Shown: one piece after another, positions 1-57,626 of the stretch
How the letters are laid out: every line of letters begins with the position of its first letter
How positions within the stretch are numbered: position 1 is the stretch's first letter
Made by a program: the position numbers and the translations under genes
Assembly: GCA_029939505.1 (NCBI GenBank)
Contig: JAOZSV010000010.1
Coordinates: 1-57,626, forward strand
Length of the DNA stretch: 57,626 nucleotides
DNA from: Thiotrichaceae bacterium
Lineage (GTDB): Bacteria > Pseudomonadota > Gammaproteobacteria > Beggiatoales > Beggiatoaceae
Reading direction: 5' to 3'
Notes under the pieces: generated by a model
What the model saw: the letters and a program-made list of their open reading frames with translations, nothing else
The model's database searches: none
Told to the model about the DNA's origin: nothing

Positions 1-719
1 TTGGAGTACAACGCTTTAGCTTTGGAAATTGGAGTACAACGCTTTAGCTTTGGAAGAATTTTATCCGTTACTTTTCGGTTATGAAGGAAATTGGGTGAAT
101 GTTCGACGCAGAGCGTTGAGAAAGGCGTTCCCAAACAGAGTTTGGGAACGAGTAATGATTTCCTCTTTAATGGTATTCACAAACTCAATATCAATGTCTT
201 ATTGTTAATTATTAATTATTAATTAAATAATGAATAAGCCCTTTTGCCCTACTGATGCCCAAATCTAAAATGCACGACTATTTACCTGGAGAGGTGAAAA
301 TTCGTTTAACCAAAAGTTGATCCCTATTCCATTTTTTAAAATAGTTTTTAAAAACAATGATTTACATTTATTCACTTTTTTTTTCATTCATCATTCATCA
401 CTCATCATTCCACTATCGTTATTATTAAAATGCGAAGTAACTACTCAGTCTTAATTAAGCGTTGTACTCCAAAGAACAAAGCTAAAGCGTTGTACTCCAC
501 AAAGCTAAAGCGTTGTACTCCAAAGAACAAAGCTAAAGCGTTGTACTCCATTCATTCGCATTTCAAGGCTGAGTAGTTACAATGCGAAAAACTTGATAAT
601 CAAATATGATGACTTGAAATTTAAACACATTATCAGTATTATTACTTTCGCCAATAAAAAATGATTGGCGAATTTAAAAAACATCCCCTATTTCAAACAT
701 AATTAGGAGAAACAACATC
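1..719. repeat. Repeat-filled spacer upstream of ppdK
   Basis: No credible gene is visible. The unit TTGGAGTACAACGCTTTAGC occurs twice at 1-54 and its reverse complement four times at about 457-550. An inverted repeat of the CTCGTTCCCAAA kind lies near 120-150 (GTTCCCAAAC/GTTTGGGAAC). Positions 437-580 form a complete GTAACTACTC palindromic element, listed separately. AT-rich sequence of the TTAATTATTAATT type lies at 200-230. No promoter could be assigned with confidence. Confidence 0.7.
437..580. mobile_element. GTAAC-type MITE with 8-bp target duplication (copy 1)
   Basis: The ends are GTAACTACTCAGTCTT on the left and AAGGCTGAGTAGTTAC on the right, an inverted repeat. The flanks are AATGCGAA at 429-436 and AATGCGAA at 581-588, a perfect 8-bp direct repeat. 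The interior carries four head-to-tail copies of a GCGTTGTACTCC unit. Terminal GTAA with 8-bp duplications is the published signature of IS66-family ends. No transposase is inside, so this is a non-autonomous element. Confidence 0.85.
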
Positions 720-3485
720 ATGGCAAAACGCTTGATCTATTCCTTCAATGAAGGAGATGGAAAAAACAAACACCTGTTAGGAGGCAAAGGTGCCAATTTA
801 TGCGAAATGACACAAATTGGTCTTAACGTCCCCCCTGGTTTTGTTATTACCACCGAAGCCTGTTTAACCTATCTTGATGATCCACAGCGTGCTTTACCTG
901 CGGGTTTAATAGAAGACGTAAAACAGCAGATGCAAGCGGTTGAAAAGGGCACGGGTAAAAAGTTTGGCGATCCCAACAATCCCTTACTCGTCTCAGTACG
1001 CTCTGGCGCCGCAATGTCCATGCCTGGCATGATGGACACCATCCTGAATTTAGGTTTCAACGCTCAAACATTGGGCGGGTTGATCAAACAAACGGGCGAT
1101 GAACGCTTTGGTTATGATGCCTATCGCCGCTTTATCCAACTGTTTGGTAAAGTCGCCTTAAATATTGCCGATGAACATTTCGATGAACATTTTGAAGCGG
1201 TGAAAAAGCGCGTTGGCGTAAAAGCTGATGTTGATTTAGGGGCTGAAGAGCTTAAAGAAATCAGCGAATTATTCCTGCTTGTCGTCAAAGAAAAAACGGG
1301 CAGACCTTTTCCAGAAGAAGTCTATGAACAATTAGAGATTTCCATCAAAGCCGTCTTTGGTTCATGGGGTGGAAAACGAGCAGTTGATTATCGCCGTGAA
1401 TTTAAGATCACTAAAAACATGGCAAATGGAACAGCCGTCAATGTCGTCGCAATGGTTTTCGGCAACATGGGTAACGACTGCGCCACTGGTGTCGGATTCT
1501 CCCGCAATCCAGGTACGGGTGAAAATGAGATGTATGGCGAATACCTAGTCAACGCACAAGGTGAAGATGTCGTTGCTGGTACTCGTACTCCCAAGGCTGT
1601 GCAGGAAATGGAAACAGAAATGCCCGTTCTGTACAAAGAACTGGTCGAATTGCGTAACAAACTCGAAACGCATTACAATGAAGTACAGGATTACGAATAC
1701 ACCATTGAAAAGGGCCAATTATATTGCCTACAAACACGCAACGGCAAAATGAACGCCGCAGCAATGGTACGCACATCGGTAGAAATGGTCAATGAAGGAT
1801 TGATTGACAAAAATCAAGCATTGTTACGGTTCGACCCTGATCTTCTGGAACAACTGCTTCATCCCCGTTTGGATCCGAATATAACAGCCGAACCCCTCGC
1901 ACAAGGTTTATCCGCTTCACCAGGCGCAGCCAGTGGCAAATGTATCTTCGACGCTGATCGTGCTGAAATATTAGGACGGGCCGGTGACAAAGTCATTTTA
2001 GTCCGTGAAGAAACCAAACCCGAAGACATTCATGGCTTCTTTGCCTCGCAAGGCATTCTCACCAGTCGCGGAGGTAAAACATCACATGCCGCTGTTGTCG
2101 CACGAGGCATGGGTAAAGCCTGTGTTGCGGGGGCAGAAGGTATTGCCGTTGATGTCAGAGCGCGACAAGCCATTATCGGAAAAAATGTGCTACATGAAGG
2201 CGATGTCATCACCATTGACGGTAGTAGTGGCCACGTCTATATCGGTGAACTTCCCACAATCGAACCAGAATTTTCCGACGAATTGAAAACCCTATTATCA
2301 TGGGCAGATGAAGTCGCGCGACTCAAAGTCATGGCTAATGCGGACACCCCAGAAGCCGCGACGAAAGCCGTTGAATTTGGCGCAATGGGCATTGGACTCT
2401 GCCGTACAGAGCGCATGTTCAATGACGTTGATCGTTTACCCATTGTCGTCGATATGATCCTCGCGGAAACGCAAGAAGACCGCCAAACCTTCCTAAACCA
2501 GTTGTTGCCCATTCAACGTGAAGACTTCAAAGCGGTATTTAAAACCCTCGCTCCACGCCCTGTCACTGTACGCTTATTAGACCCCCCATTGCATGAATTT
2601 CTCCCGACTGAAATGCAATTGATTGAAGAACTGGAAAACCTACGTTCACTGCGCGGTACAATCAAAGGTGCAACAAATCTTCTTAGTGCTGTACGCATGA
2701 CAGAAGGCCAACCTAACGAGCTACCACCCCCTTTTGATGAAATGGGTGAAGATAGGATCAACGAAGTCATCGCCAAAAAAGAACGGATGCTTCGCAAAGT
2801 ACGCGAACTCTACGAAGTCAACCCCATGCTCGGTCATCGTGGTGTCCGTTTAGGAATCAGCTATCCCGAAATCTACACCATGCAAATTCGAGCCGTTTTA
2901 GAAGCCACGGCTGAATGTGCAAAAGAAGGGGCAGACATTAATCCAGAAATCATGATACCTCAAGTCACGACTGCTCAAGAATTGAAGTATGTCAAAAATA
3001 TCGTTGATGATATCCGAGCAGAAATTGAGGCGAGGGAAAAAATCAAACTTCACTTCAAGTTTGGCACCATGATTGAAGTGGTACGTGCCTGCATGAGGGC
3101 AGGGCAACTTGCTGATTTTGCAGAGTTTTTCTCATTTGGCACCAATGATCTCTCTCAAGCAACGTTTTCCTTCTCACGAGAAGATGCCGAAAACAAATTC
3201 TTGCCGATGTACAACGAAACCGGCATTTTACAAGACAACCCGTTTGAAGTACTTGATATCAAAGGCGTGGGTCAACTGATGAGCATGACCATCAAATGGG
3301 GACGCGAAACCAAGCCCGATTTAAAAGTGGGGATTTGTGGTGAACAAGGGGGACATCCTGCTTCCATCCATTTCTGCCACCATATTGGCTTAACTTACGT
3401 GTCTTGTTCTGGACCGCGAGTACCTATCGCTCGCCTTGCAGCAGCGCAGGCTAAGTTGTTGGAAGACAAATATATTGCTGATTAG
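720..3485 (+). CDS. ppdK: Pyruvate, phosphate dikinase
   Basis: This enzyme interconverts pyruvate, ATP and phosphate with phosphoenolpyruvate, AMP and pyrophosphate in the cytoplasm, linking glycolysis and gluconeogenesis in a PPi-dependent way. The 921-residue protein shows the N-terminal nucleotide-binding domain, the central phosphohistidine domain with GGKTSHAAVVARGMGKA (catalytic His456) and the C-terminal TIM-barrel PEP domain with the active-site Cys in GICGEQGG (about residue 873). It is about 45 residues longer than the Clostridium symbiosum type because of an insert near residues 640-690, before NPMLGHRG; I recall this form from other proteobacteria. The ATG at 720 follows TAGGAGAAAC. 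The stop codon TAG shares its last base with the first base of a GTAAC palindromic element. It stands alone, with no operon partner. Confidence 0.97.
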   Translation: MAKRLIYSFNEGDGKNKHLLGGKGANLCEMTQIGLNVPPGFVITTEACLTYLDDPQRALPAGLIEDVKQQMQAVEKGTGKKFGDPNNPLLVSVRSGAAMSMPGMMDTILNLGFNAQTLGGLIKQTGDERFGYDAYRRFIQLFGKVALNIADEHFDEHFEAVKKRVGVKADVDLGAEELKEISELFLLVVKEKTGRPFPEEVYEQLEISIKAVFGSWGGKRAVDYRREFKITKNMANGTAVNVVAMVFGNMGNDCATGVGFSRNPGTGENEMYGEYLVNAQGEDVVAGTRTPKAVQEMETEMPVLYKELVELRNKLETHYNEVQDYEYTIEKGQLYCLQTRNGKMNAAAMVRTSVEMVNEGLIDKNQALLRFDPDLLEQLLHPRLDPNITAEPLAQGLSASPGAASGKCIFDADRAEILGRAGDKVILVREETKPEDIHGFFASQGILTSRGGKTSHAAVVARGMGKACVAGAEGIAVDVRARQAIIGKNVLHEGDVITIDGSSGHVYIGELPTIEPEFSDELKTLLSWADEVARLKVMANADTPEAATKAVEFGAMGIGLCRTERMFNDVDRLPIVVDMILAETQEDRQTFLNQLLPIQREDFKAVFKTLAPRPVTVRLLDPPLHEFLPTEMQLIEELENLRSLRGTIKGATNLLSAVRMTEGQPNELPPPFDEMGEDRINEVIAKKERMLRKVRELYEVNPMLGHRGVRLGISYPEIYTMQIRAVLEATAECAKEGADINPEIMIPQVTTAQELKYVKNIVDDIRAEIEAREKIKLHFKFGTMIEVVRACMRAGQLADFAEFFSFGTNDLSQATFSFSREDAENKFLPMYNETGILQDNPFEVLDIKGVGQLMSMTIKWGRETKPDLKVGICGEQGGHPASIHFCHHIGLTYVSCSGPRVPIARLAAAQAKLLEDKYIAD

Positions 3486-3830
3486 TAACTACTCAGCCTT
3501 GAAATCAATTATTTCATCCCACCCCTCGTTCCCAAGCTCCAGCTCTCATCGTTATACATAAGTCAAAAAGTAGGGTGGGTAGAAACGAAGTGGAAACCCA
3601 CCGAACCCCAAAAATGGTGGGTGGAGCGTTCGCTCTACCCACCCTACTTTTGATCATTTTAACTTATGACTAACGATGAGATATGGAGCTTGGGAACGAG
3701 GGGGCTGAGTCAATGCCATTAAGTTAAGGGCAACCACAAGGGATTGCCCCTACAAAAAATCACGGTTCACGTAGGGGCAATCCTTTATGGTTGCCATTAA
3801 CTTAATGGCATTGAGGGGCTGAGTAGTTAC
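3485..3830. mobile_element. Nested palindromic elements inside a GTAAC MITE (copy 2)
   Basis: The outer ends are GTAACTACTCAGCC (3485-3498) and GGCTGAGTAGTTAC (3817-3830). Inside lies an inverted repeat CCTCGTTCCCAAGCTCC / GGAGCTTGGGAACGAG (about 3524-3540 and 3685-3700), and inside that a longer palindrome with arms AGTAGGGTGGGTAG / CTACCCACCCTACT. A further palindrome at 3711-3813, beginning CAATGCCATTAAG, has landed in the right arm of the outer element. It is flanked by a 10-bp direct repeat GGGGCTGAGT (3701-3710 and 3815-3824). No 8-bp duplication is seen around the outer ends. Confidence 0.75.
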
Positions 3831-3837
3831 AAATAAT

Positions 3838-4024
3838 GTAAAACAACCCCCTAAAATTGGGGGTTGGAATTTTATTTGTATAAAGAGCCATTTTAAATGG
3901 CTTGAAGCCATAAAAAAACCCACCCAGTGAGCATCGTTGAGAGGCTTGGCGGGGATAGTCATCTACTATTATAATGACTTTGAAAAAAAACAACCCCCTA
4001 AAATTGGGGTTTGAAATTTTATTT
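3838..4024. repeat. Direct repeat pair around AACAACCCCCTAAAATTGGG
   Basis: The stretch ACAACCCCCTAAAATTGGGG followed by a TTGGAATTTTATTT-like tail occurs at 3842-3876 and again at 3989-4024. The text between shows no gene. The second copy runs into the leader of the small gene starting at 4061. Confidence 0.6.
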
Positions 4025-4060
4025 AACAGTATATCCCAGCATGGTTATAAGGAGAAAATA

Positions 4061-4315
4061 ATGAAATGGCTTGAAATTAAACAACGCTATCCCGATAAAT
4101 TTATTCTACTGGGTAATCTAGTAGAAGAACAGATTTCTTCGCACAGATATAAAATCTTAGCAGGAGAAATTCTGAAAGTGAGTGATAATGCTACGGAAAT
4201 AAGAAAAGCATATCAAGAATATAATAGTCAAGGAAAAGATGTACTTTATTCACTTCCCAGTACCACAGAAGAATTCATTGTGGAAAATGTGCCGCTTAAA
4301 GGAATCTTTAAATGA
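4061..4315 (+). CDS. Small protein paired with a retropepsin-like protease
   Basis: This 84-residue acidic protein has no domain I recognise. I chose the ATG at 4061 because AAGGAGA sits 6-7 bases upstream; an upstream in-frame start at 3974 would translate the direct repeat and is unlikely. The end overlaps the next gene by 4 bases (ATGA), so the two are translationally coupled. Visible features are a Trp-Leu-Glu-Ile start, a hydrophobic core segment KFILLGNLVEE and a C-terminal TTEEFIVENVPLKGIF. Such short partners regularly precede clan AA aspartic proteases in sulfur bacteria and cyanobacteria, where they are annotated as hypothetical. A toxin-antitoxin-like or regulatory partnership is possible but unproved. 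Confidence 0.75.
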   Translation: MKWLEIKQRYPDKFILLGNLVEEQISSHRYKILAGEILKVSDNATEIRKAYQEYNSQGKDVLYSLPSTTEEFIVENVPLKGIFK

Positions 4316-4731
4316 AATTTGAGCGAAAGCAGGGTTTGATATGGGTACCCATAGAGGTCATTTATGAAGGAAAAAAGAGAATTATTCCCGATTGCATTAT
4401 TGATACTGGCTCATCCAGCACAATGATAGACATTGATCTAGTAGAATTTGATTATAGAAAACCGGCTATAATTAAACGCTTATTTGGAATAGGTACTGGG
4501 AAGCAAGAAGTTTTATCTCAAGAAGTGGATAAAATAATTATTGATCAATTTGAATTAGAAGCAGTACAAATTGAATTTGGAACAATCAAAGAAACTTTAG
4601 GAATTAATGGATTCATTGGAAATGATATTTTGAGCCAGTTTATTGTAATGATTGATTTCAATCAACAAATTATTAACTTTAAACTAAACGAAGAGCATCT
4701 TGCAAAACGGATCAAAAAAACTTTTTTTTGA
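4312..4731 (+). CDS. Retropepsin-like (clan AA) aspartic protease
   Basis: The 139-residue protein has the single-lobe retroviral-protease pattern. The catalytic Asp is in IIDTGSSST (about residues 31-39), and a C-terminal hydrophobic-hydrophobic-Gly block GFIGNDILSQF follows (about residues 103-113). Proteins of this size act as homodimers, each chain giving one Asp. There is no signal peptide or membrane segment, so it is probably cytoplasmic. It overlaps the preceding small gene by 4 bases. The substrate is unknown. The lysine-rich end finishes at a TGA followed by a GTACAGGACA inverted repeat. Confidence 0.85.
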   Translation: MKFERKQGLIWVPIEVIYEGKKRIIPDCIIDTGSSSTMIDIDLVEFDYRKPAIIKRLFGIGTGKQEVLSQEVDKIIIDQFELEAVQIEFGTIKETLGINGFIGNDILSQFIVMIDFNQQIINFKLNEEHLAKRIKKTFF

Positions 4732-4958
4732 ATCTGGTGTACAGGACATTTTTTATCGTAACCAGTTGATTTTACATATAAAGTTATTTATATAATAACG
4801 AACTTATAAAAAATTGTCCTGTACTTATAGTACTTTCAGAAAAATGTTTGGAGCCAAACCTCTGAGGTTTCTAAAACCTCAGAGGTTTTTCGTGAAATGA
4901 TTTATCTGAACCTCTATAGATTTTATTGTGGTGCGTAAGCCGGGGGATCAGGCACTAA
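4732..4958. repeat. Spacer with TGTACAGGACA and CCTCTGAGG inverted repeats
   Basis: Inverted arms GTACAGGACA (4740-4749) and TGTCCTGTAC (4815-4824) bound an AT-rich core. The same end sequence recurs near 7315 and 31955. A perfect hairpin AAACCTCTGAGG...CCTCAGAGGTTTTT at 4856-4890 lies between convergent genes and could terminate transcription from either side. Confidence 0.65.
4856..4890. terminator. Hairpin CCTCTGAGGTTT / AAACCTCAGAGG, possible bidirectional terminator
   Basis: A 12-bp stem with a short CTA loop is followed by T5 on the plus strand and A-rich sequence on the other. It lies downstream of the protease gene and downstream of the convergent ATPase F gene. The same palindrome is found at 29508-29543, so it is also a dispersed repeat. 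Confidence 0.5.
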
Positions 4959-5294
4959 CTAAACATTTTTCACCGATTCAGGATTATCCAGTACAGAACG
5001 TCCTAAAACACGCTCTACCAGTTCTTCTACTGAAGGGCGATACTTATCGGGCGCATTTAATGGCGGAATTTCTGTGATAATTATTCGACCTGATTCCCGG
5101 CGTGCGCGTAAAAAGAATGGCCCTGGTTGGCGCGTCAGTTTATCTTCAAGGAAAACGAGGGCATTTTCTTTGTTTTGAAGCAGTTCTGATAATACGCTTT
5201 CAACATTGTCCGTCGTGGCATCAGGGAATGTTTCAAAACCAAGTAATGCAAAGCCATCAGCTAAAGCGTTACTGCCCATAAAGATGAGCTTCAT
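4959..5294 (-). CDS. V-type ATP synthase subunit F
   Basis: This is a small central-stalk subunit of a V/A-type rotary ATPase. The 111-residue length and the start MKLIFMGSNALADGFALLGF (a Rossmann-like strand and helix) fit NtpG/AtpF of the V-type. The middle block ALVFLEDKL and the proline-rich C-terminal part PPLNAPDKYRPSVEELVERVLG also fit. Its ATG overlaps the stop of subunit K by 4 bases, so the K and F genes are coupled. It is the last gene of the local minus-strand group B-K-F. Confidence 0.85.
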   Translation of the reverse strand: MKLIFMGSNALADGFALLGFETFPDATTDNVESVLSELLQNKENALVFLEDKLTRQPGPFFLRARRESGRIIITEIPPLNAPDKYRPSVEELVERVLGRSVLDNPESVKNV

Positions 5295-5740
5295 CCTAAT
5301 TTTCCTAAGAGTAAAATGGTCACAACCAAGCCATAAATGGCAATACCTTCTGCCAAGCCGAGATAAACTAAAGTACGTCCAAACATCTCTGGCTTTTCGG
5401 CAATGACAGCCAGCGAAGCGGCACCAACTGGTCCGACAGCAATGCCTGCCCCTATCGTTGCAAATGCCGTTGGAATTCCAATACCTATCATTGCTAATCC
5501 CATACCGACGGTAATTTCACGCGCAGCTTCAGTTGTTGTTGGTTCTGCCATCACTTCCTGAATACCCAACAATAACAAGCCAATTTGTGCGAGAACAAAA
5601 ACAAATAAATTGATTCCCACCGTGCCTTTTAACCAGCGCTGCGCATTCGCCTGTTTAGAAAGAGGAACTATTTCAAAATAAATCCCTATCGCGATAATAC
5701 CTAATAGACTTAAAGTCATTAAAGCAAGTAGCCAATACAT
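5291..5740 (-). CDS. V-type ATP synthase subunit K (proteolipid ring)
   Basis: This is the membrane rotor subunit that carries ions through the V-type ATPase. It has four membrane helices (about residues 1-22, 38-60, 80-104 and 122-147 from the ATG) arranged as two hairpins. The ion-binding Glu in the last helix is in GLAEGIAIYGL, and no matching carboxylate is in helix 2, as usual for V-type K subunits. I take the ATG at 5740. An upstream TTG at 5785 would add 15 residues that are simply the translation of a palindromic MITE (5756-5799). No clear Shine-Dalgarno sequence is seen. Confidence 0.88.
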   Translation of the reverse strand: MYWLLALMTLSLLGIIAIGIYFEIVPLSKQANAQRWLKGTVGINLFVFVLAQIGLLLLGIQEVMAEPTTTEAAREITVGMGLAMIGIGIPTAFATIGAGIAVGPVGAASLAVIAEKPEMFGRTLVYLGLAEGIAIYGLVVTILLLGKLG

Positions 5741-5755
5741 AATAATTGTTAATTG

Positions 5756-5799
5756 GTAACTACTCTGCCTTGAAATCAATTTCAAGGCAGAGTAGTTAC
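5756..5799. mobile_element. Minimal 44-bp GTAAC MITE with 8-bp target duplication (copy 3)
   Basis: This is an almost perfect palindrome with ends GTAACTACTCTGCC and GGCAGAGTAGTTAC. It is flanked by GTTAATTG at 5748-5755 and GTTAATTG at 5800-5807. The flank also belongs to a TTAATTG tandem array, so this duplication is weaker evidence than the others. It separates the ATPase B and K genes and is the shortest intact copy in the window. Confidence 0.75.
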
Positions 5800-5845
5800 G
5801 TTAATTGTTAATTGTTAATTGTTAATTGTTAATTGTTAATTGTTA
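5800..5845. repeat. Tandem TTAATTG heptamers
   Basis: Six head-to-tail copies of a 7-bp unit lie in the B-K intergenic gap. The last copy supplies the stop codon and final Asn codons of ATPase subunit B. Intergenic heptamer arrays (of TAACTGA) have been described for Guaymas Basin orange Beggiatoa; this one is similar in kind but differs in sequence. Confidence 0.8.
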
Positions 5846-7230
5846 GCTGTCTCTTCCGCCCTTGAATAATATTTAGCAATATCCGCCTCACTCACTCGTG
5901 TCAAAGCCTCTTTTGGCAGAATCGACAATAATTCCCAAGATAAATTTAGGGTATCAGTAATACTATGATCAGTCGTTTCACCTTGACCAACAAAACGTTT
6001 TTCAAACTCTTCGGCAAAAGCGAGATAACTGCGATCACGTTCTGAGAGTTCTTCAGCACCGATAATGGAAGCCAAATTACGGGCATCTAAAGCACGAGTA
6101 TAAGCGGCATAAATTTGGTTAGCAATACGCCCATGATCTTCACGAGTATGATCTTTACCAATGCCATCCTTCATTAACCGTGACAAGGAAGGCGGCACAT
6201 TGACAGGCGGATAAATGCCCTGATTATGTAGTTCACGACTGAGTACAATTTGACCTTCTGTAATATAACCTGTTAAATCTGGAATGGGGTGCGTAATGTC
6301 ATCACTTGGCATACTGACAACGGGTATCATTGTGATTGAGCCATGCCGATTTTTAATGCGTCCAGCGCGTTCATAAATCTCTGCCAAATCAGAATATAAA
6401 TAACCAGGATAACCCTTACGAGCTGGCACATCACCTTTAGCAGTGGCAATTTCACGCAAGGCTTCTGCGTAGTGAGTCATATCAGTAATGACAACCAATA
6501 CATGAAGATCACGATCATAAGCCAGATATTCAGCGGCAGTCAAAGCAGTACGTGGCAAAATAAGCCGCTCCATCGGTGGATCATCGGCATGATTAATGAA
6601 CATGACCACATTATTGAGTACGCCGCTTGATTCAAATTGTTCCTCAAAAAAACGGGCATCCGCATAAGAGACTCCCATTGCAGCAAAAACAACGGCAAAT
6701 TGTGACTCCTGCCCTGGTAATTTAGCTTGACGTACAATTTGCGCTGCAAGGCGATTATGTGGTAAGCCCGAACCAGAAAAAATAGGCAATTTCTGCCCAC
6801 GCACTAAAGAATTTAAACCATCTATAGTAGAAATGCCCGTTTGGATAAATTCACTAGGATAAGCGCGTGCCACTGGATTAACCGATGAACCATTGACATT
6901 GCGCTTTAAGCCAGAAATGAGCGGGGGACGATCATCACGCGGCTGCCCTATGCCATTAAATACACGTCCCAATAAATCGGGAGAAAGTGGCAATTCAAAA
7001 GGCTTTTCTAAAAAGCGTACCCAAGTGTTTTCTATATCAAGATCACTCGTCCCTTCAAACACTTGCACGAGTACAACTTCTTGAGTTGTTTGTATCACTT
7101 GCCCATTACGTTTGCGCCCACTGTAATCACGCACAAGCACCCTATCACCCAGTGCCACATTAGGAACACCGCGCAAAAATAATAAGGCATCGCGCATTGC
7201 CGAAACCATACGATATTCTTTTTCTTTCAT
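5836..7230 (-). CDS. V-type ATP synthase subunit B
   Basis: This is the non-catalytic hexamer subunit of the V-type ATPase headpiece. It has the typical N-terminal beta-barrel (KEKEYRMVSAMRD...), the degenerate nucleotide site SGSGLPHNRLAAQI in place of a P-loop, and the B-subunit signatures DDPPMERLILPR and PSLSRLMKDGIG. I chose the ATG at 7230, which gives 464 residues and the family's usual N-terminus; an upstream TTG would add 15 unrelated residues. Subunits K and F follow, but A, D, I and E/C are not in the window, and 1.2 kb of repeats lies upstream where subunit A would be expected. Confidence 0.93.
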   Translation of the reverse strand: MKEKEYRMVSAMRDALLFLRGVPNVALGDRVLVRDYSGRKRNGQVIQTTQEVVLVQVFEGTSDLDIENTWVRFLEKPFELPLSPDLLGRVFNGIGQPRDDRPPLISGLKRNVNGSSVNPVARAYPSEFIQTGISTIDGLNSLVRGQKLPIFSGSGLPHNRLAAQIVRQAKLPGQESQFAVVFAAMGVSYADARFFEEQFESSGVLNNVVMFINHADDPPMERLILPRTALTAAEYLAYDRDLHVLVVITDMTHYAEALREIATAKGDVPARKGYPGYLYSDLAEIYERAGRIKNRHGSITMIPVVSMPSDDITHPIPDLTGYITEGQIVLSRELHNQGIYPPVNVPPSLSRLMKDGIGKDHTREDHGRIANQIYAAYTRALDARNLASIIGAEELSERDRSYLAFAEEFEKRFVGQGETTDHSITDTLNLSWELLSILPKEALTRVSEADIAKYYSRAEETANN

Positions 7231-7489
7231 ACAATTTCTTTGAAATTCGCCCACTAATGATAATATCTTCGCCAAAGAATTTTGAACAATTTGAGGTTTT
7301 AGTTTTTTGAAAAAAAACGCTTTGTACAGGACAAATTTTTATAATTCATTGATTTAAATCACTTTCCATTATTAGAATCAGAATGAACCGAATTTAAAAC
7401 CTCATAATTCGAGGTTCAAGTTTTTTGAAGAAAAACTTGAACCTCGAAAACCCACTTGATTTTTCATTCTGAAAATTCTATTCGAGAAT

Positions 7490-7586
7490 GTAACTACTCA
7501 GTCTTAAAGCGTTTTCGAGGTTTTAGTTTTTTTGAAAAAAAACTAAAACCTCGAACTCCATTCACATTTCAAGGCGGAGTAGTTAC
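7490..7586. mobile_element. GTAAC MITE with 8-bp duplication, carrying a TTCGAGG hairpin (copy 4)
   Basis: The ends are GTAACTACTCAGTCTTAAAG and CAAGGCGGAGTAGTTAC, flanked by TCGAGAAT at 7482-7489 and TCGAGAAT at 7587-7594. A TTCGAGGTTTTAG hairpin at 7514-7554 sits inside the AAAGCGTT/CTCCATTC junction of the interior. Confidence 0.85.
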
Positions 7587-8102
7587 TCGAGAATTGAGGT
7601 TTCAATTTTTTGTAACGACTCAGCCTTGAAATTGCAAGGCGAACAGCTAAAGCAGGCTCAGCTAAATGATTTAATTAGTCTGCTTTAGCAGACTATTCGA
7701 GGTTTGATTTTCAAAAAACGAAAACCTCGAATACTTTTAGCCTTGAAATTGATTTCAAGGCTAACTGCTGAATAGTTTTTTTTAAAGAAAAAACTTTAGC
7801 CTCGACTCGAATATTCTGAAAATTCTGAGATTGAGGCTAAAGTTTTTTGCAAAAAAACTTTAGCCTCGATCAAACAATAAAAAATATTTTGTAGAAGGCG
7901 AAAAACTAAAACCTCGAATCGAATCGAATTATGATGTGATTTAAATTCATAGCGAATACAAATACTTATAATTTTTCTTCTGTCGAACTCAGGTTAGTTA
8001 GAGCAGACGCACTGTACAACAAATTAAAAAATCAACTCCAACAATATTAGAATATATTGACATATATCATATAACATTCATTTCTTAATACGTTATTTTA
8101 AC

Positions 8103-8178
8103 GTAACTACTCAGTTTTAAAGAAAAAAAACTAAAACATCGAATGTACTCCATTCGCATTTCAAGGCTAAGTAGTTAC
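8103..8178. mobile_element. GTAAC MITE with near-perfect duplication (copy 5)
   Basis: The ends are GTAACTACTCAGTTTTAAAG and AAGGCTAAGTAGTTAC. The flanks ATTTTAAC (8095-8102) and AATTTAAC (8179-8186) agree at 7 of 8 positions. The interior keeps only the right half of a TTCGAGG-type hairpin (ACTAAAACATCGAA). Confidence 0.7.
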
Positions 8179-8452
8179 AATTTAACAAGCTCACTTTTTA
8201 GTGATAAGTACTGAGGAATGAGACTTTAATCACTTCCAACACTTTTAAAGGCAAACCTGTCAGGTTTAGTTTTGTGTTTGATTAAATTTTCATTCATACT
8301 GAAACCTCGAATGGACTCCATCATATCCGATATGCTTCAGTACTTAGGAACGTATTATGCTTGGCAACAAAGTTAGTTTGTCTTTCAAGGTTGTTCAAGA
8401 ATAATATCAAATTGAAAAACCGCTTTAATTTTTTAACAGATATAATGTAGCT

Positions 8453-8890
8453 ATGAAAAGTTTTCGAGAACTTGTTAACGACTGCTTAGACACAGTCGAT
8501 GAAGTGTTTCCTTGGGATTTAAAAAACCTCATGGAAAGCGAACAGAGCCCGCTTTTAATTGATGTACGTGAGCCTCATGAATTTGATACCTTACATATTA
8601 AAGGTTCTATCAATGTCCCACGGGGTATTTTAGAATCCTCTTACGAAACACAGCCAAAACTGGTCACAGCGCGAGATAAAGATGTGGTGGTGGTTTGCCA
8701 TGCTGGTCTTTCTAGCGTCCTTGCCACCCATACGATGATACATAAGATGGGTTTTCAATCAGTCAAATCGCTAAAAACGGGAGTGAAGGGCTGGAATGAT
8801 TTTGACCAGCCTTTGCAAAATGTTCATGGACAAGAGGTGGACGGTGATGAAGCAGAAAAAATTTTGAAGCAAATAAAAAATTCGACTTGA
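8453..8890 (+). CDS. Rhodanese-like domain protein
   Basis: This is a single-domain sulfurtransferase-like protein of 145 residues. The conserved start of the fold is LLIDVREPHEF (about residues 34-44) followed by HIKGSINVPRG. The active-site loop is C82-HAGLSS, so the nucleophilic Cys is present, but the usual Arg of CxxGxRS is replaced by Ser. There is no signal peptide, and the charged tail ends in DEAEKILKQIKN. A role in moving sulfane sulfur in a sulfur-oxidising cell is plausible but inferred. It has no operon partner and is surrounded by repeats. The ATG at 8453 lacks a strong ribosome binding site. Confidence 0.88.
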   Translation: MKSFRELVNDCLDTVDEVFPWDLKNLMESEQSPLLIDVREPHEFDTLHIKGSINVPRGILESSYETQPKLVTARDKDVVVVCHAGLSSVLATHTMIHKMGFQSVKSLKTGVKGWNDFDQPLQNVHGQEVDGDEAEKILKQIKNST

Positions 8891-9584
8891 TCAAATGCCA
8901 CCATCAAAGCATCAGTAAAATCATGCTGTTTCAGATAACAATTTGAATTTAGAGGTTCAATACGCACACTTGATTTTCGATTCGAGGCTAAAGTTTTTTT
9001 AAAGAAAAAACTTTAGCCTCGAATTGAGTTTTTTGAATAAAAACTGTAACTACTCAGCCTTGAAATCAATTTCACCCCACTCCTCGTTCCCAAGCTCTAG
9101 CTTGGGAACGCATTCAGGGACGCCCTGCGTCCCGCGACGCGGAGCGTCGCAACAGGCGTTCCCAAGCTGGAGCTTGGGAACGAGGGGGCTGAGTAGTTAC
9201 GAAAAACTAAAATAGGACTGACGCATTGAACAATTTAATAAAATGTTTTCTTTATCAAAATCATATAGTTATAAAAAATAACACTGAACTAAATTGGTGA
9301 AAATCATCAAACATTATTCCGTACAAATTTTGTAACACATTGAATTTAAAGAATTTCATAAAATACCTCTTTTGTCAATGCGTCAGTCCATGCTGTTCAA
9401 ATTTCGGAAATGATTAAATCCTCATTCCTAAGATCGAAGGCATTATTCTTCATAAAGTTTTTAATGACATTCCAATAAAACTGACAGGTTCGATTAACAT
9501 TAACCTTTATTAAAATATATGTTCGAGGTTTCTGTTTTTAGGAGAAAAACAGAAACCTCGAAAACATTTTATTAAAATGTATTC
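8891..9584. repeat. Spacer with TTCGAGG hairpins and a nested GTAAC element
   Basis: Hairpins of the TTCGAGG family lie at 8981-9023 and 9522-9562. Position 9046-9200 is a GTAAC MITE holding a CTCGTTCCCAAGCT inverted repeat. The rest (9201-9520) is AT-rich with no gene visible. Confidence 0.7.
9046..9200. mobile_element. GTAAC MITE carrying a CTCGTTCCCAAGC palindrome (copy 6)
   Basis: The outer ends are GTAACTACTCAGCC and GGCTGAGTAGTTAC, flanked by TAAAAACT (9038-9045) and GAAAAACT (9201-9208), which match at 7 of 8 positions. Inside, CTCGTTCCCAAGCT at 9082-9095 pairs with AGCTTGGGAACGAG at 9172-9185, with a GACGCGGAGCGTC hairpin between. Confidence 0.7.
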
Positions 9585-9893
9585 ACAATTTTAAATGGTG
9601 CGAACCCAGCACCTCTATTCCGTATCTCTATAAGTAAATCAAGAGCTTCTGGAACTACTTTTTTAACGATTCCTATAGCTCCATTCAAATCCGCATTAAT
9701 TATACCCTTAGACCATGAGACAAACCTCTACTAACACGTTTACCAGTAAAGCGATGCGATTCACCCTTTTTATAAACCGGCAATGGGTCATTGTCTAAGT
9801 GACTTGATTTGGAGGTATAAGATTCTTCGGTAAAAACAACATCAATACCAAATTCTTCGGCTTTATATTCAATCATTGCTTTGAACTTATCAT

Positions 9894-9932
9894 TTCGAGG
9901 TTCAAGTTGGTAAAAAAACTTGAACCTCGAAA
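9894..9932. repeat. TTCGAGG hairpin inserted in tnpB
   Basis: The arms are TTCGAGGTTCAAG and CTTGAACCTCGAA. Removing about 38 bases restores the expected tnpB reading ...SIPFDKFKAM... across the junction. Confidence 0.85.
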
Positions 9933-10011
9933 GGGATCGAAACAAAATTCTGGTTGTTCTTTTTCCCAATATTGATTTTCTGTTTCCAGTGCTTGTTTTC
10001 ACCGATAATAG

Positions 10012-10100
10012 ATTTGTCCCTTAATAAGCGTAAACCCTTGAAAATGCTAAATATCAAAACGATATAAATCAATAACTTAGCTTATTAAGGGACAAGTCTA
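10012..10100. mobile_element. TTGTCCCTTAATAAG-ended inverted repeat element in tnpB
   Basis: TTGTCCCTTAATAAGCG at 10016-10032 pairs with GCTTATTAAGGGACAAG at about 10081-10098 around an AT-rich core. Removal joins tnpB codons ...NSGLII and GENKHWKQ.... A lone end, ACTTGTCCCTTTA, sits at 10208-10220. Confidence 0.65.
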
Positions 10101-10341
10101 ATAATTAAACCACTGTTGGTTTCTACCGCATAATCAATAATGCTTCTACTCGCTTTATGCAGGTAATCATCTGTTTTTTGATGACTTTGACAGACGGGCA
10201 ATTGAATGACTTGTCCCTTTATCACCGATAAACGACATCCGTTTCGCTTTTTTCTTGTTAAAGTATTGATTGATGGATTTCAATGGCTTGCCATTTATCA
10301 ACTTATGATGCACATCTGGTTGATTTGAGACTAATGTGGCT

Positions 10342-10384
10342 TTCGAGGCGATAGTTTTTTTAAAGAAAAAACTATCGCCTCGAA
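10342..10384. repeat. TTCGAGG hairpin inserted in frame in tnpB
   Basis: The arms are TTCGAGGCGATAG and CTATCGCCTCGAA. It adds exactly 42 bases (14 codons, no stop) between ...GLNHF and ATLVSNQ.... Confidence 0.88.
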
Positions 10385-10570
10385 AATGATTTAATCCAAG
10401 ATCAATACCTAAAACATTATCATGAGTTAATTCATAATTTGACACCTCTTTTTTATAAACCACTTCAATCACAAAATGCCTGTATTTTGGAATGATACGT
10501 ACTTGTTGCAGGTTGTTAACAGTTGTATTTAATACAGGCAATTCATTTGGGAAAACGGATTTGATTGTTG

Positions 10571-10931
10571 GTTAATTTACATTGTTGATTAGTAAAGATA
10601 ACGAGATTCAAACCCTTAAAAATTTGGTGTGTGTGATAGTCTTAATACTTTCTGTGCTTTCATAAACACATAATAATATATTTTATAATTATTACAGCCT
10701 ATTTTTTAATATTGTTTAATGTATTTGGTTACTATATAATATTAAATTATTTGCTCTCTGTACATATTAAAATCGTTTTCAAATTCTAAAATCCATTGTA
10801 ACTAATCAGTCTTAAAGCATTCAAGAGTCGAGGTTACCTGCTTCAACAAACTCAAACCTCAAATGTACTCCATTCGCATTTCAAGGCTGAATAGTTACAA
10901 TCCATTGTACTAAATTTGCATTTAAAAAAAT
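10571..10931. repeat. AT-rich spacer with a duplicated-target GTAAC MITE
   Basis: Positions 10571-10790 are AT-rich with no gene seen. The MITE at 10798-10898 is listed separately. Confidence 0.6.
10798..10898. mobile_element. GTAAC MITE with perfect 8-bp duplication (copy 7)
   Basis: The ends are GTAACTAATCAGTCTTAAAG and CAAGGCTGAATAGTTAC, flanked by AATCCATT at 10790-10797 and AATCCATT at 10899-10906. The interior has a decayed hairpin (GAGTCGAGGTT...AACCTC). Confidence 0.85.
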
Positions 10932-10934
10932 GTG

Positions 10935-11930
10935 ATGATAAGTATCAAACCTATTATAATTCTTGTCAGTTTAATGATATGCCAAGGACAAAATACCCTG
11001 GCAGATAATTTGTCACCTCACACAAAGTCCAATTCTTTATATCACTTACCCAGTAAAGTCTTACGCACTCTATTTGGGCATCAGCGCAACGTAACCTCAG
11101 TTACCTTTAGCCCCACTGGAGATATCCTCGCATCAGGCAGTGAAGATGAAACTATCAAACTTTGGAAAGTAAATACAGGCGAATTACTTCACTCTTTCAA
11201 AGCACATAATTTTTGGGTTACTTCACTTGCCTTTAGCCCAGATGGAAAAATTCTTGCGTCAGGTGGTGAAGATAAAATCATCAAACTGTGGAACATGAAA
11301 ACAAATAAGTTACTGCGTTCTTTGCAGGGGCATGAAAATTCTGTGACTTCTATTGCCTTTAACTCTAATGGTCAACTTTTAGCCTCGGCGAGTTGGGATA
11401 AAAAAATCCATTTATGGCAGGTAAAAACGGGTAAAAAAATACGCACCTTTAAAGGACATAGACGCAATATTTCCTCTATTGTATTCAGCCCAGAGGGAAA
11501 TACACTTGCCACCGCCAGTTGGGATAAAACAATTAAACTGTGGAATCCACATACAGGTGAAAATATAAAAACCCTGAAAGGACATAGAAGTTGGTTAAAT
11601 GCCATCGCTTTCAGTCCTGATGGAAAAATCATTGCTTCGGGCAGTTTGGACCGTACCATCCGATTATGGAACATAGAAACAGGTAAAAAAATTCGGGTTT
11701 TGAAAGGACATAGTTCAGCAGTAACAACACTGGCTTTCACTTCAAACGGTTATCTCCTCGCTTCAGGTAGCTTAGATAAAACGATTAAATTATGGGAAGT
11801 TGAAACAGGCAAAAAACTTCGTACTTTAAAGGGACATTGGGGTCACATTTTATCTGTTGCTTTTGATCCTAATGACAAAGGTATCCTCGCTTCAGGTAGC
11901 GAGGATAAAACGATAAAACTGTGGAAATAA
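10935..11930 (+). CDS. Secreted seven-bladed WD40 repeat protein
   Basis: This is a single beta-propeller scaffold of seven WD40 blades, each reading roughly GH...VTSIAFSPDGK.LASGS.DKTIKLW and each about 42 residues, from residue 45 to the end. The number is what one closed propeller needs. The N-terminus IIILVSLMICQGQNTLADN is a signal peptide, so the propeller is expected in the periplasm or outside. I use the ATG at 10935; a GTG one codon earlier is equally possible. There is no enzymatic domain. The blades are near-identical in their DKTIKLW cores, which suggests recent internal duplication. The partner is unknown and it is not in an operon. Confidence 0.92.
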   Translation: MISIKPIIILVSLMICQGQNTLADNLSPHTKSNSLYHLPSKVLRTLFGHQRNVTSVTFSPTGDILASGSEDETIKLWKVNTGELLHSFKAHNFWVTSLAFSPDGKILASGGEDKIIKLWNMKTNKLLRSLQGHENSVTSIAFNSNGQLLASASWDKKIHLWQVKTGKKIRTFKGHRRNISSIVFSPEGNTLATASWDKTIKLWNPHTGENIKTLKGHRSWLNAIAFSPDGKIIASGSLDRTIRLWNIETGKKIRVLKGHSSAVTTLAFTSNGYLLASGSLDKTIKLWEVETGKKLRTLKGHWGHILSVAFDPNDKGILASGSEDKTIKLWK

Positions 11931-12000
11931 ATGTTGAATTGTTAATTATGAATAAAAAATCAGGTTCTTTTTTCCCGATTTATTATCCCAAATAATCATT

Positions 12001-12546
12001 ATGGATGAACGCGAATTTCAACAAGTACGCAAACAACTTAATCAACACCCTTTTCGAGGTTAAAGTTTTTGCTTTACAAAAACTTTAACCTCGAAACCAT
12101 TTGAGAAGGCCATTTTTAGTAGTTGTTGCTGCACAAAATGTCAACGTTTAAATATTGCTGAACGTGAAACGGCAGCTTGTTTATCAGCAACAGCGCAAGC
12201 ACGGTGTATTATATTGCTTGATCAGTTATACCAAAATGCTCGGTTTGCGATTAAAACAGTACGCTTTGTTGGTCCACAACCTCACGCTAAAGCAATGAAA
12301 GTGCAATGTGGTGGATTAATCGGCTTGCAATCTGTGTTAGTTTTAAAAGAAACTTTTGATATAAAAAAAGAAGGTTTTGAAACGAAACCGATCAAAGATA
12401 TTGACGCTTTAGTTACACAAGCATTGGAACAATTGGGAAGCATAGAAAAATTTCCCTATCAAGAAATTGTGAAATTTATTAGTCATTATCAAGTTCGTGC
12501 TAAACGCGCCCACAGTTTTTCAGGCAAAAGTTTCGCAGTATGGTAG
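12001..12546 (+). pseudogene. Conserved Cys-rich protein gene stopped by a hairpin insertion
   Basis: An ATG at 12001 opens MDEREFQQVRKQLNQHPF and is then hit by a TTCGAGG hairpin. Past it the same frame resumes as EKAIFSSCCCTKCQRLNIAERE, then ACLSATAQARCIILLDQLYQ, to FSGKSFAVW at 12546. The insert (12055-12102, 48 bases) keeps the frame but brings a TAA at 12061. Without it the product would be about 165 residues with a CCC-x2-C cluster that could bind metal. I do not recognise the family. Re-initiation at a TTG at 12214 could give the last 110 residues. It is either dead or expressed in two parts. Confidence 0.75.
12053..12095. repeat. TTCGAGG hairpin inside a gene
   Basis: The arms are TTCGAGGTTAAAG and CTTTAACCTCGAA. 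It interrupts the reading frame that begins at 12001 with an in-frame stop. Confidence 0.88.
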
Positions 12547-12630
12547 GTCGGGTTAGTGATAACGTAACCCGACATTTACCTAATAAATTGTGTCGGGTTA
12601 CTTTGCTGCGCCATCTAACCCGACCTACTT
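12542..12630. repeat. GTAGGTCGGGTTAG palindrome
   Basis: GTAGGTCGGGTTAG at about 12543-12556 is the inverse of CTAACCCGACCTAC at about 12615-12628, with inner arms GTAACCCGACA / TGTCGGGTTAC. It lies between convergent genes. A half GTAAC end (ACTGAGTCGTTAC) follows at about 12664-12676. Confidence 0.75.
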
Positions 12631-12683
12631 AACTTTGCGCCTTTGCGCGAGCAACACCTAAGACTGAGTCGTTACGGAAAAAT

Positions 12684-14408
12684 TTAATCTGATGAAGCTG
12701 CTTTAATCTGATAAAGCAGCGGATTTCCAATGCCTGACAATGCTTGTAATGCCAACATTGTTTCCTCACCAACAATGCCATCAGCACCTAATTTATATTT
12801 ACGCTGAAATGCAATGACTCGTTGTTTTAATGCAACGTCAAATCGCGGCGATAATGTGGTCTCAAAAGTCTCAAGGGCATTACTACGTCCTTCAATGATA
12901 TTTAAATGTTTTCTTATCCAAAGAACAGCATCATTAGTGACACCTACCCTTATCAGTGGCACAGGCAACATTGGCGGTTGCCAAAGTAGTAAAAATTGTC
13001 CTAACCAAAAATCATTGATTTTTTCAGTGGAAAATTCATAAGTTTGCCCAGAAATGACTAAAGTGACCACATCATCTTGCAAATATCGCACAATTAAATG
13101 ATGTTGTTTTCCATTAGCCGTCACCAATTCAAGTACGACAGGACGATTGAAATAGCGAATATCCTTCCATGTACCCGTTCTTAATAAACAGGCTAAACCT
13201 TGTGTCGCAGCACGTTGACAAGCTTTTTCACCCTCCAGACTTGTATAGTCCAATTTCCAAAGATTAAATAGCGTGATAAAAGCAGATTCCGTACTGGTTT
13301 TTTCCAATAATTCCAATAATTTTGGCGGTTCAACAGGTGAATTTTGCGGTGGTTCAGTGGGTATAACAATTGGCTTTACTGGTTTTTCTACTACAGGTAC
13401 GTGTTCTGGAGGTACAATGGTGACTTGAGGCAGCACTTCTGATGATTCTGATGATAAAGAAACGGGCGAGATGAATAATTTTTTGAAAAAAGATTTTTCA
13501 GGAAGAGAGTGCCATCCCCACATTAATACACCAAAAAGCAATGCGGTTGCCAACGTACCAACTAACCAGCCCGTCAACGACGAATGCCGACTATTGAGGC
13601 TTTCGCCACGCACTTCTTGTATTGCTTTATGGACAATATGCTTATCTATTTGATTTTTATTATTAACATATCCGCCTAACAAGGCACGATCACAAATAAT
13701 ATTAATCAAACGGGGAACACCAGCAGAATGACGATAGACGAGGCGTATTGCGGCATTTGTAAAGAGGGGACTACGCGCACCACTTATCGCTAATCGATGA
13801 TTAATATAAGCCTTGGTGTCTTTTGAAGAAAGGGGCAACAGATGATAACGTGCCGTAATGCGTTGTGCCAACTGGCGAAGAGTATTGCGCTTTATCAGCT
13901 TATTTAACTCTGGTTGACCAACCAAAATAATTTGTAACAATTTTTGGTTTGATGTTTCCAGATTGGTTAATAACCGCACTTGTTCTAACACTTCTATCGT
14001 CAGATTTTGTGCTTCATCAAGAATAAGCACTGTTCGACGATTGACGGAATGCGCGGTTAATAAGTAGCTACTAAGCGTGTCAATATAATCTTTGGGGGTA
14101 TAATGTTGCGGATCGTGACTAATTCTTAATTCATCGAATAAGGCACTCAGCAATTCCATCGGGGAGAGACGTGGATTGAGCAATAAGGCAACATCCACTG
14201 TCTCAGGGAGTTGTTCAATCAAGCTGCGACATAGCGTTGTTTTACCTGTGCCGACTTCACCTGTGAGTAATACAAAACCTGGCCCTTCATTGACACCATA
14301 CAATAAATGTGCCAGAGCTTCACGGTGACGCACACTCAAGTAGAGATAGTGCGGATCAGGTGTGATAGAAAACGGTGCTGCCTTCAGCCCAAAATGTGTG
14401 GTGTACAT
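12684..14408 (-). CDS. ExeA/GspA-like AAA ATPase with peptidoglycan-binding domain
   Basis: This is an inner-membrane ATPase related to ExeA, which with ExeB helps place the type II secretin through the cell wall. The 574-residue protein starts with the ExeA signature MYTTHFGLKAAPFSITPDPH. It has Walker A GEVGTGKTT (50-58), Walker B LILDEAQ (128-134), one membrane helix (about 279-299), a proline-rich periplasmic linker and a C-terminal PG_binding_1 domain with QRKYKLGADGIVGEETMLAL. Secretion genes are not in the window. Its start lies 44 bases from the tRNA-Leu gene on the same strand. ATG 14408 was chosen because it gives the family N-terminus. Confidence 0.92.
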   Translation of the reverse strand: MYTTHFGLKAAPFSITPDPHYLYLSVRHREALAHLLYGVNEGPGFVLLTGEVGTGKTTLCRSLIEQLPETVDVALLLNPRLSPMELLSALFDELRISHDPQHYTPKDYIDTLSSYLLTAHSVNRRTVLILDEAQNLTIEVLEQVRLLTNLETSNQKLLQIILVGQPELNKLIKRNTLRQLAQRITARYHLLPLSSKDTKAYINHRLAISGARSPLFTNAAIRLVYRHSAGVPRLINIICDRALLGGYVNNKNQIDKHIVHKAIQEVRGESLNSRHSSLTGWLVGTLATALLFGVLMWGWHSLPEKSFFKKLFISPVSLSSESSEVLPQVTIVPPEHVPVVEKPVKPIVIPTEPPQNSPVEPPKLLELLEKTSTESAFITLFNLWKLDYTSLEGEKACQRAATQGLACLLRTGTWKDIRYFNRPVVLELVTANGKQHHLIVRYLQDDVVTLVISGQTYEFSTEKINDFWLGQFLLLWQPPMLPVPLIRVGVTNDAVLWIRKHLNIIEGRSNALETFETTLSPRFDVALKQRVIAFQRKYKLGADGIVGEETMLALQALSGIGNPLLYQIKAASSD

Positions 14409-14504
14409 GGAAATCTATCAAGTCTCGTTTGCCACCCCACAGAAGGGGATAGTGGTACCCGGGACCGGACTCGAACCGGTACAGTGTTTCCACCGAGGGA
14501 TTTT

Positions 14505-14905
14505 CTTACCAACTACAGCTTTCGCTGCCTTATGTTAATTGAAAAAATATCAATATCACATAAGTTTGTGGTCTGGACCATTTCTTTGCCTTTAAATTCC
14601 CTATAATAAAAACAACTTGTACAATGTGAGAAATCTTGTTTCTAAAACATTTTTCGAGGCTAAAGTTTTTTAAAGCGTTTTTTGAAGAAAAACGGAAACC
14701 TCAAAACTTAAATCTCGAATTTGTACCAGCTATGGGGGAAATTTAGTCAGGCAGGAGCCGTATGGCCTCTACACTTTCTATAAGTATTAAAGGGAAGGCT
14801 CTTAATCCTTCTACTTACGCTTAGCTCGACGTTGCCATTTTAAAGGTTTCACCGAATTTGACTCCATTCACCTAAAGATTTCGCCTTAGGTGCTCAAATT
14901 AGTTT
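14505..14905 (-). ncRNA. Group I intron in the tRNA-Leu(UAA) anticodon loop
   Basis: This 401-nt self-splicing intron sits between U34 and A35. On the minus strand it begins AAACTAATTTGAG; GAG can pair with exon CUU to give the required terminal U-G. It ends with an omega G just before exon 2. It contains AAAATGGCAACGTCGAGC (P/Q-like core, compare cyanobacterial AAAATGGGCAATCCTGAGC) and GTGTAGAGGCCATACGG (R-like). The S-like ATGGTCC pairs with GGCCAT to form P7, and a 3' hairpin GCAGCGAAAGCTG is also as in cyanobacterial tRNA-Leu introns. No homing endonuclease is encoded. A TTCGAGG-type repeat lies in a peripheral region (about 14653-14720). Confidence 0.88.
14653..14720. repeat. Composite TTCGAGG-type palindrome inside the group I intron
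   Basis: TTCGAGGCTAAAGTTTTTT is followed by AAAACGGAAACCTC and AATCTCGAA, an imperfect or doubly inserted hairpin. It lies between the R-like and S-like core segments, the place where peripheral P9/P8-type extensions are tolerated. Confidence 0.6.
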
Positions 14906-14955
14906 AAGTCCCTTGCGTCTACCAAATTTCGCCACCCGGGCTTATGCTTAATTAT

Positions 14956-15029
14956 TGGAGGCTGAAGACGGAATCGAACCGACGTACACGGCTTTGCAGG
15001 CCGCTGCATAGCCACTCTGCCACTCAGCC
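14956..15029 (-). tRNA. cysT: tRNA-Cys(GCA)
   Basis: Read on the minus strand: GGCTGAG acceptor, anticodon loop CTGCAAA with GCA, T loop TTCGATT, acceptor 3' strand CTTCAGCC-like followed by T and encoded CCA. It lies 15 bases upstream of tRNA-Leu in the same transcription unit. Confidence 0.95.
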
Positions 15030-15071
15030 AGTTAATCTGTTATCATCTATTTTGATGATTTGATGAAATTT

Positions 15072-15145
<74 letters not shown>

Positions 15146-15575
15146 TGATTTTAATTCAGACCATTTTACCAGCTAAAAAAAGTATGTCAAGAGGTTTATC
15201 AAAATTTTTTTAATTAATTGACAAAGCAGCTAAAGTTTTTTTTCAAAAAAACTTTAGCTGCTTTATTATTTATGCGAATTAATGGCTCATAAAATGCTTT
15301 AAAATCGTCACTCCGCTTTGAAATGTGAATATACTCCAACTAAAGCGTTTTTCGAGGTTTTCGTTTTTTGAAAAAAAACGAAAACCTCGAATGTACCCCA
15401 TTCGCATGTCAAGGCTGAGTCGTTACCATTTATTAAATAATTAAGTTAATTAATTTATTTAATTAAAATAAATTTTAAATGAATTGTCAACTGTTTTAAA
15501 TAATTTTTTTATAACTATTATGATATAATATATAGATTAGCCCTTAAAATCTATAATCTGAACAGAGAATAATCT
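15146..15575. repeat. Spacer between tRNA cluster and kinases, with palindromes
   Basis: A hairpin AAAGCAGCTAAAG...CTTTAGCTGCTTT lies at 15223-15265. A degenerate GTAAC element (about 15307-15426) encloses a TTCGAGGTTTTCG hairpin at 15351-15391. The promoter of the divergent tRNA operon should lie at about 15150-15220. The AT-rich run 15430-15575 precedes the first kinase. Confidence 0.6.
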
Positions 15576-17111
15576 ATGACTCTTCAAAAAGGGAAGCCAC
15601 TATTCCAAGAAGATACACTATCTGCTGCCCATAAATCCTCGAATGAAAAATTTTTACAGGATGATGTTGATGAATCTCTGTTGTTTCCCGGTGTGCTTTT
15701 TGCAAGAGAGGATGATGCTGAGGATGATGCTGATGAGTCTCCGTTGTTTCCAGACGAAGAACGGAGTGCAAAGAATAGTTTTGAGGCTAAAGTGCCTTTT
15801 CAAAAAAACTTAGCCTCGAAGGTGGTTTCAAAATCTTCAATCAATGGTGCATTATTTGCTGTCGATGTTGCGTCACAAGAAGGGTGGAAAATATTAATCG
15901 TTGATGATGAGGAAGATATCCACCAGGTGAGTATTTTACTATTAGGTCATTTTATATATCAGGGTAAACCATTAAAACTATTCAGTGCCTATTCTGCTGA
16001 AGAAGCTAAGGTATTTCTCCAAACACATCCAGATATTGCTGTCATCTTTTTGGATGTTGTTATGGAAAGCAATGATGCCGGATTACAATTAGTACACTAT
16101 ATACGAGAAAAACTTAAAAATAGCTTTGTCCGTATTATCTTACGTACAGGGCAACCTGGCTATGCTCCTGAAGAAGAAGTTATTGTTAAATACGATATCA
16201 ACGATTATGTTAATAAAACGGAGTTGAGTCGTCAAAGGCTTATTACCACAACTGTTGCCTGTTTACGCACTTATTCTGACATAATGACAATTGAATCGTA
16301 TCGGCAGTTGATGGAAGAAAAAGTGATCGCCCGTACTCGTGAAATTCAGTTAAAAAATAAAGAGCTTATTAGATTAAACCATAACTTAATTAAACTCAAT
16401 CATGAAAAAAATGAGTTTTTAAGTATTGCTGTACATGACTTGAAAAATCCATTAGCAGCCATTCAAGGGTTAGCTGATCTGATTCAAACCTCTCTGAATG
16501 AACCGTATGTAGAAGATTCTTTCACAGAAATTATTGAGTATGCGCGGATAATCACAACAAGTTCGCAGCAAATGGTTGAAATAATCACAAACTTACTTGA
16601 TGTTAATGCGATTGAAAGTGGCGGCATAACGTTTTCACTTAATAAATTGGATTTATGTGAAACAGTGCAATTTGTTGTGAGAAATTATTTTGAACGGGCG
16701 AATGCAAAAAATATTCAACTGCAATTTCAATTTCCTGAACAAGAGTGCCTGATTTTGACAAATGAACTCGCAACGTGCCAGGTGTTGGAAAATATTATTT
16801 CAAATGCGATTAAATATTCACCATACGGCAAACGTGTGATTGTTCGCCTTTTCAAAAAAGAGGATAATGTACTTTGTGAAATACAAGATGAGGGACCAGG
16901 TTTAAATGAGGATGATTTATCAAAATTATTTAAGAAATTCAGTCGTTTAACACCAAAACCGACGGGAGATGAACATTCAACTGGCTTAGGCTTATTTATT
17001 GTCAAAAAATTAGTGGAAAAAATGAATGGCAAGGTGTGGTGTAAAAGTCAATTAGGGCAGGGTTCAACATTTGTTGTGGCTTTTCCCAGTTATCAGAATA
17101 ATTGTGGATAA
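15576..17111 (+). CDS. Receiver-histidine kinase protein 1 (REC at the N-terminus)
   Basis: This is a cytoplasmic signalling protein of 511 residues with no membrane segment. An acidic low-complexity head (1-100) is followed by a receiver domain (about 104-230; acidic pair D110/D111, phospho-acceptor D160, Lys214 in YVNKTEL), a coiled-coil linker (about 240-280), HisKA with H287 in VHDLKNPL, and HATPase_c with NIISNAIKYSP, DEGPGL and GLGLFIVKKLV. The order REC then kinase means phosphorylation of the receiver probably gates the kinase. Residues 69-82 are the translation of a TTCGAGG-type hairpin (15780-15820) inserted in frame. Protein 2 downstream is a paralogue without that stretch. Confidence 0.92.
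   Translation: MTLQKGKPLFQEDTLSAAHKSSNEKFLQDDVDESLLFPGVLFAREDDAEDDADESPLFPDEERSAKNSFEAKVPFQKNLASKVVSKSSINGALFAVDVASQEGWKILIVDDEEDIHQVSILLLGHFIYQGKPLKLFSAYSAEEAKVFLQTHPDIAVIFLDVVMESNDAGLQLVHYIREKLKNSFVRIILRTGQPGYAPEEEVIVKYDINDYVNKTELSRQRLITTTVACLRTYSDIMTIESYRQLMEEKVIARTREIQLKNKELIRLNHNLIKLNHEKNEFLSIAVHDLKNPLAAIQGLADLIQTSLNEPYVEDSFTEIIEYARIITTSSQQMVEIITNLLDVNAIESGGITFSLNKLDLCETVQFVVRNYFERANAKNIQLQFQFPEQECLILTNELATCQVLENIISNAIKYSPYGKRVIVRLFKKEDNVLCEIQDEGPGLNEDDLSKLFKKFSRLTPKPTGDEHSTGLGLFIVKKLVEKMNGKVWCKSQLGQGSTFVVAFPSYQNNCG
15780..15820. repeat. TTCGAGG-family hairpin translated within kinase gene 1
   Basis: TTTGAGGCTAAAG at 15780-15792 pairs with ACTTAGCCTCGAA at 15808-15820. It is read through as FEAKVPFQKNLAS in the flexible linker before the receiver domain. 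The arms are slightly decayed relative to spacer copies. Confidence 0.85.
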
Positions 17112-17175
17112 TAGGATTAAAAATAGCGAGCATGAACTGATAATTGATCGCTAATAACTAAATACGGAAAAGATT

Positions 17176-18507
17176 ATGAACGATAAAGAAATTTTTAAAG
17201 ACGACGAGGAACTGTTTGCTCAGGATGACCTCGTTTTTTCGGAGGAGGATGACTTATTTGCTGATGAGGCTGAAGAGAAAATTTTTCCTCAAGATGTGTG
17301 GGAAGTCATGATTATTGATGATGAGGAGGATGTTCATCAATTAACGCGCTTTGTATTGGACGATTATGTTTATGAAGACAAAAAGTTAAAATTTATTAGT
17401 GCCTATTCTGCAAAAGAGGCTAAGGTTTTATTTCAACAACACCCTAATGTGGCGGTTGTACTTTTAGATGTGGTCATGGAAACCATTGACGCAGGCTTGA
17501 CGTTGGTGGAATATATACGTGAAGAGCAACAGAATGACTTTGTTCGTATTATCTTACGCACAGGACAGCCAGGTTATGCACCTGAAAAGGAAGTGATCGT
17601 GAAATATGACATTAACGATTACAAAAATAAGACAGAGTTAACTGATCAAAAACTGTTTACTGTGATGACAGCTAGTTTACGTGCTTATTCAAATATTATG
17701 ACAATTGAGTCATATCGGCAAAATCTGGAGGAAAAAGTGCTTGATCGCACCCGCGAACTTCAGCAAAAAAATGTGGTGCTTGTCAATCTTAACGAACAGT
17801 TAACCCAACTTAATAAGGATAAAAATGAGTTCTTGGGCATTGCAGCGCATGATCTTAAAAATCCTTTATCGTCCATTCAGTCGTTGGCAAATCTGATTAA
17901 GACTTCTTTTGATGATTTTCCTAAACGGAAATTAATTGAGTTTTCACTGATGATTGAAATCAGTGCACATAAAATGTTTGCTTTAATCAAGAATCTATTA
18001 GATGTTAATGCGATTGAGTCTGGTAAGATGAATTTATCAGTGAATCCTTATGATCTCTTCTTTCTTTTGCAAGGCGTTGTCAATGATTATATTGAACCTG
18101 CCAAAGCGAAAAATATCACATTGCAATTCCAATTCACGGAAGGAAAATATAGAGCTTTGATAGACGAAAACGCTACACATCAGGTATTGGATAATCTCAT
18201 CTCAAATGCGGTTAAATATTCACTGCCGGAAAAAAATATCACTGTCCGTATTCTCAAAACGGAAAATAATAGGGTACGTTGTGAAATACAAGATGAAGGG
18301 CCTGGGCTTAGTGAGGCTGATCATAGTCAATTATTTGGTAAATTTGCCCGTTTAACACCGCGTCCTACTGGTGATGAACATTCGACAGGCTTGGGTTTAT
18401 TCATTGTCAAAAAATTAGTTAATGTCATGGAGGGTAATGTGTGGTGCGAAACGGAGTTGGGAAAGGGAGCAACATTTATTGTGGAATTTCCTTCGGCATC
18501 ATTTTGA
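17176..18507 (+). CDS. Receiver-histidine kinase protein 2
   Basis: This is a paralogue of the preceding protein, 443 residues, with the same plan: acidic head (1-40), receiver with MIIDDEED and phospho-acceptor D98, TGQPGYAPE block, coiled coil, HisKA with H225 in AHDLKNPL, and HATPase_c with NLISNAVKYS, DEGPGLSEAD and STGLGLFIVKKLV. It lies 64 bases after protein 1 in the same direction, so the pair arose by tandem duplication and is probably cotranscribed. The ATG follows GGAAAAG. No DNA-binding output domain is present on either protein, so an unlinked response regulator or autoregulated network is needed. Confidence 0.92.
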   Translation: MNDKEIFKDDEELFAQDDLVFSEEDDLFADEAEEKIFPQDVWEVMIIDDEEDVHQLTRFVLDDYVYEDKKLKFISAYSAKEAKVLFQQHPNVAVVLLDVVMETIDAGLTLVEYIREEQQNDFVRIILRTGQPGYAPEKEVIVKYDINDYKNKTELTDQKLFTVMTASLRAYSNIMTIESYRQNLEEKVLDRTRELQQKNVVLVNLNEQLTQLNKDKNEFLGIAAHDLKNPLSSIQSLANLIKTSFDDFPKRKLIEFSLMIEISAHKMFALIKNLLDVNAIESGKMNLSVNPYDLFFLLQGVVNDYIEPAKAKNITLQFQFTEGKYRALIDENATHQVLDNLISNAVKYSLPEKNITVRILKTENNRVRCEIQDEGPGLSEADHSQLFGKFARLTPRPTGDEHSTGLGLFIVKKLVNVMEGNVWCETELGKGATFIVEFPSASF

Positions 18508-18753
18508 GCCGTTTTTTGAAGATTTTTGATAAAAACTTGAACATAGGTTTTGGAGTAGAGCTCCTTGAATGTTTTCGCTTTGATTTTGGAGTTCAACGCT
18601 TTGGTTTTGGAGTACATTCGATTCGAGGTTCAAGTTTTTTTACCGAAAAAACTTTAGCATCAACTTGAATGCTTTAGCTTTGGAACAGTGAGAGAGATAT
18701 TAAGTGGCCAAAGCTGAAGTTGGACTCCATAAATTAAAATACGGAGAAAAAAA
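18508..18753. repeat. Spacer with GGAGTACAACGCTTT-like units
   Basis: It contains variants of TTTTGGAGTACA.CGCTTTGG at about 18549-18615 and an imperfect TTCGAGG hairpin at about 18623-18665. The ribosome binding site ACGGAGAAAAAAAATG of the next gene closes the spacer. Confidence 0.6.
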
Positions 18754-19824
18754 ATGAAAATAATAGCAATAGGCGTTCATTCTGCCTTTGCCGCTGGGAA
18801 GTATGAGGAGGTGATCCCCATAAAACAGGTTCGAGAGCTGATTTTGAAAATGGCTCGTTCACCTGATTTTAAAGAAATCTCTGAAGAGCTTATTACTGCT
18901 GAAATTGATCAATTGAGTCAGCTTTTTTATAAACCCAGATGGCAATCTAATTTTTTGATTGAATTTGATATGCCAAGTAAAAAAGGGGGAAGGCCATATC
19001 GTTTACTCATTGATGCTGGGGGCGATGTCAGACATGCTTTAAAAGAGCTGGGTTTAACTTCTGCGGATATTGATGGTATTTATATTTCACATCCTCATAA
19101 TGATCATATTGGTGGCATAGAATATCTGGCACTGACCACATTTTTTAACCCCTTTTATACGCCTGCCAAAAAAAAATGGCTTAATAATCAATTGATTGCC
19201 AATAAACTATTTTTTGAGCAGGAATGGTGGGCTGTGCCGCCTGGCTGTGCTAAGCTGGACCTGTTTATCCATAAAAAAGTGCTTAAACCCTTGAAAAGAG
19301 CAGTCGGACCAGGCTTGGATACTTTACAAGGTGTGCCTCATGTTTGCCTTGAAACTTACTTTGATATTCATCTCCTTGGCAAACAGAAAAATGGGGAAAC
19401 GAAATCGCATATATTTTTGGATGGCGAAGGGTATTGGAGTTTAACCCCTATCTTTGCAATGCACGTCATTTCTAGCTCGGAAGAAATGCCCAGTTATGGT
19501 ATTAATTTGCAACATTCCAGTGGTTATAATGTATTGATGCCAACAGATATTTCTTCTCTCGTACCCACGCAGTTAGAATCACACTATAAGCGAGCTGACA
19601 TCATTTATATGGATTGTGAAACGTCGCCCATTCCATCTGGTGTACATCCCCATATATCTGATTTAATTAATAATATGGATAAAGAGATTCAGAAAAAATG
19701 CCTTCTTTATCATTATGACAGTTATCCAAAGGTGCCAGATGGCATGTTTTCTGACATTTTAAAAACGGGAGATTCACATATTTATCCTGACAAGGAATTT
19801 ATGAGAAAACTGAAGGAAAAGTAG
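18754..19824 (+). CDS. Metallo-beta-lactamase fold hydrolase
   Basis: This is a predicted di-zinc hydrolase of 356 residues. The core metal motif is SHPHNDHIGG (H113, H115, D117, H118), preceded by LLIDAGGDVRHALKELG, the usual strand-helix before the motif. Further candidate ligands are D278-like in PTDISS, the His in GVHPHISD and the late His in LLYHYD. A long insert between residues 135 and 235 separates the halves, as in class II phosphodiesterase or RNase Z-like branches. There is no signal peptide. The start at 18754 is supported by GGAGA. The CobW-type GTPase begins 6 bases after its stop, so the two form an operon, which may mean zinc or other metal delivery to this enzyme. The substrate is unknown. 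Confidence 0.85.
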   Translation: MKIIAIGVHSAFAAGKYEEVIPIKQVRELILKMARSPDFKEISEELITAEIDQLSQLFYKPRWQSNFLIEFDMPSKKGGRPYRLLIDAGGDVRHALKELGLTSADIDGIYISHPHNDHIGGIEYLALTTFFNPFYTPAKKKWLNNQLIANKLFFEQEWWAVPPGCAKLDLFIHKKVLKPLKRAVGPGLDTLQGVPHVCLETYFDIHLLGKQKNGETKSHIFLDGEGYWSLTPIFAMHVISSSEEMPSYGINLQHSSGYNVLMPTDISSLVPTQLESHYKRADIIYMDCETSPIPSGVHPHISDLINNMDKEIQKKCLLYHYDSYPKVPDGMFSDILKTGDSHIYPDKEFMRKLKEK

Positions 19825-19830
19825 GCGATA

Positions 19831-20940
19831 ATGAAAATTTTACCTCAAGAAAATTCGCATCGTCGTTTACCCATCCATTTGATAACGGGGTTTCTTGGTA
19901 GTGGTAAAACCACTTTGCTTAATCAATTAGTGCGTCAACCAGGGATGCAAAAAACCGTTGTAATTATCAATGAATTTGGCGAAATCAGTGTTGACCATTT
20001 GTTGGTTAAAGCAACCACTGAAGATATGATGATATTGGAAGGGGGATGTGTGTGTTGTTCTGTGCGCTTTGATTTGCTCAATACCTTAGAAGATTTATTC
20101 CGCAAGCAGGCGCGTCAAGAAATGAACGATTTTGAACAAATACTTATAGAAACCACAGGATTGGCTGATCCAGCCCCGATTTTACGAACTTTAATAAATG
20201 ATCCGTTTATTGTAGCCCATTATCGTTTAGAGGCGGTTATCACTACGGTCGATGTTTTTAACTGTTTACAACAACTTGATGAATTTGATGAATCTGTTAA
20301 ACAAGTCGCTTTGGCAAATCATCTTATATTGACTAAAGTTGACTTGATTGACGAAGAGAAACTTGAAAACTTAAAAAAACGCTTGCGCCGCCTCAATCCT
20401 ACTGCTCTCATACATCAAGTTAATCTTAATCAACAAAGCATTGATGCAGCGACTTTATTTAATACAGCCCATTATAATCTTCAAACCCAACAGATTGATG
20501 TAGAACAATGGCTAAAAGCAGATATTTACCATAAAAATCAAGAAGATACAGAACGCATAGCGACATCCCACCAACATGCTGCTTATATCAAAACATTTTG
20601 TATTGAACACAGAGAGCCGCTACACTGGCTTACCTTAGAACGATGGATACAGCAATTAACCCGTTTGCGCGGTAATGATTTACTTAGAGTTAAGGGGATT
20701 GCTTATACTTATGAAACTGATTTGCCCGTTGTTATTCAAGGTGTTCAACATATATTCCAACCCCCCAGCACGTTAGATGCTTGGCCAACTGACGAACGGC
20801 GTTCACAAATTGTATTTATTACCCGCAATATTGAAAAAAAAGTGGTTGAACAAGTTCTTTATGCCCTTATTGATAGTAAAACACCTGCCGATGTTTGTCA
20901 GGCTGCCTTAATTTTATTGGGACAAACGACTACATTATAG
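19831..20940 (+). CDS. CobW/COG0523 family GTPase (metal chaperone)
   Basis: This is a G3E-family GTPase that binds and hands over metal ions, commonly zinc or cobalt. The 369-residue protein has Walker A GFLGSGKTT (20-28), the metal-binding CxCC in GGCVCCSV (C73, C75, C76), the LIETTGLADPAPI switch, the guanine-specific TKVD motif and a CobW C-terminal domain (about 250-365). It is cotranscribed with the upstream MBL hydrolase (6-base gap). The function of the pair is inferred from that linkage; no Zur-like operator could be recognised in the upstream spacer. Confidence 0.9.
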   Translation: MKILPQENSHRRLPIHLITGFLGSGKTTLLNQLVRQPGMQKTVVIINEFGEISVDHLLVKATTEDMMILEGGCVCCSVRFDLLNTLEDLFRKQARQEMNDFEQILIETTGLADPAPILRTLINDPFIVAHYRLEAVITTVDVFNCLQQLDEFDESVKQVALANHLILTKVDLIDEEKLENLKKRLRRLNPTALIHQVNLNQQSIDAATLFNTAHYNLQTQQIDVEQWLKADIYHKNQEDTERIATSHQHAAYIKTFCIEHREPLHWLTLERWIQQLTRLRGNDLLRVKGIAYTYETDLPVVIQGVQHIFQPPSTLDAWPTDERRSQIVFITRNIEKKVVEQVLYALIDSKTPADVCQAALILLGQTTTL

Positions 20941-21302
20941 ACTTTTAAATCACATCAAAAAATTCCAAAGCTGAAAAAAAAAATCCAAAACTACTCAGCG
21001 GTTAGCCTTGAAATCAATTGCAAGGCTAAAAACTAAAGCAGGTTGAAGCCTGCTAAATAACTCAGTTTTTTTAGTCTGCTTAAGCAGACTTTAGCTTTCA
21101 GCCTTGAAATTGATTTCAAGGCTGAGTAGTTACCATTTAATTAAAATTTCAAAAAGCCCTCTTTTATCCAATGGATGAAAGGGGGCTTTTTTTTTGGGGC
21201 TGAGTAGTTACATAAAATACTTAAATATGTTATGCTTAACAAGGCTTTTGCACTTGATTAAAATTGATTTTAATTATTATTAACTTTGAGGATATAAGAA
21301 CC
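20941..21302. repeat. Spacer with nested palindromes and a terminator
   Basis: A GTAAC-like element spans about 20987-21133 (left end decayed to AACTACTCAG, right end GGCTGAGTAGTTAC). Inside are arms GGTTAGCCTTGAAATCAATT / GATTTCAAGGCTGAG and a CTGCTTAAGCAGAC hairpin. A lone right end GGCTGAGTAGTTAC lies at about 21198-21211. A strong terminator is at 21152-21195. Confidence 0.65.
21152..21195 (+). terminator. Rho-independent terminator after the cobW gene
   Basis: AAAAGCCCTCTTTTATCC pairs with GGATGAAAGGGGGCTTTT, followed by a run of nine T. A preceding A-run makes it usable on the other strand too. It sits between two palindromic ends. Confidence 0.75.
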
Positions 21303-21500
21303 GTGGATAAAAAATATTACAATGCCGTTACTGAAATGGAAAACAGGCCCGTTGATCGTGAATATATGTTGGGTTGGATAGGAGGTTATTTGCAAAACCC
21401 CATCCGCGAGGAACAACGTGTGAATGAGACCTACGAAGCTGGCTATGCTGATGGCGGAGATGGCAATACAAGTAATTTTGCCCAATGGGTGAAAAAATAA
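21303..21500 (+). CDS. Small conserved protein
   Basis: This is a 65-residue protein starting at GTG 21303, with TTGAGGA about 10 bases upstream; the ATT/TTG starts further upstream lack a binding site. It reads KKYYNAVTEMENR, then MLGWIGGYLQNPIREEQRV, then YEAGYADGGDGNT. The WxGGYLxNPxREEQRxNExYExGYxDG pattern recurs, as I recall, in hypothetical proteins of sulfur-oxidising gammaproteobacteria. There is no signal or membrane segment, and the function is unknown. Confidence 0.75.
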   Translation: MDKKYYNAVTEMENRPVDREYMLGWIGGYLQNPIREEQRVNETYEAGYADGGDGNTSNFAQWVKK

Positions 21501-21880
21501 AGCAGTGATTTCGAGATTCAAGTTTTTTTTACCAAAACTTTCGAGGCTAACGTTTTTTTTTCAAAATTAGCCTCGACTCGAACTAAATAATAACCCGTGC
21601 TGAGTATAAGTTGCATCAACATGAAAAAGTCGTTATAATTTCCTTTTGAGGCGACAGTTTTTCTTCAAAAAACGGTCGCCTTGAAAAAGAATTCGAGGTT
21701 TGAGTTTTTTTTCAAAAAACTCAAACCTCGAATTGAATTCTTATTGCGGTAGGTAAGCAGAATACAAAATGTTGTATATAGTGAATCTAAATGATTCGTG
21801 AAAAAAAATGGCTTGAAAACGTTTAAATTTGTTGGAACAAATTTACAAATCATTTGGGAGGTCTATCGGAGAAGTCATTT
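21501..21880. repeat. Three palindromes upstream of the glutaredoxin gene
   Basis: TTCGAGG-family hairpins lie at 21540-21576 (GGCTAACG/ATTAGCC, partly mismatched), 21646-21684 (GAGGCGACAG / CGGTCGCC) and 21692-21732 (TTCGAGGTTTGAG / CTCAAACCTCGAA, perfect). No gene is seen. Confidence 0.75.
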
Positions 21881-22135
21881 ATGCCTGATATACGCATGTA
21901 TAGTACGCATGTTTGCCCTTATTGCATGATGGCAGAACGTTTACTTCATAAAAAAGGGGTGCAAGTAGAAACAATTTATATTGATACCAATCCCCAGAAA
22001 TTGAAAGAAATGATTAAAATAACGGGGCGGCGCACTGTACCACAAATTTTTATTGGGGAACAACATGTCGGTGGTTTTGATGATCTCACTGAACTTGATC
22101 TTGACGGAAAGCTTGATCCTTTATTAAGTCAGTAA
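21881..22135 (+). CDS. grxC: Glutaredoxin 3-type protein
   Basis: This is an 84-residue thiol-disulfide oxidoreductase using glutathione. The redox motif CPYC is at about residues 11-14, with the substrate-binding TVPQIFIGEQHVGGFDDL block at about 47-64. I start at ATG 21881, preceded by GGAGA, which gives the canonical N-terminus MPDIRMYSTHVCPYC; the upstream start at 21854 is not needed. It is monocistronic. The gene symbol is by similarity to the class 3 size and motif. Confidence 0.92.
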   Translation: MPDIRMYSTHVCPYCMMAERLLHKKGVQVETIYIDTNPQKLKEMIKITGRRTVPQIFIGEQHVGGFDDLTELDLDGKLDPLLSQ

Positions 22136-22309
22136 TGTTCAAAAAAATCTTAATTTTAATTGCTTTTTCATTCATCTAAAGTTAAAATCAGAATGAACAT
22201 ATCTTTAAGATATGTTGCTTTATCTTAGGCTTTGATCTAAATCTTTAAATTAAGTTTTTTCAAGTCGTTTCACATTAAGTTTAATCATCACAATAAGGAA
22301 ACATTATTT

Positions 22310-23200
22310 ATGTTTGATTGCTCCGGTCGTAAAATATTAATAGGGGTAGTCACGGGTACACTGCTATCAACAGCAGGATTTTCCGTTTTGGCTGCCAACG
22401 ATGAAAATACTCATATTCTTCTTGATTCTCAGGGAAAACCTGTTCGGACTGTACGTCCAGATGAATGTGTTCAGACTCCTAGAACACCTAACACACCTCC
22501 TCAGTTCTTTGAAGTTTGCGGTGCTGTTAGCGATAGAGATGGAGATGGCATTTATGATGACGAGGATGTATGCCCTGATAACACTCCAGAAGAAATTTCC
22601 AAAGGGGTCTATCAAAGTGGTCCCAGAAAGGGTTGCTCTATAGATACCGATAAGGACGGTGTGCCTGATTATCGTTCCGATTGCCCCAATAACACGCCGC
22701 TAGAAATTTCTAAAGGGGTTGATGATCGTGGTTGTCCGCTAGATTCCGATCAGGACGGTGTGCCTGATTATAGAGACGATTGCCCAGGTACGCCATTCGG
22801 TGCTGCGGTTGACGAAAGAGGTTGTAAGCTCATAGATGCTGTCAAACATCAGGTAGTCCTCGCTGGTGATGTGACCTTTGCTTTCGACAAGGCCATTTTG
22901 ACTTCTCAAGCCAAGATGACTCTCAATGAACTTATCAATCAAATCGGAATTGATTTCATTAAAGGTATAGAAGTCGTGGGTTATACGGATAGTGTTGGTA
23001 GTGAAAAATATAACAAGAAATTGTCCGATAAACGGGCGAGGGCGGTTGCTAATTACTTGAGACAGCAACGTCTTCGGAGTAATAGTATTACCCAATGGGG
23101 TGCTGGAGAAAGTAATCCTATTGCGCCTAACAATACGAAGATTGGTCGCGCTAAAAATCGTCGTGTCGAACTCAGTATTACTCGCTATAAGAAAAAATAA
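22310..23200 (+). CDS. OmpA-family protein with calcium-binding type 3 repeats
   Basis: This 296-residue envelope protein has a signal peptide (about 1-28, ending SVLAA). Three thrombospondin type 3-like Asp-rich repeats follow (SDRDGDGIYDDEDVCPD, DTDKDGVPDYRSDCPN, DSDQDGVPDYRDDCPG; about 75-165) that bind calcium. A C-terminal OmpA peptidoglycan-binding domain (about 180-294) has GYTDSVGSEKYNKKLSDKRA, holding the Asp and Arg that grip diaminopimelate. The beta-barrel of true OmpA is absent, so it is probably a periplasmic or surface tether. ATAAGGAAAC precedes the ATG. Confidence 0.93.
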   Translation: MFDCSGRKILIGVVTGTLLSTAGFSVLAANDENTHILLDSQGKPVRTVRPDECVQTPRTPNTPPQFFEVCGAVSDRDGDGIYDDEDVCPDNTPEEISKGVYQSGPRKGCSIDTDKDGVPDYRSDCPNNTPLEISKGVDDRGCPLDSDQDGVPDYRDDCPGTPFGAAVDERGCKLIDAVKHQVVLAGDVTFAFDKAILTSQAKMTLNELINQIGIDFIKGIEVVGYTDSVGSEKYNKKLSDKRARAVANYLRQQRLRSNSITQWGAGESNPIAPNNTKIGRAKNRRVELSITRYKKK

Positions 23201-23356
23201 AATATCTCAAATTCAATTTAAGGCTCTCGAATGTCGTTATCGCATTTTTTGCTTTGGTTAAATACAAAAATACGAGTGATGTATTCAAAAATGCGATAGA
23301 AACTTGGTTTCTTTAAAAAACGATATTAAGGTTAAAAAGAGCTGAATCTTAGGGTT

Positions 23357-23389
23357 GCGATGTTCCAGAAGGGACATCGCATTTTTTTT
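23357..23389 (+). terminator. Rho-independent terminator of the OmpA-like gene
   Basis: GCGATGTTCC pairs with GGGACATCGC (10-bp stem, AGAA loop), followed by ATTTTTTTT. A second palindrome TATCGCATTTTT / AAAAATGCGATA lies upstream at about 23238-23302. Confidence 0.8.
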
Positions 23390-23425
23390 GCATTGACTAA
23401 TTGCTCACTGAATAGAGGAAATGAT

Positions 23426-24478
23426 TTGAAACTCATTGTAACTGGTGGCGCGGGCTTTATTGGCTCTGCTGTTATTCGTTATCTCATTAATGATACTGAT
23501 GTAACGATTCTGAATGTTGATAAACTCACTTATGCTGGCAATCTTGATTCTTTATTGATCGTAAAAAATAACCCCCGTTATCATTTTGCCCAAGTTGATA
23601 TTTGTGACGTATCTGCATTACAACAGGTGTTTACCCAGTTTAAGCCTGATGCCATTATGCACTTAGCGGCGGAGTCGCATGTGGATCGTTCCATAGATGG
23701 TCCTGCTGAATTTATCAACACTAATATTGTGGGTACTTACACTTTACTTGAAGCGGCGCGGCATTATTGGCAAAGCCTTGATAGTAGCGCGAAAGCACGG
23801 TTTCGGTTTCATCATGTTTCGACAGATGAAGTTTATGGAAGTTTAGAAAAAAACGGATTGTTTTTAGAATCAACACCTTATCAACCAAATTCACCCTACT
23901 CGGCAAGTAAGGCTGCTTCAGATCATTTAGTGCGAGCCTGGCATCATACCTTTAAATTACCCATTGTAACCACAAATTGTTCCAATAATTATGGTCCTTA
24001 TCAATTTCCAGAAAAGCTGATTCCTTTAATCATTCTTAATGCGTTAGAAGGTAAGCCATTGCCTGTTTATGGTCAAGGTGAGAATAGTCGCGATTGGCTG
24101 TACGTGGATGATCATGCCCGTGCATTATATTTAGTCTTAAAACAGGGAGAAGTGGGCGAAACCTATAATATTGGTGGACATAATGAAATGACCAATTTAG
24201 AGGTGGTACAGACATTATGTACAATGTTTGATGATCTACAACCCACTTCGCCACATAAACCTCATAGTCAATTAATTACCTTTGTCACCGATCGCCCAGG
24301 GCATGATTTGCGTTATGCCATTGATGCCAGCAAAATTCAAAAAACACTTGGTTGGAAACCAATTGAAACATTTGAGACAGGTTTACATAAAACAGTGCAA
24401 TGGTATTTAGACCATTGCAATTGGTGGCAACGAGTGCGTGATGGTCGTTATCAAGGTGAACGTTTAGGCATGTTGTAA
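23426..24478 (+). CDS. rmlB: dTDP-glucose 4,6-dehydratase
   Basis: This enzyme makes dTDP-4-keto-6-deoxyglucose from dTDP-glucose, the second step toward dTDP-rhamnose. The 350-residue SDR-fold protein has the NAD-binding TGGAGFIGS near the start, HVSTDEVYG (catalytic Asp-Glu pair) and [10 protein letters not shown] (Tyr-x3-Lys). I start at TTG 23426 with AGAGGAAA upstream, because an ATG at 23360 would lie inside the preceding terminator and add 22 unrelated residues. It is first of the rmlBAC operon. Confidence 0.95.
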
Positions 24479-24506
24479 TTTTTTGTCAATTGATAAGTGA
24501 ATAATT

Positions 24507-25379
24507 ATGAAAGGTATTATTTTAGCGGGCGGATCGGGAACACGTTTGCATCCCGTTACTCAAGCCGTCTCTAAGCAACTATTGCCCATTTATGATAAGC
24601 CAATGGTGTATTATTCGTTAAGCAGTTTGATGTTGGCGGATATTCGAGACATTTTACTGATTTCTACTCCCCAAGATACGCCGCGTTTTGAACAATTATT
24701 GGGTAATGGGCATCAATGGGGAATTAATATCAGTTATGCCGTACAACCTTCACCCGATGGTTTAGCACAAGCTTTTATTATCGGTGAATCGTTTATTGAG
24801 AACTCAACCTGTGCGCTGGTACTCGGTGATAATATTTTTTATGGCCACGGTTTTCAAAAGCAGGTACAAAAGGCGGCGACTTTAACAAGCGGTGCTACTG
24901 TGTTTGCTTATCCTGTTCATGATCCTGAGCGTTATGGCGTTGTTGAATTTGATAAAGCGGGTAAAGCGATCAGTCTCGAAGAAAAACCTAAACAGCCCAA
25001 ATCTCGCTATGCTGTGACAGGCTTATATTTTTACGACAATGATGTCGTTGAAATTGCAAAACAGATTAAACCTTCCGCCCGTGGTGAATTGGAAATTACT
25101 GATGTGAACAAAGTTTATTTGCAGCGCAATGCTTTGTCAGTCGAAAAAATGGGGCGCGGCATGGCTTGGTTGGATACAGGCACCCATGCTGCATTGTTGG
25201 AAGCCTCTTTATTTGTGGAAACGATTGAAAAAAGACAGGGGCTTAAAATAGCTTGCCCTGAAGAAATTGCTTGGCGAAAGGATTACATCAATGATGAAGA
25301 ATTGGCGACTTTAGCTGATAAATTGATAAAAAATAATTATGGTCAATATCTTAAATCCATTTTAGCGCGAGAACTCTAA
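24507..25379 (+). CDS. rmlA: Glucose-1-phosphate thymidylyltransferase
   Basis: This enzyme joins dTTP and glucose-1-phosphate to make dTDP-glucose, the entry step of the pathway. The 290-residue protein starts [17 protein letters not shown] (nucleotide-binding G-x-G-T-R) and has the EEKPKQPKS and [13 protein letters not shown] blocks typical of RmlA. It lies 28 bases after rmlB and abuts rmlC (its stop is followed at once by the rmlC ATG), so it is one operon. Confidence 0.96.
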
Positions 25380-25919
25380 ATGAAAGTAACAACAACAGGT
25401 ATTCCAGGCGTTTTACTGATAACACCCAAAGTATTTGGGGATTCACGCGGTTTTTTTTTAGAAACTTTCCATGCCAGCCGTTATGCTGAGGCGGGTATTC
25501 CAGAGCCTTTTGTACAAGATAATCATTCCCACTCTGCCAAAGGTGTACTACGCGGATTGCATTTCCAAAAGCAATATCCACAAGGTAAATTGGTTTCGGT
25601 GACTCATGGTGTTGTATTTGACGTTGCTGTCGATATTCGTAAGGATTCGCCGTCTTATGGACAATGGGTGGGAATCACTTTATCGGCTGAGGAACATCAA
25701 CAATTTTATATTCCACCAGGTTTTGCACATGGCTTTTGCGTCCTGTCAGAATTTGCTGATTTTCACTACAAATGTACAGATTATTATCACCCAGAAGATG
25801 AAGGCTGTATCCGTTGGGATGATCCTGATATCGGTATTGAATGGCCTATCAGCAATCCAACGCTGTCAAACAAGGATGTTAATGCGCCTTGTTTAAAAGA
25901 TTTGTCAACTGGCGAATGA
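25380..25919 (+). CDS. rmlC: dTDP-4-dehydrorhamnose 3,5-epimerase
   Basis: This enzyme epimerises C3 and C5 of dTDP-4-keto-6-deoxyglucose. The 179-residue cupin-type protein has HSAKGVLRGLHFQ (catalytic His), YIPPGFAHGF and YHPEDEGCIRWDDP. Its start directly follows the rmlA stop. rmlD, the final reductase for dTDP-rhamnose, is not in the window and must be elsewhere; instead a transposase-like remnant follows. Confidence 0.96.
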   Translation: MKVTTTGIPGVLLITPKVFGDSRGFFLETFHASRYAEAGIPEPFVQDNHSHSAKGVLRGLHFQKQYPQGKLVSVTHGVVFDVAVDIRKDSPSYGQWVGITLSAEEHQQFYIPPGFAHGFCVLSEFADFHYKCTDYYHPEDEGCIRWDDPDIGIEWPISNPTLSNKDVNAPCLKDLSTGE

Positions 25920-25943
25920 GAAAATGATCAGGTTCGAATATGA

Positions 25944-26321
25944 GTCAGTCAACTGAACTGGATAGTCCTTGAATACAGTAAGAAAGATGTGATGGAATTG
26001 TTTCGTTTTCTTGATTGGGTATTGGGTTTACCAAAACCCTTGACGTTACAATTTAATCAATTTCTTCACGAATACGAGGAAAAGAAAAAAATGCCTTACA
26101 TTACCAGTATTGAAAGAATGGGTATAGAAAAGGGCCATCAAGAAGGCCGTCAAGAAGCGGTTATTGATATTTTGCAGACTCGTTTTAAACGTGTTCCAAA
26201 AACACTGATTAAAACCGTTCAAAACTTGGATGATCTCTCGTTTTTGTCCAAGCTGCTTAAAGAAGCCGTTTTAGTTGATTCTCTCAAAACGTTTAAACAA
26301 ATGGTTGCTCTCAAGCAATAA
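25944..26321 (+). pseudogene. C-terminal remnant of an Rpn/PD-(D/E)XK transposase-like protein
   Basis: The reading frame ...LEYSKKDVMELFRFLDWVLGLP...YEEKKKMPYITSIERMGIEKGHQEGRQEAVIDILQTRF...LLKEAVLVDSLKTFKQMV is the typical tail of the Rpn-type recombination-promoting nucleases that are abundant in Beggiatoa and cyanobacteria. The N-terminal nuclease domain is absent, as a stop lies just upstream in frame. It follows rmlC by only about 25-70 bases, where rmlD would be expected. Confidence 0.75.
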
Positions 26322-26886
26322 CTTCGCAAATATTTTTGAACAGGATTAATCCGTTTTTCAGCCTAAAGTTTTTCTTCAAAAAACTTTAGGCTGAAATCCT
26401 GTTCAAAAATCCTTTGACGTTACTGTTCATTTATTCAGACGCACCAAAAAATCAAGTTGCTGAGGCAAATGACTTGTTTTGAAGGAAGGATCGCCTATTG
26501 CAAACTTGTTCCAGCAAAATAGTATCCCCTTTAGGTATTTTAGCTTTTAGCCTTAAAAATCTATTCTAAGGTGATTTTCTGATTTAATTATGAATTAGTA
26601 ATTTCTAATTAAAAAGATGGGCGTAAAAAATCTTTCTATTTTGACGATTAATGATTGACTGGAGTCACTGATTCTGTGTGGATGGAATAATGCAAACGAC
26701 GCATCAAGTCTCACATTTTAGTTAGCAAATTTTTTTTTTGATTTTCGCTTAACATTGATTTAAGATTAAGGTGTAGTATGTAGATTGTCAACGTAAGGTT
26801 AATGGTGGGTTTCTACGCTTGCTTCGCTAAAGTTCCTCTGTCAATTTATAAAGGCTGATCCCTTTTTTACTCATATTAAATATAAA
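26322..26886. repeat. Spacer with a double-arm hairpin
   Basis: Outer arms TTTTTGAACAGGATT (about 26332-26346) and AATCCTGTTCAAAAA (about 26395-26409) enclose inner arms TTTTCAGCCTAAAG / CTTTAGGCTGAAA (26356-26396). The remainder, 26410-26886, is AT-rich and shows no gene or clear signal. Confidence 0.65.
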
Positions 26887-27117
26887 ATGCAAAACACCAA
26901 AATATTTGATCGCATTTCATCCGAACCGGATATTTGTCATGGGAAACCTTGCATCAAAGGAACAAGAATACCAGTTTACTTGATTATTTCACTCCTTGCT
27001 GATGGAGAAAAGACTGAATCAGTTATACAAAATTACCCTTCTTTAAGCCATGATGATATAAAAATTGCCATGAAATACGCTGCAAAACTCTGTGAATACG
27101 AGGCGTATGCAATATGA
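26887..27117 (+). CDS. DUF433 antitoxin-like protein
   Basis: This 76-residue winged-helix type protein has the DUF433 hallmark HGKPCIKGTRIPVYLIISLLADG (about residues 18-40) and the helix SHDDIKIAMKYAA. DUF433 proteins usually act as the antitoxin and DNA-binding repressor for a PIN-like DUF5615 toxin, which is exactly the next gene. The two overlap by 4 bases, so they are coupled. Confidence 0.9.
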   Translation: MQNTKIFDRISSEPDICHGKPCIKGTRIPVYLIISLLADGEKTESVIQNYPSLSHDDIKIAMKYAAKLCEYEAYAI

Positions 27118-27488
27118 ATATCAAATTCCTACTTGATGAAAATATGCCCTTTGCCCTTATTGAATTTCTTAGAAACAAAGGATATGAAACCGAGCATATA
27201 AAACAATTAGGCCAAGGCGGAATTAGAAATGGAGAAGTCTATCAAGTTGCATTAGAAAAAGACGCATGGATTCTGACAAGAGATTCAGATTTTAAAAGTT
27301 ATCATAAATTTGTTATCCATCCTATCAAAGGGATTATCGTCATCACATTAAGCGATACGAGAACTCAAAATATATTGAACTATGTTCAACAATTTTTAGA
27401 AACACAATTTGAAAAATTATTGTCAAAACATCTTATCATCATTGAAGAAGGTGAAATAAAAATTTATGGTGATTCAGAAGTAAAATGA
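27114..27488 (+). CDS. DUF5615 PIN-like toxin
   Basis: This is a predicted ribonuclease toxin of 124 residues. It has PIN-like acidic positions in FLLDENMP (start), IKQLGQGGIRNGEV and WILTRDSDFKSY (the DxD region), and a C-terminal HLIIIEEGEIKIY strand pair common in the family. It pairs with the DUF433 gene by a 4-base overlap. Confidence 0.88.
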   Translation: MNIKFLLDENMPFALIEFLRNKGYETEHIKQLGQGGIRNGEVYQVALEKDAWILTRDSDFKSYHKFVIHPIKGIIVITLSDTRTQNILNYVQQFLETQFEKLLSKHLIIIEEGEIKIYGDSEVK

Positions 27489-27513
27489 CGGGGGAGTATA
27501 TTTTCTCCTTCCC

Positions 27514-27555
27514 TTCGAGGCTAAAATTTTTTCTTTAAAAAAACTTTAGCCTCAA
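27514..27555. terminator. TTCGAGG hairpin between convergent genes, possible bidirectional terminator
   Basis: TTCGAGGCTAAAA pairs with CTTTAGCCTCAAA around a T/A-rich loop. It is the only sequence between the toxin gene and the end of cysS (81 bases), so it probably serves as the terminator of both. Confidence 0.55.
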
Positions 27556-27569
27556 AACCATTAATCACA

Positions 27570-28958
27570 TCATATTTTTCGCCAACTCGTTCCTTGCCCT
27601 CCATCTTCAAGCATTATTCCCTTCTCTTTTAATTCCGCACGAATCCGATCAGAACCTGCCCAATCTTTACGCGCTCGCGCCGCATTACGTTCTGCAATCC
27701 GTTTTTCAATCTCCGCCGCAGATAAATCTTCTGCCCTCATTTCACTGCCTTGCAAGTATGTTTCAGCTTCAGCTTGTAATAAACCTAATATATTCCCTAA
27801 GCGGCGTAATTCGCCACCCAATCGTATCGCCAAGGAGAGTTCATCTGAACGTATCTTATTGATTTTATGGGATAAATTAAATAAGACCGCCAACGCTTCA
27901 GGCGTATTAAAATCATCATCCATCGCTATCTGAAAACGTTGCTTATAACTCTCATCAGGGCAACTCTCATTCGTGTCTGGCAAACCACGCAATGCGGTAT
28001 ATAGGCGCGTTAAAGCCTGTTTCGCGGAATCTAACTCTTGATCAGAATAATTCAGGGGGCTGCGATAATGGCTGGTTAAAATAAAATAACGCACTACTTC
28101 AGGCTGATACCGTTTTAAAACGTCACGCACCGTGAAAAAATTGCCCAATGATTTAGACATTTTTTCATCATTAATACGCACAAAACCATTGTGCATCCAC
28201 ACATTAACAAAAGGCTCTCCTGTAGCGCATTCTGATTGTGCGATTTCATTTTCATGGTGGGGAAATTGTAAATCTGCGCCGCCACCATGTATATCAAAAT
28301 GATTATCCAAGCAATGAGTGGACATTGCAGAACATTCAATATGCCATCCTGGACGTCCTGTTCCCCAAGGTGATTCCCAACTTGGCTCGCCGGGTTTAGC
28401 CGCTTTCCATAAAACAAAATCTAAAGGATGTTGTTTTGAATCATTGATTTCAACACGCTCGCCAGCGCGTAATTCTTCTATCTTCTTATTCGACAGCTTG
28501 CCATAATCTGCAAACTTTTGGATGGCATAACAGACATCGCCATTATCTGTGAGATAGGCATAGCCGTTATCGAATAGGCGTTGCACCATTGCAATGATTT
28601 CGGGAATAGAATCAGTCGCGCGAGGTTCAATATCAGGGCGTAAAACACTTAAAGCGTCAGCATCTTCGTGCATCGCCTGAATAAAACGGGCAGTTAATTG
28701 ATTAATCTCTTCCCCATTTTCATTGGCTCGCCGAATAATTTTATCGTCTATATCGGTGATATTACGCACATAAGTTACTGAAAAACCTAAAGATTGCAAA
28801 TAACGCACCACGACATCAAAAACTACCATCACCCGCGCATGTCCAACATGGCAGTAGTCATATACCGTCATACCACAGACGTATATGCCAACTTTGCCCG
28901 GTTTAATGGGGGTAAAGGGTTCCTTTTGTTTAGAAAGGGAATTATAAATGGTGAGCAT
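27570..28958 (-). CDS. cysS: Cysteinyl-tRNA synthetase
   Basis: This class I synthetase charges tRNA-Cys. Its 462 residues contain the HIGH-type motif HVGH (37-40), the KMSKS loop at 266-270, and the four zinc ligands C28, C209, H234 and E238 at the same positions as in E. coli. The C-terminal anticodon-binding region ends GTSWRKI. ATG 28958 gives the canonical start [16 protein letters not shown] single-copy housekeeping gene, useful for phylogeny. Confidence 0.98.
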
Positions 28959-29045
28959 GTGAGTTAAAAACCTTATTTAGTGGAGAAGGATTGTAGTGAT
29001 TATAGGGACTGGTAGAGCGATATTCAGTCAGCGAAGCTAAACCGC

Positions 29046-29438
29046 TCAACTTGATGGACCAATCAATGGATAGTGAAACTTTTTATTGCCTATCGCTTTG
29101 ACTAAACCAATGATTCCTAAAATAACTAAGATAGAATGGCAGATAATGAAATAGAGTATCACGATAATCAAAATATAGGGCGAGTGGTAACCTCCCGCTA
29201 TGAGAATGACAGCATTGACTAAGAGTAGAAGCAAGCCCGCCCAGATACTCGCTGAAAATGTTTGTCTTAAATGACAACTCGCTAATCCAGTGTGATTTTC
29301 ATATTTAAAATAAAGCCATCCTAAGACTAAAAAAGCTAAACCTGGTAAAAGTGATAAATTAAGAAGATAAAGAGATTCAGCTATAATCGCTAAAGTTTGG
29401 CTGGACATCTTCTCTGCTTGAACAGTTTGATTATTCAT
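29046..29438 (-). CDS. Small integral membrane protein
   Basis: This 130-residue protein has about three to four membrane helices (roughly 21-43, 58-82 and 86-112 from the chosen start), resembling DUF4870-like proteins but without a confident match. I use ATG 29438, preceded by GGAGAGA, rather than 29453. The function is unknown. Confidence 0.7.
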   Translation of the reverse strand: MNNQTVQAEKMSSQTLAIIAESLYLLNLSLLPGLAFLVLGWLYFKYENHTGLASCHLRQTFSASIWAGLLLLLVNAVILIAGGYHSPYILIIVILYFIICHSILVILGIIGLVKAIGNKKFHYPLIGPSS

Positions 29439-29453
29439 ATTATTTCTCTCCAA

Positions 29454-29633
29454 TAACGCATTTTTTTAATTTTTTCATTTCCTTCCAAAGCTAAAAAATT
29501 TGGAGCCAAACCTCTGAGGTTTCCAAAACCTCAGAGGTTTTTTGTTTGGAGCCAAACCTCTGAGGTTCACGAAGTTTAAGAAATCCGATTTTTGAAAAAA
29601 ATCGGATTTCTAAAGAGTATCGCTTTGGATACT
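29454..29633. repeat. CCTCTGAGG and AAATCCGA palindromes
   Basis: A perfect CCTCTGAGGTTT / AAACCTCAGAGG hairpin lies at 29508-29543, preceded by TTTGGAGCC as in the copy at 4850. A half copy lies at 29546-29567. An AAATCCGATTTTT / AAAAATCGGATTT hairpin lies at 29581-29609, just after the end of btuB, and may terminate it. Confidence 0.75.
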
Positions 29634-31457
29634 TCAATTTTGATAACGAAGGCTCAAAAACCAAAAGCGTCCATAAGTGTTATAAAAACGAGCGGTTTGA
29701 TATTCCTTATCAAAGACATTTTCCAATCGCGCCCGCAAGGCAAAATGTTTACCAAAATGATATTCATGAGTCAAATTCACTATGCTATAGCCACCTAAGC
29801 GGTGATTATTAGCAGCATCATCATAGCGATGACTTTGAGCTAATACACTTATTTCTGTCTTCATTGCCCCTCGTCTTTCCCCCAAAGCAACATTCAAGGT
29901 TTTTTGGGCGCGACGGGGTAACAATTTGCCCGTTTCTTCATTTTCGGCTTTTAACCAAGATAGCTTTGTTTTAAATGTCCATCCGCCCTTCTGCCAATTT
30001 AAATCACCTTCTATCCCATTGATTGCTGCTTGATTAATGTTATCAGCAAAATAGTTGCCCGTTTCTGCATCAAACTGGGTAGCAATCAGTTGATCAATAT
30101 GAGTGCGATAAGCCGTGAGTGACCATTTATAATAAAGCTGCGTACCCATTAAGCCAAATTCAATACTTTCAGATTCTTCAGGCACAAGGTTGGGATTGCC
30201 AAAGTTTGGAAAATATAATTCGTTAAACGAGGGGGCTTTAAAGGCAGTTCCGTAGTTCGCGATAAAGCGCGTTCTCTGGCTCAGGGCATAACCTAAGCCA
30301 ATATTACCCGTCTTGTGTTTTCCAAATTGCTCATTATCATCTTTGCGGAATCCAACTATCCAGTCTGTTCTTCCAGATCGCGTTTGATATTCAGCAAATA
30401 TCCCTTTGTTATCAAGAGAATCTATAGTAAAAGCGGTACTACTGTCCACCTCATCTTTTTGTAAATCTAAACCGACAGTCAACGTATCTCTCTTTGAAAA
30501 GAAAAAGTTATTCTGAAAAGAGCCTGTTTTTCGAGTGGTATGAAAATAGGATTTTGTGCTATGACCAAAATTATCAGTTTTATCAAGGCTTTGACCCATA
30601 TTCAGATTAATCAGCCAATTATCGTTAACCACATAATCCCCTTTCATGCCTAGCACTTGTTGAACAAAATCCGCTTCATTATCATAAGAAGAATCATATT
30701 CAGTATGACCTTCTGTACGCAAAGCATAAGCCTCCATACTGATTTTCTCCCCAAGGCGTTGCCCCAATCGAAGATGATATGATGTATTTTCATAACCATC
30801 CTCATCTGGCTCAATTGTAAAACAACCGCCGCTATTACTTCCTTGACAATCATTAAAACCGTCTGTTTGGATACGGTTTGCAAATAGGCTATACCAACTC
30901 TCTTTAGTTGCACCTGACACACCAGCGTTGAATTGATAAGTATTATCAGCCCCTATTCCGCCGCTAATTGTCACGGACGGTTTTTTGCTCTTACCTTTAC
31001 GGGTGAAAATCTGTATAACCCCACCAATCGCCTCGGATCCGTACAAACTAGAACGGGGCCCACGTACAATTTCAACACGCTCAATTTGTGATAAGGGTAA
31101 ATGCTCAAAAGAGAAACGACCCAATGTCGCCGAACCGACTTTAATGCCGTCAATAAGCACCAAGACATGATCAGATTCAGTTCCCCGCATAAAAACAGAA
31201 CTGGGTTTCCCTAATCCACCATTATTGGCGATATCTACCCCTGGCACACCGCGTAAAATATCAGGAAGCGTTAAAGCTTGGCTTCTTTCAATCTCATCGC
31301 GCCTTATCACAGTCACTGATGCAAGCGAATCATTAACAGTTTTGGCAGTACGAGTCGCCGTCACAACGACTTTTGGTAGAACATTGTCAGCATTGCTTAA
31401 CAATGGATAAAAAATGAAATTCAATAAGATTAATCGAAAAAAATGCTTCAAAGTCAC
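29634..31457 (-). CDS. btuB: TonB-dependent outer-membrane cobalamin receptor
   Basis: This 607-residue outer-membrane barrel takes up vitamin B12 with TonB energy. It has a signal peptide (about 1-23), a TonB-box-like LPKVVVTATRT, a plug domain with RGTESDHVLVLIDGIKV and IERVEIVRGPRSSLYGSEAIGGVI, and a barrel ending in aromatic FWFLSLRYQN. The start is GTG 31457 with GAGGAAC just before it. A cobalamin riboswitch lies 75 bases upstream on the same strand, which supports the substrate assignment and repression by B12. Confidence 0.95.
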   Translation of the reverse strand: MTLKHFFRLILLNFIFYPLLSNADNVLPKVVVTATRTAKTVNDSLASVTVIRRDEIERSQALTLPDILRGVPGVDIANNGGLGKPSSVFMRGTESDHVLVLIDGIKVGSATLGRFSFEHLPLSQIERVEIVRGPRSSLYGSEAIGGVIQIFTRKGKSKKPSVTISGGIGADNTYQFNAGVSGATKESWYSLFANRIQTDGFNDCQGSNSGGCFTIEPDEDGYENTSYHLRLGQRLGEKISMEAYALRTEGHTEYDSSYDNEADFVQQVLGMKGDYVVNDNWLINLNMGQSLDKTDNFGHSTKSYFHTTRKTGSFQNNFFFSKRDTLTVGLDLQKDEVDSSTAFTIDSLDNKGIFAEYQTRSGRTDWIVGFRKDDNEQFGKHKTGNIGLGYALSQRTRFIANYGTAFKAPSFNELYFPNFGNPNLVPEESESIEFGLMGTQLYYKWSLTAYRTHIDQLIATQFDAETGNYFADNINQAAINGIEGDLNWQKGGWTFKTKLSWLKAENEETGKLLPRRAQKTLNVALGERRGAMKTEISVLAQSHRYDDAANNHRLGGYSIVNLTHEYHFGKHFALRARLENVFDKEYQTARFYNTYGRFWFLSLRYQN

Positions 31458-31531
31458 GTTCCTCGTTCTATTTAAAATATACGGAGGAAAATAATATAGA
31501 TCAGTCTATCGCCCTCCGCGACATAATCAAA

Positions 31532-31756
31532 ATGTTTAGGCAGGTTTCCGGGCTCATAAGTAGGCGTGATACCTCAGTCAATCGCCTTCCCACGTTTTAC
31601 TGAAACGCAGTGGCTAATGATTAACCTTTCGAGGCGAAAGTTTTTTTAACGAAAAAACTTTCGCCTCGAAAACTTATTTACCGTTGCGGGGGCAGCATCG
31701 GATTGACACCGATTTCCCTTTTACCTTATCAGCAATGCTAATAAGCACCTAAACAT
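31532..31756 (-). promoter_or_regulatory. Cobalamin riboswitch with an inserted TTCGAGG hairpin
   Basis: Read on the minus strand, P1 is made by TGTTTAGG (5') and CCTAAACA (3'). The conserved core is present as GGGAAATCGGTGTCAATCCG, GCAACGGTAAAT, AGCCACTG, GTGGGAAGGCG and the B12 box GAGCCCGGAAACCTGCC. A TTCGAGGCGAAAG hairpin at 31628-31670 sits between GCAACGGTAAAT and AGCCACTG, a region that is a variable stem in other cobalamin riboswitches. It controls btuB directly downstream. Confidence 0.93.
31628..31670. repeat. TTCGAGG hairpin within the riboswitch
   Basis: The arms are TTCGAGGCGAAAG and CTTTCGCCTCGAA, 13 bp perfect, with a T/A loop. Confidence 0.9.
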
Positions 31757-31797
31757 GTAATTATACTCAGCATGGGAATAACTTTTTAGATAGAAAC

Positions 31798-31970
31798 CAC
31801 TTTGTACACAATTTTTTATAATTCAATTGTTAGAATCAGAATTTTCAGAATTTGAGAATTAACAGAATTTAAAACCTCATAATTCAATGAAAACTCACTT
31901 GATTTTTAATTCTGAAAATTCTCAAATTCTGAAAATTCTGATTCTAACAATAATGTCCTGTACACTAAAA
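31798..31970. repeat. TGTACA-ended palindrome with TTAGAATCAGAATTTTC arms
   Basis: Left arm ATTGTTAGAATCAGAATTTT (about 31827-31846) is mirrored by AAAATTCTGATTCTAACAAT (about 31932-31951). The outer ends are TGTACA (left) and GTCCTGTAC (right). A related truncated copy is at about 7314-7480. Confidence 0.7.
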
Positions 31971-32194
31971 AGGTATCTTATTAAAATTTGGTGGTCGTTA
32001 TGTAGGGTGGGTAGAGCGATAGCGAAACCCACCATTTTTCAACGGAAAGGTGGGTTTCCACTTCGTTCCTTTCGAGGCTATTCGAGGTTTAAGTTTTTTC
32101 GATAACTTAAACCTCGAATGCTTTTTCTTTAAAAAAACTTTAGCCTCGAAACCACCCTACATTAAGAGATACCACCAAATTTTGATAGGATACC
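31971..32194. mobile_element. Four-level nested palindrome
   Basis: Level 1: arms AGGTATCTTATTAAAATTTG (31971 onward) and the matching inverse ending 32194 (CAAATTTTGATAGGATACCT). Level 2: GTAGGGTGGG at 32002 and CCACCCTAC ending 32160. Level 3: TTCGAGGCTA at 32071 and the right arm CTTTAGCCTCGAA ending 32150. Level 4: TTCGAGGTTTAAG...CTTAAACCTCGAA at 32081-32118, inserted after the tenth base of level 3. Confidence 0.85.
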
Positions 32195-32605
32195 TAAAAA
32201 GTTTATAACCATGTTCATTATAGTCTAAATCATCTTTAAGCAAAGATATTTTTAAATATAATTGATAAGCATTTGTTTTATATAACTATTTATAAAATAA
32301 CGCCTTAAAAATAGAATAACTCTTGTTTTGCAAAAGTGGCTAATTGCGAAAAAATCACAAATTGCAATTGGGATTTTGTCGAATTTATCTGTCACTTCTT
32401 GTTTCAAACATTATTTTTTAAACAGTGATTATGTATAAAAATCTCAAGTCAAATTTCCAATTTGCATTTTTTCATAAAATGAGTTATAAATAAGTTTTTT
32501 AACCTCGAAAATCCTTTAATCCGTTTAATCCCTTCAAATTCAAAAAAGTAATTTTTTTGACACAATTGAGTCTTACTTATGCTTATAGTAGAAAAAGAAA
32601 CCGCC
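32195..32605. other. AT-rich spacer before the SPFH gene
   Basis: No gene or repeat of the major families is seen between 32200 and 32578. The region is strongly AT-rich and presumably holds the promoter of the SPFH gene; no clear -35/-10 pair could be chosen. Confidence 0.5.
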
Positions 32606-34285
32606 ATGGAAACGCTCATGGAAACGTTAAAAAATTTCAGGGGAACGCTAAAACAACTCATTGTTTACGGCGTTTTCCTGATTATTTTTGTGGGAATTGC
32701 TCTCCTACTTCGCTCTTCTGTTTTTAAAACAGAATCGGGCTACATCTACCATTATCAAGATATGATAATGCGTAAAGTTGATGTCTATGACAAACCAGGG
32801 TTTCACTTCAAAATACCCTTTTCGTATCAGGTAACACGTTACGTCAGAGCATGGACAGTCTCTTTTGGCATCGCCTACGATGGGCAGCAAATTCGCAGTA
32901 AGAAATCCATTCAAGTCCGTTTTGCCGATACCTATACGGCAGGAATTCCCGCCACTTTTCGCTTTAAATTACCAGCGAACAAAGAAAAGATCAAAATGAT
33001 TCATCAGGAATTTAGGAGTTTTGGTGATTTAATTGATTCACTCTTGATCAAAACGGCGCGTGATGTCGTGGTGAATACGGCAACGCAATACACTGGTGAA
33101 GAGTTTTATCTGGGCGGTTTCAATCAGTTCAAGGCGGCACTGGCTGATCAACTTCGTAATGGCATCTATAAAACAGAGCGTAAACGAATCCTTGAAGACG
33201 AACAGTCTGGTTCCACATTGGTTCGTCAAAAAGAACTACAGAAAACAAAAACATGGGTTTGGAAAACAGTACCTATTTTAGACGAAAAGGGTAATATAAT
33301 CCGTTTGGACAATCCACTCAACCCTTATGGGATTGAAGTCACACAAATTACCCTGGGTGAACCCGAAGCTGAACAGCAACTGGGAACATTGCTGGCTGAA
33401 AAAAAACGTTTAGTCGCTGAACGCATTAAAGCGGTGCAAGCGCAAGAAACCAGCAAAGAACAAGCGATCACCGCGCAACTTGAGATCGAAGTTGAACGGG
33501 CTAGAGAGTCGCAACTAAAAATGAAAGAAAAAGAACTGGCACTCATCGACAAACAACGTGAAGTTGAAGAAGCACAAAAGCAAGCTGAAAAGGAAATCGT
33601 TGAGTATGAAAAAGCCAAATCTTTGGCTGCCATTGATAAGGCAAAAGAACTGGCTATTCAACTTGAGGAAGAAAAAATCAAGTTGGCAAAAAAAGCCGAA
33701 GAATTAGCCCTGGTTGAAGCGGAAAAGAAAATTCAATTGGCAACAAAAGATAAAGAATTAGCTCTGGTTGAAGCTGAAAAGCAAATTCAATTGGCGAAAA
33801 AAGCCGAAAAACTCACTCTCGTTGAAGCGGAAATGAAAATTCAATTGGCGAAAAAAGTCTCTGAATTAGCCGTTATTGAAGAGGAAATGAAAATTCAATT
33901 GGCGAAAAAAGCCGAAGAATTAGCCGTTGCACAAGCCAATAAGGATATTCAAAAAGCCAACTTTGAATCGGCAGAATTTGAAGCGAAAGCGATTGAAGAA
34001 AAAGGGGTTGCTGAAGCCAATGTTCTCAAAGCAAAGTACGATGCTCTGAAACCAGATATTTACCTTGCTGAGATTCAAAGAGATATTGCACAGGTTATTT
34101 ACCCCAATTTAAAAGAGATGGAAGTGACTATGCCGCATAACATCGTTAATTTAGGGGGTAATGACAGAAACAATAGTCTCCAAACTAACCTTGATGTATT
34201 ATCAAGTTTTGCGACTATTGGTGTCATGGAATGGCTAGAAAAAACTCAAGAAAAGAGTAGAAAGAATGAGAGAAACACAGACTAA
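32606..34285 (+). CDS. SPFH/Band 7 (flotillin-like) protein with 18-residue coiled-coil repeats
   Basis: This is a membrane-anchored scaffold of about 559 residues. It has one N-terminal membrane helix (about 18-36), an SPFH domain (about 40-250), a long charged coiled coil (about 265-480) and a short C-terminal tail. The coiled coil includes five tandem units of 18 residues reading KKAEELALVEAEKKIQLA with variations, matched by 54-bp DNA repeats at about 33680-33940. Flotillins form large membrane-bound cages that organise microdomains. An upstream ATG at 32579 is possible; 32606 (METLMETL) gives a shorter cytoplasmic head. No partner such as an NfeD gene is adjacent. Confidence 0.85.
   Translation: METLMETLKNFRGTLKQLIVYGVFLIIFVGIALLLRSSVFKTESGYIYHYQDMIMRKVDVYDKPGFHFKIPFSYQVTRYVRAWTVSFGIAYDGQQIRSKKSIQVRFADTYTAGIPATFRFKLPANKEKIKMIHQEFRSFGDLIDSLLIKTARDVVVNTATQYTGEEFYLGGFNQFKAALADQLRNGIYKTERKRILEDEQSGSTLVRQKELQKTKTWVWKTVPILDEKGNIIRLDNPLNPYGIEVTQITLGEPEAEQQLGTLLAEKKRLVAERIKAVQAQETSKEQAITAQLEIEVERARESQLKMKEKELALIDKQREVEEAQKQAEKEIVEYEKAKSLAAIDKAKELAIQLEEEKIKLAKKAEELALVEAEKKIQLATKDKELALVEAEKQIQLAKKAEKLTLVEAEMKIQLAKKVSELAVIEEEMKIQLAKKAEELAVAQANKDIQKANFESAEFEAKAIEEKGVAEANVLKAKYDALKPDIYLAEIQRDIAQVIYPNLKEMEVTMPHNIVNLGGNDRNNSLQTNLDVLSSFATIGVMEWLEKTQEKSRKNERNTD
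33680..33940 (+). repeat. 54-bp coding tandem repeats in the SPFH gene
   Basis: About five units, each encoding 18 residues, with the phrase GAAAATTCAATTGGC recurring at the end of each unit. They keep the heptad-like coiled-coil register. Confidence 0.8.
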
Positions 34286-34311
34286 GGATTGATAATTCGA
34301 TACCTGAAATT

Positions 34312-34344
34312 AAACCTGACAGGTTTTAAAAACCTGTCAGGTTT
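34312..34344 (+). terminator. AAACCTGACAGG hairpin after the SPFH gene
   Basis: AAACCTGACAGG pairs with CCTGTCAGGTTT around TTTTAAAAA. It lies 27 bases after the stop. The trailing T tract is short, so it may act only as a repeat; half copies occur near 8257. Confidence 0.5.
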
Positions 34345-34403
34345 GACGCAGATAAAAGCCATAAGGCGCAAGCCAAAGGGCTTTTTTTTACTTTTAATTT
34401 CTC

Positions 34404-34447
34404 GTAACTACTCCGCCTTGAGATTTATCTCAAGGCGGAGTAGTTAC
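34404..34447. mobile_element. Minimal 44-bp GTAAC MITE with perfect 8-bp duplication (copy 8)
   Basis: The ends are GTAACTACTCCGCCTTGAGA and TCTCAAGGCGGAGTAGTTAC, flanked by AATTTCTC at 34396-34403 and AATTTCTC at 34448-34455. Confidence 0.9.
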
Positions 34448-34696
34448 AATTTCTCGTTTAAAGATTTTTAAGACTCATTTTTTATGAATTTTAATTATAA
34501 TTTATAATTATTAATTGAGATTTAATTTAATTTTATAAGCCACATAATTTATGATAATTGAAGTAAAATAGTTATTTTCTACATAAGCGAATTAAGAGTT
34601 GAAATTGGAGTTCAACGCTTTAGCTTTGAATTCTATTTTAACTATTTGATTTTAAAACAGTTTTTAATAAAAATCATTCGCATTAACTCTATTACA

Positions 34697-35089
34697 ATGA
34701 ATGACGAAACCACTTCTGAACCAAAAACTGCAGATACAGGCGCATCAAAAATACTGGCAGTGCAATTATTATTAACTGCTGCTTTGGGATATACTTTTTA
34801 TCTCTATCAAGGGGTATTAGCGGCGCAATCCGCCTCTTATGGCGGCTGCATGGTGATGTTCAATGTTTGGATGACTCACCGCCGATTACAATATGCCGCT
34901 GAATTAGCAAAAGTCGCGCCAGGTAAAGAAGTCAAAATATTTTATCTTGCTGCCATACAACGCTTTGTATTTACAGTCGGATTTTTTATATTAGGGATGG
35001 GATGGCTTGGTTTGCCCCCTATACCTTTAATAGTGACATTTGCCATCGCCCATTTAGGTTATCTTTTCAATGGGCAATTAGATAAATGA
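34697..35089 (+). CDS. atpI: F-type ATP synthase subunit I-like protein
   Basis: This small membrane protein of about 130 residues has four hydrophobic helices, is encoded upstream of atpB, and probably aids c-ring assembly. The ATG at 34697 starts MNDETTSEPKTADTG; the ORF extends upstream but without a better start. The helices are at about 22-40, 43-60, 80-100 and 103-122. Assignment rests on position and hydropathy as much as on sequence. Confidence 0.8.
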   Translation: MNDETTSEPKTADTGASKILAVQLLLTAALGYTFYLYQGVLAAQSASYGGCMVMFNVWMTHRRLQYAAELAKVAPGKEVKIFYLAAIQRFVFTVGFFILGMGWLGLPPIPLIVTFAIAHLGYLFNGQLDK

Positions 35090-35193
35090 TGAATTATGAA
35101 TTATGAATTATTATAATTTATTACCTTCATTTTGGAGTTAAGTTAGGGCGAACACGCAAGTTCGCCCCTTACAACCACATTGACATTTTGGAG

Positions 35194-35234
35194 TTCGAGG
35201 TTTTAGTTTTTCTTCAAAAAACTAAAACCTCGAA
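35194..35234. repeat. TTCGAGG hairpin between atpI and atpB
   Basis: The arms are TTCGAGGTTTTAG and CTAAAACCTCGAA, perfect over 13 bp. It sits in the 180-base gap of an operon that is normally compact. Confidence 0.88.
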
Positions 35235-35268
35235 AACGCTTTAGCTTTGATCTCATCACATCAATTAA

Positions 35269-36099
<831 letters not shown>

Positions 36100-36264
36100 T
36101 TAATGGTTAATGTCCAGCAAAAATCCGATTTTTGAAAAAATCGGATTTTTCAAGGGCATTAATTATTGTTAATGTCCAGCAAAAAATCCGATTTTTGAAA
36201 AAATCGGATTTTTAAATTGCAATTAACCATTGTTTTTTTACTAATACTGACAGGAGATTTTTGA
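36100..36264. repeat. Twin AAATCCGA hairpins between atpB and atpE
   Basis: Hairpins AAATCCGATTTTT...AAAATCGGATTT lie at 36121-36149 and 36183-36211, each preceded by TTAATGTCCAGC (direct repeat). The pair lies inside an operon, upstream of the highly expressed c subunit, so it could act on mRNA stability or attenuation. Confidence 0.85.
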
Positions 36265-36549
36265 ATGACCCCTGAATTGATAACTCAACTTTACAGTTCC
36301 ACCGCCCTCATTGTTGGCTTGATGCTCTCCGCCGCTGGATTTGCCTCCGCACTCGGTTGGGCATTGATTTGTTCCAAATACCTAGAAGGCATTGCAAGAC
36401 AGCCTGAAATGAGACCACAACTGATGGTACAAATGTTGTTCACTGGCGGTTTGATGGAAGCATTCCCATTCATCATCTTGGGTATGTCCATGTGGTTCAT
36501 TTTCGCCAATCCGTTTTTAGGTGCTGCTAAAGCAGCAATTGGCGGCTAG
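36265..36549 (+). CDS. atpE: F-type ATP synthase subunit c
   Basis: This is the ring subunit with two membrane helices (about 10-35 and 56-82) and a polar loop ARQPEMRPQ. The proton-binding carboxylate is Glu in GGLMEAFPFII. Residues that mark sodium-binding rings (Gln and Ser/Thr next to the Glu) are not seen, so proton specificity is likely. CAGGAGA precedes the ATG. Confidence 0.97.
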   Translation: MTPELITQLYSSTALIVGLMLSAAGFASALGWALICSKYLEGIARQPEMRPQLMVQMLFTGGLMEAFPFIILGMSMWFIFANPFLGAAKAAIGG

Positions 36550-36596
36550 ATTGATATTGATCAATTTTCCCACTCATTCAATAAACGGGGGTTGAT

Positions 36597-37067
36597 GTGA
36601 GCATCACAGTCACTCTTTTTGGACAAATCCTCACCTTTGTCGTGTTGCTTTTGTTCATTCAAAAATTTTTATGGGGCCCCATCACTCAAATGATGGAGGC
36701 ACGTACTAAGCGTATCGCAGACGGCTTGGCCGCCTCAGATCGTGGCGCACATGAATTGGAATTAGCCAAAGAACGTGCGGCCAAACGATTACGCGAAGCA
36801 AAACAGAACGCAGCGGATATTATTACTGCGGCTAATCAACGATCCAACGAAATTATTGAGGAAGCTAAGGAACAAGGGCTTGTGGAAGGGCAACGTAAAA
36901 TTACCGCCGCCCTTTCTGAAATTGAGCATGAAAAAAATCGCGTCAAAGAAGAACTGCAAGGGCAAGTTGTCAATTTAGCACTGGCTACCGCAGAAAAGAT
37001 TCTGGAACGCGAAGTTGATGCTGAACAGCATAAAGAATTCCTTAACAGTATGGTTAAAAAGTTATAG
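36597..37067 (+). CDS. atpF: F-type ATP synthase subunit b
   Basis: This is the peripheral stalk subunit: one N-terminal membrane helix (about 5-23) and a long charged helix (about 30-150), 156 residues, the usual length. It starts at GTG 36597 after a CGGGGG sequence. It is followed 12 bases later by atpH. Confidence 0.95.
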   Translation: MSITVTLFGQILTFVVLLLFIQKFLWGPITQMMEARTKRIADGLAASDRGAHELELAKERAAKRLREAKQNAADIITAANQRSNEIIEEAKEQGLVEGQRKITAALSEIEHEKNRVKEELQGQVVNLALATAEKILEREVDAEQHKEFLNSMVKKL

Positions 37068-37079
37068 GCAATTGATGTT

Positions 37080-37616
37080 ATGGCAGAATTTGCAACCTTA
37101 GCACGTCCTTATGCAAACGCGGTGTTTGATTTAGCCGTTGAGGCAGATAATTTTGATGACTGGTCCAATGACTTAAATTTCTTAACGACAGTCATCGAAG
37201 ACACCACAATGACTGCGGTTATTGCAAATCCACAGGTGGATAAAAACACCTTAACCCGCCTATTGCTTGACGTTTGTGAAGAACCTCTCAGCAAACTGGG
37301 GGTGAATTTATTAAAAATCCTTTTGGAAAACAAAAGGTTAAGTACAATACCGCAAATTGCGCTTCAATTTGAACAATTGAAAACGCGACATCAGGGGATG
37401 CTCAAAGTAGAAATTACCGCCCCCTATCCTGTCGAGCCTCAGCAACAGCAAGAGATTGAAACCGCTTTAAAAAGGCGTTTAGGTAAAACCGTTGATGTTG
37501 ATATTACGCTTGACAAGTCCTTACTGGGCGGTTGTCTCATTCGTACTGGTGATCAAGTCATTGATGTCTCTATGAAAGGACATCTTCAACGATTAGCCAC
37601 CGAATTGCGCCGTTAA
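37080..37616 (+). CDS. atpH: F-type ATP synthase subunit delta
   Basis: This 178-residue subunit caps the F1 head and binds subunit b. It starts [18 protein letters not shown] and ends with the typical [28 protein letters not shown]. It lies 16 bases before atpA. Confidence 0.96.
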
Positions 37617-37632
37617 AACGAGAAAATTATCA

Positions 37633-39174
37633 ATGCAACTGAATCCTTCTGAAATTAGCGAATTAATTAAAAGGAAGATCCAAAATTACGACTTGGCGGC
37701 GGAATCCCGTAGTGAAGGCAGCATCGTCAGCGTCACAGATGGCATCGTCCGTATTCACGGCTTGGCAGATGTGGTGCAAGGAGAAATGCTAGAATTTCCT
37801 GGCGACTCCTTTGGTATGGCACTAAACCTTGAACGTGATTCCGTTGGCGCAGTCGTGTTAGGCCCTTATACACATATTACCGAGGGCGATACCGTTAAAT
37901 GCACAGGAAGAATCTTAGAAGTCCCAGTTGGTGAAGCCCTATTAGGGCGCGTTGTCAACCCATTGGGACATCCGCTAGATGGTAAAGGCCCTGTTGCTAC
38001 CACCGAAACGCTTCCCTTGGAACGCATTGCACCCGGCGTTATCAGTCGCCAATCCGTCAGCCAACCCGTACAAACCGGATTAAAAGCCATTGATGCAATG
38101 GTGCCGGTTGGACGTGGACAACGTGAACTGATTATCGGAGATCGACAAACGGGTAAAACCGCTTTAGCGATAGACACGATTATCAACCAAAAAGGTACAG
38201 GTATTAAATGTATCTATGTGGCTATTGGTCAAAAAGCCTCATCAGTTGCCAACGTCGTGCATAAATTGGAAGATCATGAGGCGATGAAACACACCATCGT
38301 TGTCTCCGCTTCTGCTTCTGATGCCGCTTCTCTGCAATATATCGCACCCTATTCTGGCTGCTCAATGGGAGAATTTTTCCGGGATCGGGGCGAAGATGCA
38401 CTGATTATCTATGACGATTTGACCAAGCAAGCTTGGGCTTATCGTCAAGTTTCATTGCTATTGCGCCGTCCACCGGGTCGTGAAGCCTATCCGGGGGATG
38501 TGTTCTACTTGCACTCCCGCCTGTTAGAACGCGCCTCCCGTCTCAATGTTGAGCACATTGAAAAAATCACTGATGGCAAAGTCAAAGGCAAAACAGGTTC
38601 ATTAACCGCCTTACCGATTATTGAAACACAAGCCGGTGACGTATCCGCCTTTGTCCCAACCAACGTGATTTCCATTACAGACGGGCAGATTTTCCTAGAA
38701 ACCGACTTATTTAATGCGGGTATCCGCCCTGCCATTAATGCAGGTTTATCCGTATCACGAGTCGGCAGTGCCGCCCAAACAAAAATTATCAAAAAGCTGG
38801 GTGGTGGTATCCGTTTAGACTTAGCGCAATATCGAGAATTAGCCGCTTTTGCACAATTCGCCTCAGACTTAGACGAAAGCACCCGTAAGCAATTAGAACG
38901 GGGGCAACGAGTCACGGAGTTGATGAAGCAAAAACAATATGCCCCCTTAACGGTGGCAGAAATGGCTGTTTCTCTCTATTCCGCTAATGAAGGCTATATT
39001 GACGATGTCCCCCTGAAAAAAGTCGTGGACTTTGAAAGTGCCCTGCACAGCTACATGCGATCCAGCCAAGCAGAACTTTTAGCCAAGATTAATGAAAAGG
39101 GTGATTATAATGATGAGATAGCCAATAGCCTGAAAGCGGCTTTGGAAGATTTTAAGACGAATCATAGTTATTAG
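37633..39174 (+). CDS. atpA: F-type ATP synthase subunit alpha
   Basis: This is the non-catalytic nucleotide-binding subunit of F1, 513 residues. It has the P-loop GDRQTGKTA (169-177), the signature [17 protein letters not shown] and a full C-terminal domain ending DFKTNHSY. The last 50 codons, with some following bases, recur at 45813-45964. atpG, atpD and atpC, which normally follow, are absent; an accessory island begins right after the stop. Confidence 0.98.
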
Positions 39175-39182
39175 TGAAGTAG
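39031..39182 (+). repeat. 152-bp direct repeat, left copy (atpA tail)
   Basis: It begins TTTGAAAGTGCCCTGCACAG and runs 8 bases past the atpA stop. The copy at 45813-45964 differs at about 5 of 152 positions by eye. Together they bound a 6.6-kb accessory block. Confidence 0.93.
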
Positions 39183-39231
39183 TTTTTTGGTGGGTAAAAG
39201 CAAAGCTTTTGCCCATCATAAGGAGAACAGA

Positions 39232-39537
39232 ATGTTTATTGAGATTTCACCAGATGAAGGTGTATTCGATTCAAACCTAAAACCTTTGACAGAAAGTTAT
39301 CGGTTAAATTTGAATTTTATACGAAAGGTGTTTTTTGAAAAAGAAGATGATCAATATATTACAACATCAATATCTGCATTTGGTGATTATTGTAACAAGA
39401 TTACTTTTGAAATAGTGCTGTCTATAACATCTGATAGATATTATGATAATCAAAATCTTATTCTATATTTTAATGAGGAAGGACGTGGCAAATATCATAG
39501 AATAAAAAGGATTATAGACGAGAATACATTCAGATAA
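39232..39537 (+). CDS. Hypothetical protein after atpA
   Basis: This 101-residue protein starts at ATG 39232 with AAGGAGAAC upstream. It reads as an alpha/beta protein (FIEISPDEGVFDSN, TESYRLNLNFIRKVFFEKEDD, ITTSISAFGDYCNK). I do not recognise a family. It sits between the left atpA tail and a PIN gene fragment and is probably part of the inserted material. Confidence 0.65.
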   Translation: MFIEISPDEGVFDSNLKPLTESYRLNLNFIRKVFFEKEDDQYITTSISAFGDYCNKITFEIVLSITSDRYYDNQNLILYFNEEGRGKYHRIKRIIDENTFR

Positions 39538-39597
39538 TTTCTCTATTTCTCCTTACCAAATTCTATTTGGGAATGTCTTCACAGACGTAAGAAAAGA

Positions 39598-39623
39598 AAT
39601 CCGATTTTTGAAAAATCGGATTT
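39598..39623. repeat. AAATCCGATTTTTGAAAAATC palindrome
   Basis: AAATCCGATTTTT pairs with AAAAATCGGATTT. Same family as the copies near atpE and at 29581, 51418 and 54154. Confidence 0.8.
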
Positions 39624-39708
39624 CTAGCCAGCGTAGCAAGCATAGCATGGGTTAAATGTTGAATTGTACGCTTGCTGGCTTTTTTAATTGAATTTAAGGA
39701 TATGATAA

Positions 39709-39878
39709 TGATTAAAGCATATTATATTGAAACAAGTATCCCAAGTTATTATTATGAAACACGTACTGATACTCGAATCAAAGCAATGCAAGAATGGACA
39801 AAACAATGGTGGGATTTACCCAAGCAAGATTGTCTTATACGAATCGCTTTACCAACTCGTAAGCCGCATAACTCGTAA
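39709..39878 (+). pseudogene. 5' fragment of a PIN toxin gene
   Basis: It encodes YYIETSIPSYYYETRTDTRI and continues to KQDCLIRI, nearly identical to the first 46 residues of the complete PIN gene at 45150. It is then cut off by a GTAAGCCGCAT-type repeat. The leader CTGGCTTTTTTAATTGAATT is shared too, so the duplicated segment is about 39674-39850 versus 45116-45295. Confidence 0.88.
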
Positions 39879-40090
39879 GCCGTATATGTCTGATTAATAA
39901 ATGGTAATTCGTAGGGTGCATAAGCGATAGCGTCATGCACCTTAACAGACGCAATTTAACCAACGTTTTTTATGGGTCAATTTGGTGTATGACGCTTCGC
40001 TTATACACCCTACGAAGGAGCTACGAAGGAGCGAAACCCATCATTTCGTTCTCTTTCTATTGACTTTCCTCGCTGCTGAACTCGTAAGCC
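39868..40090. repeat. Long repeat R, copy 1 (palindromic core GTAGGGTGCATAAGCG)
   Basis: It begins AACTCGTAAGCCG and contains an inverted core (TCGTAGGGTGCATAAGCG...CGCTTATACACCCTACGA). It ends near CTGCTGAACTCGTAAGCC. Further copies are at 44708-44914 and 47181-47349. Confidence 0.85.
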
Positions 40091-40199
40091 ATGTAGGGTG
40101 GGCAACCTCGGTGCAACGGCTTATGGTTGACATCTCATGCCGTTGCACAAAGACATTTTGCCCATCCTACCTGGCTAACCAAATCAGAGGAATCCTATT

Positions 40200-41333
40200 T
40201 TGATAAAATATTTTACAATTAAAAATTTTCGTTCAATAAAAAATGAAAATATTCTTGAGTTTGATGCTCATTTAGAAAATTCTACCTATCCGGCTCATCC
40301 AGTCATTGGTTTTGCCGGTGCTAATGCGTCAGGTAAAACCAATGTGCTTAGTTCGCTTACTTTCGTGTTATGGTTTATGCAACACTCTTTTCTTAAACTT
40401 GACAAAAATGATGACATTCCTTGTGACGCTTTTTATACACTTTCCAAATTACCAACTGAATTTCATTTAATCTTTGCTAAAAAATCTTTGGTTGATGCTC
40501 AAGAAAAAATCATTGATTATGAATATAAACTCTGTTTAACCAAAGAAAAGGTTTTAACTGAAGAGTTGAATTATTGCCCTCATGAAAAATCTGAACTTGT
40601 TTATTTCCGTCACGATGGCAAAGTCGAATTTGGTGATAGTGTCAGCCCTATTGATATTAAAGATTTAAGAGAAAATTGTTCTATTATTTCTTTGGCTTCT
40701 CAATTTGCTTCTCAAGAAGTCGCCAATGCTTGCAAAGATTACGCGGTTAAAACCAATCTCACATTTGCAGAAAGATATTTGTCAGAAGGGCATCAAATCA
40801 GCCTGTTAGAAAATGAGTTAGAAGATAATAAGGTTAGGGAAAAAATTCAGCCACACTTAAAAATTGCTGATGTCGGGATTGAAGAAATTCAAATTTCATC
40901 GGAAAAAAAAGCCATTTTTATGCATAAAATAGAGGATAAATTGGCTCCTTTTGAATCTCATTTAGAAAGTGCCGGTACATTGGAATTTTTGTTGAAATTA
41001 TCTTATTTGTTGCCAGCGTTAGAAGAAGGAGCGGTATTTGTTGTTGATGAAATTGAGTTGAAATTACATCAAAATTTAGTTGCTTATTTACTTGGATTAT
41101 TTAAAAATAAAACCGCAAATAAGCATGGTGCCCAACTAATTTGTTCATTCCACAACTCTTATTTCATGGAATTTTTAGAACCGGAACAACTCTGGTTTGC
41201 AGAAAAAAATGACCAGGGAGAAACAGAGTTATTTTCCGCCGCCGCATTTACAGATATTAAGGATTTATATGAAAAGGACTTAGAAATGCTTTATCGTGTT
41301 GGTCGATTTGGTGCAAAACCTCGGGAGATTTAA
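40200..41333 (+). CDS. AAA family ATPase, defence type (RloA/AbiLi-like)
   Basis: This 377-residue ATPase has the OLD/ABC-like layout. An N-terminal strand KYFTIKNFRSIKN is followed by Walker A GFAGANASGKTNVL (about 35-48), a middle variable region and the Walker B EEGAVFVVDEIELKLH (about 279-294). The start is TTG 40200, 9 bases after AGAGGA. The RloB-type gene follows with no gap, the arrangement of AbiL-like phage defence pairs, where the ATPase senses and the RloB partner acts. Function as abortive infection is inferred from that pairing. Confidence 0.85.
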   Translation: MIKYFTIKNFRSIKNENILEFDAHLENSTYPAHPVIGFAGANASGKTNVLSSLTFVLWFMQHSFLKLDKNDDIPCDAFYTLSKLPTEFHLIFAKKSLVDAQEKIIDYEYKLCLTKEKVLTEELNYCPHEKSELVYFRHDGKVEFGDSVSPIDIKDLRENCSIISLASQFASQEVANACKDYAVKTNLTFAERYLSEGHQISLLENELEDNKVREKIQPHLKIADVGIEEIQISSEKKAIFMHKIEDKLAPFESHLESAGTLEFLLKLSYLLPALEEGAVFVVDEIELKLHQNLVAYLLGLFKNKTANKHGAQLICSFHNSYFMEFLEPEQLWFAEKNDQGETELFSAAAFTDIKDLYEKDLEMLYRVGRFGAKPREI

Positions 41334-41873
41334 ATGGCAAGAAAAAAGAGTCCTTCACGAACAAGTAAACCAAAGAAATATTGCTTTGTTGTAGAAGGTT
41401 GCACGGAAGAAAACTATATTAATCGTCTTAAAGGATTATATCGAAACCACAAAGTGGGCAAATTGGAAAATAATAAAGGAGGTAGTGCTAAAGCGGTTTT
41501 ACAAAAAGCAGAAAAGTTGATCTCAAAATATGCTAATGAGTATTTGGGCTATGTCTTATGGTTTGATGAGGATACCTATTTTCCACAAGATTACAATATT
41601 AAGAAGAGTCTTGAAGCCAAAAAGAATGTAGAAATTTACATGAGCGTTCCCTGTATTGAACACTGGTTGCTGGCACACTTTCAAAAGATTAATTTATCAC
41701 AAGAGAATGACTGTCAATTTTACGTGAATAAGTTAAAAGATTATATTCACAATTATGATAAAAATGATTGTCACCTGTTGAACAGATATATTGATACAGA
41801 AAATATTGAAAAAGCAATCACTTGTTACCCTAAAATTGGAAAAATTCCTGATAAGTATTTCTTAAATCATTAG
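41334..41873 (+). CDS. RloB-like protein (AbiLii-type)
   Basis: This 179-residue protein has the RloB pattern: KKYCFVVEGCTEENYINRLK (a TOPRIM-like Glu in the first strand), GYVLWFDEDTYF with acidic metal-binding residues, and IYMSVPCIEHWLLAHF. It is slightly short for the family but ends naturally. It starts directly after the stop of the ATPase gene, so the two are one unit. Confidence 0.85.
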   Translation: MARKKSPSRTSKPKKYCFVVEGCTEENYINRLKGLYRNHKVGKLENNKGGSAKAVLQKAEKLISKYANEYLGYVLWFDEDTYFPQDYNIKKSLEAKKNVEIYMSVPCIEHWLLAHFQKINLSQENDCQFYVNKLKDYIHNYDKNDCHLLNRYIDTENIEKAITCYPKIGKIPDKYFLNH

Positions 41874-42117
41874 GACTGGAGGGGTTTCCCCGTTTCTCGT
41901 TCCCAAATTCTATTTGGTAATGCATTCACCGACGCTCTGCGTCGAGCGTTCCTCGTTCCCAAATTCTATTTGGAAATGCCTTCCACGACGCTCCGCGTCG
42001 AGCGTAGAATTGTAGGGTGGGTAGATGCGCTCTTTAACGAATTAGGGTATCGACTCCGAAGGAGTCTATTTCTATCTGCCCGCTTGCCCACCATCCAAAA
42101 AAATCTTCCAAATTGAA
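41874..42117. repeat. CTCGTTCCCAAATTCTATTTGG repeats and GTAGGGTGGGTAG
   Basis: Two tandem copies of CTCGTTCCCAAATTCTATTT followed by GACGCTC.GCGTCGAGCG lie at about 41896-42004. Then comes GTAGGGTGGGTAGATGCGCT and the text to TCGACTCCGAAGGAGTCTAT, which recurs word for word at 47403-47460. Confidence 0.8.
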
Positions 42118-42399
42118 ATGATTATAACATTTAGATGCAAAGAAACTGAACAAATATTCAAGCGTCATATTTCCAAGAAATTTTCTCAAAATCTTCAACC
42201 AAGAGCTAGAACAAAATTGCTCATGTTGGATTCGGCAACCGATTTAGATGATTTACGCATTCCTCCAGCAAATCGGTTGGAAAACTTAAAAGGTGATCGC
42301 AAAGGACAACAGAGTATTCGTATCAATAATCAATGGCGTATCTGCTTTGTTTGGAAAGATAATAACGCTTATGAGGTTGAAATCGTCGATTACCACTAA
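42118..42399 (+). CDS. higB: HigB-type mRNA interferase toxin
   Basis: This 93-residue RelE-fold toxin has the HigB phrases RLENLKGDRKGQQSIRINNQWRICF and ending YEVEIVDYH. Toxin-first order, with the antitoxin just downstream, is the HigBA hallmark. It acts on ribosome-bound mRNA. ATG 42118. Confidence 0.93.
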   Translation: MIITFRCKETEQIFKRHISKKFSQNLQPRARTKLLMLDSATDLDDLRIPPANRLENLKGDRKGQQSIRINNQWRICFVWKDNNAYEVEIVDYH

Positions 42400-42417
42400 A
42401 ATAAATTGGTGTTTATT

Positions 42418-42744
42418 ATGAATACAAAAAAACTTCCCCCTATTCACCCGGGCAAAATTCTAAAAGAAGAATTTTTAGAAGCCATGGAAATAAATCAACC
42501 GCAATTAGCTGAAGACATAAATGTTTCAGTGGAATATATCAATCACATTATACAAGGTCAACAGGCAATAACGGCTGATATGGCATTACGTTTAGGTCGA
42601 TTTTTTAATATGTCCCCCCAATTTTGGTTGAATCTACAAGGACATTATGATTTGGAGATAGCTGAGGATAAATTATCAAATCTGCTCACCAAAGAAGTTA
42701 AGCCCTACATTGCACCAGCTTATTCTATGCCGGCTTATTCATAA
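42418..42744 (+). CDS. higA: HigA-type antitoxin
   Basis: This XRE helix-turn-helix protein starts PPIHPGKILKEEFLEAMEI, with the HTH at about 20-45 and the HigA ending GRFFNMSPQFWLNLQGHYDLEIA. I start at ATG 42418; an ATG at 42406 is possible. It neutralises HigB and represses the operon. It is 18 bases after the toxin stop. Confidence 0.92.
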   Translation: MNTKKLPPIHPGKILKEEFLEAMEINQPQLAEDINVSVEYINHIIQGQQAITADMALRLGRFFNMSPQFWLNLQGHYDLEIAEDKLSNLLTKEVKPYIAPAYSMPAYS

Positions 42745-42784
42745 CACTCAGCACGAGTCGTATGAGCAAGCGTTCCTCGTTCCC

Positions 42785-42827
42785 TTCGAGGCTAAAGTTT
42801 TTTCTTCAAAAAAACTTTAGCCTCGAA
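42785..42827. repeat. TTCGAGG hairpin inserted in a CTCGTTCCC repeat
   Basis: TTCGAGGCTAAAG...CTTTAGCCTCGAA interrupts CTCGTTCCC / TTCTATTTGGGAATGCC, which in other copies reads CTCGTTCCCAAATTCTATTT. The empty and filled sites are therefore both visible in the window. Confidence 0.88.
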
Positions 42828-42935
42828 TTCTATTTGGGAATGCCTTCCCCAACGCTCCGCGTCGAGCGTAGAATTGTAGGGTGGGTAGAGCGAAAGCGAA
42901 ACCCACCTTTCTAACAATGAAAATGAGTTTAACAA

Positions 42936-43169
42936 ATGCATTTTGAAGTCATTGGAAAAATTACAAATATTGAAACCATTGCGATTAATCATTCTATAAG
43001 AGAATTAGCTCGTTTGAGAGAACAGTATGGTGCAGGACATTGGCGCAAACTTAAAGGTGTTGCTACCATTATCCTTTCTAATCATAATCTGCGCCAAGCT
43101 GAAGTACATTGGTATGAAGCGCACGGAATTGGAAAGAAAAAAATGAAAATTAAGAAATTTTTAGACTAA
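42936..43169 (+). CDS. Small conserved protein, first of a pair
   Basis: This 77-residue basic protein has core phrases NIETIAINHSIRELARLREQYG, HWRKLKGVATI and VHWYEAHGIGKKKMKIKKFL. I recall the pattern ...WRKLKG.A..RL..G....AE.HWYEAHGIG... from cyanobacterial and green sulfur bacterial genes that precede a second small acidic gene, as here. The function is unknown. It ends 5 bases before the next start. Confidence 0.8.
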   Translation: MHFEVIGKITNIETIAINHSIRELARLREQYGAGHWRKLKGVATIILSNHNLRQAEVHWYEAHGIGKKKMKIKKFLD

Positions 43170-43174
43170 AAATT

Positions 43175-43438
43175 ATGAAAAAGAATATCATGCCATTTGT
43201 TATTTGTACTCACAATGATGATTGTGATGATTTAGAACGGCTTAAAATTTACCAAACTCTACCTGACGATTCAGCAGCTAAAGATGGTTACATAAGAGTC
43301 ATTGACGAGTCTGGCGAAGATTACTTGTATCCCGAAAATCATTTTATTTTGTTCAAATTTCCCGATACAGTAGAACAAGAAATATTAGCGGTGTATGACA
43401 TGAAGCATCATCAACAAAGCCATAGCCAGCAAGCGTAG
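43175..43438 (+). CDS. Small conserved protein, second of a pair
   Basis: This 87-residue acidic protein reads FVICTHNDDCDDLERLKIYQTLPDDSAAKDGYIRVIDESGEDYLYPENHF, an all-beta SH3-like pattern common in short proteins next to the preceding family. Basic-acidic pairing suggests that they bind each other; toxin-antitoxin behaviour is possible but unproved. The last residues HHQQSHSQQA run into repeat sequence, so the C-terminus may be altered. Confidence 0.8.
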   Translation: MKKNIMPFVICTHNDDCDDLERLKIYQTLPDDSAAKDGYIRVIDESGEDYLYPENHFILFKFPDTVEQEILAVYDMKHHQQSHSQQA

Positions 43439-43585
43439 CCATGTAGGTGGGCAAACGTCCTTTTGTTTGCCCACCATTTCTCGTTCCAAAATTCTATTTT
43501 GGAATGTCTTCCCAGACGCTCCGCGTCGAATTGGTGAATTGGATTGTAGAATAAAACCCACCTTTTTTGACTGTGGAGATATTTT

Positions 43586-43684
43586 ATGCAGCCTATATTT
43601 GCAGATTATGTTGCCAGCATTGCCGATTTTAAGCAAAATGCTGATAGCGTTTTAGAACAAGCTCAAATTGAGAGAAATTTTTGA
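43586..43684 (+). pseudogene. 5' fragment of a phd antitoxin gene
   Basis: It encodes QPIFADYVASIADFKQNADS and VLEQAQ, identical to the start of the complete antitoxin at 47705, then IERNF and a stop. The shared stretch includes the leader GGTGGAGATATTTT. No RelE gene follows here. Confidence 0.88.
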
Positions 43685-43716
43685 CTTTCCAGATAAATAA
43701 TAGAGTTTAACAATTT

Positions 43717-44019
43717 ATGACACATAGAGGTAGAATACAAGCTCAAGGCGGTGGTATAGAAGAGTCGGTTTCTTGGTGTCAAAATGAAACACCGCCGACA
43801 AAAACAGAAGGGCTTGAAATGATTAACCTTCTTGAAAACCGTTTAAATCCCAGTGAGGTCAAAATCAGAGCAAAAGCATTTGAGAAAGCGAGAGTATTTA
43901 TTAAGAAGGCAGCTGATAATGGTGGAGTTGATGCACAAGTCTCAAAATCTTTTCGAGTTAAAGCGACAAAAGACATAAGAATTGATATTGAAGTGATAAC
44001 GGGCAGGGCATTTATCTAA
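43717..44019 (+). CDS. Unknown protein, first of a coupled pair
   Basis: This 100-residue protein has parts THRGRIQAQGGGIEESVSW, TPPTKTEGLEMINLL, VFIKKAADNGGVDAQVSKSF and KATKDIRIDIEVITGRAFI. I do not recognise the family. Its stop shares one base with the start of the next gene (TAATG), so the two are coupled. The Gly-rich N-terminus and the conserved-looking C-terminal strand pattern suggest a small folded domain. Confidence 0.75.
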   Translation: MTHRGRIQAQGGGIEESVSWCQNETPPTKTEGLEMINLLENRLNPSEVKIRAKAFEKARVFIKKAADNGGVDAQVSKSFRVKATKDIRIDIEVITGRAFI

Positions 44020-44660
44020 TGGTACATTATTTATTTGAAAATTTTTTAGAAGAACAGAATGTTTACATTCGTAACGTTGACTATTGGCAAAAAACGGTGA
44101 AAGCAATTGTTGATTCTAAACAACATAAGCCCTTTTCCGAATATTTGAATACCGATTTTGCCAACGGTACGGCATTTTTCGATGGTAATCCTATTTTTCA
44201 AGCCGTCTTTGAGAAAGAAAACAAAGCCATCAGAATAATACAAGAAGAATCTGAGAGCCATGAGGTAGAAATTTCAGCTTGGTTAAATACAATTGAAATA
44301 AAAGATGAAACCATAACCGAATTAGTGATTGCCCTGGAACTTTCAAAGGAATCTCAAGAAATAGCTGAAGATTTGATAAAAGCTTGGATAGTCAGAAATG
44401 TCAGCACGATTGAAATGCAATCCTTGATAGATCACTTGGATAAAAAGATTGCTCAAGATACTGATACCCCAAAAATAAAAATGATTTTACAAGAAGCCTT
44501 ATCTATGAATTCTTATGAAAAGGCAATAATAGCCCATTATTTAATTTCAAGCATAGATAAAGAGGTTGATCAAGAATGGTTAAAACTCGCTGAGACCAAA
44601 TTAGAAAGCGATAAGGTTAATCATATCGGAACGCATTATAAAGAACAGCACGTTGGTTAG
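44019..44660 (+). CDS. Unknown helical protein, second of a coupled pair
   Basis: This 213-residue protein is acidic and mostly helical, without membrane segments or a known motif. Notable phrases are VHYLFENFLEEQNVYIRNVDYW, FANGTAFFDGNPIFQAV and a repeated helical part ELSKESQEIAEDLIKAWI. It is translationally coupled to the preceding gene. Position within a block of defence and toxin-antitoxin cassettes suggests a related role, but nothing in the sequence proves it. Confidence 0.75.
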   Translation: MVHYLFENFLEEQNVYIRNVDYWQKTVKAIVDSKQHKPFSEYLNTDFANGTAFFDGNPIFQAVFEKENKAIRIIQEESESHEVEISAWLNTIEIKDETITELVIALELSKESQEIAEDLIKAWIVRNVSTIEMQSLIDHLDKKIAQDTDTPKIKMILQEALSMNSYEKAIIAHYLISSIDKEVDQEWLKLAETKLESDKVNHIGTHYKEQHVG

Positions 44661-45149
44661 CCATGTAGGGTGGGCAACATCTTTTCGTTGCCCACCATTT
44701 GGTTGTTATAACTCGTAAGCCGCATCTGTCTGATTAATAAATGGTAATTCGTAGGGTGCGCGATAGCGTCATGCACCTTAACAGACGCAATTTAACCAAC
44801 GTTTTTTATGGGTCAATTTGGTGTATGACGCTTCGCTTATACACCCGACGAAGGAGCGAAACCCATCATTTCGTTCTCTTTCTATTGACTTTCCTCGCTG
44901 CTGAACTCGTAAGCAAGCGTAGGGTGGGTGCGCCAAGCAAGCTAAATGTTGAATTGTAGCAAGCGTAGGAGCGAAGCGGAAACCCACCATTTCTCAATTA
45001 ATATAAAATGGTTGCGGTGGTTTTAGTAGGGTAGGGTGGGTTTCGCGAAAGCGAAACCCACCTTTTCTTTCTAATGAATGGTGGGTTTCGTACCTCTATC
45101 GGGTTCCCTACACTGGCTTTTTTAATTGAATTTCAGGATATAAATAATA
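44661..45149. repeat. Repeat block with long repeat R copy 2 and GTAGGGTGGG palindromes
   Basis: Copy 2 of R spans 44708-44914. GTAGGGTGGGT...ACCCACC palindromes lie at about 44928-44990 and 45029-45065. The duplicated PIN leader (CTGGCTTTTTTAATTGAATT) begins at about 45113. No gene is seen. Confidence 0.8.
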
Positions 45150-45623
45150 ATGATTCAAACCTATTATATTGAGACAAGTATTCCAAGTTATTATTATGAA
45201 ACACGTACCGATACTCGAATCAAAGCCATGCAAGAATGGACAAAACAATGGTGGGATTTACCCAAGCAAGATTGTTTTATACGAATTGGTTTTCCGGTAA
45301 TCGCGGAACTATTAGAGGCTCCTTATCCAAAAAATAAAAATTGTTTAGAACTGCTAGAGAATATACCAGTATTAGAGTATACTGAAGAAATTGATGAAAT
45401 TGTTACCACTTATATTAAACATAAAATTATGCATAATGAAGCGATGGGAGATGCGGTACATCTTGCTTTTGCTTCATATTACAAGTGCGATTTTTTGGTG
45501 ACCTGGAATTCTAAGCATATTGCCAATGCAAACAAATTTGACCATATAGCTAGAATCAATGGTTTATTAGGATTATTTAATCCTAAATTGGTTACACCAT
45601 TTCAATTGCTATACAAAGAGTGA
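45150..45623 (+). CDS. PIN-domain-like toxin
   Basis: This predicted ribonuclease of 157 residues has an N-terminal YYIETSIPSYYYE (the first acidic residue of a PIN site), ILEYTEEIDEIV, and GDAVHLAFASYYKCDFLVTWNSKHIANA holding the later Asp and the TWN/H motif of VapC-like proteins. A small ORF that looks like its partner follows. It is the intact version of the fragment at 39709. Confidence 0.88.
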   Translation: MIQTYYIETSIPSYYYETRTDTRIKAMQEWTKQWWDLPKQDCFIRIGFPVIAELLEAPYPKNKNCLELLENIPVLEYTEEIDEIVTTYIKHKIMHNEAMGDAVHLAFASYYKCDFLVTWNSKHIANANKFDHIARINGLLGLFNPKLVTPFQLLYKE

Positions 45624-45637
45624 CAATAAGGAGAATA

Positions 45638-45802
45638 ATGATGAATAAAGATATTGAAGGTATTGATTGGCTAAGAGAAATCAGAAAAAAAATGGCTGAT
45701 AAGTATCATAATGATCCAAAAATAATGGGTGATTATTATAGACGTATTCAAAAACAGTATCAACATAGAATCATTTCTGGTTCGTCGGCACATATTCGTT
45801 GA
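45638..45802 (+). CDS. Small partner protein of the PIN toxin
   Basis: This protein of about 54 residues starts at the first of two adjacent ATGs, after AAGGAGA. It is charged and helical (GIDWLREIRKKMADKYHNDP, MGDYYRRIQKQYQHR), as in short antitoxins found beside this PIN type. The tail ISGSSAHIR continues up to the atpA-tail repeat and may be altered by it. Confidence 0.75.
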   Translation: MMNKDIEGIDWLREIRKKMADKYHNDPKIMGDYYRRIQKQYQHRIISGSSAHIR

Positions 45803-45812
45803 ATTGTCTGGC

Positions 45813-45964
45813 TTTGAAAGTGCCCTGCACAGCTACATGCGATCCAGCCAGGCAGCACTTTTAGCCAAGATTAATGAAAAGGGTGATTATAATGATGAGA
45901 TCGCCAATAGCCTAAAAGCGGCTTTGGAAGATTTTAAGACGAATCATAGTTATTAGTAAAGTAG
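45813..45964 (+). pseudogene. Duplicated atpA 3' end (right copy of the 152-bp repeat)
   Basis: It encodes [20 protein letters not shown] and the rest of the atpA C-terminus to DFKTNHSY and stop, in the same orientation as atpA. There is no upstream part of atpA and no atpG downstream. About 97 percent identical to 39031-39182 by eye. Confidence 0.93.
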
Positions 45965-46261
45965 TAAAGTAGGGTGGGTAGAGCGAAAGCGAAACCCACC
46001 TTTTCTAATAATGAATTGTGGGTTTCGTACCTCTACCCACCCTACGCTGGCTCAACTGTGCCTATCAAAAATTTTAAAAAATGTTAGCCGAGATGTTATA
46101 ATAGCAAAAGTAATGGAAATATTAATTTTACAGTAATGGTATTTCATAACATACAACCTCATTCTTTGGTGGCTGATTAAGGAAAAATTCCATTTTGATA
46201 GCCAAGGTCCACGAAAGAAGAAATGTGGTATGTCCCCTTTTTTAATATCGACGAGGTAATT
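45965..46261. repeat. GTAGGGTGGG palindrome and AT-rich spacer
   Basis: GTAGGGTGGGTAGAGCGAAA pairs with GGTTTCGTACCTCTACCCACCCTAC over about 45968-46050. The rest to 46261 shows no gene; it should contain the promoter of the CoiA-like gene. Confidence 0.7.
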
Positions 46262-46894
46262 ATGGCATTTACAGCAATCCACAAAAAATCAGATACTAAA
46301 ATAAACATACTTAAATACGGAAAAAACCCAAAAGCCGATTTATTTGAAAGATTTAAAGATAGTTTTGAGTTTGTTTGTGGTTATTGCGGAGGAAAAATGC
46401 ACATTCGTGAACCACATGTATATCGCCCTCATTTTGCACACATGCCTAGTACGAAAGAATGTAGTATGTACGAAGAATGGCATGTAGATAAAAGACACTA
46501 TGAAAGTAGGGAACACGCAGAGGCTGTTGAGAAAGTTATAAAAACACTAAAATCACAACATAAAAGTTATTATGCGAATGCTGATATAGATGTGGAATAT
46601 TCAATTCCAATGGATTATCGCCCTAAAGGGCGTGTGGCTGATATATTTGTTAAACTTTACACAGGCGATACGATTATTCATGAAGTTCAGTTAGCTCGAA
46701 TAACGCAGAACGAAATCCAGCAGAGAACAAAAGATTATGAGCAAGCAGAAGTTTCACAAGTCATCTGGTGGCTCGGAGAAAACGCGGCAACCGAAGAAAT
46801 CAAATCTTACTTTTACGATACGACAGGATGCTGTAACACACTCCATTTTACTAAAGGTTATAAAGAAGACTATTCGATGCAATTTGACGAGTGA
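46262..46894 (+). CDS. CoiA-like competence/nuclease protein
   Basis: This protein of about 210 residues begins AFTAIHKKSDTKINILKYG. It has a Cys pair FVCGYCGGKMHIREP followed by HFAHMP (zinc-finger-like head of CoiA). A nuclease core follows: HAEAVEKVIKTL, then RPKGRVADIFVKL, then IIHEVQLARIT, that is Asp...Glu-x-Gln of a PD-(D/E)XK fold. ATG 46262 follows GAGGTAATT. The frame closes at 46894, but a different frame continues with protein-like sequence to 47177, so the original gene may have been longer. Confidence 0.8.
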   Translation: MAFTAIHKKSDTKINILKYGKNPKADLFERFKDSFEFVCGYCGGKMHIREPHVYRPHFAHMPSTKECSMYEEWHVDKRHYESREHAEAVEKVIKTLKSQHKSYYANADIDVEYSIPMDYRPKGRVADIFVKLYTGDTIIHEVQLARITQNEIQQRTKDYEQAEVSQVIWWLGENAATEEIKSYFYDTTGCCNTLHFTKGYKEDYSMQFDE

Positions 46895-47177
46895 ATATAT
46901 TGAGTTGGAAGTATTTGAGCATCTTCAAAAAAAGCCTTTATTAACAAATCAGAACTTCCAACTTTTTACTGTAAAATCAATACAAAATACTCTGCAATTA
47001 AATATAATTGCAAGAAAATATGTTGTTCCAATAAATATAACCGCAAAAAAATATGTTGTTTCAGATGAAGCTAGAGATTATATCAGAAACTGGAATAAAT
47101 TTTGTAAACCACAATTGAGTGACAAAATTCTTTGCCCAAAATATTCCGATTTTTCCAAACTAGACTATGAAGTCTAA
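46885..47177 (+). pseudogene. Probable frameshifted continuation of the CoiA-like gene
   Basis: In the next frame one reads TSEYIELEVFEHLQKKPLLT, then QLFTVKSIQNTLQLNIIARK, then YVVSDEARDYIRNWNKFC, a charged, natural-looking sequence with no start codon of its own. It could be the C-terminal part of the CoiA-like protein after a one-base shift, or an unrelated fragment. Confidence 0.5.
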
Positions 47178-47180
47178 ACT

Positions 47181-47704
47181 ATAACTCGTAAGCCGCATCT
47201 GTCTGATTAATAAATGGTAATTCGTCGGGTGCATAAGCGATAGCGTCATGCACCTTAACAGACGCAATTTAACCAACGTTTTTTATGGGTCAATTTGGTG
47301 TATGACGCTTCGCTTATACACCCGACGAAGGAGCGAAATCCATCATTTCCTCGTTCCCAAATTCTATTTGGGAATGCCTTCCACGACGCTCCGCGTAGAA
47401 TTGTAGGGTGGGTAGATGCGCTCTTTAACGAATTAGGGTATCGACTCCGAAGGAGTCTATGCCAAAATAACGACATAAGGATTATGATCCATGCTTCGTT
47501 ATCAGCAACTACTCATCGCCGCCAACACTTGTTTCATTATGAAATGGCACGGCATTTATTGAATCACGCCATTGCTAAAACGCGGCAAAATTATCCTTTT
47601 TCCTCGTTCCCAAATTCTATTTGGGAATGCCCTCCCAGACAGACGTTCTGCGTCGAATTGTAGAATTATATTATAGAGTACTTTTTTAACGGTGGAGATA
47701 TTTT
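47181..47704. repeat. Long repeat R copy 3, CTCGTTCCCAAATT repeats and a gene scrap
   Basis: R copy 3 spans 47181-47349. It runs into CTCGTTCCCAAATTCTATTT (47350) and GTAGGGTGGGTAGATGCGCT (47403). A short stretch near 47487-47600 (HASLSATTHRRQHLFHYEMA in one frame) looks like a coding scrap with no identifiable gene. Another CTCGTTCCCAAATTCTATTT lies at about 47603. Confidence 0.75.
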
Positions 47705-47956
47705 ATGCAGCCTATATTTGCAGATTATGTTGCCAGCATTGCCGATTTTAAGCAAAATGCTGATAGCGTTTTAGAACAAGCTCAAACCGCTCGCGTGGTT
47801 ATTCTCATTCATAACCAACCTTCTAGTTACCTTATCCCAGCGACGGAATATGAGGCATTGTTAGAACGTTTAGAAGATGATGAATTGGGTTTATTAGTCA
47901 AGGAAAGAATGGCAGAAAAAGCACAAGCGATTGAGGTATCTATTAATGACTTATAA
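47705..47956 (+). CDS. Phd/YefM-type antitoxin
   Basis: This 83-residue antitoxin has the DNA-binding beta-helix head and the family phrase VVILIHNQPSSYLIPATEYEALLE (about 34-57). It overlaps the RelE-type toxin gene by 11 bases. A truncated twin lies at 43586. Confidence 0.92.
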   Translation: MQPIFADYVASIADFKQNADSVLEQAQTARVVILIHNQPSSYLIPATEYEALLERLEDDELGLLVKERMAEKAQAIEVSINDL

Positions 47957-48233
47957 CCTTAAATTTCTGCCGAGTGCTTTAAAAGAATGGGAAAATTTGA
48001 ATAACAATATTAAACCCTTATTCAAAAAAAAGTTACAAGAACGCCTAGAAAACCCCAATGTTCCCGCTAGTCGCTTACGTGGTTTTGAAAATCATTATAA
48101 AATTAAACTGAAAAAAGCGGGTTTTCGTTTAGTTTACGAAGTTTTAGATGATGAAAAAAGTCTATTGGTAATAGCGGTGGGAAAAAGGGAAGATAATCTT
48201 GTTTATAGAAAAGCACAGGAACGTTCAAAATAG
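47946..48233 (+). CDS. RelE/ParE-type toxin
   Basis: This 95-residue toxin has NLKFLPSALKEWENLNNNIK, RLRGFENHYKIKLKKAGFRL and VYEVLDDEKSLLVIAVGKRE, typical of RelE mRNA interferases. I take ATG 47946, inside the end of the antitoxin gene, as usual for coupled pairs; the ORF extends a few codons upstream. Confidence 0.92.
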   Translation: MTYNLKFLPSALKEWENLNNNIKPLFKKKLQERLENPNVPASRLRGFENHYKIKLKKAGFRLVYEVLDDEKSLLVIAVGKREDNLVYRKAQERSK

Positions 48234-48379
48234 CCATCCATGTAGCAAGCGTAGGGTGGGTAGTAAAGTAGGGTGGGTAGAAGTGAAACGGAAACCCACC
48301 ATTCATTAGCGAGCGTAGGGTGGGTAGCCTGGTAGGGTGGGCAACATCTTTCCTCGTTCCCAAATTCTATTTGGGAATG
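48234..48379. repeat. GTAGGGTGGG repeats and a CTCGTTCCCAAATT unit
   Basis: Three head-to-tail GTAGGGTGGGTAG units (about 48250-48340) are followed by CTCGTTCCCAAATTCTATTT at about 48355-48374. The putative group II intron remnant begins directly after TTGGGAATG. Confidence 0.75.
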
Positions 48380-48600
48380 GTGCGCCCATGAAGGCGTTTT
48401 ATCAGCATGGTGAAAGTCCATGTCAAAGTATATCATAAACTTTGTAGTCGAAAGTAACTGCGTCATAGCGATATGAGGTGGAGAGCAACTGGAGACGAAA
48501 TTTCAGTCCGTCGGTTAACGAACTCGATTCGGCTGAATACAGTGACGAGCTTGCCGTTCCTTGGCGAAGTCTGAAACTCATCAATTACGCTACTTATGAT
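48380..48600 (+). mobile_element. Probable 5' remnant of a group II intron (domain I)
   Basis: It starts GTGCGCCCATGAAGGCG, matching the GUGCGCCC/GUGYG start of bacterial group II introns, and continues with ATGGTGAAAGTCCATG, GTCGAAAGTAACTGCGTC, GGAGAGCAACTGGAGACG and TTCAGTCCGTCGGTTAACG, a GC-balanced structured stretch unlike its surroundings. It follows immediately after a palindromic repeat. No reverse transcriptase or domain V is present, so it is a dead fragment. Confidence 0.5.
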
Positions 48601-48602
48601 GG

Positions 48603-48986
48603 TTAAAGCGATAATTGGACTGTATAAAGTACCCTATCTAATTTCCTTAATTCCGCCCTCGCTTTAGTCTCATTTAATTGAGACGCAATATGACCTAAAT
48701 TATGGATGGGTATCTTATCCCAACGAATTGTTGCCCAATCCAATAATGCTTGTTTAACCGATTGTGGATTATTTTGTTCACAAGCCTGTTTTAACACTTT
48801 ACGTGCCATTCTTAGATTTTGAAGTTGGGTTGAGTCAATCGGCGAAGTGGAAACAGAACTTGGTTTACGTTGTCTCCACCACGCGATTAATGTTATTATC
48901 CAAACCACTCCTAAACCAATTTTGTGGAAAACGATGTGATATATTTTTATTATCTTATTGGAAAAACAGTGTGCCGTTGCACCAAA
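48603..48986 (-). pseudogene. 3' fragment of a batD-like gene (copy 1)
   Basis: On the minus strand it encodes a membrane helix (GLGVVWIITLIAWWRQRK) followed by LRMARKVLKQACEQNNPQSV, ALLDWATIRWDKIP, HNLGHIASQLNET and LRKLDRVLYTVQ, the usual C-terminus of BatD proteins. The large N-terminal part is missing. The stretch 48690-48986 is repeated at 50963-51250. Confidence 0.8.
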
Positions 48987-49024
48987 GTTGCCCACCCTAC
49001 CTGGCTACCTGACTCATTTCGCGT

Positions 49025-49681
49025 TTATGTGTCCATATTTTCTAAAAAGGTCTCTAAAATGTGATCAAGTGCATTTAATCCTTGTAATAATAAGGAAATA
49101 TTATCATACTCATGTTTTGGACTTCTCTGGTATTGAGTTCCAAACATTGATAAATGAGCCATTTCTCCCCGTGTTTTGCCAAAAGTATCCATATTGGTTA
49201 ACCACAAGATATCTAAATCATTTGCCTCAACACCAATTGGAAGCAAAAGATGTAATAAATTTTCCTCTTTGATACCATGATTATTATTTAAAACCTCATG
49301 AAATGCTCTCGTAGCTATATTAATCCGTTCGGTTAGGCTTAGTTTTTTATCCCATTCTTTTTGCTGGGCCGCTTTGGCGGGTTTTAAAGAAGGCGCTGGT
49401 TTTTCCATTTCCCGCCCAGAAAATGCCAAAATAGCTAAAAGAGGTTTGCTCACTTTCTGGTCATTTTTCCAGATTTTATTGGCTTGATGTACTACTTCTT
49501 TAACACGATCTTCAAGAAAAGATTCTATTTCAGCGTGAGCTAAAACAAGGTAAGCTCTTACCCGAGTGTATGTTTCTTCTTCTGGAGATATTGCGGAACC
49601 ATCCAGTTTGTCTAGCAATAGGTGCCTACGAAGTAAGCCAAGTGCTTTGCCTAACTGTTGATATCTTTCTGACGAATCCAT
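49025..49681 (-). CDS. HEPN-domain protein (MAE_28990-like)
   Basis: This protein of 218 residues is probably a metal-independent ribonuclease or its regulated form. It has RAYLVLAHAEIESFLEDRV, typical of MAE_28990/RiboL-PSP HEPN proteins, and the catalytic R-x4-H as RGEMAH. ATG 49681 is one base after the stop of the DUF262 gene and has GGAGG inside that gene's end, so translation is coupled. HEPN and DUF262 pairs are known from defence islands. Confidence 0.85.
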   Translation of the reverse strand: MDSSERYQQLGKALGLLRRHLLLDKLDGSAISPEEETYTRVRAYLVLAHAEIESFLEDRVKEVVHQANKIWKNDQKVSKPLLAILAFSGREMEKPAPSLKPAKAAQQKEWDKKLSLTERINIATRAFHEVLNNNHGIKEENLLHLLLPIGVEANDLDILWLTNMDTFGKTRGEMAHLSMFGTQYQRSPKHEYDNISLLLQGLNALDHILETFLENMDT

Positions 49682-49682
49682 C

Positions 49683-50879
49683 TTACCTCCAAAATCCGTT
49701 AAACCTGATTTTTCCATCAGAGAGTTTGGGAATAGAAAAATTGAGTCCCAAAACTTCCCGCAAAACTTCCCCCCATATCATCAAGCGATCACTTGTTGCA
49801 CTGAGACTATTTGTCGTTTTCTCAATCGCATTCTTAAATTTTTGATTTTCTTCACATACCTGTTGAAATTGGGTGACGATATCGGCTTTTTTTTCTAATG
49901 CCGTTTGACGAATTTGTTCATCCGAGAAGTAAAAAGCAAGAATATCAATAATCGCTTTGTTCAAACGCTTTTCATATTGATTGCCAATCCATTTATGCCC
50001 AACTTCGTTTTTTCCAAAAATAGTCATGCCCGCTTGTATTGCCTCTTCAAAGGCTTCAACTTGAGAGCTTACCTTTTGCCCATAACTGTCCCACGCTTTG
50101 TTAAGAGTATCACAAGTATTATCAAGAAGATGTTTTAAATCGCCAGCATATCCATCAATAAAAAACGCAAAAGCAAAATATCGAATAAGCAGTTCAACAT
50201 CACGCATCCTGAAATCGGGTTCATCAATTTTGAGCAAAGTTTTTAGAGAAGCACTATTACTAGCGGCATCATCAATATAATCCAAAAAGGGCCCCGGAAA
50301 TAAAGCTTGACGGAGTTCCTGTGGAGAGAGAGAAAGACTACCATTATTGAGGCGTACAAACATCAAATGTAAAAAATCAATTTCGCCCCAATTTCTTATC
50401 ACCATACAACGAATGGGCTGATTAAGAAAACGTTTCAGCGTTCCTTCTAGCTCAAAATCGGCTTTTATCTCATCATAAGTGAACCCCTCCAGATCAGTTC
50501 TGACTTCTAGGCTTGAAAGCTTGAAGTTATTATATTTATTATCCGGTGCTAAACCGATAAATTGTAACAGAGACAGGGTTCGTTGTTTACCATCTAGGAC
50601 AAAATACTGCCCCCTTTCCTTCTCAGCCAACACGATTTGTGGCACCGGCAAACCAATAAAGAGCGATTCAATGTAATGACTTTTGCGTATTTTCCGCCAA
50701 GCATCTCGACGCTGAAATTTAGGATTGATAATAATATTACCGCGTTGCAACTGAGTAATAATGGTTTCCACAGTCCAATCCAACGGGTAAACCATTGTTT
50801 GAGCAACTGTTTCAAGCTTAACCTCAACGCCTGCAGTTTCTTCATCTTGTTCCTGAAATTCGGTAGAATCATCTATCAT
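49683..50879 (-). CDS. DUF262 (GmrS-like, ParB-fold) protein
   Basis: This 398-residue protein has the DUF262 signatures IINPKFQRRDAWRK and YFVLDGKQRTLSLLQF (the DGxQR motif of the ParB/Srx-like NTPase fold) and a helical C-terminal half. DUF262 occurs as the GTP-using half of GmrSD and in many phage-defence proteins; the GmrD (HNH) part is absent. The HEPN gene follows directly and would be the effector. AAGGAAA precedes the ATG. Confidence 0.88.
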   Translation of the reverse strand: MIDDSTEFQEQDEETAGVEVKLETVAQTMVYPLDWTVETIITQLQRGNIIINPKFQRRDAWRKIRKSHYIESLFIGLPVPQIVLAEKERGQYFVLDGKQRTLSLLQFIGLAPDNKYNNFKLSSLEVRTDLEGFTYDEIKADFELEGTLKRFLNQPIRCMVIRNWGEIDFLHLMFVRLNNGSLSLSPQELRQALFPGPFLDYIDDAASNSASLKTLLKIDEPDFRMRDVELLIRYFAFAFFIDGYAGDLKHLLDNTCDTLNKAWDSYGQKVSSQVEAFEEAIQAGMTIFGKNEVGHKWIGNQYEKRLNKAIIDILAFYFSDEQIRQTALEKKADIVTQFQQVCEENQKFKNAIEKTTNSLSATSDRLMIWGEVLREVLGLNFSIPKLSDGKIRFNGFWR

Positions 50880-50962
50880 GTTAATATTTCCTTATGGCTA
50901 TGAAAAAATGGTATTGAATAATAGGTGAATAATAGGTAAATAGGTCAGCCCCCTATTATTGT

Positions 50963-51250
50963 ATGACCTAAATTATGGATAGGTATCTTATCCCAACGAA
51001 TTGTTGCCCAATCCAATAATGCTTGTTTAACCGATTGTGGATTATTTTGTTCACAAGCCTGTTTTAACACTTTACGTGCCATTCTTAGATTTTGAAGTTG
51101 GGTTGAGTCAATCGGCGAAGTGGAAACAGAACTTGGTTTACGTTGTCTCCACCACGCGATTAATGTTATTATCCAAACCACTCCTAAACCAATTTTGTGG
51201 AAAACGAGGCGAGATATTTTATTGGAAAAACAGTGTGCCGTTGCACCAAA
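50963..51250 (-). pseudogene. 3' fragment of a batD-like gene (copy 2)
   Basis: It is nearly identical to copy 1 (one substitution and one small deletion by eye). It lies upstream of the DUF262 gene, on the same strand, and is cut off after NLGH. Together the copies flank the DUF262/HEPN pair as direct repeats of about 290 bp. Confidence 0.85.
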
Positions 51251-51620
51251 AAGACGGTGCAACGGTTTACCTGGCTGGCGCTGTGGGAAGCAGAAAAGAA
51301 AACCCCTAAAGGTGTGAATGGTTGTTGGTTGGGTGGGGGGGGAATAAAAAACGTAGTCTGTCCCCGATTTACCTTTACTATCTGATGTTACGCATTATGT
51401 TTCCAAGATGTTTAAGAAATCCGATTTTTTCAAAAATCGGATTTCTAAGCGGCGAAACGAGGTTTGAGCGACTTTTTCAAAGGATTTCTAAGCTCGAATA
51501 GAATCGCTTTGCGTCACATCAGTTACTATTTACCTTTAAGAAAAAAGTTGTGGTTCAGCATCGGTTGGATTCTGGTCAATCCAACCGATGCTGGCTTAAC
51601 CCGCACATATCGGCCCAATT
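51251..51620. repeat. Spacer after the CHAT gene
   Basis: An AAATCCGATTTTTTC hairpin lies at 51418-51444. A strong palindrome CAGCATCGGTTGGATT / AATCCAACCGATGCTG lies at 51557-51594. The rest shows no gene. Confidence 0.7.
51557..51594 (-). terminator. Hairpin CAGCATCGGTTGGATT downstream of the CHAT gene
   Basis: A 16-bp perfect stem with a 6-base loop lies 27 bases after the CHAT stop on the minus strand, followed on that strand after about 10 bases by a T-rich run (CAACTTTTTTC). It is probably the end of the 57.6 to 51.6 kb transcript. Confidence 0.55.
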
Positions 51621-54074
51621 TCAAAGCCAGTTTCCAATTAATATAAAGGAGGCCCAAAAATAGGGATGATCACAGACTGGACATTTAATGCTTGCCTTAT
51701 TTATTATCTCCACCTGAGCTTGTTGTAGTGCTTGTGCTTTGGGTAATCCCTGACTTATCTTTTCGTAAAAGAGGGGCATGAATTGAGTGGCAAACCATGA
51801 ATTGACTTTCCAGAGGGTAGCAACAGCACTTTGTGCGCCAGCACGGAGTGCAATACCACCTAATCCCAATGCAGCACGATCATCACCTAATGCCGTCTCA
51901 CAGGCACTGAGTGTTATCAGGTTAAGAGAAGATGCGTGGGTACGATTGAGTAATAATAAATCTTCAAAATGATCTAAAGATAAATCTGGCTTATTACCAG
52001 CCACCAATATAAAGCTATTTTTTATGTCAGCCTCAACAACGACATGAGAAGAAATATGCACATTAGAATAGGCTGTTTGGGTTAATTCAGTCTTTAAATG
52101 ACTACCCGTAAACTTGTCATTCAGGAGTTCTACTGGTTTACCATAAGTTTGCCGAATACTTGCTTTAATCTTGCTAATTTCTTCCGTGGTATCTAACGCA
52201 TTCAATTCATGCCCTTGTATCCAGATTGTTTCTGGTAAATCTAAACCAACCAGTAATATGGAGCGACGTTTTTGCTGGGGATTAACCGTTATTTCCCTTA
52301 ATGTCAAGCCCGGTACAATGGCGATGGCATATTGAGTGATAAGGTAATTGTCACCATCGTGAAGTGCCCCCAAGGGTATGGTGCGTAATTTGCCGTCTGG
52401 AACAAAAACTAAAGTGTTAATCTCTTTCAGGTGGTTTGTTTGCGTGTCTTTATCCTCTTTAAAAGGGCGAATTAACCAGTCATATAGCTTTGTAGCGTAA
52501 AGGAGAAAATCGTCACTTTCATAGTTATTCCTTTGTGTTAATTCGTATAGAAACTGTTCGACTGTTTTGTTTAAATTAAAATCAGGATGATTAGTGCTAT
52601 TAACCGTTTTTCGTATTATTTTATCCTGTCTATGCAGTAAAAGTTCTAATCTGTCGTCAAAGATAATCGGATAAAGTACGGCGGTATCTGTTCCTAGTTT
52701 AACCTGGGTTAGTTCTTCCTGATCTTTAATCACGCAGTCTTCCTGAAAATAATCAAATAATTCAGCGGCTTTCAACTTTTCCAGGGTATCTTGTACTTCT
52801 CTAAGGCAAGGGTATTGATGTTGAAAATGACAAATCCCTTTCTGTTTTTTCAAGGGCAAGGTGGATTGTTCTAATAACACATCAATAAATTCAAGAAAAA
52901 GTGTGCCAACTTGTTCACGGAATGAGGAACCATAGATTCTATAAATTTTGGCGAGATCATAACGAACAGACTGTGCCCATAAAGCATTAACAGCTTGTCT
53001 ATAAGCAAAAATGGCTTCAGCATTTTTGTTCTGATTTTTGAGTATTTTGCCAATTTGCCAATACCAATAATAAGAAAGTATGTCAGCATCTTTGCTCTCA
53101 TCGGCTAAAAAAATGGCTCGACGTGTTGCTTTTAAAGCGTTGTCACAATGCTTATTCTCAAAACAACCTTTTTCATCAAAGTATAATTGACCTATGTAGC
53201 CTAATGCTTGAGATTCTCCCCAAGTATCGTCATATTTTTGAGATAAGTCCAGTGCCTCTTTAAATACATTAAAAGCTTTTAGCCTGAGTTCAAAGGAGTT
53301 AGCGGAAGGATAATTGTGATAAGTTAGGCGAATTAGCCGTCCTAACCGTAATAGGATACGAATTTTTTGTTTATCTGGCTGAATGTCGTGAATCTGTTCT
53401 AATAGAGATAACAAAGATTTTTTAACCTGAGTCAATTCAAGTGTTGGCTCTTTTAGGGCAGTTTGTACCCAGTTAATTTTTGCTTTGACAGCCAGTTTGT
53501 GATTTCCAGCTTGGATCGCTAAATAAATACTTTTTTGGTAATAATCAAGGGCGTTATTTTTTTGCCGATTTTGAGAAGCGCAAATCTTTGTAAAATGCGG
53601 TTTGCGTTGTTCGTTGGACTTTTTGTTGTCACTCTGATAAGTCGCACAAAGATTCCCTAAATTATTGAGAGCCACAGCCCTTAAATATTCATGGTTTTCT
53701 ATTTCTACTCCCCGTTTTTCTAATTCTGTCACACTTTTGTCTAGGAGAATCGCCGCTTTATCCGTTTCTCCGATCATAAAACAAGCATAACCTAAGCTTC
53801 CCCAAGTCATTGCTCGGTGTGCTGGATCAGAAGTCTTTTTTAATGCTTGATGTAGGGCTTCTATCGCATTGTGGTAACGATCTAAAAATTGATATTTTTC
53901 CGCTTTTTGGAACCACTTTTGCCAAACCACTTCATCGGTATTTATAACCGTTTGGTTATCAAGATCACAAACGGAGCGGCTTTCCACCGCTAACAGGATA
54001 CGGTTAGCCGAAAAGAAACTTAAAAAGCCAATAAGAAGTAAGATAATTTGGTTGTTCTGAAAAAGTCGTGCCAT
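51621..54074 (-). CDS. TPR protein with C-terminal CHAT caspase-like protease
   Basis: This exported 817-residue protein has an N-terminal signal peptide or anchor (about 8-29), several TPR-type helical repeats (about 50-400) and a CHAT domain (about 500-817). The catalytic His is in NVHISSH (H677) and the Cys in LSACETALGD (C725). The last part GAQSAVATLWKVNSWF and FYEKISQGLPKAQAL is classic CHAT. Such proteins are frequent beside TPS haemagglutinins in cyanobacteria and Beggiatoa, as here. A membrane anchor plus haemagglutinin upstream suggests a surface-linked protease module. Confidence 0.93.
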   Translation of the reverse strand: MARLFQNNQIILLLIGFLSFFSANRILLAVESRSVCDLDNQTVINTDEVVWQKWFQKAEKYQFLDRYHNAIEALHQALKKTSDPAHRAMTWGSLGYACFMIGETDKAAILLDKSVTELEKRGVEIENHEYLRAVALNNLGNLCATYQSDNKKSNEQRKPHFTKICASQNRQKNNALDYYQKSIYLAIQAGNHKLAVKAKINWVQTALKEPTLELTQVKKSLLSLLEQIHDIQPDKQKIRILLRLGRLIRLTYHNYPSANSFELRLKAFNVFKEALDLSQKYDDTWGESQALGYIGQLYFDEKGCFENKHCDNALKATRRAIFLADESKDADILSYYWYWQIGKILKNQNKNAEAIFAYRQAVNALWAQSVRYDLAKIYRIYGSSFREQVGTLFLEFIDVLLEQSTLPLKKQKGICHFQHQYPCLREVQDTLEKLKAAELFDYFQEDCVIKDQEELTQVKLGTDTAVLYPIIFDDRLELLLHRQDKIIRKTVNSTNHPDFNLNKTVEQFLYELTQRNNYESDDFLLYATKLYDWLIRPFKEDKDTQTNHLKEINTLVFVPDGKLRTIPLGALHDGDNYLITQYAIAIVPGLTLREITVNPQQKRRSILLVGLDLPETIWIQGHELNALDTTEEISKIKASIRQTYGKPVELLNDKFTGSHLKTELTQTAYSNVHISSHVVVEADIKNSFILVAGNKPDLSLDHFEDLLLLNRTHASSLNLITLSACETALGDDRAALGLGGIALRAGAQSAVATLWKVNSWFATQFMPLFYEKISQGLPKAQALQQAQVEIINKASIKCPVCDHPYFWASFILIGNWL

Positions 54075-54110
54075 GTTTAATTACCTAAGAAACTCCCAAA
54101 AAAATAACTA

Positions 54111-54215
54111 TGAACCTATCCCACTATTCAAAAATGCGGAACTATGAATTAAGAAATCCGATTTTTTGAAAAAATCGGATTTCTAAGCTCAAAAATGAAT
54201 AGTGGGATAGGTTCA
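54111..54215. mobile_element. Palindrome GAACCTATCCCACTATTCA with an AAATCCGA hairpin inside
   Basis: The 20-bp perfect arms TGAACCTATCCCACTATTCA (54111-54130) and its inverse (54196-54215) enclose an AAATCCGATTTTTT hairpin (54154-54182). It lies between the haemagglutinin and CHAT genes. A second small hairpin AGCAGTTTTTTGAAAAAACT (about 54231-54250) follows the haemagglutinin stop. Confidence 0.8.
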
Positions 54216-54256
54216 TCCTAAACGCCTTCAAGCAGTTTTTTGAAAAAACTGGGTTT

Positions 54257-57049
54257 TTATTTGGGATAATTTTTGGAAGTCCATAAATGACAGCCAAATA
54301 GTGGCTTTGTGAGTGAAAGTGAAATGGGTTCAAAAGGATCGATGCTTGCCAAAGTGTCTTCAGTTTCTTGAGTCGAACTGTTGTTATCAGATAAGTATAG
54401 ACTTGCCCAGGTCGTCTCCAATAATTTAGAAACGGCGGCTTTACGAAAGCCTTCTTTGAGAATGAGTTCATTGTATAGTTTGCTGGGCGTACAACCTTTA
54501 TCAAGTTGAGGTGTAGAAAACTGAGTCGGTAGGGCAAAAAGTCCCGCTGTAATATCAATCTCCGGAGTATTAATTTGAACTTCGCCATCGATGCCGAGTT
54601 CTGATGAAGCATTAATAGCTCTTCTGAGAGGAGATTCAAAAATCCCCTGAGTCGTATTGTTATAAATGCCAGTGGTTGTGATGTCGATATTGCCGCCTCT
54701 GCCTTCATAAGCCCGTGCAATAATCTCACTGTCATCAAGCACAATGAATTCAGGGGCAAGAGTAATATTGCCGCCATCACCTTTTTCAGCAAAAACACTG
54801 GTGGTAATTCCACTGTGGGTTAAGTAAAGATAACCGGGGGAAGTGATATATATATTACCTCCATTTGCCCGTTTTGCTTGCGCTGTGATAATAGAATTTT
54901 GTTGTAATTGAATGGTATTGTTAGTATTAATAATAATGTTACCTGCATTACCTGCATAGTTAGCTTCACTTTTTGAACTTGAAGTCACCCTACTACGATT
55001 GCCTCCACTATTTTCACCAGAAAGGAAAATATTTTCAGTTACATGAAGGTTTATATCGCCTCCTTGACCTGAACCTGATGTGGATGTATTTATACCTGCA
55101 CCATCAGCAAGAGATAATTGTCTAGATTCTAATTCAATTGTACCACCTTTTCCAGTATTTTCAGTATTACCAACTGTAGAAGCTGTAATTTCACTGGGCC
55201 AATTTGTTCGACTTTCACCAAAAAGATTGATAGAACTTGCTACTTGAATTTTTATATCACCTCCTTTACCTTCTCCCCTAGTCGAAGATTGTATCATAGC
55301 ACCATTTTGTATTTTTAATTGGTTTGCTTCCAGTAAAATAGTACCTGCATTTCCTGCATTACCAGTGGTTTTCATTGAACTTGTAAAAACACCGCTTGGA
55401 TATCCAGCATCGCCTTCGTCAGAAAAAATAGCACTTTCTATTACTTTGATATGTATATTTCCTCCCTGACCTGGTCCCCAAGTAGTTGTAGCTATTTGCC
55501 CACCATCGGCAACTTGTAATTGTTTGGTTGCTAATTCAATTGAGCCACTATTTCCCGCATTTTCAAATTCGCCTTCAGCGGCAGCATTAATCAAACTACC
55601 TGAACCTCTACTATTATTTCCAAAAAGATTAACAAAATCAATTACTTGAATTTTTATATCACCACCTTGCCCCCCACCCCAATTGGCAGCCTGTATCACT
55701 GCACCATTTTCTAGGCTTAACTGTCCTGCTTCTAACATAATATTACCGGCACTACCTGCATTGTCAATCTCTTGATATGAGTTAGAAAGAATACCGCTAG
55801 GATAACCAGCACTGCTTTCACCTGACAAAATTATGTCATCTAACACATTGATGGACATACTACCTCCATTGCCAGTTCCGAAAGACCCCGTTGTTATCTG
55901 AGCACCATTAATGTATAATTGTCGTGCAGATAATTCAATCGAACCGGCATTTCCTGCATTAGCAATTTGACTTTCGGAATTTGTAAAAATGCCACTAGGA
56001 AAATATCTACTGTTTTCAAAACCGGGTCTACCTTCGCCGGAAATTTCTACTGTACCCACTGCGTTTATCTTTATATTACCTCCTAATCCAGAGCTAAAGG
56101 TACTACTAGATAATTGTCCACCATGAGTTAGCTTTAGTTCTTCTCCCTGAAAATCTATCCCGATTGCATCTTGATTACCAAATGTGTTTGCTCCAACAAC
56201 ACCGTTATGTAATTTAAACCGGCCAGCATGAATGTAAATAGCACCACCACCGTCACCATTCGTATTTATGTTTGTGTTGTTAGCTGTTATTTGTCCACGT
56301 TCTTTTGCATTCAGAGTTAATTCAGATTCGGTAAGCACAACTTCACCATGAGAGGCAACACTCGCGAGATTGATTCGCCCAAACTCAGCAAAAAGTACGG
56401 AGTTAAATGTTGCGGTGCTATCAGTTTCACTATAGATAGGCAGTTCACCATCCATCTGTAAATCGCCACCAATAAGCGACAAAGTTTTACCCTTAGAAAC
56501 AGATAGTTCTATATTTTGGACAGTAATAGCAGTCGGTGAATCAGTTAAAAAACCAAACGCCGCAACAGGCGCAACTGTCAGTAAGCTATTATTTGGATAA
56601 CGCGCATTAAACTCCCCACCATCACTAAAACGCAATGTATCCGCAGTGCTGGCATGAAAACTCCCTTGTACATCTAAACTCGCACCTTCACCAAACATAA
56701 TTCCATAAGGGTTAAGAAAATACATATCGGCATTGGGAATCGTTGAACGAATTAGCCCATTAATGCGCGACGGATTGCCGCCCGTTACCCGACTGAAGAT
56801 ATTTTGGACACTATTAGGTCCTGAAAAAGTGGCACTTTCACCGGTATTCAGATTGAAATCCCTAAAACTCTGGAATAGATTACCACCATGTTGTTGACCA
56901 AGTTCAGCACCAATTTTATAATCGGGACCCTTTAAAGCACCTTTAAAACCCAAAGTGCCGTCAAGTACCACTTCGGCATAAACCGTCGCTATACTGCTCA
57001 TAAGCATTACAGAGGCGAAAAATTTACTGAGTCGTTTTAGTTTTATCAT
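54257..57049 (-). CDS. TPS-type filamentous haemagglutinin-like adhesin
   Basis: This secreted surface protein has about 930 residues. It has a signal peptide (about 1-26, ending ATVYA), a TPS domain with QHGGNLFQSFRDFNLNTGE, SNVQNIFSRVTGG-like text and the hallmark NPYGIMFGEGASLDV, then a long beta-helix made of repeated units (GNAGSIELSARQLYI, GGNIHIKV...). It needs a TpsB/ShlB pore, not found in the window. ATG 57049 gives the signal peptide; the gene overlaps the upstream membrane-protein gene by 26 bases, so they are cotranscribed. Confidence 0.93.
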   Translation of the reverse strand: MIKLKRLSKFFASVMLMSSIATVYAEVVLDGTLGFKGALKGPDYKIGAELGQQHGGNLFQSFRDFNLNTGESATFSGPNSVQNIFSRVTGGNPSRINGLIRSTIPNADMYFLNPYGIMFGEGASLDVQGSFHASTADTLRFSDGGEFNARYPNNSLLTVAPVAAFGFLTDSPTAITVQNIELSVSKGKTLSLIGGDLQMDGELPIYSETDSTATFNSVLFAEFGRINLASVASHGEVVLTESELTLNAKERGQITANNTNINTNGDGGGAIYIHAGRFKLHNGVVGANTFGNQDAIGIDFQGEELKLTHGGQLSSSTFSSGLGGNIKINAVGTVEISGEGRPGFENSRYFPSGIFTNSESQIANAGNAGSIELSARQLYINGAQITTGSFGTGNGGSMSINVLDDIILSGESSAGYPSGILSNSYQEIDNAGSAGNIMLEAGQLSLENGAVIQAANWGGGQGGDIKIQVIDFVNLFGNNSRGSGSLINAAAEGEFENAGNSGSIELATKQLQVADGGQIATTTWGPGQGGNIHIKVIESAIFSDEGDAGYPSGVFTSSMKTTGNAGNAGTILLEANQLKIQNGAMIQSSTRGEGKGGDIKIQVASSINLFGESRTNWPSEITASTVGNTENTGKGGTIELESRQLSLADGAGINTSTSGSGQGGDINLHVTENIFLSGENSGGNRSRVTSSSKSEANYAGNAGNIIINTNNTIQLQQNSIITAQAKRANGGNIYITSPGYLYLTHSGITTSVFAEKGDGGNITLAPEFIVLDDSEIIARAYEGRGGNIDITTTGIYNNTTQGIFESPLRRAINASSELGIDGEVQINTPEIDITAGLFALPTQFSTPQLDKGCTPSKLYNELILKEGFRKAAVSKLLETTWASLYLSDNNSSTQETEDTLASIDPFEPISLSLTKPLFGCHLWTSKNYPK

Positions 57050-57614
57050 CTTTAAATCCCAAGGTTGCACTATTAAATATCTCAGGTGGAAGTTTTTTGT
57101 TATAACGCGCTAAAATGCCAGCCAGTGCTTCAGTTTGTGAAGGCTGCCATTGAAAAGTTAATCGCCTGATATGACCTTCTTGTTTGGGAAAAGTGACTTT
57201 AAGATTTATTGCCAGTAGTTCTTTATAGAACTTCACAGCTTCTTCATGAGGGCTGGTAACACTTATGTCGTTGTAAATAAAATCGGACGATTTTTCAATC
57301 TCCCCTAAAGGCGGTTCAGTTGGTTGTCCATTATTAGAAATAATGCGAGGTACATAATAAATAGATAATGGAATACCAATAGCTAATACAATTGTTACAG
57401 CATAGGCAAGCTGTTGCCATATCAGTGGTGGCTTTTTTATTGGCTCTTTTCGCGGCAAGCGCAGCGGAGGTAATTCTTCTTGTTCCTTTTGTTCCTTCCA
57501 CTCTAACAAAACATCACGACAAGCTTTCGCTTTTTTAGCAATTTTTGGATCAGCACCAGGTACTATTCTACCACGAAGTATGTTGGTAAAATCTTCATGT
57601 TCTTTCTCTAACAT
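57024..57614 (-). CDS. Membrane protein upstream of the haemagglutinin
   Basis: This 196-residue protein has a cytoplasmic charged head (1-70), one membrane helix (about 76-97, WQQLAYAVTIVLAIGIPLSI) and a periplasmic domain (about 110-196). The GGAGAT before ATG 57614 supports the start. The layout, a short cytoplasmic part, one helix and a periplasmic domain, resembles anti-sigma-like regulators seen ahead of CHAT/haemagglutinin clusters, but I find no diagnostic motif. It overlaps the haemagglutinin gene by 26 bases. Confidence 0.8.
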   Translation of the reverse strand: MLEKEHEDFTNILRGRIVPGADPKIAKKAKACRDVLLEWKEQKEQEELPPLRLPRKEPIKKPPLIWQQLAYAVTIVLAIGIPLSIYYVPRIISNNGQPTEPPLGEIEKSSDFIYNDISVTSPHEEAVKFYKELLAINLKVTFPKQEGHIRRLTFQWQPSQTEALAGILARYNKKLPPEIFNSATLGFKDDKTKTTQ

Positions 57615-57626
57615 AATATAATCTCC

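Follow-up and report, generated by a model that had tools for sequence, protein, structure and literature searches.

A dispersed palindromic repeat inserted in the cobalamin riboswitch of a Thiotrichaceae bacterium

The minus strand of contig JAOZSV010000010.1 of a Thiotrichaceae bacterium (positions 1 to 57,626, referred to here as the window) encodes a cobalamin riboswitch that is interrupted by a perfect hairpin. This raises the questions of where the hairpin came from, when it arrived, and whether the riboswitch might still work in its presence.

Cobalamin riboswitch and its gene context

A cmscan search of the window aligns positions 31767 to 31522 (minus strand) with the complete Rfam model RF00174 (model positions 1 to 189), with a score of 94.1 bits (E = 3.7e-22) against a gathering score of 31.5 bits. 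This is the single RF00174 match in the entire 5.58-Mb genome. The core sequence blocks and P1 of the aptamer are undamaged, and the L5 loop CCCCC is present. A preliminary description of this DNA had recognized a B12 aptamer with intact conserved blocks on the minus strand; its boundaries, 31532 and 31756, fall just within the Rfam match.

31522 to 31767, minus strand: cobalamin (B12) riboswitch aptamer, RF00174, complete (cmscan); 98.5% identical to the sister aptamer outside the insertion
29634 to 31457, minus strand: intact open reading frame for a btuB-like TonB-dependent outer-membrane receptor of 607 aa

The receptor gene begins about 65 to 71 nt downstream of the aptamer and is named btuB-like from sequence reading, relatives, and position. 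Its product shares 94% identity with the receptor of a Thiomargarita sp. MAG, in which the riboswitch locus is the same as in the sister genome, G002. This identity places the organism in the Thiomargarita group, as a relative of the giant sulfur bacteria. The btuB genes of the window and the sister share 95.6% of their nucleotides, with changes biased toward third codon positions. In the aligned leaders, the TTG at 31451 to 31449 is conserved and the GTG at 31457 is not; the true btuB start is probably the former.

The palindrome and its repeat family

31628 to 31670, no strand assigned: inserted palindrome, member of the TTCGAGG hairpin family (about 1,180 copies); empty site in relatives

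On the plus strand, this segment reads TTCGAGGCGAAAGTTTTTT-TAACG-AAAAAACTTTCGCCTCGAA, with perfect 19-nt arms and a 5-nt loop, and these coordinates agree with the 43-nt TTCGAGG hairpin previously noticed inside the aptamer. As an isolated RNA, it has a folding energy of -26.4 kcal/mol (z = -6.6), which none of 200 shuffles equaled. The window contains 15 similar half-hairpins, where 0.02 would be expected, so the hairpin is not a chance palindrome. Allowing up to 3 mismatches, the 43-mer is found in about 207 copies in the genome (none for the reversed control). The looser half-site TTCGAGG-N5-GTTTTT is found 1157 + 1207 times (control, 0), equivalent to about 1,180 hairpins, or about one per 4.7 kb. 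The sister genome has about 118 copies of the 43-mer and about 770 hairpins of the wider family, the congener G001 has none of the former and about 40 of the latter, and in several other genera of the taxonomic family the number of TTCGAGG-type hairpins ranges from a few to about 120.

The element is a non-autonomous dispersed palindromic repeat of 41 to 45 nt, MITE-like or REP-like, with TTCGAGG...CCTCGAA ends. As in MITEs, there are terminal inverted repeats, coding capacity is absent, and the copies are dispersed. MITE insertions are accompanied by a target-site duplication, often TA. REP elements, which are linked to RAYT transposases, are palindromes of 20 to 40 nt, present in high copy number and mainly intergenic. 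TTCGAGG hairpins are likewise short and numerous but carry no foot tag of the GTAG or CGTC type. The genome has three Y1 transposase genes; none of these hairpins was found in the loci of 2.2 to 3.3 kb around them, and a linked RAYT/Y1 transposase was dropped as a candidate for that reason. An intrinsic terminator was considered and dropped as well: the T run is part of the 5' arm, and none follows the hairpin on either strand.

Empty sites and the age of the insertion

In the sister genome (locus L060), the site is empty. Its plus strand reads GATTAACCT-T-AACTTATTT (AACCT-T-AACTT at the site itself) versus GATTAACCT-(43 nt)-AACTTATTT in the window. On the transcribed strand, the exact junctions are ...AAATAAGTT^ and ^AGGTTAATCATTAGCCACTG...; the interval between GCAACGGTAAAT and AGCCACTG given in the preliminary description is right but broad. 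The site is also empty in the second congener, G001, in the Thioploca MAG (L061), and in more distant relatives of the taxonomic family. The aptamers of the sister and G001 score 112.4 and 113.3 bits, respectively, versus the 94.1 bits of the window. The sister also lacks the hairpin at other sites that carry it here, including the coding sequence near 12053 and the sites L101_2776, L101_9833, L102_4382, and L102_11279.

Among the 32 riboswitches compared, about a third of which misfit a short pattern and were inspected visually, the site-bearing segment is 20 to 29 nt long in those listed that fit the pattern and 63 nt long in the window. Three of the 32 have segments of 41 to 50 nt, with an extra hairpin that adjoins GCCACTG and not the window's site. 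An ordinary variable stem of the riboswitch family that merely resembles the repeat could be argued from L055, L059, and L062, whose accessory regions contain hairpins at other places. Those hairpins, however, adjoin GCCACUG or occupy the other strand, and the 43-mer belongs to a set of about 207 near-identical copies dispersed in the genome, which makes this explanation exceedingly improbable. A conserved family stem is refuted by the empty sites, where close relatives read through.

The fragmented assembly (497 contigs) brings up another explanation, the misplacement of a highly repeated 43-mer in the contig, as repeats commonly cause misjoins. A misjoin would link unrelated flanks, whereas both flanks here belong to one riboswitch and are collinear with the sister, and such an artefact is very improbable. 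By these sequence comparisons, the insertion is private to this lineage and recent, having followed the split from the sister.

The mobile insertion proposed in the preliminary description thus agrees with the comparison to sister strains that it outlined: the sister, the second congener, and the Thioploca MAG lack the hairpin. The outcome that it had named as contrary, the same hairpin at this place in many unrelated riboswitches, was not seen among the 31 others compared. Its term "transposable" is borne out only as far as dispersal with empty sites goes.

Junctions and other insertion sites

No target-site duplication was seen at six orthologous sites where this genome has the hairpin and the sister does not. 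The empty-site junctions at these sites differ by 1 to 4 nt (T, TTC, TTC, GC, C, and ACGA), often the first nt of TTC; where T or TTC is found, the element's first bases were already present in the target. Similar junctions are seen where the element entered other repeats (CCC-AAA-TTC and GGT-TT-TGG). They fit either template switching guided by microhomology or a transposase for which such a target is required. The hairpin at 12053 to 12095 of the window breaks a coding sequence, shifting its frame, and the sister (L091) reads through. Since one copy causes this frameshift, the element is not targeted to RNAs.

Some of the other copies have unusual arrangements. The two cases found at sites occupied in both genomes (L101 8744 to 8786 versus L107 1307 to 1350, and L102 17529 to 17571 versus L123 1688 to 1730) both have matching flanks and an inverted asymmetric hairpin loop; the palindrome could have inverted in place, or the assembler could have flipped it. 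At another common site (window 15351 to 15391 versus L089 5913 to 5954), the arms differ (TTTTCG versus CGAAAG type) and the TTCGAGG/CCTCGAA ends are kept, suggesting that one hairpin type was replaced by another at a fixed place. At L101 6246 to 6325, a hairpin is nested inside another, and the sister has a single hairpin. The hairpin also recurs at one point of a different palindromic repeat, CTCGTTCCC...CTCTGTTTGGGAACGAG (window 42785 to 42827, L103, L105 at 2158, and L106 at 263 and 9338), which may be a composite repeat or a preferred target.

Two other features of the window were noted. Minus-strand remnants at 9700 to 10541 read like a TnpB-like (IS605 OrfB) gene and contain TTCGAGG hairpins at 9894 and 10342. 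A match to the Rfam abiF RNA (3918 to 3953, minus strand, 48.1 bits) may mark an AbiF-type defence system.

Structure of the aptamer around the insertion

The segment that carries the insertion belongs to the P6 accessory region, the length and stem number of which are highly variable (PMC9600662). Two helices flank the insertion point, and a short hairpin lies opposite.

31672 to 31677, minus strand: helix A, 5' strand AUAAGU; pairs with 31556 to 31561 and closes the insertion-bearing junction (MFE folds of both forms)
31556 to 31561, minus strand: helix A, 3' strand ACUUAU (MFE fold, covariation)
31619 to 31626, minus strand: helix B, 5' strand GGUUAAUC; pairs with 31576 to 31583 and begins directly after the hairpin
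31576 to 31583, minus strand: helix B, 3' strand GAUUGACU (MFE fold, covariation)
31562 to 31574, minus strand: short hairpin AGGU-AUCAC-GCCU, across the junction from the insertion, predicted in the occupied and empty forms

In the MFE folds, which with RNAfold leave out the kissing loop, the ligand, and co-transcriptional folding, the aptamer with the hairpin (-92.4) and the sister's natural aptamer without it (-56.4) have their helices in common, and the hairpin is the sole addition. It is predicted to run directly from the end of helix A to the start of helix B, with no unpaired nucleotide between it and either helix. The insertion would turn a predicted three-way junction into a four-way junction and leave the core pairings unchanged. 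The flanking helices covary among 22 relatives: double changes are seen in 6 of the 6 pairs of helix A and 8 of the 8 pairs of helix B (84% of cells paired). For the two helices together, all 14 pairs are changed on both sides, with 82.9% of cells paired versus at most 44% in slid registers, and the covariation is 0.469 versus 0.191 after shuffling (0/500). The AGGU/GCCU hairpin varies in length and sequence among relatives. When the hairpin was inserted in silico at every position of the sister aptamer, the actual point kept 54.98 of 55.44 expected native pairs and ranked 42nd of 207, which suggests a tolerant point, though not a uniquely tolerant one.

The preliminary description had the hairpin extending a variable stem and proposed to look in the RF00174 alignment for a replaced one. 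No stem is extended or replaced: the hairpin forms a new junction branch, on a strand that is hairpin-free in every relative compared. The Rfam alignment treats it as an insert and threads its 5' arm partly through accessory-stem positions at low posterior, and this mis-threading accounts for part of the fall in score from the 112.4 bits of the sister. The claim that the core was not harmed fared better, as the predicted native helices are kept in the occupied, empty, and in-silico forms; disrupted core pairings, the sign of damage named at the time, are not found in the predicted folds despite the drop to 94.1 bits.

Expression platform

31508 to 31522, minus strand: hairpin GUCGC-GGAGG-GCGAU, candidate P13-L13; conserved in the sister, the congener, and Thioploca
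31482 to 31491, minus strand: UUUUCCUCCG, candidate anti-Shine-Dalgarno; conserved in the window, G002, and G001
31459 to 31464, minus strand: GAGGAA, candidate btuB ribosome-binding site; conserved in all four aligned leaders

The P13-L13 and anti-Shine-Dalgarno roles are proposed from one small alignment. The GUCGC-GGAGG-GCGAU hairpin may be P13-L13, the kissing partner of L5; set against CCCCC, its GGAGG loop leaves one mismatch. The UUUUCCUCCG block, which is not kept in the Thioploca leader, has two alternative pairing partners, CGGAGG in L13 and GAGGAA at 31459 to 31464, and L13 and the ribosome-binding site might compete for CCUCC. In the sister leader (L060, about 456 to 595, corresponding to about 31500 in the window), another kind of repeat, about 137 nt long, GGGCGAACACGCAGGTTCGCCCC...GTAGGGGCAGAC..., lies between the L13 hairpin and UUUUCCUCCG. 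As the repeats in the two sister leaders are different, these leaders were hit independently.

Fate of the riboswitch

Outside the insertion, the aptamer differs from that of the sister by 3 substitutions in 204 positions and a 2-nt indel, compared with 8/114 just upstream and 50/608 at the third codon positions of btuB. A C-A mismatch in P1 of the sister is a U-A pair in the window, where P1 is perfectly paired. The aptamer has no signs of decay; this is weak evidence for function since the insertion, not proof, because part of the low divergence predates the insertion.

These data suggest the following scheme. After the split from the sister, a TTCGAGG palindrome inserted into the P6 region of the genome's single cobalamin riboswitch, between helices A and B. 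In the RNA, it would fold on itself as a 20-bp arm stacked flush between the two helices, with the ligand-binding core untouched. With B12 bound, L5-L13 kissing would free UUUUCCUCCG, which would mask the GAGGAA ribosome-binding site; with B12 absent, CGGAGG would pair with CCUCCG, leaving that site open. Most likely, translation of btuB is still switched off by this riboswitch in response to B12, and the hairpin would be a tolerated passenger. We consider this reading as a whole, a tolerated selfish insertion that creates a four-way junction in a still-working switch, to be quite likely.

The insertion might instead impair the riboswitch: a long stable arm would alter how the accessory domain is shaped or how fast it folds, and btuB would be constitutively on (or off) in this lineage, with a core sequence that has yet to decay. 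In class-I cobalamin riboswitches, the accessory domain matters for affinity. The 18-bit drop in the covariance model score points the same way, the few substitutions since the sister split may mean that decay is not yet visible, and the 137-nt repeat in the sister's expression platform suggests that the leader is loosely constrained. However, the predicted native pairs are retained, the junction and the accessory region vary in length and branching among relatives, and P1 is better paired than in the sister; impairment is a minor possibility.

As for benefit, the hairpin lies flush with helices A and B inside a transcribed regulatory RNA, where it could have been co-opted and selected for faster accessory folding, RNase blocking, or tuning of the B12 response. 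The number of insertions in the aptamer expected from copy number is, by our estimate, about 0.24, with about 1,180 hairpins, all taken as intergenic, about 1.0 Mb of target, and a 206-nt aptamer. The target size assumes the 18% intergenic share of the "Ca. T. nelsonii" genome (PMC4853749). At this expectation, one insertion in the aptamer requires no special explanation, which, together with the occurrence in one species only and the lack of adaptation in the surrounding sequence, speaks against co-option. Nor do other Rfam RNAs carry the hairpin in 163 kb of hairpin-bearing DNA, where cmscan for other structured RNAs that were hit found only one nearby tRNA. Selection for the hairpin thus seems improbable, and so, to a similar degree, does the capture of a selfish palindrome as a working fourth arm of the accessory domain that alters folding or response. 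The earlier wording that the palindrome was becoming part of a regulatory RNA is apt in the physical sense only, the hairpin being inside the predicted transcript.

Relation to known systems

The locus resembles other RF00174 riboswitches in its core blocks, P1, CCCCC loop of L5, accessory region, and place before a btuB-like gene, and differs from them in the extra 20-bp arm derived from a dispersed repeat and the predicted four-way instead of three-way junction. Rickettsia palindromic elements (RPE, 105 to 146 bp) occur within tmRNA and RNase P RNA (Ogata et al. 2002; reviewed in PMC2229807). They are also selfish palindromes within structured RNAs, presumably tolerated, but the organism and the element are different, and the hosts are RNA genes rather than a ligand-sensing leader. 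Flood et al. (2016, PMC4853749) described a MITE within hairpin P9 of the group I intron in dsrA of "Ca. Thiomargarita nelsonii." This case shares with the present one the genus and a dispersed palindromic repeat within a structured RNA; the MITE, as described, is set apart by ends in TATAG direct repeats and a ribozyme host. In Streptococcus pneumoniae, a BOX element lies between two T-box riboswitches upstream of trp (PMC3049150), again a small repeat in a riboswitch-controlled leader where the riboswitches still seem to work, but it is placed between aptamers and not within one. No published mobile palindrome inside a riboswitch aptamer was found in the literature searched, the coverage of which was partial. 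The present locus adds a clean, dated case to a phenomenon already known, with no new mechanism.

Its value is in the natural before-and-after pair, with the sister lacking the hairpin and this species carrying it, which bears on how riboswitch accessory domains gain arms, a question usually approached only through distant sequence comparison. Apart from the hairpin, the natural aptamers are distinguished by three substitutions and a 2-nt indel, which makes the effect of a single insertion directly measurable. The pair suggests that, at least where genomes are rich in repeats, mobile palindromes can feed the wide differences in stem number among the accessory regions of cobalamin riboswitches. 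If the fourth arm has been captured, it would represent one step by which a regulatory RNA grows in nature as mobile hairpins insert into it.
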